NCBI GenBank assembly: GCA_021831595.1
Contig: JAKBMK010000025.1
Coordinates: 1 to 63,113, forward strand
Reading direction: 5' to 3'
DNA from: a bacterium
GTDB lineage: Bacteria > Patescibacteriota > Minisyncoccia > Phycocordibacterales > UBA9973
DNA: 63,113 nucleotides
Shown piece by piece: positions 1 to 63,113 of this stretch. Positions within the stretch are counted from its first letter, which is position 1; the number at the start of each line of letters is the position of its first letter. Under the pieces are notes generated by a model, which saw nothing but the letters and a program-made list of their open reading frames with translations, was not told where the DNA came from and did no database searches. The position numbers and the translations under genes are program-made.

Positions 1-1
1 T

Positions 2-973
2 CGCGATGTAGAAGATATAAAGAAAATACCGAACGTAAAAAATGCCTACGGAGCTTCTGTTGGTCAGCAAGTTGTAACATATAAAGGAGTATCAAAGACT
101 GCACTTATCTTTGGCGCACATGCTGCACGTTTTGATATTGATAAGGGTGTCATTGAGAAAGGACGTGGTTATAGTGTACAGGAAGATAAATCCTTGGCTC
201 AAGTAGCGGTTTTGGGGTACAAGATAGCGAATGATTTATTTGGAGATACAAATCCTTTAGGTAAATTGATACGAGTTGGGAATTATAATTTTGAAGTTAT
301 TGGTGTTTATAAAGAAAAGGGGAGCTTTGGTCCAATGAATGAAGATGAGCAGGTATTTATTCCCGTGACAACTTTGCAGAAGAAGATTCAGGGGATTGAT
401 TATCTGATATATTCAGTTGTTGAACTTGTCGACAATGACAAAGCTTCTGCTACCAAGTTAGACATTATCGATGTACTCCGAAAGAATCATTACATTACAG
501 ATCCATCGCGAGATGATTTCAAAGTAAATACTCAAACAGAGAGTTTAAGTGTCTTTAATACAATTCTGAGTGCTGTTACATTTCTTCTCATCGCTATTGC
601 TTCTATCTCTCTTATTGTGGGTGGGGTAGGGGTTATGAATATTATGTATGTAGTTGTAACAGAGAGAATTGGAGAGATAGGTCTCAAGAAAGCTCTCGGA
701 GCAAGAAGTAAAGATATACTTTATGAATTTCTTTTAGAGGCGGTAATTCTCACTATTATCGGTGGAGTTATTGGTATTATCGGAGGGTCTTTCTTTGCCT
801 TTCTAATATCGAAATATGCTCAGAGCACAGGACTCACTTGGAAGTTTATAGTACCTATTTGGGGTATTATTGTCTCTGTTTCAGTGTCTATGATAATAGG
901 TATTATCTTTGGTGTTTTCCCCGCTCGCAACGCCGCTCGACTCGACCCAATCGTAGCCCTCAATCGCGAATAA
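2..973 (+). CDS. ABC transporter permease (MacB/FtsX family), 5'-truncated by window edge
   Basis: Frame is open from base 2; C-terminal FtsX-like TM segments and GVGVMNIMYVVVTERIGEIGLKKALGA...FGVFPARNAARLDPIVAL motif. Confidence 0.9.
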   Translation, partial: RDVEDIKKIPNVKNAYGASVGQQVVTYKGVSKTALIFGAHAARFDIDKGVIEKGRGYSVQEDKSLAQVAVLGYKIANDLFGDTNPLGKLIRVGNYNFEVIGVYKEKGSFGPMNEDEQVFIPVTTLQKKIQGIDYLIYSVVELVDNDKASATKLDIIDVLRKNHYITDPSRDDFKVNTQTESLSVFNTILSAVTFLLIAIASISLIVGGVGVMNIMYVVVTERIGEIGLKKALGARSKDILYEFLLEAVILTIIGGVIGIIGGSFFAFLISKYAQSTGLTWKFIVPIWGIIVSVSVSMIIGIIFGVFPARNAARLDPIVALNRE

Positions 974-1136
974 TTCTCCTAATAATTCTCCTCCGGGTTC
1001 CCACAGGACTTGCCTGGTGGAACACTTTTCTATATAAAATAAGGGTTATTTTCCACCCAGGCCTTGCCTGGGGGGAGGCTGTGAAAGATTGGAGGGAGGG
1101 TGTGTGAGGAGGCATTTTTTATGTTATACTCATAGG

Positions 1137-1922
1137 ATGGAAACATTTTTAAACAATAAAAAAGTTAGCGTTTCGGTTTTTGTATTATTAATAATTATTT
1201 CGTGTTATTTCGTAGTTAAAACAGTAAGTGAAGTTCGAGATATTGATAACAAGGGCGACAAGCAAGTAAACACAATCACTGTTTCAGGTAAAGGAGAGGT
1301 GACAGCTGTTTCTGATATTGCTTCTTTGTATGTTAATTTAAACAAAGAAGGTAAGACAGCAAAAGAAGCTCAAGACTTGCTCAATACTGAAATTACAAAA
1401 GTTTTGAAATATTTGAAAGATCAAAAAATTGCTGATAAAGATATAAAATCTGAATACGGAGGACTTAACCCAAAGTATTCTTATGAACAACCTACCTGCT
1501 TCACATATCCTTGTCCTACAAGAGATCCAAAGATTATCGGATATACAGCATCACAGTCTATTACTATAAAGATACGTGAAGTTGATAGTGCAAGTGAGAT
1601 CCGCACAGGACTTGCTGGAGTAGGGGTGACAGATATAAGTGGTCCAACATTTGGAATAGATGATGAAGAAGGTTTCAAGGATCAAGCTCGCTCGAAAGCA
1701 ATTCTTGATGCAAGAGAAAAAGCTAAAGTTCTCGCAGGAGAATTGGGTGTCAGACTTGGTCATGTTGTAAGCTTCAATGAGAGTAACGGTGGAGGGTACC
1801 CTATGTACGCAGCAAAAGCAATGATGGCAGATAGTGTATCTGCTTCTGCTCCAGCTCCAACATTGCCAAAGGGGGAGAACAAGATTACTTCAGACGTGAA
1901 TATAACTTACGAGATTAAATAA
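1137..1922 (+). CDS. SIMPL-domain (DUF541) secreted/membrane-anchored protein
   Basis: N-terminal TM then ITVSGKGEVTAVSDIASLYVNL...; ATG at 1137 preferred over the longer ORF start at 1089. Confidence 0.8.
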   Translation: METFLNNKKVSVSVFVLLIIISCYFVVKTVSEVRDIDNKGDKQVNTITVSGKGEVTAVSDIASLYVNLNKEGKTAKEAQDLLNTEITKVLKYLKDQKIADKDIKSEYGGLNPKYSYEQPTCFTYPCPTRDPKIIGYTASQSITIKIREVDSASEIRTGLAGVGVTDISGPTFGIDDEEGFKDQARSKAILDAREKAKVLAGELGVRLGHVVSFNESNGGGYPMYAAKAMMADSVSASAPAPTLPKGENKITSDVNITYEIK

Positions 1923-1931
1923 TGAATAAAA

Positions 1932-1966
1932 ATGGGCCCGAAGCAAAGCTTCGGGCCCATTTGCTT
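1932..1966 (+). terminator. Rho-independent terminator-like hairpin
   Basis: ATGGGCCCGAAGC-AAA-GCTTCGGGCCCAT followed by TTGCTTATTCTT. Confidence 0.7.
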
Positions 1967-2040
1967 ATTCTTCCATCTAGTGGTATTATATATCTATTAC
2001 ACCCCCGGGGTGTTTTTTAATAGAACTAATCAAATTATAT

Positions 2041-2229
2041 ATGAGCAAAATCACTGAATATTTCAAAGAAGTTTACGCCGAATCAAAGAATATTACTTGG
2101 CCTACACGTAGGCAAGCTCTATTTTTTACAATAGCAGTATTAGCTATTTCTATCTTAATCGCTTACTACCTAGGATTGTTGGATGTATTGTTTAGTACAG
2201 GTCTATCAAAACTATTACTTAATAGATAA
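2041..2229 (+). CDS. secE: Preprotein translocase subunit SecE
   Basis: 62 aa, EVYAESKNITWPTRRQAL + single TM, upstream of nusG. Confidence 0.95.
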   Translation: MSKITEYFKEVYAESKNITWPTRRQALFFTIAVLAISILIAYYLGLLDVLFSTGLSKLLLNR

Positions 2230-2249
2230 CTAATTTTTATAAATAATAT

Positions 2250-2801
2250 ATGGCAAAACAAGAACTAAAAGGGGAGAGGAATTGGTACGCTATTCATACT
2301 TATGCAGGTTATGAAAATGCTGTCATGAGAAATCTCCGTCAGCGTATTGATTCACTAGGGGTCAATGATAAGATTTTTAATGTAATAGTCCCTACAGAAA
2401 AGAAAATCAAAATAAAAGGAGGCAAGAGAGTAGAGAGTGAAGAAAAAGTTTATCCAGGATATGTCTTAGTAGATATGATAGTGGATGACAACTCTTGGTA
2501 CGTAGTTCGTAACACTCCTCGTGTCACAGGATTCGTCGGTGCTGGAGTAAATCCAGTTCCACTCGACAAGAAAGAAGTAGACGACCTCTTTGGAAAGATG
2601 GAGAAGGGCAACAAGACTAACAAACATCAGATGGATATAGAAATTGGAGAAATAGTTCGTATTGCTGATGGTCCATTCAAAGACTTGGAAGGCAAGGTGA
2701 ACGATGTAGATAGTGAGAGAGGTAAGGTCAAGGTTCTCGTTTCAATGTTCGGTCGTGAGACTCCAGTCGAATTAGATTTCTTGCAAATTAAGAAGATATA
2801 A
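2250..2801 (+). CDS. nusG: Transcription termination/antitermination factor NusG
   Basis: NWYAIHTYAGYENAV...VYPGYVLVDM...; KOW segment at the C-terminus. Confidence 0.97.
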   Translation: MAKQELKGERNWYAIHTYAGYENAVMRNLRQRIDSLGVNDKIFNVIVPTEKKIKIKGGKRVESEEKVYPGYVLVDMIVDDNSWYVVRNTPRVTGFVGAGVNPVPLDKKEVDDLFGKMEKGNKTNKHQMDIEIGEIVRIADGPFKDLEGKVNDVDSERGKVKVLVSMFGRETPVELDFLQIKKI

Positions 2802-2864
2802 GTATAATCAGTTTATCGTGTTCGGCCAAAGGCCGTGCTTCTCACGACTAACTAAAACAAATTT

Positions 2865-3293
2865 ATGGCAGCTAAAAAAATTACAAAAAAAGTTAAATTA
2901 CAAATACCAGCCGCAAAGGCAACTCCAGCTCCTCCACTAGGTCCAGCACTTGGTCAGGCCGGAGTGAACATCGCAGAATTCTGTCAGAAGTTCAATGCTA
3001 TGACTCAGAAAGATGCAGGGGATATAGTAGGTGTAGTCATCACAGTTTACGAAGATAGAACTTACGATATAAAGGTGAAAACACCTCCAGTATCAGGTCT
3101 TATATTTAAAGCAGCAGGAGTAGAGGGTGGTTCAGGTAAGCCAAACTTGAGTAAAGTAGGTAGTATTACAAAGGCTCAAGTTCGCGCAATTGCCGAGAAG
3201 AAGATGCCAGACCTCAATGCCAAGGATATCGAAGGGGCAATGAAGATAGTAGAAGGAAGTGCTCGTTCAGCTGGTATTAACGTAATAGGATAA
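2865..3293 (+). CDS. rplK: 50S ribosomal protein L11
   Basis: [33 protein letters not shown]. Confidence 0.98.
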
Positions 3294-3308
3294 TATTGAT
3301 TCTAGAAG

Positions 3309-3343
3309 GAAAGGCCCCGCGGATTACCGCGGGGCCTTTCTAA
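3309..3343 (+). terminator. Terminator after rplK
   Basis: AAAGGCCCCGCGGATTACCGCGGGGCCTTTCTAATTT. Confidence 0.85.
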
Positions 3344-3363
3344 TTTGCCCCCAAAATCCTTGA

Positions 3364-3392
3364 TTGACAATAAGCTTATTTTATGATATAAT
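3364..3392 (+). promoter_or_regulatory. Near-consensus sigma70-type promoter
   Basis: TTGACA (3364-3369) - 17 bp - TATAAT (3387-3392), TG-extended -10. Confidence 0.75.
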
Positions 3393-3517
3393 ACCCCAAA
3401 ATATATATCAAAATCCGCTTTCTAGGAAAGATGATTTTGGGGGCATCCTTATATGCCTCAAGCCCAAATAAGGAAAGTTTTTTTGACAAAGTTAAATTTA
3501 AATTAAAGTTTGTTTAC

Positions 3518-4933
3518 ATGAATGAAGCAAAATTAAGTCGTGAAGAACAAGTGGAGCTGGGCAAAAAAATTGCCGCACTTGTTGAAAAGGAAGTCGGTTC
3601 AGTATTTGCCGCAGATTCTAATCAAGGAGCTGGCGTAATCGCCATCTTGAAAATCGTTGCTCACAAAGAAGACGTTACGAACAAGATTAAAAAGTTCCTG
3701 AGAGTTGATCTTGGATTAGCCCTTCAAAATGGAAAAGAGAACCACAAAAACCACGGAAGTGGGATGAAGTGTACCGCCCTTGTGAACCTGGCCGAGATTC
3801 GGCTGGATGCTGTGAAAAGGATCGAAAATCTACACAAGTTAACTTGTGTGGAGAAAGTGAAACCGGTTGTGGTGAAGAATGTCAAATCTGAAAACAAAGA
3901 GGTTGCTCCACCTGCACCTGTGATTACCGACTCAGCACCAAAAACCGAAACTGCAATAGAGAAGCGCAAGTATTCACAAAGGATGCAGTCGGGCCAGATG
4001 ACTTTGTCTCTGTACATCTCCTCTCTTCTTTCATTTGGAAAGATGTTGGATAATGGGGGAGAGGAGCCTAAAGACTTCAGTATCAATGACTATTTCAAGT
4101 ACGGCAAAAAGACTGATGATAATTTCGTCACCTTGAGTTGTATTGATGAGAAAATTGCTACAAGTATCGAGCAGCTGGTTTGCTGGCTTATCGGAGCCGA
4201 AGGTGTTTTGAGAGATGAGATGGATGTAACGGTGGATTTGTCCAGAATGAAAAATTTTGAGAACAAAAAACATTACATCCAATTCACTTTACCTCCTAAA
4301 GAAGGAGTAACTGCAGCCAATCTGAAGAAGATGTTGCTGCGGGTTAACTCTGGTGCGAAGCCTAAAAAGGTGATAGCTCACAAAACTATCCCAAACGTAT
4401 TCGTTGTGTCATATGTAAAAAAGACTACAGCAAATACTGTTAAGAATATCATCGTCGGTATGGGGTGGAGTGTCATTGAATCTCCGGAGAACGAAGGATT
4501 CATTTTCATAAATGTCGGACAGAATGTTCCTGCTGTTGAAAAAGAAGCCCAGGTTACTCCTCTGAACGATGTTCAAGCCCACAACGAATCGAATTCTTCC
4601 GAAGAGCTTCCTCCGCCACCGGCAATTGTTTTTCTTCCTGTTGAAGGCGAAAATACTCAGAGTAAACATCTGAACAATTCCGTCGGCACCGTTCCTGATC
4701 AGAAGCCTCATGCTTCTTCTTATGTTTTCCCTGGACTCCAGGTGAACTTTTTCAAAAAGTTGCAAACGAAAGAAGAGGCTTATGCAGAGCTCGAGAAAAT
4801 ATACAATGACCAGGCACTGTTCTCTAAGTTAACAGAAGAGAATCAAAAGCAAATCGTTGATATTCTCGAAGAAGGGTATGCCCAAGCACACCCGAACGAA
4901 TACGTTGAGATGCTTCTCAAAATTTTAAAATAA
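3518..4933 (+). CDS. Hypothetical protein, family not recognised
   Basis: Long ORF (500 aa from 3431; internal ATG at 3518 plausible) behind a strong promoter. Confidence 0.7.
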   Translation: MNEAKLSREEQVELGKKIAALVEKEVGSVFAADSNQGAGVIAILKIVAHKEDVTNKIKKFLRVDLGLALQNGKENHKNHGSGMKCTALVNLAEIRLDAVKRIENLHKLTCVEKVKPVVVKNVKSENKEVAPPAPVITDSAPKTETAIEKRKYSQRMQSGQMTLSLYISSLLSFGKMLDNGGEEPKDFSINDYFKYGKKTDDNFVTLSCIDEKIATSIEQLVCWLIGAEGVLRDEMDVTVDLSRMKNFENKKHYIQFTLPPKEGVTAANLKKMLLRVNSGAKPKKVIAHKTIPNVFVVSYVKKTTANTVKNIIVGMGWSVIESPENEGFIFINVGQNVPAVEKEAQVTPLNDVQAHNESNSSEELPPPPAIVFLPVEGENTQSKHLNNSVGTVPDQKPHASSYVFPGLQVNFFKKLQTKEEAYAELEKIYNDQALFSKLTEENQKQIVDILEEGYAQAHPNEYVEMLLKILK

Positions 4934-4959
4934 TTTAACTTTATAACCAAAGAAAAGAG

Positions 4960-4995
4960 ACTGCAGGACCTAAAGGACCCTGCAGCTTTTTCGTT
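4960..4995 (+). terminator. Terminator hairpin
   Basis: CTGCAGGACCTAAAGGACCCTGCAGCTTTTTCGTTTT. Confidence 0.75.
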
Positions 4996-5048
4996 TTCCA
5001 CAGGACTTGCCTGTGGAGTTCCTGTGGGGTTTGGGAGAATTACAGACA

Positions 5049-5080
5049 TAAAATGCGTCGCCGTAAGGCGACGCATTTTA
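5049..5080 (-). terminator. Terminator downstream of efp
   Basis: TAAAATGCGTCGCCTTACGGCGACGCATTTTA perfect hairpin 3' of efp on the minus strand. Confidence 0.7.
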
Positions 5081-5091
5081 TATTTACTTGT

Positions 5092-5670
5092 TTATTTACT
5101 GACTCTTTCTACGTATTCGCCGTTTTCGGTGTTTATGACAACTTTGTCGCCCTCTTCTACGAAGAAGGGAACACTTATCTTGATACCGTTTTCGAGAACA
5201 GCAACCTTGCCTCCACCATTGGCAGTATTACCACGGATTGATGGGGGAGCTTCTTTCACAGTGAATTCCATCTTGATAGGAAGCAAAACTTTTATGATTT
5301 TTTCATCATCATCGTCATCCCAGATCATAGCTGTGACCTTCTCGTTGGCCTTCATGTACATAGCCTTATCACCGATAACTTTCTCGTCTATCTTGAAGCG
5401 GTTACTTGCATCATCTAGATCGCAGAACCAGTATTCACCCTTGTTGGAATATAGGAATTTGATATCTCTTTTTATAATATCTGCTTCGTCAGCTTTATCA
5501 GCTGCATGGAAAGTTGCATTCCAAGTACGGCCAGAGAGCAAACTCTTGAGCTTCACTTGGTTTTGAGGCTTTCTCATTTGAGTACGAGCGACGTGATTAT
5601 CGAGCACTTCACAAGGCTCATCTTCATATATAATTATTTTTCCTGTGCGTATTTCACTGTATTCAAGCAT
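5092..5670 (-). CDS. efp: Elongation factor P
   Basis: EIRTGKIIIYEDEPCEVLDNHVARTQMRKPQNQVKLKSL...; EF-P-like. Confidence 0.9.
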   Translation of the reverse strand: MLEYSEIRTGKIIIYEDEPCEVLDNHVARTQMRKPQNQVKLKSLLSGRTWNATFHAADKADEADIIKRDIKFLYSNKGEYWFCDLDDASNRFKIDEKVIGDKAMYMKANEKVTAMIWDDDDDEKIIKVLLPIKMEFTVKEAPPSIRGNTANGGGKVAVLENGIKISVPFFVEEGDKVVINTENGEYVERVSK

Positions 5671-5748
5671 ATAATTTTAGTTTAACTAATAACAAAGTGA
5701 GTATAACAGAATTGAGTCAAAAACGGAAGGATATTATCCTATAGTCTC

Positions 5749-6819
5749 TTATTCCCCAGCGCTTGCGACCTGTATTTCTCCGAAACGATTGCGAACTTCT
5801 TTTAGTATTTCGTCAGCGAGCTTCTTGTTGTCTCTGAGATATGTGCGAGCGGCATCGTACCCACGGCCGAGCTTTATCTCTTCGACTGGACCTTTCTCTT
5901 TCTGTTTGGCTGTGCCTGTATAGGAGAAGATTGCTCCGCTAGTTTTCGTGATGATACCGAGCTTCTCGCCTAGAGCCATTATTTCTCCTTCACGAGAAAT
6001 TCCTTCACCATAGAGTATATCGAATTCTGTCTGTTTGAATGGGGCAGCGACCTTGTTCTTCACTACCTTCACGCGAGTACGACTTCCGACGACTTCTTCG
6101 CCTTTCTTTATCTGGGCAATTCTTCTTATATCAAGTCTGATAGTTGTATAGAATTTGAGAGCCTTTCCTCCTGGTGTTGTCTCTGGATTGCCGAACATGA
6201 CTCCGATTTGCATTCTGATCTGGTTAATGAATATCACAACTGTCTTTGAATTGTGAACTATTGCAGTGAGCTTGCGGAGAGCTTGCGACATGAGGCGAGC
6301 TTGCTTACCGACATGTGATTGACCCATGTCTCCCTCGATTTCATCCTTTGGGGTGAGGGCAGCGACAGAGTCGACAACGACGACATCTATCTTGCCAGAA
6401 CGAATGAGACTTTCGGTGATCTCAAGTGCTTGTTCTCCATTGTCCGGCTGTGAGATTAGCAATTCTTTGGTATTGACTCCGAGTTTACCAGCATAGTCTG
6501 GATCCATCGCATGCTCTGCGTCGATATAGGCGCAGACTCCACCTTTCTTTTGTGATTCAGCGACGATGTGTAGGGCAAGTGTCGTCTTTCCTGAAGACTC
6601 TGGTCCGAATATTTCTATCATACGGCCACGGGGAACACCACCGACACCGAGTGCCATATCGAGCCCGATTGATCCAGTAGGGACGACGTCGATATCTACC
6701 TTTGGAGCATCTCCGAGCTTCATGATCGCACCTTCACCGAATTTGGTCTGGATAGATTTGATTGTATCTTCTATCGCTCCACCTGTTTCCTTTGGAGCTT
6801 TTTTTGCTTTCTTTTGCAT
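5749..6819 (-). CDS. recA: Recombinase RecA
   Basis: [20 protein letters not shown] Walker [40 protein letters not shown]. Confidence 0.99.
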
Positions 6820-6896
6820 ATGTATATTTTTTAATTTTTCTACCCAAGGCCTTGCCTTTGGGCTCTCCTTAAGGCAAGGCCTTCGTCCGAAAAATT

Positions 6897-7295
6897 TTAA
6901 TAATTGATAATCTCACTACTTTTAAATGCGACTGATGGAGCACCTTCTTGATACATCATCTGGAACTTCTTCTCTCTATTATTTCCAAATTTATCACTTG
7001 CATCGATTGTCACGACAGAGAATCCAGGAATGAGAGCGATCGTTTCTTTGAATGTGCCATCTTTGTCTATGAATATTTCTCTGCCATTGAGACTTATGTA
7101 TGTAGCATTTGGGGCCTTACCAGTAACTACTGCCACAGGGGAGTCGCCGTTCTTTTCTATCTTTGCATTTATCTGGACTCCGTTCATGAGGAAAGACATC
7201 TTCATGTAGCTGAAAATTCCGATGACAATAAATAAAAGAGTACAAGACGTTAATCCTATCCACCACTTTATATTTTTGTTCTTTATCTCTGTCAT
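6897..7295 (-). CDS. Membrane-anchored hypothetical protein with Ig-like/glucodextranase-B-like segment
   Basis: N-terminal [51 protein letters not shown]. Confidence 0.6.
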
Positions 7296-7300
7296 TTGAA

Positions 7301-7387
7301 TTAGTGATTAGTGATTAGTGATTAGTGATTAGTGATTAGTGATTAGTGATTAGTGATTAGTGATTAGTGATTAGTGATTAGTGATTA
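7301..7387. repeat. Heptanucleotide tandem repeat (TTAGTGA)x~12.4
   Basis: Perfect period-7 repeat directly upstream of the minus-strand gene 6897-7295. Confidence 0.98.
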
Positions 7388-7448
7388 TTCTTAATTATAT
7401 CATATTATACTTGCATTTTACTAGAAACTAGTCACTAGCTACTAGCAC

Positions 7449-9638
7449 CTAACCCACAGCAATATCATCTGTGTGGTCCATAGGTTTTTCAAGCAAATCT
7501 CTAGGTTTTGCGCCATTTTTAGGACCTACGACGCCTCTTTCTTCGAGCATATCTATGAGTTTGGCAGCACGAGCGTATCCGACGCCTAACTTTCTCTGTA
7601 GATATGAAGTCGAAGCTTGCTGATCGCGGATGACTATCTCGCGAGCTTCTTCGAAGAGATCATCATCTCCATCGCTTCCACCCTCTAGACTGTCACTGAA
7701 TAGTCCACCTCCACCTTTCTCTATACTTCCTGAGAGTTCTATTTGATCTGGAATCTCATCCATATAGGCATCTTTTAGATAAGAGACGACTCTCTTGACC
7801 TCTTCTTCTGATATGAAGGCGCTTTGCAATCTTTCTGGCTGTGGGGATTCGGCACTAGTGTAGAGCATGTCTCCGGCACCAAGCAATTTCTCGGCTCCTC
7901 CTTGGTCGAGAATTGTTCTGGAGTCTACTTGTGAGGATACTTGCAATGCGACACGAGTAGGAACATTCGCTTTGATGAGACCGGTAATGACGTTCACTGA
8001 TGGACGCTGGGTCGAGAGTATGAGGTGGATACCGACAGCACGAGACATCTGGGCGAGACGGACGATAGCACTTTCGAGTTCTCTTGGATAGGCTTGCATG
8101 ATATCGGCGAGCTCGTCGATGATGACGACAATGTAAGGCATTCTCTCGGCTTCACCATCTTTGCTCTTTGCGAGAACTTTCGTATGGTAGCTCTCTATGT
8201 TCTGTACAGACTCGGCTTGGAGTATGTCGTAGCGACGATCCATTTCCTTCGCTGCCCATTTGAGAGCGAGGATTGTCTTCTTTGGATCGGTGATGACGGG
8301 AGTGAGTAGATGAGGAATCTTGTTGTACAGAGTGAGCTCGACTCTCTTTGGGTCCACCATGATGAGCTTCATATCTTCTGGTCCATTTCTATAGAGGAGG
8401 GAAGCGATGATGGAGTGGATAGTGACGGACTTACCCGAGCCAGTTGTTCCGGCGATGAGGGCATGAGGCATCTTCGCAAGATTGCCGAAGACAGCCTTAC
8501 CAGAGAGACCACGGCCGAGGGCGACAGTGAGAGGCTTCGGTGAATTCTGGAATTTATCGTCAGCTAGAAGTGTGGCGAGTCCAACTGTGGACTTCACTTT
8601 GTTTGGTATCTCGATACCGACGAGCGACTTGCCAGGGATAGGAGCTTCGATACGGATAGGGTGGGCGGCGAGGGCGAGAGCGAGGTCATTTTGAAGTCCG
8701 ACAATGCGTGAAAGTTTAACCCCTTGGGCAGGCTTCAATGCATAGCGGGTGACAGTAGGACCGACGGTGACCTCATCCATTTCTACTGGTATGCCGAAGT
8801 TGAGGAGTGTGCGCTGGATGATGTTCGTATTGCCTTTCATGTCGCCGATGTTTGGCTTGCCTTTGTCTTTCTCGAGGAGGTCGAGTGGGGGAGGGACATA
8901 GTTCGTCTTGAACTTTTTTTGTGGTGACAACTTTTCTTCTTTTGGAGCTTTTACCGTCACTTCTTCATACTCCAATTCTTGCTCTTTTGGAGATATCTCT
9001 TTCTTCTTCTCGATGATCTCTTCTATCTCCTCTACTGGCATCTCGGAATTTGTGAATGGAGTCGTGACATCTCTACTTAGAAATTCTTTGAGTCTGCGCC
9101 AGAGTGAGAGTAAGTTTGGACGTTCGTTGAAGAGGACGAGTAGGGAAGCGATGAGGGCTGTGCCGAGTAGGAGGATGCCCCCGTAGAGACCGAAGAGTTT
9201 CAAGAATGGCCAAGCTATCATGCTGCCGAGTCTTCCACCGTAAGTGAGGATAGTGGAAGGACCAGAACCATTGCTTGCAAGGTCCATGATACCGAGAGTG
9301 GAGAGCAGTAGTGCGAGCGCCATGATGGCGTGAATTCTCGCAATCCAGAACTTTCCTTCACGCATAAAAGAAACACCGATGATACCTAAAATAATAGGTA
9401 GTAAGTAGTATCCAAAACCAAAGAATGAGCTCAATACTTTGTCTGTAAAATTTCCGACAATTCCTGCTAAATGAAAAATTGATAATAAAATTAAAAGCCC
9501 CAAAACGAGGATTCCGATACCCCAGAGACTCTCGGTAGTTTCTTCTTTTAGCTCTACTTTTTTGCGTCTATTTTTAGTAGATTTCTTGCCTCTTTTTGGT
9601 TCATCAAATTCCTCTTCTTCTATATCTTTTTTGTTCAT
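7449..9638 (-). CDS. ftsK: DNA translocase FtsK/SpoIIIE
   Basis: N-terminal TMs, ALIAGTTGSGKSVTIHSIIASLL Walker A, C-terminal gamma winged helix; ATG at 9638 favoured over the longer ORF. Confidence 0.95.
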   Translation of the reverse strand: MNKKDIEEEEFDEPKRGKKSTKNRRKKVELKEETTESLWGIGILVLGLLILLSIFHLAGIVGNFTDKVLSSFFGFGYYLLPIILGIIGVSFMREGKFWIARIHAIMALALLLSTLGIMDLASNGSGPSTILTYGGRLGSMIAWPFLKLFGLYGGILLLGTALIASLLVLFNERPNLLSLWRRLKEFLSRDVTTPFTNSEMPVEEIEEIIEKKKEISPKEQELEYEEVTVKAPKEEKLSPQKKFKTNYVPPPLDLLEKDKGKPNIGDMKGNTNIIQRTLLNFGIPVEMDEVTVGPTVTRYALKPAQGVKLSRIVGLQNDLALALAAHPIRIEAPIPGKSLVGIEIPNKVKSTVGLATLLADDKFQNSPKPLTVALGRGLSGKAVFGNLAKMPHALIAGTTGSGKSVTIHSIIASLLYRNGPEDMKLIMVDPKRVELTLYNKIPHLLTPVITDPKKTILALKWAAKEMDRRYDILQAESVQNIESYHTKVLAKSKDGEAERMPYIVVIIDELADIMQAYPRELESAIVRLAQMSRAVGIHLILSTQRPSVNVITGLIKANVPTRVALQVSSQVDSRTILDQGGAEKLLGAGDMLYTSAESPQPERLQSAFISEEEVKRVVSYLKDAYMDEIPDQIELSGSIEKGGGGLFSDSLEGGSDGDDDLFEEAREIVIRDQQASTSYLQRKLGVGYARAAKLIDMLEERGVVGPKNGAKPRDLLEKPMDHTDDIAVG

Positions 9639-9760
9639 CCCGTTAGAAGCAGGTCGCGATCTATTTGATAAGAAATACAACCCGCAAGCTTAAAATTATA
9701 AATAATAAAATCAAAAAATGTGTCCAGTTTATCGTGACCGCGGCTTCTAACGGGACCATG
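9636..9760 (-). repeat. Start-codon-abutting inverted-repeat element (no ORF)
   Basis: CCCGTTAGAAGC (9639-9650) / GCTTCTAACGGG (9743-9754) perfect 12-bp arms extended by GGTCGCGA/TCGTGACC; inner arm abuts ftsK ATG. Confidence 0.8.
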
Positions 9761-9829
9761 TAAATGTATGTATATTATATCACTTATTAAATCATTTTAA
9801 AAATAGAAAAATATAGCAAATATGCTGTA

Positions 9830-9934
9830 TTTGGAATAGTTCCTGAGAAGGAACTTGCGCAAGGCCGACTGGGCCGAGCAGAGGAATTTTTCAGCAGAAA
9901 AATATACGTGTCCTTCGAGGGAAGCTATTCCAAA
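9830..9934. ncRNA. Candidate structured RNA, unclassified
   Basis: TTTGGAATAG/CTATTCCAAA closing stem enclosing GTTCC-TGAGAA-GGAAC, GGCC-GACTG-GGCC and ATTTTT-CAGCAG-AAAAAT hairpins. Confidence 0.4.
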
Positions 9935-9977
9935 GAAGGCTATAAATTATTTAAAAAATAATACCAGTCTTTTGCTA

Positions 9978-10005
9978 TTGCCAAGAAAAAATATCGGTAT
10001 ATAAT
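9978..10005 (+). promoter_or_regulatory. Promoter
   Basis: TTGCCA - 16 bp - TATAAT upstream of the 10055 gene. Confidence 0.6.
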
Positions 10006-10054
10006 GGACGCATTAAAGACATAAATATCTTGTCGTATAGCAAGAAAAAGACAT

Positions 10055-10861
10055 ATGAATAACCAAAAAGACAACCAAAAGACAGGTTTGAATTCATACG
10101 GACAGTCAAATGTCCTAGACGTAAAAACGTTTGGTAATAAGCATGTTTATGAGTTTGCAAACAAAAAGACAGAGAAGCTCGTAACCGCTCTCTACATGGT
10201 TACAGATTGTATGGATACCGACGATGCACTGAAGGGGAAGTTACGCCAACTAGGAGTAGAATTGCTATCGGACATGTACAAACTTTCAACCCTTTCTCCG
10301 ATGGATAAACACATGCATTTGGGTGCCTCAATGTCGCGAGTAGATGAGATACTTTCGTTCGTAGAAATAGCCTACACAATCGGATTCATCTCAGAGATGA
10401 ATACGATGATATTGAAGAAAGAATTTATGATCCTGATAGGGGAGCTCGAGAGTCATCAGAAGAAGGACAAACACTTCACATTTACACTCGACGAAGAGAT
10501 GTTCTCTCTACCAGTTTTGCCAGAAGAAAATATCTCGAATAATGGAAATAATTTGGTAAAGGACAAAAGGACAAACTTCAACAATATGTCCTATACAAAT
10601 CCTGCATTGAGACATTCCATAAACCAAACACCAACAACCAAAAACCATATTCATTCTGTCTCTGATAAGAAAGAAAGAACTGACAAAATTCTTGCCTTGA
10701 TAAAGGACAAAGAAGTTTCCATAAAGGACATCTCAATTGCTTTCACGGACTGCTCAGAAAAGACAATCCAACGCGAACTGAACTCTCTCGTCGCAAAAGG
10801 ACAAATAAAGAAAACTGGATCCAAACGTTGGTCCCGCTACAAGTTAGTGGCTAGTAATTAG
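10055..10861 (+). CDS. DNA-binding protein with C-terminal winged-helix (DeoR-like) domain
   Basis: DKILALIKDKEVSIKDISIAFTDCSEKTIQRELNSLVAKGQIKKTGSKRWSRYKL. Confidence 0.65.
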   Translation: MNNQKDNQKTGLNSYGQSNVLDVKTFGNKHVYEFANKKTEKLVTALYMVTDCMDTDDALKGKLRQLGVELLSDMYKLSTLSPMDKHMHLGASMSRVDEILSFVEIAYTIGFISEMNTMILKKEFMILIGELESHQKKDKHFTFTLDEEMFSLPVLPEENISNNGNNLVKDKRTNFNNMSYTNPALRHSINQTPTTKNHIHSVSDKKERTDKILALIKDKEVSIKDISIAFTDCSEKTIQRELNSLVAKGQIKKTGSKRWSRYKLVASN

Positions 10862-10880
10862 TGATTAGTGACTAGTATTA

Positions 10881-10915
10881 AGCCCCCGAAAGCTTCGCTT
10901 TCGGGGGTGTGTTTT
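10881..10915 (+). terminator. Terminator
   Basis: CCCCCGAAAGC-TTC-GCTTTCGGGGGTGTGTTTT. Confidence 0.8.
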
Positions 10916-10924
10916 ATTGTATTT

Positions 10925-11036
10925 TTTTCTAAAACCTAGTCACTCACTGCTAATCACTGCCCATTAATCACTAGCTACTAGCCCCTAATCTTGAGCCCCA
11001 TACTAGTCACTATTCACTAGCTACTAGAAGCTAATC
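10925..11036. repeat. Degenerate CTAGTCACTAATCACTAGCTACTAG repeat tract
   Basis: Multiple TAGTCAC/TAATCAC/TAGCTAC units, related to the 7301 heptamer array and the tract in the 23S intron. Confidence 0.7.
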
Positions 11037-11122
11037 TTTTGGCCCACTTATCCACACCCTTATAGCATAAGGGCTTGCATATAAATGCCCCCCATTATAT
11101 AATCTTATTGTATATTAGTGTA

Positions 11123-11151
11123 TTGGCATTTTTATGCATTTATGCTAGTAT
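11123..11151 (+). promoter_or_regulatory. Candidate promoter of long leader
   Basis: TTGGCA - 17 bp - TAGTAT with TGC extension. Confidence 0.5.
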
Positions 11152-11330
11152 ATAGTATCCCTGTATGTGTGGCTTAAAACCTCGCAAACGGGATAAGATC
11201 ATTGAAAATAAAATACCATTAATTTCTAATACCAAGAAGGTAATGGCCCTTTCGTTTTCATTGGTCAATCCATTTAGTTTCTTACGATTTTCTTTCCGTT
11301 TTCTTTGCTCATTTTTTCTTCTTTAGACCC

Positions 11331-11660
11331 GACAATTTTTTGATAGAGAAATTTTGTTTGAGGGATAATGAAAGTAGAAGAGCACATTGTGCATTTCTTT
11401 GATATTTATCCGCCAAACAATTTTTTGATAGAGAATAAATTGTGGCGGAGAGAAGAGAAATAGCATAGAGGACTCGCAAGAATATTTTAAAATTCTAAAT
11501 GTGTATCGGCCCTGTCGACAAGGCAGATATGCTTGTCTATATTTGTAAAGAATTCACTAAAAGAATTTTTTATAAATGAAGCAAGCAGATCATGGTTTAT
11601 GAATTTCGTTTACTATTCTAAATTTTGTTCCTAGTCTATATATAACTTTTTTGATAGAGA
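11331..11660 (+). promoter_or_regulatory. Long untranslated leader carrying a TTTTTTGATAGAGA motif three times
   Basis: Motif at ~11331-11356, 11410-11448 (CCGCCA...TGGCGG hairpin) and 11645-11660; no ORF listed across 11160-11844. Confidence 0.5.
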
Positions 11661-11844
11661 GAAGTACGTAGATAAGTTTCAAAGTTTAGAAGTTCAGTAA
11701 AAGATTATTCTTTACTATTAAAAAGTATAGAGTAATCAAATATACACACACATTGGTTTTTTCTGGGGAGTATTATTATTTTATTAGTCACTCCACTAGA
11801 CAAGTCGAAATCAATTTAAACGTGTATAAAAAATAATTAAAAAT

Positions 11845-13638
11845 ATGTTAAAAAAATATTTAATCGGAACATTAGCTGTAGCAGCTTTACTCATAGGAGT
11901 AACAGCAGCAGCAGCTGATTTCGGTACAACAACTTTGAGAGTTGGAAGTAAGGGTGAAGCTGTGAAAGCAGTTCAAACTCTTGTCGGAGCATCTCCAGTT
12001 GATGGAATCTACGGAAGAATAACAGCTGCAAAGGTAAAGGTATGGCAAGCAGCTAACGGCTTAACAGCTGACGGAGTTTTTGGTCCAGCATCAAAAGCTA
12101 AAGCAGGTTCAGTAACAACAGTTCCTACAACACCTGGTACAACAGTAGCAGGATGTCCAGCAGGCGCATTGTTCAATTCATTGACAGGCGCACCATGTAC
12201 ATCAACTACACCTTCAACAGGTACAGTTACAACAACAGGAGCTGAAGGATCAGTTGCAGTATCTTACGATGGAGCACCAGCAAATGGTCTTACTATCAAT
12301 AAAGGTGAGAACAAAGACGTTTTAGCTATCAAAGTTAAAGCTCAAGGTTCAGACATGAAAGTTACACGCGTATGGGTAGATGTCGGTTCACGCGTATGGC
12401 TATCTGCAGATACAGTTACTCTAAAGGATGGTTCAACAGTTCTTGCAACTCTTCCTTTGACAGCTTCTACAGTTACAGAAGTTACAGCTGGATCAGCATA
12501 CAGACTTGAATTCAATGGATTAAACTTCGTAGTTGCAAAAGACACTACAAAAGTTTTGACAATGAATGTTAACCGCCCAACTCTTACAACAAACGATGAT
12601 GACTGGACAGTTTCAGCTATTTCAGTCAGAGCAGTTGACGGAGCAGGTATCACAGATACTTATCCTCTAGCTGGTCGTTCAGTAGTTATGGGAGACACAA
12701 CAGCTGCAACAGGAACAATGACAGTATCTTTGAATGCAAATTCACCACTTGATATGTCAGTTTCTGGTCTAAGTTCAACATCAGGCGTTACAACAAATGT
12801 TAAGTTGATGGACTTTGATGTTAAAGCTACAGACGGACCATTGAATGTTACAGAAATCGTAGGAACACTTACTTCTTCAAGAGCAACAGACGTTGCTTCT
12901 CTAGAACTTCGTGATGGCACAACAGTACTTGATTCAGTAACAGTAGGTGCTAATACATTATTAGCAGCTAATGCGTTTGATTTCACAGAACTAAGTGTTG
13001 ATGTAGCAAAAGACACCACAAAGACATTGTCTGTATATGCTGTTGTAAATAGCATTACAGCTACAACTGGAGTTACAGCAGGAGACTCAATCAAAGCTAC
13101 TGTAACAAAGGTATATGCTACATCTGGCCCAACATTTACATCTAAGAATCAAACAAGCCTATCAGTCGCAGGAAACACAATGCATTTGTTCAAGTATGCT
13201 CCTACACTCACATTGGGTGCAGTTTCAGCAGTACAAGCTGATGAGTCTACTTCAACAACAGTACAAAAGGGTGCTAACTACTCTATTGCATTTACAGTTG
13301 CCGCTCCATCAGGAAGTGACATCTATGTAGATACAACATTGGTTCTTGCTTCAACAGGTAAAACAGTTGATAAAGGAGCAGCAATTCAGACAACTTCAAC
13401 AGTATCAGGGGTAACTTCACAAGGAAGTACAACTCCTGCATCTGATAAGATTGCCGCAGGTACATCAAGAACATTTACTATAACAGGTTATGTTCCACAT
13501 GGTGGATCAGCTGCTGGATTTACAGCTATGTCTCTAGCAAGTATTCCTTGGAGTACAACTGCTGATGATTCAGATCAGATTGCACAAACATGGGGTCTTT
13601 CAGACTTCAAAACAGCTTCAGTATACGTAACTCAATAA
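11845..13638 (+). CDS. Secreted surface/S-layer-like protein with N-terminal peptidoglycan-binding domain
   Basis: Signal peptide, PG_binding_1-like LRVGSKGEAVKAVQTLVGASPVDGIYGRITAAKVKVWQAANGLTADGVFGPAS, Thr/Ser-rich repeats. Confidence 0.8.
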   Translation: MLKKYLIGTLAVAALLIGVTAAAADFGTTTLRVGSKGEAVKAVQTLVGASPVDGIYGRITAAKVKVWQAANGLTADGVFGPASKAKAGSVTTVPTTPGTTVAGCPAGALFNSLTGAPCTSTTPSTGTVTTTGAEGSVAVSYDGAPANGLTINKGENKDVLAIKVKAQGSDMKVTRVWVDVGSRVWLSADTVTLKDGSTVLATLPLTASTVTEVTAGSAYRLEFNGLNFVVAKDTTKVLTMNVNRPTLTTNDDDWTVSAISVRAVDGAGITDTYPLAGRSVVMGDTTAATGTMTVSLNANSPLDMSVSGLSSTSGVTTNVKLMDFDVKATDGPLNVTEIVGTLTSSRATDVASLELRDGTTVLDSVTVGANTLLAANAFDFTELSVDVAKDTTKTLSVYAVVNSITATTGVTAGDSIKATVTKVYATSGPTFTSKNQTSLSVAGNTMHLFKYAPTLTLGAVSAVQADESTSTTVQKGANYSIAFTVAAPSGSDIYVDTTLVLASTGKTVDKGAAIQTTSTVSGVTSQGSTTPASDKIAAGTSRTFTITGYVPHGGSAAGFTAMSLASIPWSTTADDSDQIAQTWGLSDFKTASVYVTQ

Positions 13639-13693
13639 TAGAGGAAGTATAGTAAAGATTGTGAAAAGTTATTACTCTTCAAAAGTATTCAAA

Positions 13694-13724
13694 AAACCAC
13701 CCAGAAATGGGTGGTTTTTTGTTG
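13694..13724 (+). terminator. Terminator
   Basis: AAACCACCCAGAAATGGGTGGTTTTTTG. Confidence 0.85.
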
Positions 13725-13746
13725 TCTATTTTGGTAATATTGTACT

Positions 13747-15816
13747 ATGAATAAGTTTCTAAAATTATGCTTACTGGCACTTGCTATCACTCCACTCATA
13801 CCAGATAATACGATTTTTACCCCAGAGAATAGTATCTTTTTTATGAGGACTATTTTGGTAATAATTGGTGTTATATTTTTAATAGGGTTTGTTTCATTAA
13901 AAGATTTTCGAACATCAATATCAGAAAGAATAAAGATATTTACTAGAAATCCTCTTTTTGTGTCTTTGGGATTATTTGTCTTATTTTTTACAATAAGTAC
14001 TATATTTGCATCAGATAAATATATAGCACTTTGGAGTAATACTGATCGCTTCGAAGGGCTGGTGGGGATTATGTATCTATTTTGTTTTTCAATTTTTTCT
14101 TTACTTATTTTCAAAAAGGAGGATTATTTTGATTTTTTTAAGTTAAGCCTTTTTGTTTCTTTCATCGTTTTAATTAAAGAATTTTCAGAATCATTCAGCG
14201 GAGCAGTTCGTCCCGATTCGTTTATCGGTAATCCTACCTTCCTTGCCGGATATTTACTCTTTTCAATTTTCTGTTCAATATTGGTATTCAAGGAGACAAA
14301 GAATAATTTCTTCAAATATTTCTCTGTCTTGATTTCTACTCTATCTATTATAGGTATCTTCCTTACACAAACGCGAGGGACTCTTTTAGGACTTGTCGCC
14401 GGAGTTGTCGCTCTCTTGTTCTATGGGGCTATCAAAGGAAGGGGTGTGTCTTTGAATAAACGGAAAATAAATAAACTATCCGTTATTATTCTATGTATAA
14501 TTTTTGTATCCTCTAGTATTTTTATTGCTACTCGCAAGAATGAAGTTTGGCAAAAAGTTCCAGGTTTATCGCGTGTTGCCCAGATAAGTAGTGAAGATAA
14601 TACAACCAAGACCAGATTGATAATGGGTCAGATAAGTATGAAGGCAGTGAACCCAAAGGAAGAGGGGATGAAGAAGTTTCTAATAGGTTGGGGGCCAGAA
14701 AATTTTAGTCTGGCTTATGCAAAATATTTTAATCCAGTTCAATTTAAATATGAAGTTGGTTGGTTTGATAGGTCTCATAATAGACTACTCGATGTATTAG
14801 TTATGACTGGGCTTTTAGGACTTTTGGCCTATCTTTCTATATGGTTTTTATTTTTTAAATTTATTTTTAAGACGAAAGGATTCTCCATTTTAAATATTGG
14901 CCTGATATTTTTTGGAGTTTCTCTTTTTGTTCATTTACTGTTTGTTTTTGACCAGATTACCACATCGGTACCATTTTTCATTGTGCTAGCCTTCTCTATT
15001 TACTTAATAGAGTCAGATAAATTTAAAGAGATTGAAACAAAAAAGAAGATTCACAAGGAAGTCAAAGACAACCTAGTAATTGCAATGGATGTTATATTCT
15101 TAATACAGATTTTGTTTATTGGTTTTGCTTATTTTAAGAATGATTTACCTGCCTTTATCCAAATAAAAGAATATGGTATCTTAAGAAAAGATAGTGAAAT
15201 CAGTAATATTTTACAAAATATAAACACAGTATTTGATCCATTTACATCTGCCCAGATGAGGATTAGATATGATTTTATGGGTTTTATTTCTAAGAATTAT
15301 GATGAGAAAAATGAGAAGATTAAAAAGTTATCAGATATTTCATTAAATAGAGCTGTAGAATATACAAAAAAAGTTCCTTTAGATTTACAATTTTCCAATT
15401 ATTTAGGATTAACATATGTCAATCAAGGTATAGCTACAAACGATTTAGAGAATTATAAAAAAGCTGAAGAAATTTTTAATAGGAATCTTGTTTATGCTCC
15501 AAATAAGTTAGATTTTAATTATGGTTTAGCTGTTAGTTGGTTCTATCAGAAGCGTTATGATGAAGCTTTCAGTAAATTTGAACAAATTTTTGATTTATCT
15601 CCAAGCTATTTTCAACAGAAAGAAGGGAAGGGACCTGAGAAGATTTATACCATGTTTATAAAATACTTTTATGATAAAAGAGACAAGACCAATTTTGTAA
15701 AGACGGCTAAGCGTTTGAAAGACAATGGTTTTGCTAATAGTCAGATCCTAGATCAAATAATCTCAATTATTGACGAGACTGGTACTTGGCCGTATATTAA
15801 TTTCAAAAATGACTGA
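13747..15816 (+). CDS. O-antigen ligase/polymerase family membrane protein with C-terminal TPR-like region
   Basis: Multiple TMs, ISTIFASDKYIALWSNTDRFEGL, GRG/WGPENF...SHNRLLDVLVMTGLLGLLAYL. Confidence 0.85.
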   Translation: MNKFLKLCLLALAITPLIPDNTIFTPENSIFFMRTILVIIGVIFLIGFVSLKDFRTSISERIKIFTRNPLFVSLGLFVLFFTISTIFASDKYIALWSNTDRFEGLVGIMYLFCFSIFSLLIFKKEDYFDFFKLSLFVSFIVLIKEFSESFSGAVRPDSFIGNPTFLAGYLLFSIFCSILVFKETKNNFFKYFSVLISTLSIIGIFLTQTRGTLLGLVAGVVALLFYGAIKGRGVSLNKRKINKLSVIILCIIFVSSSIFIATRKNEVWQKVPGLSRVAQISSEDNTTKTRLIMGQISMKAVNPKEEGMKKFLIGWGPENFSLAYAKYFNPVQFKYEVGWFDRSHNRLLDVLVMTGLLGLLAYLSIWFLFFKFIFKTKGFSILNIGLIFFGVSLFVHLLFVFDQITTSVPFFIVLAFSIYLIESDKFKEIETKKKIHKEVKDNLVIAMDVIFLIQILFIGFAYFKNDLPAFIQIKEYGILRKDSEISNILQNINTVFDPFTSAQMRIRYDFMGFISKNYDEKNEKIKKLSDISLNRAVEYTKKVPLDLQFSNYLGLTYVNQGIATNDLENYKKAEEIFNRNLVYAPNKLDFNYGLAVSWFYQKRYDEAFSKFEQIFDLSPSYFQQKEGKGPEKIYTMFIKYFYDKRDKTNFVKTAKRLKDNGFANSQILDQIISIIDETGTWPYINFKND

Positions 15817-16348
15817 AAGACTTTTTAAATTAATAGAAAAAATAGTTCCAAATAAATGGCATTGGGTTCTTCAGCATGAAGGGCACAAGAGGTACTTTGC
15901 GAATATGAGCTGGATGTTCGGAGGGCAGATGTTCTCGCTTCTCGTTTCTTTCTTCATTGGTGCCTGGGTTGCTCGCTATCTGGGTCCAGAGAATTACGGA
16001 GTACTGAACTATTCTATTGCATTTGTAGGAATATTTGGATTTATCGCTACACTGGGGATAGATAGTATTCTGAACAGGGAACTTGTTAAGACTCCTGAAA
16101 GAAAGGAAGAATTGCTAGGGACATCCTTCCTTTTGAAATTAATAGGTGGAGCTATCGCGTTCTCTCTAGCAATACTAAGTGTATTGATATTTCAATCCGA
16201 GCCACGAATCAAAATACTCGTGTCGTTGTTCGCTTTTTCTTTTATTTTGCAGTCTGTCAATGTCATAAGTATCTACTTTAATGCCGAAGTAAAGTCAAAG
16301 AATAATGTGAGGGCAAGTATTATTGCGACAATTATTTCATCGATATGA
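15809..16348 (+). pseudogene. Truncated polysaccharide flippase (Wzx/RfbX family)
   Basis: MSWMFGGQMFSLLVSFFIGAWVARYLGPENYGVLNYSIAFVGIFGFIATLGIDSILNREL, then ends abruptly at a repeat; only N-terminal third of the family present. Confidence 0.8.
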
Positions 16349-16352
16349 AATA

Positions 16353-16371
16353 CGCAAGAACCGTTCTTGCG
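16353..16371. repeat. Family-1 palindrome CGCAAGAACCGTTCTTGCG
   Basis: Perfect 9+1+9 palindrome at the junction of two truncated genes. Confidence 0.95.
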
Positions 16372-16388
16372 AAATATTCTTGCGAAAT

Positions 16389-17054
16389 ATGGGGGCCACG
16401 GCTTTGCTTATTATCTGTATTTTCATGTTGGTTTTCTTTGTCTATCTGCCTATGGGCAAGGCCGTCTCCTACAATAAACTTATAAGTATGGGTATTGATG
16501 AACGTCCTAGCTATTACAAAGAATTGCTAGGGGGTTCTTCTGTCGGCAGTACGATAGATGCTAGTAGTATGGCCTCTACTGTATATGCTTATTATGCTGC
16601 CAATTTACCCCAGATCAAGAGCGATGTCAGTATGCGACCATATGTAGAAGCCGACTTAAAGGCTCTGACAGAATATTTGGATGAATTGATTTTAAAAAAT
16701 AATACAGATTTCCGCTTATACATTACCGATGTATTTTTGTACAACACTCTTACTACCTTATCTGAAAGACCTTACGATAAAGCTCTGGCCAACTATTTAT
16801 TTTCATTATTAGAAAAGGCTCACCGCCTTTCCCCGGCCAATCCGGAAGTGTATTGGGCGAGGGCCAACATCTATGCTTGGCAAGGGGATTTGAAATCGGC
16901 AGAGAATGCATACAAAGAAGCCGTCGCCTCAGACAGGGAAGCCCCTGGCTCTTACCGCCTCCTTATAAATTTTGCCAAAGTGGTAAAAAACCAAAAATTG
17001 TACGAAGAAACTCTAAAAGAAGTCCAAAAGCATATACCAGATTTTCAGTATTAA
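16389..17054 (+). pseudogene. C-terminal half (TMs + TPR) of a second O-antigen-ligase-type protein
   Basis: MGATALLIICIFMLVFFVYLPMGKAVSYN...ALANYLFSLLEKAHRLSPANPEVYWARANIYAWQGDLKSAENAYKEAVA; no N-terminal half. Confidence 0.7.
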
Positions 17055-17096
17055 ACACCCATTTATGGGTGTTTTTTGTTTTGTGTTAAATAGTCA

Positions 17097-17139
17097 AACT
17101 TTATAAAGTTACCTTAATTTTGACTAACTTTATAAAGTT
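17097..17139. promoter_or_regulatory. Two-site operator over the fic promoter
   Basis: Identical 14-bp palindromes AACTTTATAAAGTT at 17097-17110 and 17126-17139; the second lies just after TTGACT (17120-17125). Confidence 0.75.
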
Positions 17140-17157
17140 TGATAATATATTAGATAT

Positions 17158-18084
17158 ATGAATATAAGGCAAAAACTTGAGATAATTAAGAAAAAATTAG
17201 GATTAACTCAGACAGAATTGGCAGAAAGATTTGGGGTTTCTTTTGTTGCCTTTAATAATTGGTGGCTAGGGAAGTCAATTCCTCGTAAAAAAGCAGAAGC
17301 CCTTATTGAAGATTTATTTTTGGAAGTTACAGGACAAAAAACAATTTCTATTGATAGACTCATAATAAAGAAAGAGAGACTACAAAAGAAATCTCTTGAA
17401 CACAAAAGTATTATAAATGAGATTTTGAATAATAAAGATATCTATGATGAATTTGTTTTAAAGCTTACTTATCATAGTAACAGCATAGAGGGTAGTACTC
17501 TTACAGAAGCTGATACGAAAGCAGTTCTCTTTGATAATGTTGCTTTGCAAAATAAGACATTGATTGAACAGTTGGAAGCAAAAAATCATCAAACGGCCTT
17601 AAATTATCTTTTTGATCATATTTTTAAAAAAAGAGAAATTAATGAAGATTTAATATTAAAACTTCACAGTATTCTTATGAATGGAATTAGACCAGATGCA
17701 GGATTCTATAGGAATCACGGAGTTCGAATTGTAGGAGTTAGCCTACCTACTGCCAATTATATAAGAGTTCCAGAAATAATTAAATCTATTATGATAAGTG
17801 TAAAAGGCATAAATAAAGATATTGTAAGTCTTTCCGCAAATGTGCATAGCCGTTTCGAGCAGGTTCATCCTTTTTCAGATGGGAATGGAAGAATCGGACG
17901 ATTGTTGATGACAGCAATGCTTTTAAAAGCAAACATGGCTCCAGCTGTTATCCATCAACAGCAAAAGCAGCTTTATTATACTTATCTTTATAAATCTCAA
18001 ACAAAAGATGACCAAAGTCAACTTGAGGATTTCTTGTGCGACACAATATTGAGTGGGTTTGATATCTTAGAACGAAATTTCTAA
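17158..18084 (+). CDS. Fic/DOC family protein with N-terminal XRE-type HTH
   Basis: LTQTELAERFGVSFVAFNNWWLG HTH; SNSIEGS inhibitory motif; VHPFSDGNGRIGR Fic motif. Confidence 0.93.
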   Translation: MNIRQKLEIIKKKLGLTQTELAERFGVSFVAFNNWWLGKSIPRKKAEALIEDLFLEVTGQKTISIDRLIIKKERLQKKSLEHKSIINEILNNKDIYDEFVLKLTYHSNSIEGSTLTEADTKAVLFDNVALQNKTLIEQLEAKNHQTALNYLFDHIFKKREINEDLILKLHSILMNGIRPDAGFYRNHGVRIVGVSLPTANYIRVPEIIKSIMISVKGINKDIVSLSANVHSRFEQVHPFSDGNGRIGRLLMTAMLLKANMAPAVIHQQQKQLYYTYLYKSQTKDDQSQLEDFLCDTILSGFDILERNF

Positions 18085-18110
18085 ACAGAATATAAACTCT
18101 CGAACCACAA

Positions 18111-18138
18111 AAAACACCCGTATGGGTGTTTTTTGTTT
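18111..18138 (+). terminator. Terminator
   Basis: AAAAACACCCGTATGGGTGTTTTTTG. Confidence 0.8.
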
Positions 18139-18225
18139 TGCCGAATTATCGAATTTCCCCCTCTCCAGTAATCTGGAGAGGGGTAGGGGTGAGGTGTATC
18201 GATCCCTCCTCCTCTCTCTCCTTCG

Positions 18226-18250
18226 ATGCGCAAGGACCGTCCTTGCGCAT
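18226..18250. repeat. Family-1 palindrome variant ATGCGCAAGGACCGTCCTTGCGCAT
   Basis: Perfect palindrome; differs from CGCAAGAACCGTTCTTGCG by a compensatory pair. Confidence 0.95.
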
Positions 18251-18255
18251 TGCAG

Positions 18256-18292
18256 GGGGGGGCGGAAGCCTTCGGCTTCCGCCCCCTATTTT
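18256..18292 (+). terminator. Terminator-like hairpin
   Basis: GGGGGCGGAAGCCTTCGGCTTCCGCCCCC followed by TATTTTGG. Confidence 0.7.
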
Positions 18293-18355
18293 GGTATTTT
18301 ATATGTATTTATGTTATCATTTAGCATATAATATGCGCTTTATTGCATACATTAA

Positions 18356-19135
18356 ATGATTAAAAGACATGAAAATTACAGAGAGTTAGTCTTGCGTCTT
18401 GCCAAGACAGACTTCAAGCTTCGCTACCACGGCAGTGCGCTCGGCTACTTGTGGGCTATCTTGAAGCCACTTCTCATGTTTACCGTTTTGAATTTTGTCT
18501 TCTCTTCACTTTTCAATTTTAGGAATTCTGGGACGCCGTACTACCCCCTAGAGCTCATAACTGCCATACTCCTCTTCCAATTCTTCTCCGAAGGGACGAC
18601 CAGCGGGATGAACTCTCTCGTCTCCAAAGCCCAGCTCGTCACGAAGATATACGTCCCTCGGTGGACTATCGTCTTGGGCTCTACGGTCAATGCACTTTTT
18701 GTTTTCTGTATGAATCTGATAGTGCTCGCTGTCTTCTTGGTCGCGTATAGCAAGCTCCCTAGCCTCCTTGGAGTAGTCATGTTCTTGGTGTATTCTATGC
18801 TCCTATACGTCCTCATCGTCTCATTCTCTTTGATCACGGCACCTCTATTCGTCCGCTTCCGAGACCTCAGTATGATCTGGGAGATCCTCCTATCTGTCTT
18901 GATGTATGCTGCTCCGATCGTCTACCCACTCTCAATGATTCCAGAGAAGTTTCGGCATTTAGTCTTGATAAATCCGCTTTCTTTCATTATCCATTTCGCC
19001 AAGCAAGCCCTCATCTCCAATGATTTTACGAAGTTTAGTCATTTTGCAATTCTCTTTTTGGGAGTGGCCAGTATCGCCACCGTCTCATTCTTAATATTTA
19101 AAAAGTCCGAAAGGAGTGTCGCAGAGCTTATATAG
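18356..19135 (+). CDS. wzm: ABC-2 type polysaccharide export permease (Wzm/TagG-like)
   Basis: LRLAKTDFKLRYHGSALGYLWAILKPLLMFTVLNFVFSSLF; adjacent to Wzt-like ATPase. Confidence 0.88.
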   Translation: MIKRHENYRELVLRLAKTDFKLRYHGSALGYLWAILKPLLMFTVLNFVFSSLFNFRNSGTPYYPLELITAILLFQFFSEGTTSGMNSLVSKAQLVTKIYVPRWTIVLGSTVNALFVFCMNLIVLAVFLVAYSKLPSLLGVVMFLVYSMLLYVLIVSFSLITAPLFVRFRDLSMIWEILLSVLMYAAPIVYPLSMIPEKFRHLVLINPLSFIIHFAKQALISNDFTKFSHFAILFLGVASIATVSFLIFKKSERSVAELI

Positions 19136-19138
19136 TAT

Positions 19139-20449
19139 ATGACAAGCAAAGAGAACAACAAGGAAATACTAAACGCGATTGAAGTCAAGAATATTTCAAA
19201 GAAGTTTACCATTCCGCACGACAAGGTTAGCACTCTGAAAGGAGCTTTTGTGAACCTTTTCAAAAAGAATAATTCCGAGATATTCTACGCCCTAAGCGAC
19301 GTCTCTTTTGAAATTAAAAAAGGAGAATTCTTTGGTATCATCGGGCGTAACGGCAGTGGCAAGTCCACACTGCTGAAGATCTTAGCCGGTATCTACAGGC
19401 CCAACAAGGGGGTAGTGAAGATAAACGGCCGGATCTCGCCATTCCTTGAGCTCGGCATCGGCTTTAATCCGGAACTTTCCGGACGCGACAACGTGTATCT
19501 AAACGCCACTGTCCTCGGACTGACCAAGAAGGAGATTGATAGGAAGTTTGACTCTATCGTTGCCTTCTCAGAGCTTGAGAGATTCATAGACCAAAAGCTC
19601 AAGAATTATTCTTCCGGTATGAACGTCCGCCTTGCCTTCTCTGTCGCCATCCATGCCAATCGTGATATACTCCTTATGGACGAAGTTCTCGCCGTCGGCG
19701 ATGCGAACTTCCAATCCAAATGTCTAGCCGAATTTGCTCACTACAAAGAAATGGGTAAGACCGTCGTACTCGTGACTCACGACATCAGCACAGTCCAGCG
19801 CTACTGCGACCGAGCAATGCTCGTACGCAATGGCCGGATAGAAATGATCGGCAACCCAGAAGAAGTCGGCAATGAGTACATTTACCAAAATATGTCCGAC
19901 GAAGAGAAGAGGATATATAGTGAGGAGAAAAGAAAAATAAACCAAGCCGAAGAAGATTTAGCCAGTCTTAAAGGGCAAGCACTTGAAAATGAATTAAAAA
20001 GAATTGAAGATGAAAAAATAAAATTAGAAGAAGAGAAAAAGAACAAAATAGCGGAAATTACCGAAGTAAAATTCTTAGATAAGGATGGCAAAGAAAAGAA
20101 TGTCTTTGAAACAGGGGAGGATATCACAATTAGAGTTTATTTTAAAAAACGTAAAAATATTGACAAATTAAACTTTGGTATTGCTCTTTTTAATCAAGAA
20201 AATAATTGTATATTTGGTACTAATACATTTATAAATAAAATAAATACCTCCCAAATGTTAAAAAATGGTTTTTTTAACATAAACTATAAAGGAGTATCAC
20301 TGAGAACAAATTCATACTACATTCAAGCTGGAATATGGGGTGATATAGTTACTGTCAATTATGACTTTTTATCAAAATCTAAAATATTTAAAGTGTTTAC
20401 GAAAGATCAGAACATAGGTATAATAAACATTAATCATAGCTGGAATTAA
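19139..20449 (+). CDS. wzt: Polysaccharide ABC transporter ATP-binding protein with C-terminal substrate-binding domain (Wzt-like)
   Basis: GIIGRNGSGKSTLLKILAGIYRP Walker A, NYSSGMNVRLAFSVAI signature, C-terminal beta-rich extension. Confidence 0.92.
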   Translation: MTSKENNKEILNAIEVKNISKKFTIPHDKVSTLKGAFVNLFKKNNSEIFYALSDVSFEIKKGEFFGIIGRNGSGKSTLLKILAGIYRPNKGVVKINGRISPFLELGIGFNPELSGRDNVYLNATVLGLTKKEIDRKFDSIVAFSELERFIDQKLKNYSSGMNVRLAFSVAIHANRDILLMDEVLAVGDANFQSKCLAEFAHYKEMGKTVVLVTHDISTVQRYCDRAMLVRNGRIEMIGNPEEVGNEYIYQNMSDEEKRIYSEEKRKINQAEEDLASLKGQALENELKRIEDEKIKLEEEKKNKIAEITEVKFLDKDGKEKNVFETGEDITIRVYFKKRKNIDKLNFGIALFNQENNCIFGTNTFINKINTSQMLKNGFFNINYKGVSLRTNSYYIQAGIWGDIVTVNYDFLSKSKIFKVFTKDQNIGIININHSWN

Positions 20450-20454
20450 TAAAA

Positions 20455-21114
20455 ATGAACGATTTAAAAAAATATTTTGAAAATAACTACAAAAGCCTAA
20501 TTCATAAATGGAATCATTATTTTGAAATATATGATAATCATTTTTCACGTTTTAGAGGTAAAAATATAACTATTCTTGAAATTGGAGTTTCGCATGGTGG
20601 GTCTTTGCAAATGTGGAAAGATTATTTTGGAGAAAAAGCCACTATTATAGGGGTTGATATTAATCCCGATTGCAAAAAACTTGAAGAGGATGGAATTAAA
20701 ATATACATTGGGTCTCAAGAGGATCGAGCATTTTTAAGAGATCTTAAATATAAAATACCAAAAGTTGATATTTTAATTGATGATGGTGGCCATACTATGA
20801 AACAACAAATCACAACTTTTGAAGAACTATATGATCATGTAAAAGATGATGGAGTTTATCTTTGTGAAGATTTACATACTTCTTATTGGGAAGAATATGG
20901 AGGAGGGTACAAAAAAGATGATTCTTTTATTGAATATAGTAAGAATTTTATTGATTATATAAACTCATGGCATTCACATTCTAAAAATGAATTAGATGTA
21001 AATTTTTTTACAGAATCAGCCAATTCTTTACATTATTATGACAGTATTTTAGTTATTGAAAAAAGAAAAAGAACCGAACCTTATCATGAAATGACAGGAA
21101 ATCCAACAATATAA
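20455..21114 (+). CDS. Class I SAM-dependent methyltransferase / cephalosporin-hydroxylase-like
   Basis: ITILEIGVSHGGSLQMWKDYFGEKATIIGVDINPDC...VDILIDDGGH. Confidence 0.75.
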   Translation: MNDLKKYFENNYKSLIHKWNHYFEIYDNHFSRFRGKNITILEIGVSHGGSLQMWKDYFGEKATIIGVDINPDCKKLEEDGIKIYIGSQEDRAFLRDLKYKIPKVDILIDDGGHTMKQQITTFEELYDHVKDDGVYLCEDLHTSYWEEYGGGYKKDDSFIEYSKNFIDYINSWHSHSKNELDVNFFTESANSLHYYDSILVIEKRKRTEPYHEMTGNPTI

Positions 21115-21118
21115 AAAT

Positions 21119-24100
21119 ATGAACTGGGAATATTACAATCCAAAATTTGAATATGAAGAAATTTTTGAAGATTTATCTTGGCCATGGGCAGGGCATAAAT
21201 ACTTTGCGTATGATTTAATTTCTAACATTAAACCAAAAATTATTGTTGAACTTGGAACACATTATGGCACTTCGTTATGGTCATTCTCGCAAGCCGTTAA
21301 AGACCAAAAACTAAATACAGAGATTAATGCCATAGATACATGGAAGGGGGATAAACATGCTGGTTTCTATGGTGAGGAAATTTATGAAACAGTAAAAGAT
21401 ATAAAAAACAAATTTTATTCAGGAGTAAAAATTAATTTAATTAGAAAAACTTTTGATGAAGCCCTATCCGATTTTAATGATGATTCAATAGATATATTAC
21501 ATATAGATGGTTTACATACATATGAAGCTGTAAAACATGATTTTGAGAATTGGCTTCCAAAAGTAAAAAATAATGGAATTATTATTTTTCATGACACGGT
21601 TGTTTCAAGGGAAGATTTTGGAGTATATAAATTATGGAAAGAACTAAAAAAAACATATCAATCAATAGAATTTTTTCACTCATATGGTCTAGGCGTTTTA
21701 TTTAAAGATGAAAACAATTCAATTTTTGGGCTAAAAGAAGAATTAGAACTTCATTATGCATATTTATTGGAAGACATAGAAAATGGTAAAATTGTTAAGT
21801 TATTTAATGATTTAAATGAAAAAAATAAAATTATTGAAAAAAAGAATCAAGAAATTGAATCAAAAGAATCAATAATTCAAAAAAAAGATTTGGAAATTAA
21901 TTCTAAGATTTTTGAAATTGAGTTTATGAAATCGTCTAGATTCTGGAAAATAAAAACTTTTTATGAAAAATTTAAAAACCCGATTTTAAAAGCTATTAAA
22001 TTAATTAAAAAAGCTATAGTTATTTTGAAAAAAGATGGATTAATTATTTTTACAAAAAAAGTAATTAATTTTATTCTTAATTATAAAACAAACCGTAATA
22101 TTTTTTTAATGCCATGTTTAAATGTTAATAATATTTCCAATGAAATTTTTAATAAACAACAGAACGAATTTTCAAAAGAAGAAATAAAATTACAAATAAA
22201 AAATTTTTCTAAAAAACCACTTATCTCAATAATTGTTCCAGTATATAATACTCCGCCAATATGGCTGAGAAAGGCAATTGATTCTTTATGTAATCAGTAT
22301 TACGAAAATTGGGAGATATGTGCAGTTGATGATTTTTCTACCAATGATAAAACACGATTAATTTTAAAAGAATATGGCAAACTTGATCCGAGGGTAAAAT
22401 TTATTTTTTTAGGAGAAAATGGTGGTATTTCTAATGCGTCAAACATAGCCTTGGAAATGGCAAAAGGAGAATATGTTGCGTTGCTTGATCATGATGATGA
22501 ACTGACAAAAGATGCATTATTTTGGGTGGTTAAGGAGATAAATGATAATCCAACTGCTGATTTTCTCTATTCAGATGAGTGTAAAATAGATGATACCGAG
22601 GAAAGAAAATTATTTGATTTTTTCTTTAAGCCAGACTGGTCCCCAGAATTTTTGTTTAATTTTATGTATACAGGTCATTTTACTATTTATAAGAAAAAAT
22701 TAGTTAATGAAGTTGGAAATTTTCGTAGTGAATATGATTTCTCTCAAGATTATGATTTAGCTTTAAGATGTTCAGAAAAAGCTAAGAACATTGTCCACAT
22801 TGAAAGAGTTTTGTATTTATGGAGGGCAGTAGATGGTTCGGCTGCAAATGGTGGGAAAGATTATGCAAGAAAAACAAATATTGCTGCATTACAGGATTTT
22901 GCACATAGAAAAGGTTTACTTGCTCGTGCAACAATATTACCTAATGCCAATTATTTAAATATTATAAATAACATAAACAAAAAAATTTCAATAATAATAC
23001 CATCAGATTCAATTGATAATATTATTCGATCTATAGAAAATATAATTAAAAAAACAAATTACCCATTGTTTGAAGTAATAGTAGTTTGTAACTCTAATAT
23101 TAAAAATAATCTGGAACAAAAATATAAACAAAAAAATATAATTTTTAAACCATATGATAAGCAATTTAATTTTTCTGATAAATGTAATCAGGGAGCCCAA
23201 AAAGCCTTAGGGGATATATTAGTTTTTTACAATGATGATGTTGTACCTATTAATGATGATTGGTTAGTCAAACTTATTGAATATATAGATATAAATGGTA
23301 TTGGTGGAATATCTCCAAAGTTATTATATGAAGATGGCACTGTGCAATATGCTGGAATGACTACTAATAGCCTCCCTTTTTGTGGAACTTTTCTACATCA
23401 AAAAAATGAATCTGAAACGATGGTAAATTTATTAAGGAATGTTTCTATTTTAAGTGGAGCATGTTTGGCAATTAAAAAAAGTATTTTTTTTGAAGTGGGA
23501 GGATTTGATTCAATTAATACACCAGCGGGACATAGTGATTTGGATTTAAGTTTCAAAATAAGAGATGCTGGTTATAGATGTGTTTACACTCCTTATTCCG
23601 TTCTTTCTCACATAGGAAATCACTCTTGGCATATTAAAAAAGATAAGGCCGATATTTATGTATTAAGTAGGTGGGGTAAATATATATCAAATGACCCATA
23701 TTATACAAAAAGTATGCGTGCCACATATGAAGGTTATTTGCCCGAACAATTTGGTATTTTTTCAAAACAATCAGAATTTTTCAAAAAGAAATTTAATGTA
23801 CTAATAGTTATACACGAGCTAACAATTACTGGTGCTCCAATTATTGCATTTGATATAGCAAAAGCCGTATTAGAACTTGGTGGATACCCAGTGATGTATT
23901 CATATTCTGATGGACCGCTTCGTTTTGAATTAGAAAAATTAAATATACCCGTTATTGTTAATAATATTGCGAAACAAGATGAATTTAGTTTTATAAATTT
24001 TGCCAAAAATTTTGATGTTATAATAGCAAATACTGTTGTTACATATCCAGCTGTTCATATGATACAAGATATTGTACCAACAATATGGTATATACACGAA

Positions 24101-24862
24101 GCCCAAAACATTGAATCATTTTTTATTCCTTATTTTGACAATAATAAAATTAAATTAGAAGATACATTAAAAAATACCAGAGCCACCATTTGTGTTCCAA
24201 GTGAATATTCTTTGAATGTTGTTAAAAAATATAATAAAAATGTCCAATTATTTAGGTATGGTTTTAATGATTTGTATGATAAAGAAATTGATATAAAAAA
24301 AGATATACAGTTTAGTATCATAGGAACGATTGAAGACAGAAAAGCTCAAGATATTTTTGTTGAAGCAATATTATTAATGCCAGAAAAATATCAAAAGAAA
24401 GCAAAATTTAATATTATAGGTAATGATAAAACTTGTCTATCTTTTTCTCAGAAATTAAAAGAAAAAACTAAAAAAATACCATCAGTTGTTTGGCACGGAT
24501 TAATTTTAGATCAGAATAAAAAAAAGAATTTATTCATAAAAACCTCAATTTTAGTTGTGATTTCTCGTGATGATTGTGCTCCGTTGGTGGTTACTGAGGG
24601 AGCAGTATTAATGAAGCCATCAATTATTAGTACAAACGTTGGAACTTGTTTTCCTTTTGATAATGGAAAAACTGGTTTTATTGTTGAAACTGGTAATATT
24701 AAACAGTTAGCAGAAACGATGATGAATATTATTGATAATCCATCTATATTAAATTCTATGGGTGAAGAAGCAAGAAAAAGATATTTAGAAACATCAACTA
24801 TTGATTTATTTAGAAATAAGATCTTATCTTTAATAAAAGAAAAAACGAATTTAAAAATTTAG
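21119..24862 (+). CDS. Multidomain glycan enzyme: methyltransferase + GT2 + second GT2 + GT4-like
   Basis: VELGTHYGTSLWSFSQAV; LISIIVPVYNTPPIWLRKAIDSL; KISIIIPSDS...VFYNDDV; C-terminal FNVLIVIHELTITGAPIIAFDIAKAV...GT4-like. Confidence 0.85.
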   Translation: MNWEYYNPKFEYEEIFEDLSWPWAGHKYFAYDLISNIKPKIIVELGTHYGTSLWSFSQAVKDQKLNTEINAIDTWKGDKHAGFYGEEIYETVKDIKNKFYSGVKINLIRKTFDEALSDFNDDSIDILHIDGLHTYEAVKHDFENWLPKVKNNGIIIFHDTVVSREDFGVYKLWKELKKTYQSIEFFHSYGLGVLFKDENNSIFGLKEELELHYAYLLEDIENGKIVKLFNDLNEKNKIIEKKNQEIESKESIIQKKDLEINSKIFEIEFMKSSRFWKIKTFYEKFKNPILKAIKLIKKAIVILKKDGLIIFTKKVINFILNYKTNRNIFLMPCLNVNNISNEIFNKQQNEFSKEEIKLQIKNFSKKPLISIIVPVYNTPPIWLRKAIDSLCNQYYENWEICAVDDFSTNDKTRLILKEYGKLDPRVKFIFLGENGGISNASNIALEMAKGEYVALLDHDDELTKDALFWVVKEINDNPTADFLYSDECKIDDTEERKLFDFFFKPDWSPEFLFNFMYTGHFTIYKKKLVNEVGNFRSEYDFSQDYDLALRCSEKAKNIVHIERVLYLWRAVDGSAANGGKDYARKTNIAALQDFAHRKGLLARATILPNANYLNIINNINKKISIIIPSDSIDNIIRSIENIIKKTNYPLFEVIVVCNSNIKNNLEQKYKQKNIIFKPYDKQFNFSDKCNQGAQKALGDILVFYNDDVVPINDDWLVKLIEYIDINGIGGISPKLLYEDGTVQYAGMTTNSLPFCGTFLHQKNESETMVNLLRNVSILSGACLAIKKSIFFEVGGFDSINTPAGHSDLDLSFKIRDAGYRCVYTPYSVLSHIGNHSWHIKKDKADIYVLSRWGKYISNDPYYTKSMRATYEGYLPEQFGIFSKQSEFFKKKFNVLIVIHELTITGAPIIAFDIAKAVLELGGYPVMYSYSDGPLRFELEKLNIPVIVNNIAKQDEFSFINFAKNFDVIIANTVVTYPAVHMIQDIVPTIWYIHEAQNIESFFIPYFDNNKIKLEDTLKNTRATICVPSEYSLNVVKKYNKNVQLFRYGFNDLYDKEIDIKKDIQFSIIGTIEDRKAQDIFVEAILLMPEKYQKKAKFNIIGNDKTCLSFSQKLKEKTKKIPSVVWHGLILDQNKKKNLFIKTSILVVISRDDCAPLVVTEGAVLMKPSIISTNVGTCFPFDNGKTGFIVETGNIKQLAETMMNIIDNPSILNSMGEEARKRYLETSTIDLFRNKILSLIKEKTNLKI

Positions 24863-24938
24863 ATAAAACAAAAACATAGCAAGAATCGTTTTTGCTACAA
24901 CTTACTACAATTTTTGACATTTTGGGGGAGAAATGACT

Positions 24939-24957
24939 CGCAAGAACCGTTCTTGCG
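24939..24957. repeat. Family-1 palindrome CGCAAGAACCGTTCTTGCG
   Basis: Perfect copy immediately 5' of the RAYT gene. Confidence 0.97.
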
Positions 24958-24981
24958 AAAGGAAAACGAGATTGATATAAT
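24953..24981 (+). promoter_or_regulatory. RAYT-1 promoter overlapping its palindrome
   Basis: TTGCGA (24953-24958, right arm of palindrome) - 17 bp - TGA-TATAAT (24976-24981). Confidence 0.6.
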
Positions 24982-24987
24982 TAAATT

Positions 24988-25674
24988 ATGTTGAGAAAAG
25001 ATCCATTTATTACTGGTGAGTACTATCATATATATAACAGAGGAATAGACAAAAGAAATATATTTAAACTAGAAAGAGATTATGAGAGATTCATGATGCT
25101 TTTGTATGTTTCTAATTCTACTAATGAAAATTCTTTACGATTAGATGATCTTTTAAATAAACAGCATAAAAGTTTTAAAGAAGTTTTGATTTTAGATAAA
25201 GGTAAGCCACTAGTTTCTATAGGTGCTTGGTGTCTTATGACCAACCATTTTCATTTATTAGTTAGGCAAGAGGTAGACGGAGGGATAACTAAATTTATGA
25301 GAAAAGTGGGGGTAGGGTATTCAATGTTTTTTAATATTAAATATCATAGGCAGGGAGCCTTGTTTGGGGGGCTCTTCAAATCTAAATTAATTGGTAAGAA
25401 TGATAATTATTTAAAAATGCTTTTGGCATATATTCATTTAAATTCACTTGAGATAAATTTCCCAGATTTAGAAAATAAAAAAGGGGAGTATAAAGAGGAT
25501 GAAATGAAAGAATTTTTGGATTCATATCGGTATTCTAGTTATAGGGATTATATGGGAATTAATAGAACAGAGAAGAGTATTTTAAACAGAGAATCTTTCC
25601 CGGAATATTTTCATACAGATCAATCCTTCATTGAATTTGTGGAGAATTTTTATCTTTATAAACAACAGCACTAA
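24988..25674 (+). CDS. REP-associated tyrosine transposase (IS200-like Y1_Tnp, RAYT-1)
   Basis: GEYYHIYNRGIDKRNIF; ...IGAWCLMTNHFHLLVRQEVDGGITKFMRKVGVGYSMFFN (HUH motif NHFHLL); LAYIHLNSLE. Confidence 0.92.
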   Translation: MLRKDPFITGEYYHIYNRGIDKRNIFKLERDYERFMMLLYVSNSTNENSLRLDDLLNKQHKSFKEVLILDKGKPLVSIGAWCLMTNHFHLLVRQEVDGGITKFMRKVGVGYSMFFNIKYHRQGALFGGLFKSKLIGKNDNYLKMLLAYIHLNSLEINFPDLENKKGEYKEDEMKEFLDSYRYSSYRDYMGINRTEKSILNRESFPEYFHTDQSFIEFVENFYLYKQQH

Positions 25675-25752
25675 TCTTTCTAACCTTTCGCAAGAACCGT
25701 TCTTGCGACAAAAATCTTTCTAACCTTTCGCAAGAACCGTTCTTGCGACAAA
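25673..25752. repeat. Two direct copies of a ~40-bp unit containing the family-1 palindrome
   Basis: AATCTTTCTAACCTTTCGCAAGAACCGTTCTTGCGACAAA repeated; palindromes at 25689-25707 and 25729-25747. Confidence 0.95.
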
Positions 25753-25856
25753 GTTCTTGCGACAAATAAAAAGAAAAGGGCTCCTTAGGTAGTTAACCGT
25801 TCGGATCTCTCTTCGTATTGATATGGGTATTATATATCTTTGTGGTGCTACGGACT

Positions 25857-25875
25857 CGCAAGAACCGTTCTTGCG
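25857..25875. repeat. Family-1 palindrome CGCAAGAACCGTTCTTGCG
   Basis: Perfect copy, followed by partial CTTGCGACAA. Confidence 0.97.
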
Positions 25876-25890
25876 ACAATCTTGCGACAA

Positions 25891-25940
25891 CAAAGGCAAG
25901 ACCTTTGCACGGACAGCAAATTGCAAAGGTCTTGCCTTTG
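25891..25940. repeat. REPIN-like doublet (family 2), left copy
   Basis: CAAAGGCAAGACCTTTG-CACGGACAGCAAATTG-CAAAGGTCTTGCCTTTG; exact reverse complement of 27001-27050. Confidence 0.97.
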
Positions 25941-25946
25941 CGTCTA

Positions 25947-26906
25947 TTAAGTTTTTATTAGATAAGTTCTTCCTTTGAATATACGATACAGGAATATCAA
26001 GAAGTTGATGATGGATACTCCCACTACGTCCAAGAAAGATAAAGCCCAGCCGATGTAAGCAGGGAGGAAGAGCTTCTTGGTCTTGATAGACTTTTTGAAG
26101 TTTGATCTACTTGTTTTTGTATCTCCTCCTAAGAAATACATGATCCCAAGGCGGAAGTATCCTACGTGGACATAGTTGTATTTTGAATAAAGATCATAAT
26201 GCTTTTGGAAGACGTATTCGGCGTCTTTCACTTTTATCAGCTTGTCCTTTGATGCCTTTGTGATGTTATTCTCATGAAAATAATAGTTGAACAATGGCTC
26301 GTTTATAAAAGTTATATTGTAGCCAAGGCTCATGACCCGTATCCACATATCCCAATCCTCCGAATATTTCATTCGTTCGTCTCTCTTGCCAACAGCGTAG
26401 GCGACTTCGCTTTTCATTAGTACACTGCTGTTGCTGTATATTGGGTTCCTTAGCAGAATTTCTGGGATCGCGACTTTTTCATTGATAGGATTATAAATGC
26501 TAAAGCAGTTGCCTTTGTCATTTATCAAGTTAGCTCCGCAGGAGACAATGCAAAGCTTCTCGTCTTTGGATTCTTCAAAAGCTTTTAATTGTTTTGCCAG
26601 CTTCTCGGGTAGCCACTCGTCGTCGTGGTCTAAGAATGCGATGTACTGGCCCACGGCGCGCTCTACTCCTACATTTTTAGGAGTGGCGGGGCCACCGGAG
26701 TTTTGAGATGTTTGCAAGAGTTTGATCCGTGGATCTTGCCTGATGAATTCGCCGATCAATTCTGTCGTATTGTCAGTAGAGTGGTCGTCCACTATCAAGT
26801 ATTCCCAGTCTGTAAATGTTTGAGCGCGGACGCTCTCAACTGTCCTCTTTATGAAAAGGGAGCTGTTGTAAGTCGGTGTGATGATGGATACTTTAGGGTT
26901 GTTCAT
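25947..26906 (-). CDS. Family 2 glycosyltransferase
   Basis: KVSIITPTYNSSLFIKRTVESVRAQTFTDWEYLIVDDHSTDNT...FLDHDDEW. Confidence 0.93.
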   Translation of the reverse strand: MNNPKVSIITPTYNSSLFIKRTVESVRAQTFTDWEYLIVDDHSTDNTTELIGEFIRQDPRIKLLQTSQNSGGPATPKNVGVERAVGQYIAFLDHDDEWLPEKLAKQLKAFEESKDEKLCIVSCGANLINDKGNCFSIYNPINEKVAIPEILLRNPIYSNSSVLMKSEVAYAVGKRDERMKYSEDWDMWIRVMSLGYNITFINEPLFNYYFHENNITKASKDKLIKVKDAEYVFQKHYDLYSKYNYVHVGYFRLGIMYFLGGDTKTSRSNFKKSIKTKKLFLPAYIGWALSFLDVVGVSIINFLIFLYRIFKGRTYLIKT

Positions 26907-27000
26907 TCTAGTGCGTTGTTGTTCTACTCATTCTTAATATTCTTTGGCAAACATATCAGCATTCTAGCATAAATAAAGGGCATACGGCAGGGTAAAGCCA

Positions 27001-27050
27001 CAAAGGCAAGACCTTTGCAATTTGCTGTCCGTGCAAAGGTCTTGCCTTTG
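27001..27050. repeat. REPIN-like doublet (family 2), right copy
   Basis: CAAAGGCAAGACCTTTGCAATTTGCTGTCCGTGCAAAGGTCTTGCCTTTG. Confidence 0.97.
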
Positions 27051-27082
27051 TGGGTTATTCTATTTGTATCAAAAGCTTGCCT

Positions 27083-27129
27083 TAATCGTATCATAATGAT
27101 ACGATTAGAGCATATAAATGATACGATTA
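27083..27129. promoter_or_regulatory. Operator of second Fic gene
   Basis: 25-nt palindrome TAATCGTATCATAATGATACGATTA (27083-27107) plus third half-site ATGATACGATTA (27118-27129) just before ATG. Confidence 0.75.
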
Positions 27130-27134
27130 AATAT

Positions 27135-28187
27135 ATGAGGGATATGAGTAAAAGACAAATTAATATATTAGAAAAGTTTCCAGAAGAAGGGAAGATTTCA
27201 TCTTCCGATATTTTAAAAATTTTAGGAGAGAAAGTGTCCTTAATTACGATCAAAAGAGATTTAGAGAGTTTGGTTGTACTAAAGTATTTAGAGAGAAAAG
27301 GAAAGGGTAGATCTACTGTATATGAAAAGACTACCTTAGGAATGTTGCTATCCCCAGTAGATGCTTCCAAGTATAACGCAGTAGACCCCGATGTTCGGAA
27401 TGGAAGAGATAGTTTTAATTTTTCTCTGTTTGAAAATTTTCCTAAAGATGTCTTCATGAGTGATGAAAAAGAATCTCTAGATAATGCGACAAAAAAATAT
27501 CAAAAAAATATTAAAAATATAAGTCAGACAGTACAGTTTAAAGAATTAGAGAGGTTTGTCATAGAACTGTCTTGGAAGTCTTCAAAAATTGAAGGGAACA
27601 CATACACCTTGCTAGATACAGAGAAGCTTATCCGTGAAGGCATTCCCGGAGAAGGACGTACCAAAGATGAAACGACGATGATACTTAATCATAAAAAAGC
27701 TTTTTCTTTTATTATGGATAATCTGGGTGACTTGCATAAAAATGGTGTCAACCTAAAATTCATAGAAAAAGTTCACGAATTACTGACTTCTGGACTAGGG
27801 GTTTCAAGGGGTATCAGGAATGGTTTAGTGGGTGTTATCGGTACTAAATACAAACCACTTGATAATAAGTATCAGATAAATGAAGCGCTAGAGACTCTTT
27901 ATAAGAGAGTGAATCAAATGCAGAATGTGTACAGTAAGGCTTTAACTCTACTTGTTGGAATTTCATATATCCAACCCTTTGAAGATGGGAACAAAAGGAC
28001 TGCTCGTTTGCTTTGCAATGCTATCCTTTTGTCTTTAAAGTGTGCTCCATTGTCGTATCGCAGTGTAGATGAGAATAATTATAGGGAATCCATTCTTGTT
28101 TTTTATGAGAAAAATTCTTTGGTGCCAATGAAAAAAATATTTATAGATCAATATATTTTTTCAACGGAGAACTACTTAGTTAAGTAG
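27135..28187 (+). CDS. Fic-fold protein with N-terminal winged helix and degenerate catalytic motif
   Basis: wHTH RQINILEKFPEEGKISSSDILKILG; SSKIEGNT inhibitory-type motif; YIQPFEDGNKRTAR where catalytic His is Gln. Confidence 0.88.
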   Translation: MRDMSKRQINILEKFPEEGKISSSDILKILGEKVSLITIKRDLESLVVLKYLERKGKGRSTVYEKTTLGMLLSPVDASKYNAVDPDVRNGRDSFNFSLFENFPKDVFMSDEKESLDNATKKYQKNIKNISQTVQFKELERFVIELSWKSSKIEGNTYTLLDTEKLIREGIPGEGRTKDETTMILNHKKAFSFIMDNLGDLHKNGVNLKFIEKVHELLTSGLGVSRGIRNGLVGVIGTKYKPLDNKYQINEALETLYKRVNQMQNVYSKALTLLVGISYIQPFEDGNKRTARLLCNAILLSLKCAPLSYRSVDENNYRESILVFYEKNSLVPMKKIFIDQYIFSTENYLVK

Positions 28188-28211
28188 GAAATATAATTTG
28201 GCTAATAATAC

Positions 28212-28248
28212 AACAGGCGGAGGCGTAAGCCTCCGCCTGTTGTATATG
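28212..28248 (+). terminator. Terminator-like hairpin
   Basis: ACAGGCGGAGGC-GTAA-GCCTCCGCCTGT. Confidence 0.7.
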
Positions 28249-28254
28249 TATTTT

Positions 28255-28461
28255 CTAATGCGTAAAGATTATTATTATCGTCCTTAGTATTATCCCAAAG
28301 TCGATGAAGATATTTCTATTTTTTATATAATACAAATCATACTCAAATTTTTCTTTTGAGCTCTCGATCGTGTTTGCATAGCGGTACTTGATCTGGGCCC
28401 AGCCGGTGAATCCTGGGCGGATGATATGGCGGAGGTTGTAGTGGGGGATGGTCTCGGACAT
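28255..28461 (-). pseudogene. C-terminal fragment of polyprenyl glycosylphosphotransferase
   Basis: IPHYNLRHIIRPGFTGWAQIKYRYANTIESSKEKFEYDLYYIKNRNIFIDFGIILRTIIIIFTH nearly identical to the end of 29421-30734. Confidence 0.9.
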
Positions 28462-28519
28462 ATGGGTATTCTAGCATAAATAAGGGGGATACGGCAGGGC
28501 AGAGCAGGGTAGCACTCTG

Positions 28520-28561
28520 CAAAGGTCTTGCCTTTGTCGATGCGCAAGGACGGTCCTTGCG
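28520..28561. repeat. Family-2 palindrome followed by family-1 variant palindrome
   Basis: CAAAGGTCTTGCCTTTG then CGCAAGGACGGTCCTTGCG (28543-28561). Confidence 0.9.
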
Positions 28562-28681
28562 ATTAATGAAGCAGGGCAAAGCTTTGCTTTGCCCTGCCGG
28601 TCTCTGTATTAACTAATGTGGCATTTTTGTTAATACTATGTTTCTAGTGTAAACCAAAACGCCATGTTGGTTTACACTTTG

Positions 28682-28712
28682 TCGATGCGCAAGGACCGTC
28701 CTTGCGCATCGA
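28682..28712. repeat. Family-1 variant palindrome TCGATGCGCAAGGACCGTCCTTGCGCATCGA
   Basis: 31-nt perfect palindrome around one central base. Confidence 0.95.
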
Positions 28713-28814
28713 TATGAGCGTATATATCAGCCTTGTTGGTAAAATTATACAATGGTTTTATGTTTTGTAAATTTTTTGTTTGTCTTTTTGTTTTTTATTT
28801 GAGATAATATAAAT

Positions 28815-29309
28815 ATGGATATGGATGTGAAAAAAGTAAATATTTATATAGATGGGAACAATCTTTATCGTTCAGCAAAAGAGCTCGGTTATGAAATAGA
28901 TTATAAAAAGTTTAGAGTGTGGTTATCTCAAAAATATAATACAAAAAATATATTTCTTTTTATTGGATATTTAGAAAATAGGAAAGATTTTTATAATCAT
29001 TTGAAAAATTGTGGTTTTAATTTGATATTTAAGGAAGCTATTCTTCATGAAGGAAATATTAAAGGTAATTGTGACGCTGAATTAGTATTAAAATCAGTTG
29101 ATGATTATCATTTGAAAAACTTTGATAAATTTATATTGATTTCAAATGATGGTGATTTTGGATGTTTAATAGAATTTTTAATAAATAAAAATTGTTTTGA
29201 TATTATACTATCACCTGATATAAGTAAATGTTCTATATTGTTAAGAAATAAAACAAATAAGATTTTATATTTAAACGAAATTTATAAGAAATTTTCTAAA
29301 AGCAAGTAA
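28815..29309 (+). CDS. NYN/PIN-like domain protein (LabA/DUF88 family)
   Basis: VNIYIDGNNLYRSAKELG...GNCDAELVLKSVDDYHLKNFDKFILISNDGDFGCLIEFL. Confidence 0.85.
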   Translation: MDMDVKKVNIYIDGNNLYRSAKELGYEIDYKKFRVWLSQKYNTKNIFLFIGYLENRKDFYNHLKNCGFNLIFKEAILHEGNIKGNCDAELVLKSVDDYHLKNFDKFILISNDGDFGCLIEFLINKNCFDIILSPDISKCSILLRNKTNKILYLNEIYKKFSKSK

Positions 29310-29420
29310 ATTACTTATCCCAAAAGAAAAAGCTCCCGGCATGGGCGCACCCATACAAGGATCTCTTTCATAATGATATAGGTATTATATACCAACGTGA
29401 CACCAGTGTCAAGACTATTT

Positions 29421-30734
29421 CTAATGCGTAAAGATTATTATTATCGTTCGTAATATTATTCCGAAATCGATGAAGATATTTCTGTTCTTTATATAATATA
29501 AATCGTATTCAAACTTTTCTTTTGAATCTTCGATTGTATTTGCATAGCGGTATTTTATTTGAGCCCAGCCGGTGAATCCTGGGCGGATGATGTGGCGGAG
29601 ATTGTAGTGGGGGATCTTGCCTTCGAGAGGAGTGACGAATTCTGGGCGCTCTGGACGGGGACCGACGAGCGAAAGATCGCCACGGAGTATATTTATCATT
29701 TGCGGAATTTCGTCGATGTGGAGCTTGCGGATGACTCTGCCGACCCGAGTGACACGAGGGTCGGATGCTCCTGTGGCCCAGACGGCGCCATCCTTCTCGG
29801 CGTTTATCGTCATAGAGCGAAGCTTGTAAAGCCTGAATATATTGCCATTGAGTCCAACTCTATTTTGAGTATAGAAGATTGGACCTTTGTCGTTTAGATA
29901 TATGAACACTCCACTGACAAGCAATATAGGTGAGCAGAGTACTAGTATGATGATAGCGAACAACTTATTCACAATAAACGTCATTATATTGTAGGCGACG
30001 TCTTTCTTTATATTTATATTCTCTACAACGAAAGACATATCGATATACCCAACAGGAATTTTGAATAGATATTTCTCATAAGCTTTGGCTGTGTCGATGA
30101 TGGAGCATCCTTGCTTGTATAGTTCCAAAATCTTTTCGTCTGGAGAGTCTATTTTCTTGTCTAGGATTATCACCAAATTTTTTGTAATTTTCTCTACTGA
30201 CTTCATCTCATTCATACTGTCTAGATGACTTACGATCGAGAGCCCGATCTGAGGATTTGCTTTTATCGTATTCTCTAATTCTTTCAGATAAGTAGAAGTC
30301 CCGACGAGAATTACCGGCTGTGTTATGCCCTTGGCGAAAAGGGTATAGATAGTTCTACGAAAGAAGAAAGAAAAGAAACCGAACAGAACGACCTGGATCA
30401 AGAGGTTCATCTTTGGATAAATACCGAATATAGGGGCTAGGTAGAATAGGATCAAGCCGACGACGAAGGAGGAGGCCAGGGCTAGGGCCCATCTCTTCAT
30501 ATAGGGGATAGTAGGCTTTATCGTCACCAAGTCATATAGTCCAAATATATAGAAAATAAGCACCCAGATGAGATATAGGAGGAGGAATGGCACAGTATGA
30601 CTGTCGATAGCAGAAAGGTACTGGTCGGGAGAGAATCTTATGAAAATAAGCAATATAAAAGAGATGAGAAAAGATAGAAAATCTCCGAATATGATAAGCC
30701 AAGTTCTATTCGTCATATGAAGACATTCTAGCAC
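29421..30734 (-). CDS. Undecaprenyl-phosphate sugar phosphotransferase (WbaP/EpsL-type)
   Basis: GPIFYTQNRVGLNGNIFRLYKLRSMTINAEKDGAVWATGASDPRVTRVGRVIRKLHIDEIPQMINILRGDLSLVGPRPERPEF. Confidence 0.95.
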   Translation of the reverse strand: MLECLHMTNRTWLIIFGDFLSFLISFILLIFIRFSPDQYLSAIDSHTVPFLLLYLIWVLIFYIFGLYDLVTIKPTIPYMKRWALALASSFVVGLILFYLAPIFGIYPKMNLLIQVVLFGFFSFFFRRTIYTLFAKGITQPVILVGTSTYLKELENTIKANPQIGLSIVSHLDSMNEMKSVEKITKNLVIILDKKIDSPDEKILELYKQGCSIIDTAKAYEKYLFKIPVGYIDMSFVVENINIKKDVAYNIMTFIVNKLFAIIILVLCSPILLVSGVFIYLNDKGPIFYTQNRVGLNGNIFRLYKLRSMTINAEKDGAVWATGASDPRVTRVGRVIRKLHIDEIPQMINILRGDLSLVGPRPERPEFVTPLEGKIPHYNLRHIIRPGFTGWAQIKYRYANTIEDSKEKFEYDLYYIKNRNIFIDFGIILRTIIIIFTH

Positions 30735-30822
30735 AAAAGGCGGGAATATAGCACCGTTTTGACATTTTGGGATAGAAGGAATATTCTCTATATGAAATCA
30801 AACATTCAAATAAACTCAAGAT

Positions 30823-31170
30823 ATGGAAAGAGATGAAAAAGAACAGAGCGACGAGATTTACCGTGGGTTCATGGAAACAGTTGAAGCCATGGTAAAAGCT
30901 TCGAAAGGCAAGCTCACTCTAGTCATAGAAGAGGACGAACACTTCCTACAGCTTCTTTCTGAAAGAGAGATGCATAGCGTAGAACATTTCGTTCGTCTTT
31001 CCCTAAAAGACAAGATGGGTCGGGCTCTGCCGGAATTCTATCTGATGGTCAATTCATATCAGTACGATTGTCCCAAGGAAGTGGCAGCAGGTAAGGCTCG
31101 TCTAAAAGAGCTCGGCAATGTCATCCTCGATGACAAGTATCAACTAAGCTGGAACCAGCTTTTCCGTTAA
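30823..31170 (+). CDS. Hypothetical protein
   Basis: 115-aa ORF with promoter-like TTGACA (~30758) upstream. Confidence 0.5.
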   Translation: MERDEKEQSDEIYRGFMETVEAMVKASKGKLTLVIEEDEHFLQLLSEREMHSVEHFVRLSLKDKMGRALPEFYLMVNSYQYDCPKEVAAGKARLKELGNVILDDKYQLSWNQLFR

Positions 31171-31339
31171 CAAACATACCCCAGAGGCTAAACCTTTGGG
31201 GTAAATTTGTATGATTTATACCCCGCACTTTCCACAGGAATTGCCTGTGGGGAGGGTGGGGAGACTTGGATTTGACAAAAATGATATTATATAATATAAT
31301 AAGAGCGAGTTAACATTTTTGTTCATTAAATTAAAAGTT

Positions 31340-31870
31340 ATGAGGTACATGGTTTTTTTGTTTGTCTTTATTTTTTCACCAGTTATGAGCATCACAACTG
31401 GAAGTCATGGAAGCCTAAAGACAGATAAACTAATGGAGTTGCGGACTGATATGAAGCCCGTAGCCCCCAAAACTGTAGAGGATAGTATAAAAGAGGTTTT
31501 TTCTAATTGGCAGGTTGCCAGTGCTTCTTTTTATGACAGCAAAGACTCCACGCAAACCAGAGAGGATGCGGATGGGGTAGGTGCTTTTGGACGTACGATA
31601 AAGTCAGGGTCCATAGCACTAGGTTCTTCCTTTGCAGAAATTTTTCGAGATAATGATTTGAGTGTTTATATTCAAATCAAAGATTTCAACATTGTTACAC
31701 CCTATGGAAAAGGAATTTTCCGAGTGGATGATATCATGGCTTCCAAGCACAACAGGAAGGGGAAATTTCGTATTGATTTTAATCAAGACGATCTCAACAC
31801 TCATTACAAGCGGAAAGGACGCTTTAAAGTAAAATTTAGAATCCTTAAAATCGAAACAGTTGGTGAATAG
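31340..31870 (+). CDS. Secreted hypothetical protein, possibly RlpA/3D double-psi-barrel-like
   Basis: Signal peptide; QVASASFYDS...GAFGRTIKSGSIALGSSFAEIF...NIVTPYGKGIFRVDDIM. Confidence 0.45.
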   Translation: MRYMVFLFVFIFSPVMSITTGSHGSLKTDKLMELRTDMKPVAPKTVEDSIKEVFSNWQVASASFYDSKDSTQTREDADGVGAFGRTIKSGSIALGSSFAEIFRDNDLSVYIQIKDFNIVTPYGKGIFRVDDIMASKHNRKGKFRIDFNQDDLNTHYKRKGRFKVKFRILKIETVGE

Positions 31871-31886
31871 CCAACTGTTTTTTCAT
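31862..31886 (+). terminator. Terminator overlapping stop of preceding ORF
   Basis: ACAGTTGGTGAATAGCCAACTGTTTTTTC (hairpin ACAGTTGG/CCAACTGT). Confidence 0.65.
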
Positions 31887-31914
31887 TATAAAATAAATAT
31901 GATATAGTATAAAT

Positions 31915-32058
31915 ATGATTAACAAAAGTTCTATTAAGGTTATACTCGCATTCACAGGAATGATATTACTAGGGCTCATATCCCTAGTCGTTTTGGACTC
32001 ATACAAGGGGGATTCGCTCGATAATACTGCCAAAGCGGGGAGTGGTTTGACAAAATAG
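31915..32058 (+). CDS. Small single-TM protein (47 aa)
   Basis: MINKSSIKVILAFTGMILLGLISLVVLDSYKGDSLDNTAKAGSGLTK*. Confidence 0.45.
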   Translation: MINKSSIKVILAFTGMILLGLISLVVLDSYKGDSLDNTAKAGSGLTK

Positions 32059-32074
32059 GATTATTTGATAGTAT
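32047..32074 (+). promoter_or_regulatory. Promoter of rplJ leader
   Basis: TTGACA - 16 bp - TAGTAT with TGA extension. Confidence 0.65.
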
Positions 32075-32080
32075 GGTTTT

Positions 32081-32175
32081 GTAGCCGTAGAAAGCAGGCA
32101 ATCTATGATTGTCCCGACGAAAGGAGGGGTGACATACGATAGAGGTCCTGCCGAGGTCGAAAACGATTTTTTTGA
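32081..32175 (+). ncRNA. Ribosomal protein L10 leader-like RNA
   Basis: GTAGCCGTAGAAAGCAGGC...GAGGTCCTGCCGAGGTCGAAAACG (GCAGG / CCTGCCGAGGT core) upstream of rplJ. Confidence 0.7.
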
Positions 32176-32199
32176 TTATATCAAAAAATTGTCTACGCA

Positions 32200-32226
32200 A
32201 GCGGCCCATAAGGGCCTTTTTTATTA
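32200..32226 (+). terminator. Terminator/attenuator following the L10 leader
   Basis: GCGGCCCATAAGGGCCTTTTTTATT. Confidence 0.75.
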
Positions 32227-32265
32227 GAAATTAATGAAGCCAGCAGGCGATTATAATTTCTTATA

Positions 32266-32551
32266 ACCCTGTTAAATGATTTTAAATCTATGAAGAAGTT
32301 CTATTACATATATGTACTTCGTTCAGGTAAGGATAGTAATTTTTACGTTGGATATACAGAAGATTTAAAATCACGATTTAAGGAACATACAAGCGGTAAC
32401 GTTATCTCGACAAGAGAACGTCGGCCATTAGAAATAATTTATTCTGAGGCGTGTTTAAGTAAGAAAGATGCTCTTCACAGAGAAAAGTACTTAAAAACGT
32501 ATCACGGTAAATTATTTCTAAGGAATAGACTTAAATCGTATTTAACAGGGT
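32266..32551 (+). mobile_element. Candidate GIY-YIG cassette 1 with terminal inverted repeats
   Basis: ACCCTGTTAAAT (32266-32277) / ATTTAACAGGGT (32540-32551) flank the GIY-YIG ORF; right arm encodes its last residues up to the first base of the stop codon. Confidence 0.5.
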
Positions 32552-32553
32552 AA
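32290..32553 (+). CDS. GIY-YIG nuclease domain protein (UPF0213/YhbQ-like)
   Basis: FYYIYVLRSGKDSNFYVGYTEDLKSRFKEHTSGNVISTRERRPLEIIYSEACLSKKDALHREKYLKT. Confidence 0.93.
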   Translation: MKKFYYIYVLRSGKDSNFYVGYTEDLKSRFKEHTSGNVISTRERRPLEIIYSEACLSKKDALHREKYLKTYHGKLFLRNRLKSYLTG

Positions 32554-32592
32554 TGATTTTTATATTTCGTTTCACTTCATTAAAAATTCATT

Positions 32593-33081
32593 ATGCCAAT
32601 TACATTAGAAAAAAAGAAAGAATTAGTAGCTGGTTTAGAGAAAGCACTTAAAGATGCTAAATCTGTTGTTTTTGTGAAATTTGATAAATTGACAGTAGCT
32701 GACAACAACGCACTTCGCCGCACTTTGCAGAAAGAAGATGTAGGTTATACAGTAGCAAAGAAAACTTTGCTCAAGCGCGCACTTTCTACTTTCGGAATTA
32801 CAGGAGACGCTCCAGAGATTCCAGGTCAGATAGCTGTTGCTTATAGTACTGATCTACTAGCAAGTTCACGTGGAATCTTTGACTTCCAAAAGGGGCACAA
32901 AGAGAATGTAGCAATCGTTGGAGGAGTTTTCGAAGGCAAATATATGTCTGCCGCAGAAATGACTTCAATCGCAACTATTCCTCCACTACAAACTTTGCGT
33001 GGAATGTTCGTCAATATCATCAACTCACCAATACAGCGTTTTGCAAGTGTGCTTGATCAAGTCGCACAGACTAAAGGTTAA
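32593..33081 (+). CDS. rplJ: 50S ribosomal protein L10
   Basis: KKELVAGLEKALKDAKSVVFVKFDKLTVADNNALRRTLQKEDVGYTVAKKTLLKRAL. Confidence 0.95.
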   Translation: MPITLEKKKELVAGLEKALKDAKSVVFVKFDKLTVADNNALRRTLQKEDVGYTVAKKTLLKRALSTFGITGDAPEIPGQIAVAYSTDLLASSRGIFDFQKGHKENVAIVGGVFEGKYMSAAEMTSIATIPPLQTLRGMFVNIINSPIQRFASVLDQVAQTKG

Positions 33082-33084
33082 ATT

Positions 33085-33218
33085 TATGGATCCCGTATGA
33101 AATCGCGGACGCGAATAATTCGGGAAACATTGTTATTATTAAAAAATTAATTTAAAAATGGGATTGTTGATTTAATAAATTATTTTAAGTCCGCGTCCTA
33201 TTTCATTCGGGATGGAAG
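33085..33218 (+). repeat. Inverted-repeat element (no ORF) in rplJ-rplL spacer
   Basis: ATGGATCCCGTATGAAATCGCGGACGCG ... GTCCGCGTCCTATTTCATTCGGGATGG; right arm abuts rplL ATG; homologous to the arms around GIY-YIG 2. Confidence 0.75.
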
Positions 33219-33604
33219 AAACAAAAGTAACAGTTCCTGCAAAATTCAAGGACATCGTTGCAACAATCGAAGCAATGTCAGTTATTGATTTACACGAACT
33301 AGTAAAAGTATTAGAAGAAAAGTTTGGAGTTTCAGCACAAGCTGCAGTAGCAGCAGCTCCAGCAGCAGGTGCAGGTGAAGCAGCAGAAGAGAAGAGTACA
33401 TTCACAGTTGAACTTACAGCTGCAGGTGAACAAAAGATTGCAGTTATGAAAGTTGTTAAAGAAGTTTTGGCTCTTGGACTCAAGGAAGCTAAAGACCTCG
33501 TTGACGGCGCACCATCAGTTCTTAAGGATGGTATGAAGAAGGAAGAAGCTGAAGATTTCAAGAAGAAAATCGAAGAAGCAGGTGGTAAAGTGACTTTGAA
33601 GTAA
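33212..33604 (+). CDS. rplL: 50S ribosomal protein L7/L12
   Basis: [33 protein letters not shown]...[27 protein letters not shown]. Confidence 0.98.
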
Positions 33605-33653
33605 TCTTCAAAGTCATCCTGACATCAATAGATGGAAGGGTTACTCATCGGAA

Positions 33654-33690
33654 AGAGCCCCGCAAGCGAAGCTTGCGGGGCTCTTTTTCT
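33654..33690 (+). terminator. Terminator after rplL
   Basis: AGAGCCCCGCAAGC-GAA-GCTTGCGGGGCTCTTTTTCTT. Confidence 0.9.
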
Positions 33691-33715
33691 TGGCGTATAC
33701 TATAGGCGGATATGG

Positions 33716-33992
33716 ATCACGTATGAAATTCCTATGTTTTATACTTATGTACTACAGAGTAAAAAAAATGGAAGTTTGTATATCGGATATACGGGTGATT
33801 TACGAAAACGTTTTAAAGAACATAACGATAATAAGTCAACTTATACTCGGAACCGTGGACCATATGAAATTATTTATTACGAGTCGTGTCTAAACAAAGA
33901 TGACGCTCGGTCGAGAGAATTATATTTAAAAACAGGAATGGGAAGACGATATTTAAACGCACGTTTAAAACGTTTTCTATTTCATACGTGAT
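33716..33992 (+). mobile_element. Candidate GIY-YIG cassette 2 with terminal inverted repeats
   Basis: ATCACGTATGAAAT (33716-33729) / ATTTCATACGTGAT (33979-33992) perfect 14-bp arms around the ORF. Confidence 0.55.
33734..33991 (+). CDS. GIY-YIG nuclease domain protein
   Basis: MFYTYVLQSKKNGSLYIGYTGDLRKRFKEHNDNKSTYTRNRGPYEIIYYESCLNKDDARSRELYLKT. Confidence 0.93.
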   Translation: MFYTYVLQSKKNGSLYIGYTGDLRKRFKEHNDNKSTYTRNRGPYEIIYYESCLNKDDARSRELYLKTGMGRRYLNARLKRFLFHT

Positions 33993-34608
33993 GGAAACAC
34001 TAGCAAAACTTTTCGGGGGTGGGGCACGGGTCAGAATAATGCGCCTATTTTTACTAAACAACGAGACGTCTTTCGAGATCGAGGATGTCGTCAGTCGAAC
34101 CAGAGTGACGAAAGCTAATTCTCGTAAGGAGGTAAACGCTCTTCTGGCTATGAACTTTATAAAGCAGAAAATGGTAACTCATGAAGGTTCTCGTGGTGCC
34201 AAGAAGAAAGTTCCTACATACCAACTCAATCCACACTTCCCTTATATAAATTCTATTCGCGATTTACTCGTAGATCCATCGCTTCTCCTTCGCGAAGATT
34301 TGTCGGCACGATTCAAGCAAGTAGGGAAGATAAAGCTCATGATTGTCTCTGGAATATTCATAGGGAGCGACAAGAGTCGAGCAGATATACTAGTAGTAGG
34401 AGACAAGCTCAAGAAGAACGTCATACAGCAGATCATAAAGGGTCTGGAATCCGAGATAGGCAAAGAGCTCAATTATGTGGTTCTAGAATCGGATGAATTC
34501 AAATATAGAATAGATATGTATGACAAGCTCGTCTGCGACATCCTAGACTGGCCACATGAGAGGATTATAGACAACGGGCAGTTATCCACATATATATCTA
34601 AAAAATAA
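33991..34608 (+). CDS. Winged-helix transcriptional regulator, nucleotidyltransferase-like C-terminus
   Basis: METLAKLFGGGARVRIMRLFLLNNETSFEIEDVVSRTRVTKANSRKEVNALLAMNFIKQ; ATG overlaps cassette right arm. Confidence 0.7.
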   Translation: METLAKLFGGGARVRIMRLFLLNNETSFEIEDVVSRTRVTKANSRKEVNALLAMNFIKQKMVTHEGSRGAKKKVPTYQLNPHFPYINSIRDLLVDPSLLLREDLSARFKQVGKIKLMIVSGIFIGSDKSRADILVVGDKLKKNVIQQIIKGLESEIGKELNYVVLESDEFKYRIDMYDKLVCDILDWPHERIIDNGQLSTYISKK

Positions 34609-34686
34609 AAGAGATGATATAATAATAAGGTATTCCACTAGGTCGAAACTTTGTGAATACCTTATTATTTTTTTATATAATTTATT

Positions 34687-35376
34687 ATGACATTTTTAGA
34701 AAACTTAGGATTAGTATTTCAAGGTTCACTTTTGGATCTTTGGTATGGCTTTATTAATTTCGTTCCAGGACTATTGCTAGCAATAATTCTATTTATCGTT
34801 GGATGGGTAGTTGGATCAGTATTGGGTAAAGCTGTAGCGCAACTAATCTCTGCGCTCAAAGTTGATAATCTTTTTGAAAGTGCAGGAGCAGAAGAAGTAA
34901 TGACAAGAATGGGAATGAAACTCAATCTTGGAAAATTCTTTGGATTGGTTGTAAAGTGGTTCATCATTATCGTATTCTTGATGGCTTCACTACAAATAGT
35001 CGGACTCACACAAGTTAACGACTTCCTCAAAGAAGCAGTAGTACTCTACTTGTCAAAGGTTATCATTGCAGCTATCGTTCTAATCATTGCTACTATTATT
35101 GCTGACGCAATGCAAAAGCTCGTTGTCGCTTCTTCAAAAGCAGCACATATAACTTCTGCACATATGCTAGGATCAATTACTCGCTACGCTATCTGGGGCT
35201 TTGCAATAATCATTGCTATCTCTGAATTAGGTATCGCTGCAGCATTTATGCAGATACTCTTCACAGGATTAATCGCAGCTCTTGCTCTAGCCTTGGGTCT
35301 TGCATTTGGTCTCGGTGGAAGAGATGCAGCAGCTCGCGCTATCGATGGTATCTCAAAAGAGATGTCTGGCAAGTAA
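34687..35376 (+). CDS. Membrane protein with conserved TM helices (MscS-like/TM-helix repeat)
   Basis: Multiple amphipathic TMs, LALALGLAFGLGGRDAAARAIDGI. Confidence 0.7.
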   Translation: MTFLENLGLVFQGSLLDLWYGFINFVPGLLLAIILFIVGWVVGSVLGKAVAQLISALKVDNLFESAGAEEVMTRMGMKLNLGKFFGLVVKWFIIIVFLMASLQIVGLTQVNDFLKEAVVLYLSKVIIAAIVLIIATIIADAMQKLVVASSKAAHITSAHMLGSITRYAIWGFAIIIAISELGIAAAFMQILFTGLIAALALALGLAFGLGGRDAAARAIDGISKEMSGK

Positions 35377-35401
35377 AAGATTTTGAAATTAAAGAAGATA
35401 A

Positions 35402-35433
35402 AAAGCCCGCAGGATTACCGGCGGGCTTTTTAG
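35402..35433 (+). terminator. Terminator
   Basis: AAAAGCCCGCAGGATTACCGGCGGGCTTTTTAG. Confidence 0.85.
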
Positions 35434-35479
35434 ATGCTATAATAGTATTGTTATATATTAATAATCTAATTTTATTTAC

Positions 35480-36040
35480 ATGAACAAAAACAAAGGATTT
35501 ATAGGTCTCGGTCTAATACTAGTAATTGTTCTAGGAGCACTAGTCGTCGGTGGGGGAGCGTATTATTTGGGGAAGAGTAGTAACAAATTAGAAGTTATAA
35601 AAGAAGAAAATATTCCACCAAATACTGAAAATAAAAATTTGCCAATTGTTGAAAATAAAGTAAAAGATATTCCAGAAGAAACTGGGGAGTATGGGGATGA
35701 TAAGAATGGAAGACATATTGGTTATATAAAAAAGATTGATGAAAAAAACAATTTGTCTATTGATTATGTTCAATGGATTAGCCCTTGTGCTCCAGATGCT
35801 CTAGATTGTCAAAATGGGTTTAAGACTAAAAATAGCAGTAATCAGTTGAGAGTATTTCCAGTATTAGATAATGTACAAATAAAACTACAGACATATGGGC
35901 ATGATAGTTCGGGTAGTCTTATTTGGAATCAAGTTGTTTCTTTCTCTGTGTTTAAAACAGCTCTGAATGTGGATTTATTATATTGGATCACATTAAAGGA
36001 TGGAAAAGTTGTTGAGATTACCGAGCAATACCAAGCATAG
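35480..36040 (+). CDS. Hypothetical membrane-anchored protein
   Basis: N-terminal TM (FIGLGLILVIVLGALVVGGGAYYLG). Confidence 0.6.
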   Translation: MNKNKGFIGLGLILVIVLGALVVGGGAYYLGKSSNKLEVIKEENIPPNTENKNLPIVENKVKDIPEETGEYGDDKNGRHIGYIKKIDEKNNLSIDYVQWISPCAPDALDCQNGFKTKNSSNQLRVFPVLDNVQIKLQTYGHDSSGSLIWNQVVSFSVFKTALNVDLLYWITLKDGKVVEITEQYQA

Positions 36041-36098
36041 ACAAGTAGAAGATGAGATCGGATGATATGATAATTTAAGCTTTAAAATAAAGGGGAAT

Positions 36099-36138
36099 TG
36101 GGGCCGGCGACAGTAGTCGCCGGCCCTTTCCTTTTTCT
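36099..36138 (+). terminator. Terminator
   Basis: GGGGCCGGCGACAGTAGTCGCCGGCCCTTTCCTTTTT. Confidence 0.8.
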
Positions 36139-36150
36139 CCCCAGAAACGC

Positions 36151-36177
36151 TTGACTTTATTTTCACTTTCATATAAT
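36151..36177 (+). promoter_or_regulatory. Promoter of 23S-5S unit
   Basis: TTGACT - 15 bp - TATAAT, ~300 bp before mature 23S. Confidence 0.55.
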
Positions 36178-36293
36178 ATACGAATCACGATGTTAATGAA
36201 CAAAAATCACCAAGTAAAGCGGTTAAAGTAAGACCAATTGGTTTCGCTTTGTCCGCCAAAAGGCGGATTTTTCTTTTAAAGACATCGAGAATG

Positions 36294-36386
36294 ATATTTG
36301 AAAACTGAATGCTGTTCCGACTCACTGTTATCCTTTATTTTAGAGGGTCTTTTGAATCGAGTCGGAAACAGAACACAACAATAATA
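36294..36386 (+). other. 5' half of pre-23S processing stem (with local hairpin)
   Basis: ATATTTGAAAACTGAATGCTG (36294-36314) and ACACAACAATAATA (36373-36386) pair with contiguous 39960-39994; GTTCCGACTC/GAGTCGGAAAC hairpin between. Confidence 0.75.
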
Positions 36387-36977
36387 GATGTATAAGCACA
36401 GAAGGAAGCGGTTCCTGAGAGTGTTTACATCGGATCATGTTTTGCCCTAGAGACAGAGCATGATCGTTTTTAAATTTCCTAATAGGAAATTAAGAGTATA
36501 TGGCGGATGCCTAGACTAAAAAAGGCGATGAAAGACGCAGCATGGCGGCGATATGTTTCGGGGAGGTGCCTAGCAACCTTTGATCCGGAAATTTCTGAAT
36601 GAGGAAACTCCACTCGGTAACCCCGAGTGACACTTGCACTTGATGTAAGTGAGCATACCAAGGGAAGTAAAACATTTCAGTACCTTGAGGAAAAGAGAAA
36701 AATATTTATTTTCTGAGTAGCGGCGAGCGAAAAGGAAAGAGCCCAAACCGAGCGTAGCAATATGCGAGGGGTTGTAAGGTGACAATGTAGATTTATCTAG
36801 AGAAGTTACAAAATATGTTATTAGATTAAATTTCTGGAAAGGAATGCCACAGACGGTGATAGCCCGGTGGTCGAAAATCTCATATCTTCTTGATTGTCAT
36901 TCTTGAGTAACTCAAGACACGAATAGCTTGAGCGAATCCACCAGAACTAACTGGTAAGGCTAAATACTTTTTTAGAT

Positions 36978-37020
<43 letters not shown>

Positions 37021-37628
37021 GATGAGGGGAGTGAAATAGACCTGAAACCATATACTTACAAGGAGTCGGAGCGGGCAGCACTAAGTTTTCAAAAACTTTG
37101 AAGATTTAGTGCTGTCCGTCACGGCGTGCCTATTGAAGAATGAGCCAACGAGTTTATCTATGTTGCAGGCTAAGCTGTTAGAACAGTGGAGCCTTAGGGA
37201 AACCGAGTGTTAATAGCGCGAACATAATGTAGTCTAGATAAGACCCGAAGCGAGGTGAGCTTGCCATGAGCAGGATGAAGTTTGTCGAAAGATAGATGGA
37301 GGTCCGAACCGGTGACCCGTGCAATAGTCTCGGATGACTTGTGGTAAGGAGTGAAAAGCTAATCGAACCTCGTAATAGCTGGTTCTCTCCGAAATAGCTT
37401 TAGGGCTAGCGTTGTGTGTTCCTCTTGGGGGTAGAGCACTGGAAGATTTCGACAGGGAGCAATCTCGCGACATCTATCAAACTCCGAATACCAAGAATTA
37501 AAAACACAGCAGTTAGGCTATGGGGGCGAAGCTCCATCAGCCAAAAGGGAAACAGCCCAGATCTCTAATTAAGGTCCCTAAATATACGCTAAGTGCATAT
37601 CAAGGAGGTGAAATTTCTCTGACAGTGA

Positions 37629-37660
<32 letters not shown>

Positions 37661-38475
37661 GAAAGCGTAACAGCTCACTCACTAAGAGATTTCGCACCGA
37701 AAATAATCGGGGCTAAGCGTATTACCGAAATTGAGGACTCTGAATACCTTCGGGTATGAAGAGTGGTAGGAGAGTATTCTATACAGCGTCGAAGGTAAAG
37801 GGGTGACCCATGCTGGAGCGTATAGAAGTAAGAATGTTGGCACAAGTAACCGCAAGGAAGGTGAGATCCCTTCCCGCCGAAAGATCAAGGTTTCCTGGGC
37901 AATGGTGATCATCCCAGGGTTAGTCGGTCCTAAGGAGATGGAGAAATCCGCATCCGATGGGCATAGGGTTAATATTCCCTAACTTCTGTTATATTCGATG
38001 ATAGGACGGAGTATAGTATATAAAGCTCATTATTGGATTTGAGTTTGTTAGTAAGGATGGTTTCCAGGAAAATCCGGAAGCTGACGTTAAAGTAACATCC
38101 AAGCGAAGCATAAATGTGAGGGTTCGTCTTCATAGATTTTATAAAGCATACTTCCAAGAAAAGTATCTAAGGTTAATATAATAGAATCCGTACCGCAAAC
38201 CGACACAGGTGATCAGGTCGAGTAGACCAAGGCGAACGAGTGAGAGGTCTTCAAGGAACTCGGCAAAAAAGCAGCCGTAACTTTGGAATAAGGCTTGCCA
38301 TTTTAATTTATTAAAGTGGCCGCAGCGAAAGTATCTCTGGCAACTGTTTATCAAAAACACAGCTCCCTGCGAACTCGCAAGAGGATGTATAGGGGGTGAC
38401 ACCTGACCAATGCCAGAAGGTCAAATATCGATGGTGATATGTCGCAAGATGTATTGCTGGTTGATATAAGCCCTG

Positions 38476-38516
<41 letters not shown>

Positions 38517-38819
38517 GTACCTTGTCGGGTAAATTCCGACGCGCACGAATGGTGTAATGACTGGAGAACTGTCTCGAAGACTTGCTCGGTGAAAATACAA
38601 TACCGGTGAAGATGCCGGTTACCTGCAGATAGACGAAAAGACCCTAGAAGCTTTACTGCAGCTTGATATTGAATATATTGTTTTAATGCGTAGCATAGAT
38701 GGGAGAGGTCTGATGGTCACGATTTCGGTTGTGATCTACTCGTCAGTGAAATACCATTCTTTACAGCGATATGTTCTAATCTCTAAGGCAAAAACTTAGA
38801 GAAACAGTATCTGGTGGGT

Positions 38820-38860
<41 letters not shown>

Positions 38861-39175
38861 GTTTATTAAGGTTAGCTAGGCGCGAATGGAAACCGTGCCG
38901 ATAGTGTAATGGCACAAGCTAGCTTAACTGTAAGACGTACTTGTCGAGCAGATACGAAAGTAGAACATAGTGAACCGACATTTCGCATTAGATGCGGATG
39001 AAGATTAACGGATAAAAGCTACTCTAGGGATAACAGGCTAGTTCCGCCTAAGAGTTCATATCGACGGCGGAGTTCGGCACCTCGATGTCGGCTCACCTTA
39101 TCCTGGTGGTGGAGAAGCTGCCAAGGGTTTAGCTGTTCGCTAATTAAAAAGGTACGCGAGCTGGGTTCAAACCGT

Positions 39176-39655
39176 TGAGGAATTAGGTTCTAGTAGCTAG
39201 GTTCTAGTTTCTAGTGAATGCAAATGCATTTACTAGTCACTAATCACTAGTCACTAATCACTGATTCTTGAACAGTTTGAACCGTCGAGGAAAGTAAAGA
39301 AATATAGAAATTTCTTTCAATGTTTTAATCTGAGATTTATCCGCCAACCCTACTTTATGTTGGGGGCGGGAAAAACCGTGTGTACTGTGGTACACTCACG
39401 GCGGTACTACATTAATATGTAGTAAGAATTTCACTTATATCGGTGAAGTCCTTCGTGCTAAAGCACTCAGGATAATACCGAGGGAAGAGTGGTTCGGAAA
39501 TACTCACCATGAGTTTTTCCAAAACTCACCCGTAGAGACTAAATGTGAAATATCCCGAATGTATATGAGGGAGAAAGTTATAGTCCAATCCCACAAGTAA
39601 TTGTGGTTCTGCTATCATTATTTAAACGCGATGATAGGGAAGTAAAATATAGATG
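39176..39655 (+). other. Group I intron in 23S rRNA (E. coli ~2593 site), 480 nt, no ORF
   Basis: Interrupts GAGCTGGGTTCAAACCGT | CGTGAGACAGG; exon ends in U, intron ends in G; core AGACTAAATGT (39536-39546) and AAAGTTATAGTCC (39574-39586) match group I R/S elements. Confidence 0.85.
39183..39270. repeat. TAGTCACTAATCAC-type repeat tract inside the intron
   Basis: TTAGGTTCTAGTAGCTAGGTTCTAGTTTCTAGTG...ACTAGTCACTAATCACTAGTCACTAATCACTGATT. Confidence 0.85.
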
Positions 39656-40054
39656 CGTGAGACAGGTTGGTCTCCTATCTACTGCAGGCGTTGATTCTTG
39701 AAAAGATCTGCTCTTAGTACGAGAGGACCGGAGTGGACTGACCTCTGGTGTGTGGGCTCTACTGCCAAGTGGACTGCCCAGTAGCTATGTCGGGAATGGA
39801 TAAGTTCTGAAAGCATCTAAGAACGAAGCCAACTTTAAGATGAGGAATCGTTTGAGAAACCTAAGAGATGATTAGGTTGATAGGCACTAGGTGTACGTAC
39901 AGTAATGTACTGAGCCGAGGTGTACTAATCGTTCGATTCCTATTAGGAAATTTGGAAATTATTATTGTTGTGTCAGCATTCAGTTTTCAGATATTATTTG
40001 TATCTGAGAAAGGTCGCCTTCGCGTAAAGCTACGGCGAACCGAAGTTGAAAATT

Positions 40055-40169
40055 TTGTGTTGGTGATTTGATATGGTGGTCACACCTGTTCTCATTCCGA
40101 ACACAGAAGTTAAGCACCATTATGCCGATGATACTCTTTATGGGGAAAGTAGGTTGTCGCCAGCACAAA
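40055..40169 (+). rRNA. rrf: 5S ribosomal RNA
   Basis: TTGTGTTGGTGATTTGATATGGTGGTCACACCTGTTCTCATTCCGAACACAGAAGTTAAGCACCATTATGCCGATGATAC...; terminal pairing. Confidence 0.95.
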
Positions 40170-40179
40170 GTTTTTAACT

Positions 40180-40212
40180 CACAAAAAACACCTAGAAATA
40201 GGTGTTTTTTGC
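40180..40212 (+). terminator. Terminator of rRNA unit
   Basis: AAAAAACACCTAGAAATAGGTGTTTTTTGCT. Confidence 0.85.
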
Positions 40213-40294
40213 TACTCATCTTGATTTTTGGAATATTTCGTGTTATTATATGAGTAATTAAGCACATTTGTAAAACAAACAAATATTTTTTTGC

Positions 40295-40765
40295 ATGGCA
40301 AATTTTCGTAAAGCGACTTATGCGACCTGGCAAGAAGCAAGTGATGTAGTAAAGAAATTTAATTTGGAAAGTGGAGATGATTATAGACTTAAATACGATA
40401 AGATAGATCCACTCCTTCCGTCAAATCCAAGAGTTTTTTATCCAGATTTTCCAGGGTGGAAAATATACTTGGGCAATAATTGTTACTGTTCTTGGCAGAA
40501 GTCCAGAGACGTATCAATTGCATCTGGCGTAACAAACTGGAAAGAATATCACGAGTTAAGACACAAAAACCGAAAACTTCGTTCGTGTCCAGCAGATATT
40601 TATTCTGATTTTGTGGGGTATAAGGATGCTTTTGATCCTTTTTCATTTACAAATTTACTGGTGGATTATATTAATCTACCACTTCTAGAAATAGAAGATT
40701 TGGTTTCTGTTGCGGGGAAAAAACTTGTCCTAGAAGAAGCAGAAGAATTTTCGATGTCATATTAG
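40295..40765 (+). CDS. Protein with two integrase-repeat-like units
   Basis: TYATWQEASDVVKKFNLESGDDYRLKYDKIDPLLPSNPRVFYPDFPGWKIYLG and a divergent second unit CYCSWQKSRDVSIASGVTNWKEYHELR. Confidence 0.6.
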   Translation: MANFRKATYATWQEASDVVKKFNLESGDDYRLKYDKIDPLLPSNPRVFYPDFPGWKIYLGNNCYCSWQKSRDVSIASGVTNWKEYHELRHKNRKLRSCPADIYSDFVGYKDAFDPFSFTNLLVDYINLPLLEIEDLVSVAGKKLVLEEAEEFSMSY

Positions 40766-40865
40766 GCATTGTCATAAAATTTAAATGTATAGCACCTGTC
40801 CTATTTATGGATAGGTGTTTTCATTTGCTCTACCAGTTTGAAGTATTTTTTGCTATACTGTTTTT

Positions 40866-41642
40866 ATGACTTGGGCAGGGAAAAGAAAATTACAATATTT
40901 AGCAGGAGTGTTTGGAGTTGTATGTATAATACTCTTTATCTTTCTCTATCCTGTTATTTTTCAAAAGCCAACATGCTCTGATGGCAAAATGAATGGTAAT
41001 GAGACTGGAGTAGACTGTGGAGGATCTTGCCAGCTTATGTGTAAAGAGAAGACTTCAGATCCTGTGATTCTCTGGAGTAGAGGATTCCCCGTGCTCGGCA
41101 GTATGTACAATCTCGTAGCCTATGTCGAGAACCAGAACAAAAATTCTGCAGTTGAAAATATCAATTATCGATTTAATGTTTATGACGAGAAGAATCGTAT
41201 GATAGGAAGCAGAGAGGGTACAACCTTCATCCCTCCTAACAAACAGTTTGCTATTTTCGAACCGACATTTGATGCCGGTTTGAGTAAAGTAAAAAGTGTT
41301 TCTTTTGAATTTACAGGACCTCTCACTTGGGTCAAAAAGGAACCTACGATTAATAATCTAGATATATACGCAGACAAGATAACAATGGGGGATGATGTGA
41401 AAAGCCCTAGCCTCTCTGCTATTATCAAGAATGAATCTATATACGACATCCCTTCATTTGATGTTATCGCAATACTTTATGATGAGAAACACAACGCTAT
41501 AAATGCTTCAAAGACTGTTAAAGATGGACTCTATAGTAATGATTCTCTACCAGTATTTTTCACTTGGCCAGAAGTTTTGACCGCCACTCCTGTCTTGGAG
41601 GATGTTCTGATTTCGATTAATCCTTTCACTGTGTCTTTTTAA
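40866..41642 (+). CDS. Membrane-anchored extracellular protein, Cys-rich N-terminus
   Basis: TM then CSDGKMNGNETGVDCGGSCQLMC. Confidence 0.7.
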   Translation: MTWAGKRKLQYLAGVFGVVCIILFIFLYPVIFQKPTCSDGKMNGNETGVDCGGSCQLMCKEKTSDPVILWSRGFPVLGSMYNLVAYVENQNKNSAVENINYRFNVYDEKNRMIGSREGTTFIPPNKQFAIFEPTFDAGLSKVKSVSFEFTGPLTWVKKEPTINNLDIYADKITMGDDVKSPSLSAIIKNESIYDIPSFDVIAILYDEKHNAINASKTVKDGLYSNDSLPVFFTWPEVLTATPVLEDVLISINPFTVSF

Positions 41643-41648
41643 CTTTTT

Positions 41649-42767
41649 ATGAAATCGCGCTTATTTAGTATAGATTGGCTACTAATTCTTTTTATCTTAC
41701 CTGTCCTCTCTGCAGGACTTATTACGATGAAGTCTTTCACCGAAGAGACTCCTTTCTTCTCGCACCAGTTGATGTGGATTGGTATTTCCTTTGCTGTACT
41801 TTTTGCATTATCTTTTATAGATTTTAGATTTCTGAAAAGGACAAGTATCCTCGTTGCACTATTTGGGATATTTTCTTTTCTATTAATTTTGTTGTTTATA
41901 ATTGGACACACTTCTAATGGGGCGCAGTCCTGGTTTAATCTCGGAGGCTTTTCTTTCCAGCCATCGGATATGATGAAGTTGGTAGTGATACTAATGCTTG
42001 CAAAATACTTTTCTCGTCGCCATGTTGAGATAGATAATTTCAAACACATATTTATATCTGGACTTTATGCTTTTATACCTTTCCTTCTAGTTTTCTTACA
42101 ACCGGACTTTGGTAGTGCTATCATCATATTATTTATCTGGATAGGAATGACTCTAGTATCTGGGATTTCTCGTAAATACTTCTTGTTAGTTCTAGGAGCG
42201 GGAGTTGTCGCCTTCACGATGTTGTGGTTCTTCGTCTTTCAACCTTATCAAAAGGATAGAATTATAAACTTTGTTGACCCAATGAGTGATGTCAGAGGCT
42301 CGGGGTACAATGTCTATCAATCAACGATTGCTGTAGGCTCCGGACAAATGATGGGGAAGGGTGTAGGGTTTGGCACTCAATCAAGATTGAAGTTTCTCCC
42401 CGAGTATCAGACGGACTTTATATTTGCTGCCTTTGTTGAAGAATGGGGTTTCGTCGGGGCTATGCTCCTGTTCCTCCTATTTGGACTCATCCTATGGCGG
42501 ATACTCCATATGGCTCTCCTTGGAGCGACGAATTTTGAAATACTTTATGGTGTAGGACTGTCGATATATTTTATTAGCCACTTGATAGTGAATATCGGTA
42601 TGAATATTGGTATAATGCCTGTGACGGGTATCACACTACCATTCATGAGTTATGGAGGTTCGCATTTACTGACAGAATTCATGGGGCTGGGAATATTGAT
42701 GGGGATGAGTAGATATAGACGCGTTGCACATCGAGACGATATGAAAAACGAGTTTTTAGGAATATAG
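41649..42767 (+). CDS. rodA: Rod-shape/cell-division SEDS protein (RodA/FtsW)
   Basis: SWFNLGGFSFQPSDMMKLVVILMLAKYFSRR; PDFGSAIIILFIWIGM; GVGFGTQSRLKFLPEYQTDFIFAAFVEEWGF. Confidence 0.95.
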   Translation: MKSRLFSIDWLLILFILPVLSAGLITMKSFTEETPFFSHQLMWIGISFAVLFALSFIDFRFLKRTSILVALFGIFSFLLILLFIIGHTSNGAQSWFNLGGFSFQPSDMMKLVVILMLAKYFSRRHVEIDNFKHIFISGLYAFIPFLLVFLQPDFGSAIIILFIWIGMTLVSGISRKYFLLVLGAGVVAFTMLWFFVFQPYQKDRIINFVDPMSDVRGSGYNVYQSTIAVGSGQMMGKGVGFGTQSRLKFLPEYQTDFIFAAFVEEWGFVGAMLLFLLFGLILWRILHMALLGATNFEILYGVGLSIYFISHLIVNIGMNIGIMPVTGITLPFMSYGGSHLLTEFMGLGILMGMSRYRRVAHRDDMKNEFLGI

Positions 42768-42778
42768 TAATTTTAGTT

Positions 42779-42820
42779 CTGCAAAGGTCTTGCCTTTGCG
42801 CAAAGGCAAGACCTTTGCAG
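42779..42820. repeat. 42-bp perfect palindrome (family 2 doublet, zero spacer) upstream of folD
   Basis: CTGCAAAGGTCTTGCCTTTGCGCAAAGGCAAGACCTTTGCAG. Confidence 0.98.
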
Positions 42821-42828
42821 AATAATAT

Positions 42829-43671
42829 ATGCAAATTATAGACGGACGAAAAATCAAAGAAGAAATTTTAAACGAACTAAAAGCAAAAGTCGAAGCTTTG
42901 CCTTTTCCGCCTATCTTTTGTGACATCTTGGTAGGGGATGATCCGGTGTCGGCTTCTTATGTTCGTATAAAAGGGAAGGCTGCCGAATCTATTGGTATTA
43001 AATTTAAAGTTGTAAACTTCCCAGAAACTGTCACGACAGAAGAAATAGTAAATGAGATCGATAATCTGAATCGTGTACCTCTTATGTCAGGTATTATAGT
43101 TCAGCTCCCTTTGCCTTCAATTATAAATACTCAAACAGTTCTCGGTGCTATAGACTCAAAGTTGGATGTAGATTGCCTTGGGTCTATCAATAGTACAAAT
43201 TTTTATGATGATAAAGGAGGGATTGGCTATCCGACAGCTCTGGCCTGTATGAAGCTTCTGGATTCACTGAATCTTGATTTGAAAGACAAAAAGATTGCAG
43301 TCATAGGCCGTGGCAAACTTGTAGGGTTACCCGTTACACACATTCTAGAATCAAGAGGCTTCAAGGTAAATGTTGTACATAGTCAGACAGAGAATAGTGA
43401 AGAAATTATTTTAAATGCTGATGTCATTATAACTGCCACAGGGAGAAGTAAATCTATAACAGGGGATATGGTCAAAGAGGGAGTAGTTATTATAGATGCT
43501 GGAACCTCAGAAGATAATGGTGCAGTAGTTGGAGATGTAGATATAGAATCAGTAGAAGGTAAAGCCTCGTTTGTCAGTCCGACACCAGGAGGAGTAGGAC
43601 CTGTCACCGTCGCAATGCTTCTAGAAAACGTTTATCAAGTAGCTTTAAATAAATCACAAAATGATAAATAA
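42829..43671 (+). CDS. folD: Bifunctional methylenetetrahydrofolate dehydrogenase/cyclohydrolase
   Basis: GDDPVSASYVRIKGKAAESIGI; GIIVQLPLPS; VIGRGKLVGLPVTHIL; TPGGVGPVTVAMLLENV. Confidence 0.97.
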   Translation: MQIIDGRKIKEEILNELKAKVEALPFPPIFCDILVGDDPVSASYVRIKGKAAESIGIKFKVVNFPETVTTEEIVNEIDNLNRVPLMSGIIVQLPLPSIINTQTVLGAIDSKLDVDCLGSINSTNFYDDKGGIGYPTALACMKLLDSLNLDLKDKKIAVIGRGKLVGLPVTHILESRGFKVNVVHSQTENSEEIILNADVIITATGRSKSITGDMVKEGVVIIDAGTSEDNGAVVGDVDIESVEGKASFVSPTPGGVGPVTVAMLLENVYQVALNKSQNDK

Positions 43672-44218
43672 TATAATTTTTTTAAAAATATTTAGTTTAG
43701 CTCATCAATCTCCATTTCTTGATTGGCTTATAGTTTTCAGTGCGGAAACATTTGGCTACATAATGATAGTGGTTGCTTTCATATATCTACTATTCCATAC
43801 AGACGGAGTTTTCGATTATAAAAATCCATTTCTACAACTAAAGAATAAATTTAGGGAAATATTTTTTGTTTTCTTCACGAGTCTTTTCGCTTGGGGACTT
43901 GAAGCGGTTATGAAGCACCTTATATCTTCTCCTCGACCATTTTTGTATTATCAGAATCTTACACCACTCTTTGTGCACGGAGGTATGGATTCTTTCCCTT
44001 CAGGGCATGCGATGTTCTTCTCGGCTTTGGCAGTGTCGCTTTACTTTGTACACAGAAGAATTGGTATCTTGTATATCTTTGTCGCTCTTATTGTAGGACT
44101 AGCTCGTATCGCAGCCGGGATTCACTTCCCAGTAGATATATTAGCGGGCTATTTAGTGGGTTCCATAATAGCCTTAATTATGAACCTTATTTTCGTAAAA
44201 ATTAAACAAAAAAGATAA
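43661..44218 (+). CDS. PAP2 superfamily phosphatase
   Basis: KHLISSPRPF...SFPSGHAMFFSALAVS...RIAAGIHFPVDILAG. Confidence 0.9.
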   Translation: MINNIIFLKIFSLAHQSPFLDWLIVFSAETFGYIMIVVAFIYLLFHTDGVFDYKNPFLQLKNKFREIFFVFFTSLFAWGLEAVMKHLISSPRPFLYYQNLTPLFVHGGMDSFPSGHAMFFSALAVSLYFVHRRIGILYIFVALIVGLARIAAGIHFPVDILAGYLVGSIIALIMNLIFVKIKQKR

Positions 44219-44277
44219 AATTCCGCCCAAGTAAAAAGCTTGATTTTTAAGGTAAAAAGGGCTAAAATGACCCTATT

Positions 44278-45684
44278 ATGTGGAAAACAAGAATTACAGC
44301 ATTACTCATTTTATTATTAGGCGCAGGTATAGGTTTCTTTGTTTATAAATCAGAATTATCTCACAGAACTCTCGTTGCAAAGAATGCGACAGCAGAGACG
44401 AAGCAAGCACCCACAGGGTTTGCCAAGTGGCCATTCAAGTTAGGCCTCGACCTTTCAGGTGGAACACACTTAGTGTATAGAGCAGATGTCTCAAGAGTTA
44501 ACTCTACTGAGATAAATGATTCAATGTCTTCACTTCGTGATGTTATCGAGAGACGCATAAATATTTTCGGAGTTTCAGAACCTTCAATCCAAGTTCAAGA
44601 TGGCGGCTTTTCTAATCAAGGGGAACAACGTTTGATTGTTGATCTTCCTGGTGTTACTGATGTCTCTCAAGCTATTGAAATGATAGGTCAGACTCCTACT
44701 CTTGATTTCCGTACAGAAAATCCTGTGAAGGATGCTCCACAGACAGCTACTGTTGATAAGAACGGACAAGTTGTATTAGATCCTTATGCTTCAAAATTTG
44801 TTCCTACTGAACTCACTGGTCGTTTCCTTCAAAAGGCAAACTTGGAATTTGATCAGACAACAGGTGAACCAATCGTTGGGCTACAATTCAATCCAGAAGG
44901 AGCGGCTTTGTTTGAAAAAATTACAAGTGAAAATGTTGGAAAGACTGTAGCTATTTTCCTCGATGGATCACCTATTTCAATACCAACAGTTAACGAAGCT
45001 ATAAAGGGTGGCAAGGCTCAAATCTCTGGAAACTTCAAACCACAAGAAGCCAAGACTCTCGTCGGCCGCCTAAATTCTGGCGCTCTTCCTGTGCCTATCG
45101 AACTTATTTCTACAGAAACAATTGGTCCATCTCTCGGAGCTAAGGCAACTACCGCTGGAGTTCAAGCTGCACTTATCGGATTCCTCGCTATAGCACTCTT
45201 CCTTATAATTTGGTACAGACTACCTGGAATGATTGCTGTTATCGCCCTTACTATATATGCAGTCACAATGATGGCTATATTCAAGACGGTGCCTGTGACT
45301 CTAACGGCCGCAGGTATTGCTGGATTTATCATTTCAATAGGTATTGCTGTGGATGCGAATGTGCTTATATTTGAACGTATCAAAGAAGAGCTAAGAGCTG
45401 GAAATAACGTTACAGATTCTATGCATAATGGTTTCAGACGTGCATGGCTCTCAGTTCGTGACTCAAATATTTCAAGTATTATCACAGCTATTATTTTGTA
45501 TTGGTTTGGTACAACTCTCATAAAAGGATTTGCATTGGTATTCTTAATCGGTGTTCTTGTTTCTATGATTTCTGCAATCTCCATCACACGATTGTTCCTC
45601 TATACTCTTAATATTAAGAAGACGAGTAAGTTTACTAATTTCTTGTTCGGGTCGGGCTTTAGTAGTGCTAAATCTCAAAAATAA
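44278..45684 (+). CDS. secD: Protein translocase subunit SecD
   Basis: FKLGLDLSGGTHLVYRADV...; GIAVDANVLIFERIKEELRAG. Confidence 0.97.
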   Translation: MWKTRITALLILLLGAGIGFFVYKSELSHRTLVAKNATAETKQAPTGFAKWPFKLGLDLSGGTHLVYRADVSRVNSTEINDSMSSLRDVIERRINIFGVSEPSIQVQDGGFSNQGEQRLIVDLPGVTDVSQAIEMIGQTPTLDFRTENPVKDAPQTATVDKNGQVVLDPYASKFVPTELTGRFLQKANLEFDQTTGEPIVGLQFNPEGAALFEKITSENVGKTVAIFLDGSPISIPTVNEAIKGGKAQISGNFKPQEAKTLVGRLNSGALPVPIELISTETIGPSLGAKATTAGVQAALIGFLAIALFLIIWYRLPGMIAVIALTIYAVTMMAIFKTVPVTLTAAGIAGFIISIGIAVDANVLIFERIKEELRAGNNVTDSMHNGFRRAWLSVRDSNISSIITAIILYWFGTTLIKGFALVFLIGVLVSMISAISITRLFLYTLNIKKTSKFTNFLFGSGFSSAKSQK

Positions 45685-45687
45685 TTT

Positions 45688-46569
45688 ATGTTCATAATTA
45701 AACACAAAAAAGTATTCGTTTTAGTTTCAGTTGTCTTGGTTGCCCTCTCTATTGGAGCGATCTCGTTCTTTGGTCTTAATCTAGGTATTGATTTCAAGGG
45801 AGGGTCTCTCACAGAAGTAGAATATGCGACAGTTCGTCCAGATCAGAGTGTAGTTGAGGCTGACTTGAAAAATTTGTCTCTCGGTCAAGCTTTAGTTCAG
45901 CCAATAGGGGACAAAGGTTATAGTATCAAGACTCGTGCTGTGACAGACAAAGAACACCAAGAGTTAGTAAAAGCACTTGGAGCAGATGCAAAAGAAAAGA
46001 GTTTCACTTCTATTGGTCCATCAGTAGGGAAGGAGCTTGCTCGTAAGTCACTCCTATCATTCATTCTTGTATCCCTCGGTATCATTTTCTGGATTGCTTA
46101 TTCTTTCCGTAAAGTTTCAAAGCCTGTCTCTTCTTGGAAGTATGGCCTTGTAGCTATCGTTACTCTTATTCACGATATCATGATTCCTGTTGGAGTCTTT
46201 GCAGTTTTGAGTCACATCTTTGGAGTTGAGATAGATACATTGTTCGTAGTAGCTATCCTTACTGTCCTAGGTCTTTCTGTGTCAGATACAATCGTGGTTT
46301 TCGATAGAATTCGTGAGAATATCCGTGTTGGTCACTTTAAAACTTTTGAAGAGACTGTCGGTAATAGTATTTCACAAGTTTATACTCGTTCTATTGCGAC
46401 TTCAGCAACAGTTATAATCGCATTGCTTGCTCTCGTCTTCTTTGGTCCTACAAGTACAAAAGTGTTCGCAATGATGCTCACAGCTGGTATGTTCTTTGGA
46501 ACTTACTCATCTATATTCCTTGCTTCACCACTTCTTGTTTTTGTAAAAAATTGGCAGAAAAGTAAATAA
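45688..46569 (+). CDS. secF: Protein translocase subunit SecF
   Basis: LNLGIDFKGGSLTEVEY; LSVSDTIVVFDRIREN. Confidence 0.97.
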   Translation: MFIIKHKKVFVLVSVVLVALSIGAISFFGLNLGIDFKGGSLTEVEYATVRPDQSVVEADLKNLSLGQALVQPIGDKGYSIKTRAVTDKEHQELVKALGADAKEKSFTSIGPSVGKELARKSLLSFILVSLGIIFWIAYSFRKVSKPVSSWKYGLVAIVTLIHDIMIPVGVFAVLSHIFGVEIDTLFVVAILTVLGLSVSDTIVVFDRIRENIRVGHFKTFEETVGNSISQVYTRSIATSATVIIALLALVFFGPTSTKVFAMMLTAGMFFGTYSSIFLASPLLVFVKNWQKSK

Positions 46570-46587
46570 TATATAGCTAATTAATAA

Positions 46588-46622
46588 ATGCCCCGCCGAC
46601 TTTGTCGGCGGGGCATTTATGC
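46588..46622 (+). terminator. Terminator
   Basis: AAATGCCCCGCCGACTTTGTCGGCGGGGCATTT. Confidence 0.85.
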
Positions 46623-46675
46623 TATAATATACTGACGCCGAAAGTCGGTAAATTAATATTAAAAATAACAATCAT

Positions 46676-47233
46676 ATGTCAATAATATATATAGTTTTGG
46701 GAATAATAGTTGCATTCGTTTTATATCTAATCTTCAAATATAATGGTTTTGTCAGTTTAAAGAATCGTGCACAAGAAGCTTGGGCAGATATCGATGTCCA
46801 GCTAAAACGCCGTTATGATCTCATTCCAAACTTGGTGAATACAGTCAAGGGTTATGCTACACATGAATCAACAGCATTTGAGAAGGTGACAGAGGCTCGT
46901 GCTAAAGCAATGGGTGCAGGTACAAGAGCTGAGAAGGGAGAAGCAGAGAATGCTTTGTCTGGAACTTTGAAATCTTTGTTTGCTATATCGGAAGCTTATC
47001 CAGAATTGAAAGCTAATACAAACTTTATACAATTACAAAACGAACTTGCCGATACAGAGAACAAGATTATGGCTTCACGCCGTTTCTATAATGGTAATGT
47101 CCGTGACTTCAACACAGGTGTACAAACTTTCCCAGGCAATCTCATAGCAGGTATGTTTAAATTCACAGCCTTAGAATTCTTTGAACTTGAAGCCGACAGC
47201 GCCGAGAAGAATCCAGTAGAAGTTAAGTTCTAG
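46676..47233 (+). CDS. lemA: LemA family protein
   Basis: NRAQEAWADIDVQLKRRYDLIPNLVNTVKGYATHES. Confidence 0.97.
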   Translation: MSIIYIVLGIIVAFVLYLIFKYNGFVSLKNRAQEAWADIDVQLKRRYDLIPNLVNTVKGYATHESTAFEKVTEARAKAMGAGTRAEKGEAENALSGTLKSLFAISEAYPELKANTNFIQLQNELADTENKIMASRRFYNGNVRDFNTGVQTFPGNLIAGMFKFTALEFFELEADSAEKNPVEVKF

Positions 47234-47240
47234 AACGAAA

Positions 47241-48530
47241 ATGATTTCCATCTTTAGAAGAATTAAAAATAAAACAAATTTTATATTTTTAACAAAGATA
47301 TTCATTTTTGTTATCTTTTCATCGTATTCTTCTATAGCTCTTGCTCGAGGTGGAGGGGGAGGATCTGGCGGTGGAGGTGGAGGAGGCGGCGGCGGAGGCT
47401 TTTCTGGTCATGGCTCTGGAAGACCTCTAACTCTTTGGGATATGGCATATGCAGCCTTTTGGGCTCTTCTCATTATTATTCCTGTTGTAATTGCATGGTA
47501 TAAAAAGAAGAAAAAAATTGAAAAGGCAGAAATATTACTAAAAGAGGCTAAGTCTACAGATTCAAAATGGGATAAAGATTTGCTGAAAAATAAGGTGACG
47601 GAAACTTTCCTAAAATTTCAAGAAGATTGGAGTAATTTCAATGTTGAGAGAATGAAAGAATATCTGACAGAGGATTATTACAAAAGAATGGTTCTCGAGA
47701 TGAATGTTCTAAAAAATGAGAATAGACAGAATATTATGTCTGGTGTATCTATAAGTAGTTTGAACTTTTTAGAAATCCAAGACGAGAGTGACAATAATAA
47801 AGACAACTTCACAATTGAAGTTAATGCTATGGCACAAGATTCTCTGTATGATACAACAAATAATAGTTTATTATACAGAGACTCAAATCCTTTTTCTGAA
47901 TACTGGAATTTTTTGAGACAGGGAGATGATTGGAAACTTAATCTGATAAAACAAGTAACAGAAGATGCACAAAGCATAGAAAATGATATTGTGGATTTTG
48001 CCAAGAGAAATAATTTTTACTATGATCCAGATTTTGGCTGGCTTATGATGCCAAACAAAGGAGTTATTTTCAGTAAAAATAATTTTAAAACTTCCGATAT
48101 TAACAATCATGTGGTTGGATATTTTAGAGATAAAATTGTTGAATTTTATACATTTATTCCAAATGCTCAAAGTAGAGCGTCGCAAAATTTTCTTGTTGCA
48201 CAAATGGTTCTTCCAATACGATATAACGATATCTTGGTTAGGAGGAAGAGAGCTCTGATTAATATCGGTCCGTGGGGAATGAGAAGAATTAAAACGGAAA
48301 GTAATGATTTTGAGAGGAAGTTTTGTCTATGGGCTGATCCTTCAGATCAAATAAGTTCTTTTGAGCTTTTGTCTCCGGATTTTATGGAAAAAATATATGA
48401 ATTACCGTTTGAGCTAAATATAGAAATAGTTGGTAACTTTCTATACTTCTATTCTGAGAAGAGGTCTGGTGTGAATTATGATAAAATGTTAGAAATATTG
48501 TCTTGGGCATTTGACGAGATGAAAATGTAA
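47241..48530 (+). CDS. Tim44-like domain membrane protein with poly-Gly linker
   Basis: ARGGGGGSGGGGGGGGGGGFSGHG; KVTETFLKFQEDWSNFNVERMKEYLTEDYYKRM. Confidence 0.75.
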   Translation: MISIFRRIKNKTNFIFLTKIFIFVIFSSYSSIALARGGGGGSGGGGGGGGGGGFSGHGSGRPLTLWDMAYAAFWALLIIIPVVIAWYKKKKKIEKAEILLKEAKSTDSKWDKDLLKNKVTETFLKFQEDWSNFNVERMKEYLTEDYYKRMVLEMNVLKNENRQNIMSGVSISSLNFLEIQDESDNNKDNFTIEVNAMAQDSLYDTTNNSLLYRDSNPFSEYWNFLRQGDDWKLNLIKQVTEDAQSIENDIVDFAKRNNFYYDPDFGWLMMPNKGVIFSKNNFKTSDINNHVVGYFRDKIVEFYTFIPNAQSRASQNFLVAQMVLPIRYNDILVRRKRALINIGPWGMRRIKTESNDFERKFCLWADPSDQISSFELLSPDFMEKIYELPFELNIEIVGNFLYFYSEKRSGVNYDKMLEILSWAFDEMKM

Positions 48531-48552
48531 TTTTATTTATTATTTTAATTTT

Positions 48553-49443
48553 ATGGCAACTTTATATACGCAGCAATCAAATAATGTAGCGAAGACTTGG
48601 ATGCTCATGAGCGCCTTCTTGGTCATCGTCATAGGGCTTGGTTTTTTGTTTTCAAGGATGTACAACAATCCTAGTATTCTTTATATTTTCGTAATATTTT
48701 CTATTGTTATGAATATTATGAGTTATTGGTATTCCGACAAGATTGCTTTGTCTCTTGCGAAGGCCAAGCCTGCCACAAGGGAACAGTATTTTGATTTCTA
48801 TACTCTTGTCGAGAATTTATCTATCACGGCTGGACTACCGATGCCAAAAATTTATGTTATAGAAGATCCTTCCCCAAATGCTTTTGCTACAGGTAGAGAC
48901 AAGAACCACTCCGTTGTCGCAGTGACGACAGGTCTCCTAGCTATTATGAACAAGACTGAGCTTGAGGGTGTGATTGCTCATGAAATGAGTCACATTGGGA
49001 ATAAGGACATGCTTCTCTCTACTGTAGCTGTTGTTCTCGTCGGATTCGTGGCTATTATCTCTGATATGATGCTCCGCATGTCTCTCTTTGGTGGTAATCG
49101 TGATGACAGAGAAGGAAACAACCTATTTATGATTATAGGTATTATTGTGGCTATTCTTGCTCCTATCGCTGCGACTCTTATACAACTAGCTATTTCAAGG
49201 AAAAGAGAGTACCTCGCGGATGCTTCCGGTGCTCTCCTTACACGTTATCCTGAAGGGCTGGCAAGGGCACTTGAGAAGATTTCCCAATATGGAAGACCTA
49301 TGCAATCTCAATCGACTGCTATTGCGCATCTGTATATAGCAAACCCACTTGGATCTGGTAATTTCGCTAAAAAAGCTAGTAATTTGTTCTCGACCCACCC
49401 CCCAGTAGAAGAGAGAATTAAGAAACTTCGAGGAAGTTTATAA
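48553..49443 (+). CDS. htpX: Zinc metalloprotease HtpX
   Basis: LEGVIAHEMSHIGNKDMLLSTVAVVLVG; SRKREYLADASGALLTRYPEGLARALEKI. Confidence 0.97.
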   Translation: MATLYTQQSNNVAKTWMLMSAFLVIVIGLGFLFSRMYNNPSILYIFVIFSIVMNIMSYWYSDKIALSLAKAKPATREQYFDFYTLVENLSITAGLPMPKIYVIEDPSPNAFATGRDKNHSVVAVTTGLLAIMNKTELEGVIAHEMSHIGNKDMLLSTVAVVLVGFVAIISDMMLRMSLFGGNRDDREGNNLFMIIGIIVAILAPIAATLIQLAISRKREYLADASGALLTRYPEGLARALEKISQYGRPMQSQSTAIAHLYIANPLGSGNFAKKASNLFSTHPPVEERIKKLRGSL

Positions 49444-49578
49444 TTTTACTTGGTAAAAAATTAAATATTTAGTATGATACACTCAGATGTTCTTTTTAGA
49501 GCGTAGCTTTTTATTTTTAATTAAAGGCTATGTGTATCCCATATCCACTTTACTCACGTAAGGTGGATATTGGGATAT

Positions 49579-49665
49579 GGATGGTTCGCATAGTGGTCGA
49601 GTGCGCAGTCCTGGAAAGACTGTATACCTGAAAGGGTATCGAGGGTTCGAATCCCTCACCATCCG
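49579..49665 (+). tRNA. tRNA-Ser (anticodon GGA)
   Basis: GGATGGT...ACCATCC acceptor, anticodon loop CTGGAAA, long variable arm TATACC-TGAAA-GGGTATC, GGTTCGAATCC T-arm; CCA not encoded. Confidence 0.95.
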
Positions 49666-49708
49666 CAATTGTCTATCAGATATTTAAAATATTTGATACA
49701 ATAGACCT

Positions 49709-50371
49709 ATGAAAAAATATATTAAACTCTTGATGACTTTTAGGAAGAAACTAAAAACATGGCTAGCTAAAAAGAAAAATTTTAAATCAGCTTTAATCGT
49801 TGTAATCTTCGGGATTTTTATATTGCTGATAACAAATATGAATCCAGGAATTTTGAATAATCCAAAAACAGAAATTTCTAGTTTTATTCCATCAATAATG
49901 ATAGATGGTCTAAAACTTGATAGAGTAGAAAATCTATCAACTCCAGATGATCAAGGCTATGTACAAAAAGGGTTTGCCTTTTTTAATGTAGATGGAGAGG
50001 AGGTAGTTAGTTCTATTAATGACAAGGGGGAATTAATTGTTCAAACTAAACCAATTATATTAACAGTCTTCGTTTGTAATAGGGGGAATGCAGCTCACTG
50101 TCAGGAATATCTAAGTAATGGAGTAGTAGAAGTAAATAAAGGAGTTACTAACAAAAAAACATCAATTCATAATAGGAAGGTATTTCTAGCTTCATTTGAA
50201 GAGAGTAACCAGGATACAGACCCAAATTTTGATAAAACAAAATTAAGTTCGACTAGTTATTTGTGGTGCGAAGGGAAGCACTGTTTCCAGGTATTTTCAT
50301 ATAAAGAATTTAGTGATGTGACCGAGAAGCTAATAAATTCAATAATAGAAAACTATTCGAACAAAAAGTAG
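49709..50371 (+). CDS. Hypothetical membrane-anchored protein
   Basis: Single N-terminal TM, 220 aa. Confidence 0.6.
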   Translation: MKKYIKLLMTFRKKLKTWLAKKKNFKSALIVVIFGIFILLITNMNPGILNNPKTEISSFIPSIMIDGLKLDRVENLSTPDDQGYVQKGFAFFNVDGEEVVSSINDKGELIVQTKPIILTVFVCNRGNAAHCQEYLSNGVVEVNKGVTNKKTSIHNRKVFLASFEESNQDTDPNFDKTKLSSTSYLWCEGKHCFQVFSYKEFSDVTEKLINSIIENYSNKK

Positions 50372-50462
50372 ATATTTGTACTAGAATAATTCATTGACTT
50401 AAATTCTATCAAGTTATAGAATTGTATTGCGAACGTCTCTAAAATTTAATAGCAATCCTTTC

Positions 50463-50481
50463 GACTTATATTATATAAGTC
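50463..50481. promoter_or_regulatory. Palindromic operator-like site upstream of cupredoxin
   Basis: GACTTATA-TTA-TATAAGTC, 8+3+8 perfect. Confidence 0.4.
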
Positions 50482-50597
50482 TTGTGTTTTGGGTCTCTTT
50501 GTGAGATTTCACCAAAGATAGATCCTCGTTTAGTAAAATTTTAACAATTTAATTAAGATTGAAGTTGCTTTTTAAACGACTTCAATTAGAAAATAGT

Positions 50598-51008
50598 ATG
50601 AATAAAAAAATAATTGTTCCGATAATAGTAGTTATTGTTGTAGTTGCTTCTTCGGTGTTTTTAATGGCTAGAGGTAACTCTTCATCTAAAAATGTTACAA
50701 GCAATGTCCCAGCCAAAGAGTTCTCTATGACCTCCTATACAGACATTGTAGATGGGAATTACCATCCTAATTTCTCAGTAAAAGAAATTACTGTAAAAAA
50801 GGGCGATAGAGTTAGAATTAAAATAACAGAAATAAGTGGAATGCACAATTTCAATATCGATGAATATGGAGTTCACATAGATACACCTCTCAATAAAGAA
50901 GTCGTCGCCGAGTTTGTCGCCGATAAGGCGGGGGAATTCATCTACTATTGTTCAAAGCCTGGGCATAGAGCAAATGGTCATTGGGGGACTCTTAAGGTCT
51001 TGGAATAG
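50598..51008 (+). CDS. Membrane-anchored cupredoxin (plastocyanin/azurin-like)
   Basis: ITVKKGDRVRIKITEISGMHNFNIDEYGV...GEFIYYCSKPGHRANGHWGTLKV. Confidence 0.85.
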   Translation: MNKKIIVPIIVVIVVVASSVFLMARGNSSSKNVTSNVPAKEFSMTSYTDIVDGNYHPNFSVKEITVKKGDRVRIKITEISGMHNFNIDEYGVHIDTPLNKEVVAEFVADKAGEFIYYCSKPGHRANGHWGTLKVLE

Positions 51009-51097
51009 AATATAAAAAATAAAAGCACCCATTATGGGTGCTTTTAAGTTCTATGGTTTTAGTCTGTATTTGTGCTAGTATTTATATATAAACTTAT

Positions 51098-52306
51098 ATG
51101 CTGGACGTAAATAAAATAAGAGAAGATTTCAGTGTTTTGAACAGAAGGGGGTCTTATATTCCTATTTATTTTGACAGTGCCTGTATGAGCCTCAAGCCTG
51201 ATCAGGTTGTAAAAGTGATGGATGACTATTATAAGGAAGGCTTTGCTTGTGTTGGTAGGAGCGCTCATCGTTCTGGTGTACAAGCTACTAAAAAAGTAAA
51301 AGAAGTGAGGGGTATTGTAGCCAAGTTCATAAATGCAAAAAACGAGAATGAAATCATCTTTACTCGTAACACAACTGAAAGTATAAATTTATTTGCAAAT
51401 TCTGTAGGGCTATCGAAAGGGGACATAGTTTTGATAACTGACAAAGAGCACAATTCCAATCTAATTCCTTGGCTTTTTCTTCGTGATAAGATAGGCATAA
51501 TAGTCAAAATAATCCCTTGCAATGGAGATGGAACTTTTTCCATAGATAATTTTTCAGAAATGATAAGTGGTGCGAAGATTGTTTCAGTTGTTCATACTTC
51601 CAACTTGGATGGAGTAACAAATCCAATAAAAGAAATATCACAAATTGCACACAAGAATGGAGCTCTAATCTTTGTGGATGGAGCTCAAGGTATGGCACAC
51701 AAGAAGATAGATGTTAGAGATTTAGATATAGATTTTCTAGCCTTTTCTGGGCATAAAATGCTAGGTCCTACTGGGACAGGAGTGCTCTATGGCAAGGCTT
51801 CATTATTAGAAAAGCTAACGCCATTTATGGTAGGAGGGAACACAGTTTCAAATTCAACTTATACTAATTATGAGTTTCTAGGAGTGCCAGACAAATTCGA
51901 GGCTGGATTGCAAGACTATGCAGGTATTCTAGGTCTTGGTGAAGCAATAAAATATTTGAATAACTTGGACTGGGAGGAGATAGAAGAGCATGAGCTTAAG
52001 CTGAATACTTATCTGACAGAAGAATTAAAAAAGATTTCCAAAATAAAAATTATAGGACCAGAAAATGGAGCGGAGAGATCAAGCGTAGTTAACTTCTACA
52101 TAGAAGGGGTAGATATGAACAAGATAGCTATAATGCTAGATGAGATGGCGAATGTAGAAGTCCGTTCGGGCCGTCACTGTGTTCATTCTTGGTTTGAAGA
52201 TAAGAAGATTTATAATTCTCTACGTGTTTCTTTTTCTATTTATAACACTATGGAAGAGGCCGAAATATTTATTACAAACTTGAATAAAATAATGAAGATA
52301 TTGTAA
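51098..52306 (+). CDS. Class V aminotransferase / cysteine desulfurase (SufS-like)
   Basis: IPIYFDSACMSLKPDQVV; VDGAQGMAHKKIDVRDLDIDFLAFSGHKMLGPTGTGVLYGK; VRSGRHCVHSWF. Confidence 0.92.
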   Translation: MLDVNKIREDFSVLNRRGSYIPIYFDSACMSLKPDQVVKVMDDYYKEGFACVGRSAHRSGVQATKKVKEVRGIVAKFINAKNENEIIFTRNTTESINLFANSVGLSKGDIVLITDKEHNSNLIPWLFLRDKIGIIVKIIPCNGDGTFSIDNFSEMISGAKIVSVVHTSNLDGVTNPIKEISQIAHKNGALIFVDGAQGMAHKKIDVRDLDIDFLAFSGHKMLGPTGTGVLYGKASLLEKLTPFMVGGNTVSNSTYTNYEFLGVPDKFEAGLQDYAGILGLGEAIKYLNNLDWEEIEEHELKLNTYLTEELKKISKIKIIGPENGAERSSVVNFYIEGVDMNKIAIMLDEMANVEVRSGRHCVHSWFEDKKIYNSLRVSFSIYNTMEEAEIFITNLNKIMKIL

Positions 52307-52309
52307 TTT

Positions 52310-53248
52310 ATGCCTTGTGTCATAGCCTTAATAATATTTGGAATAATAGGAATATTTAGTGCTTCTCATAGAGACCTAGCGAAGGAAGCTTTCAGTTGTG
52401 TATTTAAACGCATAACTCTTAGACCTTGTGATACCGGTTTTAAGGAAAAGATAAAGGGTAAAGTCTTATCCAAGATTATTAATCGTTCTACATTTCTGGC
52501 CCGTATGGTAAACAGGCATTATGAAGTATTGTCTTGGGTTTTCTTTGTATTAATGATAGGGAGCACTTTTTGGGTATTTAGTGGTGTATATAAATTCTAT
52601 GTCTATGGGAGTTGCAATGGATTGAACCAAAGTGGATTTTGTGCCTTTGATCCAAGTGGCGAGAATAACAAAGTAACTACCCTAGGAGATAATTCGACTT
52701 GTGGTATTACACCTGCAACAGAATCAAGTCTCACATTAAAGGGTGTTGATCTTTCTAGCTTTGTCAGAAAAACTAACATAGGGAAAGATGAAGTTGTTGT
52801 TATTGGTTGCTATGCTTGCGACTATAGTAGAAAAGTTTATCCTGATATTCTGAAATTAATTGAAAACAAAAAAGCCAATTATACTTTTGCTAGTTATCCA
52901 GCAAAAGGTGATACGACATTCTTGGCCGAAGCCGGATACTGTGTAAATAAAATTTATGGTGAGAAATATTGGGAGTTCAATAAATATTTGCTTGAGGGTG
53001 AGAAGGATTTTATTTTAGACAAATCTAATTTAAATAAGATACTAGAAATTTTTAATTTTGATATTAAAAAGGTAAATGAATGTAGTAATAGTACAGAGGT
53101 GAAAACTATAGTTGAAAATCAGGCCAAAGAATTGAAAAAGACAAATATATATGGTACTCCTACTATATTTATAAATGGCAAAGCTTTTGTCGGTCCAAAA
53201 CCATACAGAGTCTATAGAAGCGCTATGAATAAGTATATTTTCTTCTAA
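52310..53248 (+). CDS. Membrane-anchored thioredoxin-fold protein (DsbA-like)
   Basis: TMs then VVVIGCYACDYSRKVYPDI (CxxC) and IYGTPTIFINGKAFVGPKPY. Confidence 0.8.
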   Translation: MPCVIALIIFGIIGIFSASHRDLAKEAFSCVFKRITLRPCDTGFKEKIKGKVLSKIINRSTFLARMVNRHYEVLSWVFFVLMIGSTFWVFSGVYKFYVYGSCNGLNQSGFCAFDPSGENNKVTTLGDNSTCGITPATESSLTLKGVDLSSFVRKTNIGKDEVVVIGCYACDYSRKVYPDILKLIENKKANYTFASYPAKGDTTFLAEAGYCVNKIYGEKYWEFNKYLLEGEKDFILDKSNLNKILEIFNFDIKKVNECSNSTEVKTIVENQAKELKKTNIYGTPTIFINGKAFVGPKPYRVYRSAMNKYIFF

Positions 53249-53382
53249 AAAGTTATGCACTTGCCAAGAATAATACCTTCTGGTATTATTCTTCTTATGT
53301 TTAGGTTAAATTATTATTCAAATAAAATTGGGAGAGAGACCATTATGTAAACCGCGGAGAGCGGTTTTTTTAGTACAAATTT

Positions 53383-55200
53383 ATGGAAAAATATAAAGAA
53401 AAACTATTGAATAGTCTTAAATTGCATATCGATTTTGTTCGTAGAAAAATAAAAGAAAACTTAGAGAAAACTAAGGTTATAGCTAGTAAGAGTTTGCGAG
53501 ATATATCGAAGATGAGACCTGAAGATCAAATGGTCCAAATGCAGCTAGTTGCTAATGCTCAAAATAGAATAGTTGAACTAGAGAACCTAGACAGCTCACC
53601 ATATTTTATTAAATGCTCTATAAAAGATGAAAACGGAGAGGACAAAGATTATTTCTTTTCAAAACATCAATTATCTGAAGAATCTATCTACTCATGGGTA
53701 GCACCTGTTGCCTCTATTCGTTTTGAAAGTCCTGGAGAGGCAACTTATAGACTTCCTGATGGTACTTTCAAAAAAGTTTTGATAAAAGAAAAAGAGCAAT
53801 ATATGATCGTAGATGGAAAAGTAATTTTCTTTGCCAGAGAAACGAAAGATAAACCCAGAGAATTAATATATCAGGAACATTTTACTAGACAAAAAAGTGA
53901 ATTTGCTCTTCCTGAAATTGTAGCTCAGATAGAAAAAGCTCAGGATCAGGTCATCCGTGCAAGCCACAAGGGCCCGCTTGTTATCTCGGGGCCCGCTGGA
54001 TCTGGTAAGACAACTCTAGCTCTACACCGTGTCGCTTATCTCACTCAGGCTCCTGATACAGCTTTATTTTATCCACCACGATCTATTATTGTTTTTGTCC
54101 AAGATATTGGAACGAAAGAGTATTTTGGAACTCTTTTGCCAGGGCTTGGTATAAACGATGTGAGTATTGTGACTTTCCATGAATGGGGGATGAAGGTTTT
54201 AGGATTAGACGAATACACATACGTAGAACGATATGGGCAAACAGAGGAAGAGAAAGATATCTATGAATATCAGAAACTCAGGGCAATGAGAGAAAAGCCG
54301 TCACCTAAATGGAGTCGCAATATCTTTAGTTTATTGAGCATAAAATATGATTCATATTTATTGAATAACAAAAAATTATTTGAAAAACAGAAAAAAGAAA
54401 AGAAACTAGACCGCTTTGATTTGAGTATATTATTGCAATCGCATTTTGAAAAGTACGGGAAATTTGAAACAAAAAGGGAGTATAAAACTTTTGTGAAAGA
54501 TAAAATCGTAAAGAAAATAGAGAAGACACTTGCCTCGTATTCGCTAATGATTGTTGATGAATTCCAGAACTACTTACCCGAACAACTGAATATATTTAAG
54601 AGTTGCCAGCAAGAAGACACCAAGTCGGTAGTATATGTCGGTGACATAGCCCAACAAGTAAAGCTTGGAACTATAAGAAGTTTTGATGAGCTGAATGAGA
54701 CTATATCACCAGATAGGAATATTAGACTCAACAAGGTCTACAGAAATACAAAAAATATTTTGTCTTTCATTGAAAATCTTGGTTATAAAGTCGAAATACC
54801 AGAAGGTGCCAAAACTGGTCCTAATGTAGTTGAAATTATTACAAATACAACTGATGAAGAAATAGAGCATATCAGAAAACACATATCAAAATACGAAGAG
54901 GGTAGTATAGGAATTCTGTCGAAGAGTGAATCGTATCTTTCTCCATTCAAAAAAGAGTTTAGAGAGAAGAAGAATATTCATATTTTAACTATGCTAGAAT
55001 CTCAGGGGGTTGAATTTGATTTAGTGATCATTGTAGGAGTAGATGCAGATTCATTTGAAGTTAAGCACAATATAGATGTATTACCTGCACACCTAGAAGA
55101 GAGGAGAAGGATTCAAAAAGATTTGCTATACGTGGCACTCACTAGAGCTATTACGGAGTTACATATCCTCGGTTCAACTAGATTAAAAAGTATCTTTTAG
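53383..55200 (+). CDS. UvrD-like superfamily I helicase (HelD-like)
   Basis: [56 protein letters not shown]-terminal coiled coil. Confidence 0.88.
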   Translation: MEKYKEKLLNSLKLHIDFVRRKIKENLEKTKVIASKSLRDISKMRPEDQMVQMQLVANAQNRIVELENLDSSPYFIKCSIKDENGEDKDYFFSKHQLSEESIYSWVAPVASIRFESPGEATYRLPDGTFKKVLIKEKEQYMIVDGKVIFFARETKDKPRELIYQEHFTRQKSEFALPEIVAQIEKAQDQVIRASHKGPLVISGPAGSGKTTLALHRVAYLTQAPDTALFYPPRSIIVFVQDIGTKEYFGTLLPGLGINDVSIVTFHEWGMKVLGLDEYTYVERYGQTEEEKDIYEYQKLRAMREKPSPKWSRNIFSLLSIKYDSYLLNNKKLFEKQKKEKKLDRFDLSILLQSHFEKYGKFETKREYKTFVKDKIVKKIEKTLASYSLMIVDEFQNYLPEQLNIFKSCQQEDTKSVVYVGDIAQQVKLGTIRSFDELNETISPDRNIRLNKVYRNTKNILSFIENLGYKVEIPEGAKTGPNVVEIITNTTDEEIEHIRKHISKYEEGSIGILSKSESYLSPFKKEFREKKNIHILTMLESQGVEFDLVIIVGVDADSFEVKHNIDVLPAHLEERRRIQKDLLYVALTRAITELHILGSTRLKSIF

Positions 55201-56006
55201 AATACGTCTAGGACTAATATTAGGATGTAGATTATTATTAAGAATGAAAAGATAAGGACGCCGCCATATAATTTCTCTGGGGCGTATTTATGTTCACGGA
55301 AGAAGTCAGAAATAATTTCGTATTTCTCATTAAGCTTGATGAACCATTTCTGACGACTTAGACGATTAAGAAAGACTAAACTATTTTCTCTAAATGAGCT
55401 TGTGAGAGTATGTCCTTTCTTTTTTATAACCCAATAGAAAGAAGCAACAATAAAAGATAATATTAATATGTAAGTTATTCCTTTTGACCATCTTTTGAAG
55501 ATGGTTACGATTAGGGACCCAGAGAAGTAACCAGCTCCCACATTGAGCATTGCCCAGCCTATAGCACTTATAATATTCCATAAAATGAAAGGTCTTCTCT
55601 TCATACGAAGAAGTCCTGCAATGAAAGGTATGATAGCACGAATCGGACCAAAGAAACGTCCCCAGAGTATACTTTTGTTCCCGTATTTGTAGAAGAACTG
55701 TTCACCGTGGAGTAGTATGCTGTGATTGATTATTTTCTTTTCTTTAATCCAAGCACCGCCCCACCTGCCGAGAGAGTAGCTGAAAAAGTCACCCAGTATT
55801 GCTCCCAGGGTAGCAAAGAATACGATATCCCAAGCATGGAGATATCCCTGAGAAGACAGGAATCCTCCTATAGTGACAAGTGTTGCCCCGGGTATGAACA
55901 TACCTACAAGAGGGGCAGATTCGATAAAGGCCAACACGAAAAATAGCCAGTTTCCAAGCCAAGAAAATTTTGTTAACAAACCTAAAAGTAAATTAATATC
56001 TGGCAT
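55197..56006 (-). CDS. DedA family membrane protein
   Basis: FVLAFIESAPLVGMFIPGATLVTIGGFLSSQG...GRFFGPIRAIIPFIAGLLRM. Confidence 0.92.
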   Translation of the reverse strand: MPDINLLLGLLTKFSWLGNWLFFVLAFIESAPLVGMFIPGATLVTIGGFLSSQGYLHAWDIVFFATLGAILGDFFSYSLGRWGGAWIKEKKIINHSILLHGEQFFYKYGNKSILWGRFFGPIRAIIPFIAGLLRMKRRPFILWNIISAIGWAMLNVGAGYFSGSLIVTIFKRWSKGITYILILSFIVASFYWVIKKKGHTLTSSFRENSLVFLNRLSRQKWFIKLNEKYEIISDFFREHKYAPEKLYGGVLIFSFLIIIYILILVLDVF

Positions 56007-56157
56007 ATATTAAAACATCAACCAACGAATTATATCATTTTATTTATATATTATAAACATTTTTGATTATTGATGGTTTTCATGCTATAATATGGGTACA
56101 TAATTTTGGCCTTACTTTTTGGGGCCTCTTTATTTTATAGGATAATAATAAACATAT

Positions 56158-57573
56158 ATGATTAAAAAAACAAAAATAGTAGCAACAATAGGCCCTGTGA
56201 CGACTTCCGTAGAAATGCTTTCGAAGCTCCTTAGGGCCGGGATGAATGTTGTTCGTCTAAATTTCTCACATGGTGATTTTGCTGAACACCAAGAGAAGGT
56301 AAACAATTTTAAGATTGCCATGAAAGAGACTGGTATAGGTGGTGCTATCTTGCAAGATCTTTCAGGTCCTAAAATCCGTTTGGGTGAGTTTTCTACAGAG
56401 AGAGTAGAACTTGTCGCTGGGAAGAATATAACTATTACTACCAAGAAAATAATTGGTAGTGAGAAAATTGTCTCAATTAATTATCTACCTTTTCCAAAAG
56501 AAGTTAAAAAGGGAGACAAAATAATGGTAGATGATGGTAAAAAGAAATTCGAAGTTTTAAATGTAAAAGGGGATGAAGTTCTTTGTAAGATTCTTATAGG
56601 CGGAGATACGAAAGGGCGTCGTGGAGTTAACCTCCCAGATTCTGACCTTTCTATTAAATCACTTACAGAAAAGGATAAAAAAGATATAGAATTTGGTATC
56701 AAGAATAATGTAGATTTCTTTGCTTTTTCTTTTGTTCGTACACATGAAGATGTGAAAGAACTACGAAGTATTTTAAATAAGAAAAAATCTAAAGCTAAAA
56801 TCATTGCCAAGATAGAGACACCACAAGCTGTTAATAACATTGATGCTATACTAGAGCTTTGTGATGGACTTATGGTTGCTCGTGGAGATTTGGCGATAGA
56901 AGTGCCAGCAGAAAAAGTTCCAATGATACAGAAAATGCTTATAAAGAAATGCAATGATGCTGGAAAGATTGTTATAACTGCTACTCAAATGCTCGAATCT
57001 ATGATAAAGAGCCCTGTGCCTACTCGCGCTGAAGTTTCAGATATTGCCAATGCGATACTTGATGGCACAGATGCTGTGATGCTTTCAGAAGAGACAACAC
57101 TAGGGAGTTACCCAGTTGAGGCTGTGAAGATGATGAGTAAGGTTGCCTATGATATTGAACACAACTACCCAGAAAGAAAAGTTATACCAGTAGTGGGTAG
57201 AGGGGAAAGATGTGTCACAGATTCTGTCACTGGATCTGTGGTCAAGATTGCTCACGACTTAGACGCGAAAATAATTATCGCATTGACGAAGACAGGGTAT
57301 ACAGCTCGTATGATTTCTCGTCATAAACCAGAATCTCCTATAATCGCTGTCACTTCAGATGTTATCACTTCGCATCAACTCAATCTTTCTTTTGGTTGCT
57401 TGCCAGTACTCATAGATTCATACAAAGAAATTCCGGAAGCGTTTAAAAATGTCAGAGAATATTGCCTAAAGAACAAGATAGTAAACAAGGGAGACAAAGT
57501 GGTGATAGTCGCTTGTTCTTCTACAGAAAAAAAGGATAATTCCGCAAATTCTATAACAGTAGAAACAGTATAG
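56158..57573 (+). CDS. pyk: Pyruvate kinase
   Basis: KTKIVATIGPVTTSVEMLSKLLRAGMNVVRLNFSHG; MVARGDLAIEVPAEKVPMIQK. Confidence 0.98.
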   Translation: MIKKTKIVATIGPVTTSVEMLSKLLRAGMNVVRLNFSHGDFAEHQEKVNNFKIAMKETGIGGAILQDLSGPKIRLGEFSTERVELVAGKNITITTKKIIGSEKIVSINYLPFPKEVKKGDKIMVDDGKKKFEVLNVKGDEVLCKILIGGDTKGRRGVNLPDSDLSIKSLTEKDKKDIEFGIKNNVDFFAFSFVRTHEDVKELRSILNKKKSKAKIIAKIETPQAVNNIDAILELCDGLMVARGDLAIEVPAEKVPMIQKMLIKKCNDAGKIVITATQMLESMIKSPVPTRAEVSDIANAILDGTDAVMLSEETTLGSYPVEAVKMMSKVAYDIEHNYPERKVIPVVGRGERCVTDSVTGSVVKIAHDLDAKIIIALTKTGYTARMISRHKPESPIIAVTSDVITSHQLNLSFGCLPVLIDSYKEIPEAFKNVREYCLKNKIVNKGDKVVIVACSSTEKKDNSANSITVETV

Positions 57574-57596
57574 TAAAAGTGCTAGAATAAAATTAT

Positions 57597-58283
57597 ATGG
57601 CACACCAAGGCAATGCGTGGGATAGGGAATACAGGAATCCACTACTAGTGACTAAGAATGATGGTCCGCAAAAAGACACTTTGCGATTTTTGAAGTATCT
57701 GAAAAAAGTAGAGAAGTATAGAGTGGAAGAAAAGAATATTCTGGATCTTGGTTGTGGCACAGGCAGGAATTCAAATTATTTAGCAGATTTATACAATAAA
57801 GTTATTGGCATAGAAATATCAAAGACAGCCTTAGATATTGCGAAAACTCGCGCACACAACATGGGCGTGTCTGTAGACTATAGACTAGGGGATATAGGGG
57901 AGAAGTATGATATACCAGATAATTCTATCGATGTAGTACTAGATATCACATCTTCGAATTCTCTTGATGAAAAAGGAAGAGAAGTTTACTTGGAAGAGGT
58001 ACAGAGAGTAATGAAAAAAGGTGGGTACTTTTTTGTCCGGGCGCTTTGTAAAGACGGCAATCAGAATGTGAAGAATCTCCTCAAGATGAGCCCCGGCAAG
58101 GAATATGATACTTATATAATGAAAGATATAGGACTTACAGAGCGCGTATTCTCTAGGACTGATTTCTTGGCTATGTATGGCAAATATTTTAAAATTTTGA
58201 ATTTAGAAAAGAAAACAAGTTATACTACTTTCAATAATCGTATCTACAAACGCGATTACTGGCTCGCTTATATGCAGAAGTAG
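57597..58283 (+). CDS. Class I SAM-dependent methyltransferase
   Basis: NILDLGCGTGRNSNYLADLYNKVIGIEISKTALDIA. Confidence 0.88.
   Translation: MAHQGNAWDREYRNPLLVTKNDGPQKDTLRFLKYLKKVEKYRVEEKNILDLGCGTGRNSNYLADLYNKVIGIEISKTALDIAKTRAHNMGVSVDYRLGDIGEKYDIPDNSIDVVLDITSSNSLDEKGREVYLEEVQRVMKKGGYFFVRALCKDGNQNVKNLLKMSPGKEYDTYIMKDIGLTERVFSRTDFLAMYGKYFKILNLEKKTSYTTFNNRIYKRDYWLAYMQK
58239..58282 (+). repeat. 44-bp direct repeat, left copy (3' end of methyltransferase)
   Basis: CGTATCTACAAACGCGATTACTGGCTCGCTTATATGCAGAAGTA, identical to 59957-60000. Confidence 0.97.
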
Positions 58284-58295
58284 TATGAGTAAAAC

Positions 58296-58323
58296 AGAGT
58301 AAGGCAAGACCTTACTCTGTTTT
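58296..58323. repeat. RAYT-2 palindrome, copy A
   Basis: AACAGAGTAAGG-CAAGA-CCTTACTCTGTT. Confidence 0.97.
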
Positions 58324-59213
58324 TGTTTTGTAGTTTTGTATGAAAATACCTACAAATATAAACAATAGTCCAATAATAGAAGATATTAAAATGGTTTCGT
58401 GGAGCAGGAAATATATATAAACAAGAGAGAAGAATGGGGTTAAGAAAGCAATGTTTGCTATTTTTGCTGTATCTCCATATTTGAGAGCAAGAAACCATAA
58501 AAGAAAAGCTCCTCCACTCGTAAATATTCCAGTCCAAATAAGGCCTAGGATTTGCATCCCCTCAATTTTAGGAATAAAACTAAATGAAGTTACTGCTATC
58601 AATGTAAAAATAAAAGTAAATAAATAGTAAAAAAACATACTGGTCGTCTTGTCGTAATTTTGTCTTTTTCCTAGAACAGAGAATAATCCATATGACATAG
58701 CCGCTATAATTGCGAATATTACACCAATAGGTTTTTCAAAATGTAGTTGTTGCAGATTGCCTTGGGTTGCAATAATTATGACTCCTATAAAAGAAAAAAT
58801 AACAGCCAGTATTTTTTTATAAGTAAATTTTTCTCCCAATATTGGAATAGCAAATAAAACTATCATAATGGGCCATAAATAGTTAATAACGAAAGCTTCT
58901 TGAGCCTTTAGATAAGAGATGGCTATATATAAAAATAGATAATAAATAAAAACACCCACGAATCCCATATAAATAAAACGCCAATAATCTTTTAATCCAT
59001 AGGATTTTATTATCGAGATTTTTTCTGTATTAAAACAATTATGAATAAACTTAGTGATGCGAAAAATGAAGCGAAAAGTAAAATTTGTAGACTATTTAAA
59101 TTTTTTAATAACAGTTTTACTACTGCGGCAGTAGATCCCCATAAAAGGGTAGCTGACAGTGCATATATGTATGCTTTGTTCATGATGTAGATTATAACAT
59201 AGAATGTTTTCAA
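58312..59213 (-). pseudogene. EamA/DMT-family transporter, apparently frameshifted
   Basis: Two collinear ORFs (59213-59010 and 58968-58312); intervening +1 frame IIKSYGLKDYWRFIY bridges them. Confidence 0.75.
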
Positions 59214-59215
59214 TA

Positions 59216-59244
59216 TAACAGAGTAAGGTCTTGCCTTACTCTGT
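59216..59244. repeat. RAYT-2 palindrome, copy B (opposite orientation)
   Basis: ACAGAGTAAGG-TCTTG-CCTTACTCTGT. Confidence 0.97.
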
Positions 59245-59258
59245 CGGAGGAATATAAT
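59231..59258 (+). promoter_or_regulatory. RAYT-2 promoter overlapping its palindrome
   Basis: TTGCCT (59231-59236, loop/right arm of palindrome) - 16 bp - TATAAT (59253-59258). Confidence 0.6.
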
Positions 59259-59265
59259 GTAATAT

Positions 59266-59931
59266 ATGTCTTTAAGAAAAGTTAATTTTGTAAAAGGAGA
59301 ATATTATCACATTTATAATCGCGGAAATAGTAAACAGAAAATATTTCATGATAAATATGATTATTTTCATTTTGTGAAATTAATGTTTATTTGCAACAAT
59401 ATAGATAATGTAAGAATTTTTAATGATGATCGGTATGGCATTAATGTATTTGATAGAGAGGTAGAGAATATTGTATCTATTGGAGCATATTGTTTAATGC
59501 CGAATCACTTTCATATATTAATTACAGAAAAAATGGAAAGTGGCATAAGTAAGTTTATGCAAAAATTATCAACTGCGTATTCTATGTATTACAATAAAAA
59601 ACATAATCACACGGGTGGATTATTTGAAGGGAAGTTTAAGTCTGTGCATATTGATGGAGATATTCAGATGAAATATTTGTTTTCGTATATTCATTTGAAT
59701 CCAATAAAACTAATATATAAAGATTGGAAAGAATTTGGTATCAAAGATAAAAAACAAGCATTAGATTATCTAGGGGAATATGATTATTCTAGTTATAAAG
59801 ATTTTATATTAAATGAAAGAATACAAAGTAAAATACTAAATATTAAAGATTTTCCCAATTATTTTCATATTAAAGAAAAGTTTCAGAAAGAGATAATTGA
59901 ATGGTTGTCTTTTAAAGACAAAACAGAGTAA
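59266..59931 (+). CDS. REP-associated tyrosine transposase (Y1_Tnp, RAYT-2)
   Basis: FVKGEYYHIYNRGNSKQKIFHDKYDYFHFVKLM; SIGAYCLMPNHFHILITEKMESGISKFMQKLSTAYSMYYNKKHNHTGGLFEGKFKS. Confidence 0.93.
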   Translation: MSLRKVNFVKGEYYHIYNRGNSKQKIFHDKYDYFHFVKLMFICNNIDNVRIFNDDRYGINVFDREVENIVSIGAYCLMPNHFHILITEKMESGISKFMQKLSTAYSMYYNKKHNHTGGLFEGKFKSVHIDGDIQMKYLFSYIHLNPIKLIYKDWKEFGIKDKKQALDYLGEYDYSSYKDFILNERIQSKILNIKDFPNYFHIKEKFQKEIIEWLSFKDKTE

Positions 59932-59951
59932 GGCAAGACCTTACTCTGTTT
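59922..59951. repeat. RAYT-2 palindrome, copy C
   Basis: AACAGAGTAAGG-CAAGA-CCTTACTCTGTT at the 3' end of RAYT-2. Confidence 0.97.
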
Positions 59952-59956
59952 ATAAC

Positions 59957-60000
59957 CGTATCTACAAACGCGATTACTGGCTCGCTTATATGCAGAAGTA
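59957..60000 (+). repeat. 44-bp direct repeat, right copy
   Basis: Identical to 58239-58282; non-coding remnant of the methyltransferase 3' end. Confidence 0.97.
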
Positions 60001-60020
60001 AATTATGCTAATATAAGTAT

Positions 60021-60803
60021 ATGAATAAAGGCAGTATTGGGGTATTTGATTCAGGACTGGGTGGACTTTGGGTACTTAAACACTTAAAAGACAAGCTTCC
60101 GGAATATAATTATGTTTTTCTTGGCGACCAGGCGAATGTACCATTTGGAGGGAAAACTCCAGATGAACTTTTTGCTATTGCGACGAAGGCATTAGATTAT
60201 CTGTATGGAGAGAAAAATTGTATGGGAGTAGTGCTTGCTTGTAATACTATCAGCTCGACTATTTATGATAGACTACGTGACTGGAAAGATGAAAAATATC
60301 TTGGCCGAATACTTTTCGGTATTGTACGTCCAACTGTAGAGTCGATAGATAAAGGAAATCCGGTTGTTGTATTTGCAACTCCTAGAACTTGTCTCTCAGA
60401 AGTCTATGAAAAATTTCTGAAAGAGAATGTAAAGAATTATATTAAAATACCACTTCCCCAATTAGCATACTTGATAGAGAACGGGGGAGATGCGCTTGCT
60501 TATATAAAATATTTTAAAGATATGATCGGGAGTGACATAGAAAGTGCAGCGCTTCTCTGTACTCATTATGGAATTGTCCGTGATGATTTCAAAAAAGTTT
60601 TTCCTGCTATAAAAAGTTGGGTTTATCAAGAAGATTTAATTCCTAAATATTTAGCTGATTATTTTGTTGAGTTCCCGGAGAGAGAAGCTTTCTTTGAGCA
60701 CGGCAAAACAGTCTCTATCTTTGTAACAAAAGAAAGTGAAAACTTCAACAAATTTAGTCAAGAATGGTTCCCTGGTATTACACCTAAGACTATTAATTTA
60801 TAA
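60021..60803 (+). CDS. murI: Glutamate racemase
   Basis: IGVFDSGLGGLWVLKHLKDKLPEYNYVFLGDQANVPFGGKT; VLACNTISST; LLCTHYG. Confidence 0.93.
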   Translation: MNKGSIGVFDSGLGGLWVLKHLKDKLPEYNYVFLGDQANVPFGGKTPDELFAIATKALDYLYGEKNCMGVVLACNTISSTIYDRLRDWKDEKYLGRILFGIVRPTVESIDKGNPVVVFATPRTCLSEVYEKFLKENVKNYIKIPLPQLAYLIENGGDALAYIKYFKDMIGSDIESAALLCTHYGIVRDDFKKVFPAIKSWVYQEDLIPKYLADYFVEFPEREAFFEHGKTVSIFVTKESENFNKFSQEWFPGITPKTINL

Positions 60804-60819
60804 ATGATATAATACCAAT

Positions 60820-63113
60820 ATGGATAAATCTATTTACGACGAAGCATACAAAAAGTTAAATAAAGCCCAAAAAGAAGCCGTAGAAACGATAGACGGCCCT
60901 GTGATGGTGGTAGCTGGTCCTGGAACGGGGAAAACTCAGATTCTAGCTCTGCGTATAGGGAATATTCTAAAGAAGACCGATACAACAGCTGATAGTATCC
61001 TTTGTCTTACTTTCACTAATTCTGGTGTCAGTGCGATGAAGAATAGATTAGAAGACTATATAGGCCCTCTAGCTAGAAATGTCAGTATATCTACCTTTCA
61101 CTCTTTTGCTTACAACCTGATAGAGAAGCATTATGAGCTTCTAGACTTTCCTCAAATGCCAGAACTACTTTCTGATAATGAAGCTGTTTTTTTAGTGGAT
61201 GAAATTTTGAATAATAATGACTTTGAATATATATCTCCTAGAGGTAATCCTGCTATGTATTTCAGTGATTTGAAACAACTCATATCAATACTTAAAAGGG
61301 AGCGTATAGGAGCTATGGAATTCTTATCATACATAGAACAAGATATTAAAAATCTGCAAGAAGATCCTGATAGTATTTCAACTCGCGGTGAGAGTAAGGG
61401 TAAACTTAAAAAAGAAATAGAAAAGAAAATCGAGCAGCTAAACAAAACAAAAGAAGTTGTAACTTTTTATAATTTGTATGAAAAAAGTAAAAAAGATAAA
61501 TCTTTGATCGACTACGATGATGTACTTGAATATGCAGTAAGACTTGTGGAAGAGTTCGAAGAAGTCAGTAGTGATGTGAAGGAGAATTATCTTTATGTCC
61601 TTGTGGATGAACATCAAGATTCAAGTGGAGTTCAGAATAGCTTCCTTAAAGCTGTGTGGGGTAATATTGAGGCCCCCAATATATTTGTGGTGGGGGATGA
61701 TAGGCAGCTCATATATGCCTTTTCTGGTGCTTCACTTGATTATTTCACAGAATTTCAGCATTATTTTGGTAAAGCTAAATTAATAGTTCTTACAGAGAAT
61801 TATCGCTCGACAGCTCCGATTTTAAACATTGCTGATGATCTTCTAAAGAGCTCTATTACAAACGAAAAACTTCATAGTAATAAAAAGGGTGATCACAAGA
61901 TAATGCTTTCGGGTTATAGCTATCCAAGAGATGAAATTATTGGAGCTGGATTATTTTTCAAAGAAAAAATAGAGAAAGGCATGGACCCCAATGAATGCGC
62001 GCTCCTAGTGCCAAAGAATTATAATGTCCGCGCAGCTATTTCTATACTGTCTGGTATGGATCTGCCTGTGTCCTCTGGTAAAAATTTGTCACTCTTCTCT
62101 GTCATAGAAGGAGACTATTTCAGAAATGTTTTAAATATAATAGCTCACCCATCTGATGCTCTGTCTATTTCAAAATCTATTCTAGACAAAACAAGCGAAG
62201 TACCATACCTAGTGGCTCATAACTTTTTGAAGAATACAAAACCAGATAAGCTAACAATTGAAGAACTAATTTCTTATGATGGAGACGATCATCTTTTTGC
62301 GGGCGAGAATCCTATTTCAAAATGGGGTAAGAAGTTAGAATCTTCCGTGAATAATCTGCAAGGGGAATTGCCTAGTAGCATCGTAAGTCATATTGGTAAT
62401 GAACTCCTTATAAAGGGGGCGAAGGGTAGCGAAGAATTACTCACTCGTGTGGAAGTTGTCCGAAGTTTTATACACTTGGCAATGCTGTTTGAGCAAAGCA
62501 ACAGGAAAGCAACACTCTCTTCCTTCTTAGAGTATATAGATCGACTAGAATCATATAATACCCATATAGAACTTGCTAAATTTGGGAATGATAATGGTAT
62601 CAAGGTTATGACTTTGCATAAGTCAAAGGGCTTGGAATATGAGTGTGTTTGGGTGGCTCATATGAATGAAGAGACACTTATGTCCGAGAAAAGAGGAGGT
62701 TTTACTTTACCTGAAAAAATAAAAGAACATATAAACAAGAGAAGCATAGAAATGGCTAAGAGGGAACTTTATGTGGCTATAACTCGGGCCAAAGAATTCT
62801 GCACTCTTTCATATGCAGTAGAGAATTATAACGGGACAGTTATGGAGGTTGCATCTATTGTGAGAGACTTGGGAGACATTCATTTTATAAAAAAGACAGC
62901 AGAGGAGACAGAGAAGGAACTACTCGCTATTAGCCCCAAGGTGTATGCTAGTCAAAGGGTAGAATCAGATGGGGGTATGATTTCGGAGATAAAGAAATTA
63001 GTGAAAGATAATTATAGTAGTATAAAAGTTTCTGTTTCGATGCTCAACAACTTTTTCGAATGTTCTTGGAAATGGTATTTCAGGAATTTCTTACGACTAC
63101 CAGAAGTAAAGAT
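60820..63113 (+). CDS. UvrD/PcrA-type helicase with start of a C-terminal PD-(D/E)XK-like nuclease domain, 3'-truncated by window
   Basis: VMVVAGPGTGKTQILALRIGNIL; LVDEHQDSSGVQ; KVMTLHKSKGLEYECVWVAH; ...MLNNFFECSWKWYFRNFL. Confidence 0.93.
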   Translation, partial: MDKSIYDEAYKKLNKAQKEAVETIDGPVMVVAGPGTGKTQILALRIGNILKKTDTTADSILCLTFTNSGVSAMKNRLEDYIGPLARNVSISTFHSFAYNLIEKHYELLDFPQMPELLSDNEAVFLVDEILNNNDFEYISPRGNPAMYFSDLKQLISILKRERIGAMEFLSYIEQDIKNLQEDPDSISTRGESKGKLKKEIEKKIEQLNKTKEVVTFYNLYEKSKKDKSLIDYDDVLEYAVRLVEEFEEVSSDVKENYLYVLVDEHQDSSGVQNSFLKAVWGNIEAPNIFVVGDDRQLIYAFSGASLDYFTEFQHYFGKAKLIVLTENYRSTAPILNIADDLLKSSITNEKLHSNKKGDHKIMLSGYSYPRDEIIGAGLFFKEKIEKGMDPNECALLVPKNYNVRAAISILSGMDLPVSSGKNLSLFSVIEGDYFRNVLNIIAHPSDALSISKSILDKTSEVPYLVAHNFLKNTKPDKLTIEELISYDGDDHLFAGENPISKWGKKLESSVNNLQGELPSSIVSHIGNELLIKGAKGSEELLTRVEVVRSFIHLAMLFEQSNRKATLSSFLEYIDRLESYNTHIELAKFGNDNGIKVMTLHKSKGLEYECVWVAHMNEETLMSEKRGGFTLPEKIKEHINKRSIEMAKRELYVAITRAKEFCTLSYAVENYNGTVMEVASIVRDLGDIHFIKKTAEETEKELLAISPKVYASQRVESDGGMISEIKKLVKDNYSSIKVSVSMLNNFFECSWKWYFRNFLRLPEVK

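What the first reader, a model, noticed from the sequence alone, without database searches (positions are those of the whole stretch)
24939..25875. RAYT-1 with its own palindrome family: a REP/RAYT system in a CPR-like genome
The Y1 transposase at 24988-25674 (HUH motif NHFHLL) has a perfect CGCAAGAACCGTTCTTGCG palindrome 5' (24939) and three more just 3' (25689, 25729, 25857). A further exact copy lies at 16353 and compensatory variants CGCAAGGACCGTCCTTGCG or CGCAAGGACGGTCCTTGCG lie at 18229, 28543 and 28688. The paired substitution (A:T to G:C) preserves the stem, as expected if the hairpin is what is recognised. All eight copies fall within 16.3-28.7 kb, i.e. the polysaccharide locus.
Basis: partly seen in the sequence, partly recalled or inferred. 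Interest (0 to 1): 0.72.

Follow-up and report, generated by a model that had tools for sequence, protein, structure and literature searches.

The report
Transposase genes bracketed by matched hairpins

Summary
In detail: eight exact palindromes where chance gives 0.03. The RAYT link is supported. RAYT-1 is bracketed by them (24939, 25689). Most RAYT relatives (78 of 95, against 2 of 165 other genes) are also bracketed by a matched palindrome pair. Palindromes occur in 28/29 genomes with a RAYT-1-like gene but 6/47 without any RAYT.

Corrections:
- The "compensatory variants" (18229, 28543, 28688) carry the GATGCGC…GCGCATC arms of a second RAYT on contig C24, so they belong to that element, not RAYT-1.
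- The family is not confined to the polysaccharide locus (copies on C24, C30, C18) and is low-copy.
- The REP-defining GT[AG]G foot is absent.

Best reading: a Patescibacteria branch of hairpin-bracketed Y1 HUH transposase elements. The apex is clade-specific; the arms vary but match left to right. The left hairpin supplies the −35 box of the RAYT promoter. Some insertions are flanked by 18–57-nt direct repeats, and palindromes acquire half-hairpin "ladders". Recognition, cleavage and mobility are inferred, not shown. Novelty: new variant of a known kind.

The parts
24988..25674 (+). RAYT-1: Y1 HUH transposase, 228 aa, catalytic motifs present (NHFH at residues 86-89, Tyr148)
   Evidence: Pfam Y1_Tnp above cut-off; H87, H89 and Y148 invariant in 21 relatives; AlphaFold model pLDDT 90.4 whose best PDB match is E. 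coli TnpA-REP bound to a REP hairpin, 4er8
24938..24958 (.). left palindrome of RAYT-1, TCGCAAGAACCGTTCTTGCGA, 29 nt 5' of the ATG
   Evidence: same place in nearly all class A elements
24953..24981 (+). predicted RAYT-1 promoter: TTGCGA (in the 3' arm of the left palindrome), 17 nt, TATAAT with TG before it, then 6 nt to ATG
   Evidence: 10 of 12 consensus; spacing conserved across elements
25688..25708 (.). right palindrome of RAYT-1, 13 nt after the stop codon
25713..25752 (+). tandem copy of the 40-bp right-end unit 25673-25712 (contains palindrome 25729-25747)
   Evidence: family D4, 100% identical
25753..25766 (+). half-hairpin ladder unit GTTCTTGCGACAAA next to palindrome 25729-25747
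25857..25890 (.). palindrome 25857-25875 followed by ladder unit TCTTGCGACAA (25880-25890)
24877..24897 (.). degenerate copy TAGCAAGAATCGTTTTTGCTA
16353..16389 (.). solo palindrome of the A type plus ladder unit TTCTTGCGAAATA; sits where a Polysacc_synt flippase gene is truncated
18226..18250 (.). solo palindrome ATGCGCAAGGACCGTCCTTGCGCAT with the arms of the C24 RAYT
28543..28561 (.). solo palindrome CGCAAGGACGGTCCTTGCG, left arm GATG as in the C24 RAYT
28682..28712 (.). solo palindrome TCGATGCGCAAGGACCGTCCTTGCGCATCGA, arms identical over 29 nt to the C24 RAYT's left palindrome (up to the centre base)
59266..59931 (+). RAYT-2, a class B Y1 transposase (38% identical to RAYT-1 in the alignment) with its own different palindrome
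59218..59244 (.). left palindrome of RAYT-2, ACAGAGTAAGGTCTTGCCTTACTCTGT
59923..59949 (.). right palindrome of RAYT-2, the inverted copy
58294..58320 (.). third copy of the RAYT-2 palindrome, outer left end of the inserted block
58234..60000 (+). 49-nt direct repeat (58234-58282 and 59952-60000, one mismatch) of the methyltransferase 3' end flanking the inserted palindrome-DMT-palindrome-RAYT-2-palindrome block
   Evidence: family D12; methyltransferase and murI adjacent without the element in several relatives

Best explanation
RAYT-1 is one member of a large Patescibacteria group of Y1 HUH transposase elements, each a single transposase gene between two matched terminal hairpins. Most likely the protein binds its own hairpin as single-stranded DNA, reading mainly the apex (AGRACNGTYCT for RAYT-1's clade, AGGYCTTGCCT for RAYT-2's) and using the arms as structure only, and it nicks near the hairpin foot to move the element and, occasionally, a lone palindrome. 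Shown by sequence comparison: the bracketing, the clade-specific apex, the free but left-right-matched arms, the promoter placed in the left hairpin, the ladders, and the flanking direct repeats. Inferred: binding, nicking, mobilisation, and self-repression when the protein covers the -35 box in its own hairpin. In the window, RAYT-1 owns the A-type copies (24939, 25689, 25729, 25857, probably 16353); the G-type copies are strays of the C24 element.
For: Bracketing: 78 of 95 RAYTs against 2 of 165 other genes, both of those lying next to a RAYT's own palindrome. Apex follows the protein tree: RAC group 11 changes against 27.1 shuffled, class B 8 against 25.7, 0 of 500 shuffles as low. Arms: left-right identity inside an element 0.97 (A) and 0.97 (B) against 0.63 and 0.34 after shuffling, p <= 5e-4; R:Y pair 67 A:T, 40 G:C, 2 other. 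Copy number tracks the RAYT: median 5 palindromes in 29 genomes with a RAYT-1-like gene, median 0 in 47 without any RAYT, p = 2e-13. Same arrangement in Nomura-, Zambryski-, Taylor- and Colwellbacteria and in 15 of 29 loci drawn across the phylum. Fold: best PDB match 4er8, E = 5e-5, then IS608 and ISDra2 TnpA. Promoter: palindrome centre to TATAAT is 27-29 nt in 21 of 26 class A and 21-23 nt in 24 of 35 class B elements with a good -10, both equal to TTGCNN-17 nt-TATAAT, with 6-7 nt to the ATG in all class A. Ladders: 31 of 124 class A palindromes against 4 of 124 control hairpins, p = 7e-7. Empty site: methyltransferase-murI adjacent in several relatives, split by the RAYT-2 block here. Flanking direct repeats in 7 of 76 elements against 0 of 453 mismatched flank pairs.
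Against: No binding, cleavage or transposition has been shown. Solo palindromes exist in some genomes without a RAYT (6 of 47; G139 has 6 copies), so they can persist alone. About a fifth of RAYTs have no matched pair by my search. Only one clear empty site was examined. The flanking repeats could come from recombination or import of a homologous stretch, and ladders could be replication slippage at hairpins. Pairs were chosen by apex similarity, so arm matching, though measured mostly outside the apex, shares one column per side with the selection. The protein tree was a quick one with some long branches.
Confidence: 0.75

Rival explanations
1. A classical REP/RAYT system: RAYT-1 spreads one REP family, of which the A and G forms are both members.
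For: HUH transposase related in fold to TnpA-REP, inverted palindromes on both sides, scattered solo copies, inverted doublets of class B palindromes in the window that resemble REPINs.
Against: No GT[AG]G foot (7 of 62, 0 of 60, chance 6.8%). About 13 copies, not the more than 100 typical of REPs. The G copies carry the arms of another RAYT. The NCBI REP-RAYT equivalog model is matched only at 23.6 bits against a cut-off of 80.
Confidence: 0.12
2. An IS200/IS605-type insertion sequence: the whole hairpin-gene-hairpin unit moves by peel-and-paste and lone palindromes are only relics of dead copies.
For: Two hairpin ends around one Y1 gene, scattered positions, related genomes with an empty site; IS608 and ISDra2 TnpA among the structural matches; a lone RAYT-2 palindrome in front of murI in G044, where RAYT-2 lies here.
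Against: Tyr motif YIHLN(P/S), not the Y---Q of IS200 TnpA (PMC6006769); copies in one genome are mostly diverged from each other; flanking direct repeats of 18-57 nt at some insertions, whereas IS200/IS605 make none; no guide-like tetranucleotide conserved at the foot.
Confidence: 0.1
3. Palindromes are transcription terminators or operators of the flanking genes, and the link to RAYT is incidental.
For: Some score as terminator-like; many right palindromes overlap or abut the RAYT stop codon; the left one overlaps the promoter.
Against: Left palindrome lies upstream of the gene; other genes are not bracketed this way (2 of 165); copy number tracks RAYT presence; obvious terminators in the window have other sequences and T tracts.
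Confidence: 0.03

Closest known systems
REPtrons: TnpA-REP (RAYT) genes with REP sequences (Escherichia, Stenotrophomonas, Marinomonas; PMC8266576, PMC2817692, PMC6006769)
   Same: Y1 HUH protein with the TnpA-REP fold; gene flanked by inverted hairpins; each transposase with its own palindrome family; solo copies in the genome.
   Different: No GT[AG]G foot, low copy number, perfect palindromes whose apex is clade-typical, promoter -35 inside the left hairpin, half-hairpin ladders.
TIRYT / TIRtron and TnpA-Y1 subclass 2.1 (RAYT group 1; PMC3733652, PMC6006769)
   Same: Protein length (about 230 aa), NH[YF]H and YIHLNP motifs, and a C-terminal extension; inverted repeats without the GTAG foot.
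   Different: Described TIRs are long repeats with a GGGGWSAS motif and subclass 2.1 was reported to lack REP-like hairpins; here the repeats are short self-complementary hairpins. I did not build the subclass profile, so assignment rests on motifs.
IS200/IS605 insertion sequences (IS608, ISDra2)
   Same: Y1 HUH catalytic core; hairpin at each end of the element.
   Different: Tyr motif, absence of tnpB, diverged copies, identical hairpins at both ends, flanking direct repeats at some sites.
REPINs (PMC3116915)
   Same: Class B palindromes in the window occur as inverted doublets (25891-25940, 27001-27050, 42773-42819).
   Different: Few copies, no GTRG foot; the RAYT with matching arms was not found in this genome.

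Membership tests
Y1 HUH transposases (TnpA-Y1 superfamily) | Y1_Tnp domain with HUH motif and one catalytic tyrosine | tested here: met
   Pfam PF01797 above cut-off; NHFH and Tyr148 conserved; fold matches 4er8, IS608, ISDra2
REP/RAYT (REPtron) | gene flanked by inverted palindromes present elsewhere in the genome | tested here: met
REP/RAYT (REPtron) | conserved GT[AG]G tetranucleotide at the hairpin foot | tested here: not met
   7 of 62 class A feet and 0 of 60 class B feet, chance 6.8%; no conserved flanking bases
REP/RAYT (REPtron) | high copy number, usually over 100 | tested here: not met
   13 copies with up to 2 mismatches in this genome; 4-28 in 15 relatives
REP/RAYT (REPtron) | NCBIfam REP_Tyr_transpos equivalog score | tested here: not met
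   23.6 bits against a cut-off of 80
REP/RAYT (REPtron) | protein binds and nicks its own hairpin as single strand | not testable with these tools
   needs biochemistry
TIRYT / TnpA-Y1 subclass 2.1 | motifs NH[YF]H and Y[IV]HLNP, about 238 aa | tested here: met
   (RAYT-1 itself has YIHLNS; most relatives YIHLNP); motif values from PMC6006769
TIRYT / TnpA-Y1 subclass 2.1 | terminal inverted repeats with the GGGGWSAS motif | tested here: not met
   the terminal repeats are self-complementary hairpins with other apexes
TIRYT / TnpA-Y1 subclass 2.1 | place in the TnpA-Y1 tree | not tested
   no reference set of the 12 subclasses was available here
IS200/IS605 | Tyr motif Y---Q | tested here: not met
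   YIHLN(P/S)
IS200/IS605 | insertion without target duplication | tested here: inconclusive
   direct repeats of 18-57 nt flank 7 of 76 elements and 49 nt flank the RAYT-2 block; the others show none

The most novel reading that the evidence does not exclude
These are a distinct kind of Y1 HUH transposon: the transposase recognises the hairpin apex only, so arms drift and are re-matched left to right, and insertion proceeds through a replicative or template-switching step that duplicates roughly 20-60 nt of target and leaves half-hairpin ladders, unlike the conservative peel-and-paste of IS200/IS605 and unlike known REPtrons.
Probability: 0.25. Interest if true: 0.75.

Novelty: new variant of a known kind. 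Interest (0 to 1): 0.58.

Why it matters
How TnpA-REP proteins pick and spread their hairpins is an open question studied on three model pairs. Here a phylum of small genomes offers dozens of natural transposase-hairpin pairs in which apex and arms vary separately, which makes apex-only recognition directly testable. The literature searched here holds no account of REP/RAYT-like elements in Patescibacteria. The palindromes may also explain some rearrangement junctions in a polysaccharide locus of a host-attached lineage.

Tried and rejected
Viral origin: no relative of RAYT-1 in IMG/VR. Sequence search of PDB, single and profile: no hit; only the fold search connected it to 4er8. Terminator reading: rejected as the main explanation because the left copy is upstream of the gene and ordinary genes lack the bracketing. 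A conserved foot or target tag beside the hairpin: none found. Two near-identical elements in G143 (L084) first looked like transposition, but their right flanks are homologous, so they are more likely a segmental duplication. The idea that the short ORF at 16392-17051 is a copy of the neighbouring O-antigen ligase's C terminus was not supported.

Full report
Observation. The ORF at 24988-25674 is a Y1 transposase. The window is contig C32, bases 1-63113, of an 807-kb genome in 33 contigs. The records named for its close relatives are Candidatus Nomurabacteria and related Patescibacteria. Genome-wide there are 13 copies with up to two mismatches: eight in the window, three on C24, two on C30.

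Whose palindromes they are. The genome holds five Y1 genes. One, at C24:20348-21013, is 68% identical to RAYT-1 and is bracketed by CGATGCGCAAGGACGGTCCTTGCGCATCG. The three G-type copies in the window carry the same GATGCGC...GCGCATC arms, in full or in part, while RAYT-1's own copies do not. So the A and G forms are two element families, not one family recognised by RAYT-1. RAYT-2 at 59266-59931 is bracketed by a third palindrome with a different apex, and the C20 and C31 genes by a fourth and a fifth.

A general arrangement. I collected 95 RAYT genes from the GTDB family of this genome. 78 have palindromes with matching centres on both sides; only 2 of 165 other genes do, and both lie next to a RAYT's palindrome. 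Class A genes (like RAYT-1) have apex AGRACNGTYCT, class B genes (like RAYT-2) mostly AGGYCTTGCCT. The apex follows the protein tree. The arms outside the apex differ between elements but match between the two ends of one element: 0.97 identity against 0.63 and 0.34 for shuffled pairs. The same bracketing is seen in Zambryski-, Taylor- and Colwellbacteria and in about half of 29 loci drawn from the whole phylum.

With GCAAGRACSGTYCTTGC and one mismatch, 28 of 29 genomes with a RAYT-1-like gene hold the palindrome (median 5 copies), 33 of 71 with other RAYTs only (median 0), and 6 of 47 with no RAYT (median 0); p = 2e-13 for the first against the last. The hypothesis survives. The exceptions show that palindromes can outlast their RAYT.

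Promoter in the hairpin. In class A elements the distance from palindrome centre to a TATAAT-like box is 27-29 nt in 21 of 26, with 6-7 nt from that box to the ATG. In class B the distance is 21-23 nt in 24 of 35. Both place a TTGCNN hexamer of the palindrome 17 nt from the -10 box; for RAYT-1 the scan finds TTGCGA-17-TATAAT with a TG before it. The transcript would start at or next to the start codon. That the protein represses itself by covering the -35 box is my inference. When several -10 candidates scored alike my script preferred those near 26 nt, a mild bias; the constant gap to the ATG is independent of it.

Ladders. 31 of 124 class A palindromes are followed, on the outside, by partial copies made of half the hairpin plus a few flanking bases; 4 of 124 control hairpins are (p = 7e-7), and 6 of 65 class B. 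Examples in the window are 25753-25766, 25880-25890 and 16377-16389. Inner breakpoints lie mostly within 4 nt of the palindrome centre. This suggests repeated breakage at the hairpin tip and near the foot; whether the transposase or replication does it is unknown.

Insertion. The methyltransferase and murI genes are adjacent in several relatives without any element. Here they are separated by palindrome, DMT-family gene, palindrome, RAYT-2, palindrome, and the last 49 nt of the methyltransferase gene are repeated on the far side. Of 76 elements tested, 7 (leaving out two that reflect palindrome copies) are flanked by direct repeats of 18-57 nt, against 0 of 453 mismatched flank pairs. Known IS200/IS605 elements insert without duplication, so this is either a different insertion step or the result of later recombination; I cannot decide between them.

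Protein. The AlphaFold model is confident (pLDDT 90.4). Its best match in the PDB is E. coli TnpA-REP with a REP hairpin, 4er8 (E = 5e-5), followed by IS608 and ISDra2 transposases. Sequence searches of the PDB found nothing. Motifs and length fit the published subclass 2.1 (RAYT group 1), which was reported to lack REP-like hairpins (PMC6006769); the formal tree placement was not done.

Verdict. I file it as a new variant of a known kind.

Noticed in passing
window 25891-25940, 27001-27050, 42773-42819; single at 28517-28536: Class B palindromes CAAAGG(CAAGA/TCTTG)CCTTTG occur as inverted doublets resembling REPINs; no RAYT with these arms was found in the genome.
   Followed up: partly
window 15809-16389: A flippase gene (Polysacc_synt, profile positions 3-149 of 274) ends abruptly at the solo palindrome 16353; a TPR-containing fragment follows at 16392-17051. 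Looks like a palindrome at a rearrangement junction.
   Followed up: partly
window 28252-28449 and 29418-29615: 198-nt copy (88%) of the 3' end of a sugar-transferase gene next to palindromes 28517 and 28543; a 48-nt copy of 26951-26998 lies beside it at 28458-28505.
   Followed up: no
L192, L195, L198 (G053, G059, G065), between methyltransferase and murI: Different RAYT elements occupy the same intergenic spot in three relatives, one of them with a third apex type: an insertion hot spot or one old insertion with changing hairpins.
   Followed up: partly
L208 (G044:C1:29344-29370): The exact 27-nt RAYT-2 palindrome lies alone upstream of murI in a relative without RAYT there; further lone copies in G045, G062 and G063.
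   Followed up: partly
window 17158-18084 and about 27084-28187: Two Fic-family genes (Pfam) and a NYN-domain gene (28815-29309) sit beside the palindromes in the polysaccharide locus.
   Followed up: no
window 7286-7397: Tandem array of the 7-nt unit ATTAGTG, with related scattered TAGTGA/CTAGTCACTA sequences near 10843-11046 and 39231.
   Followed up: no
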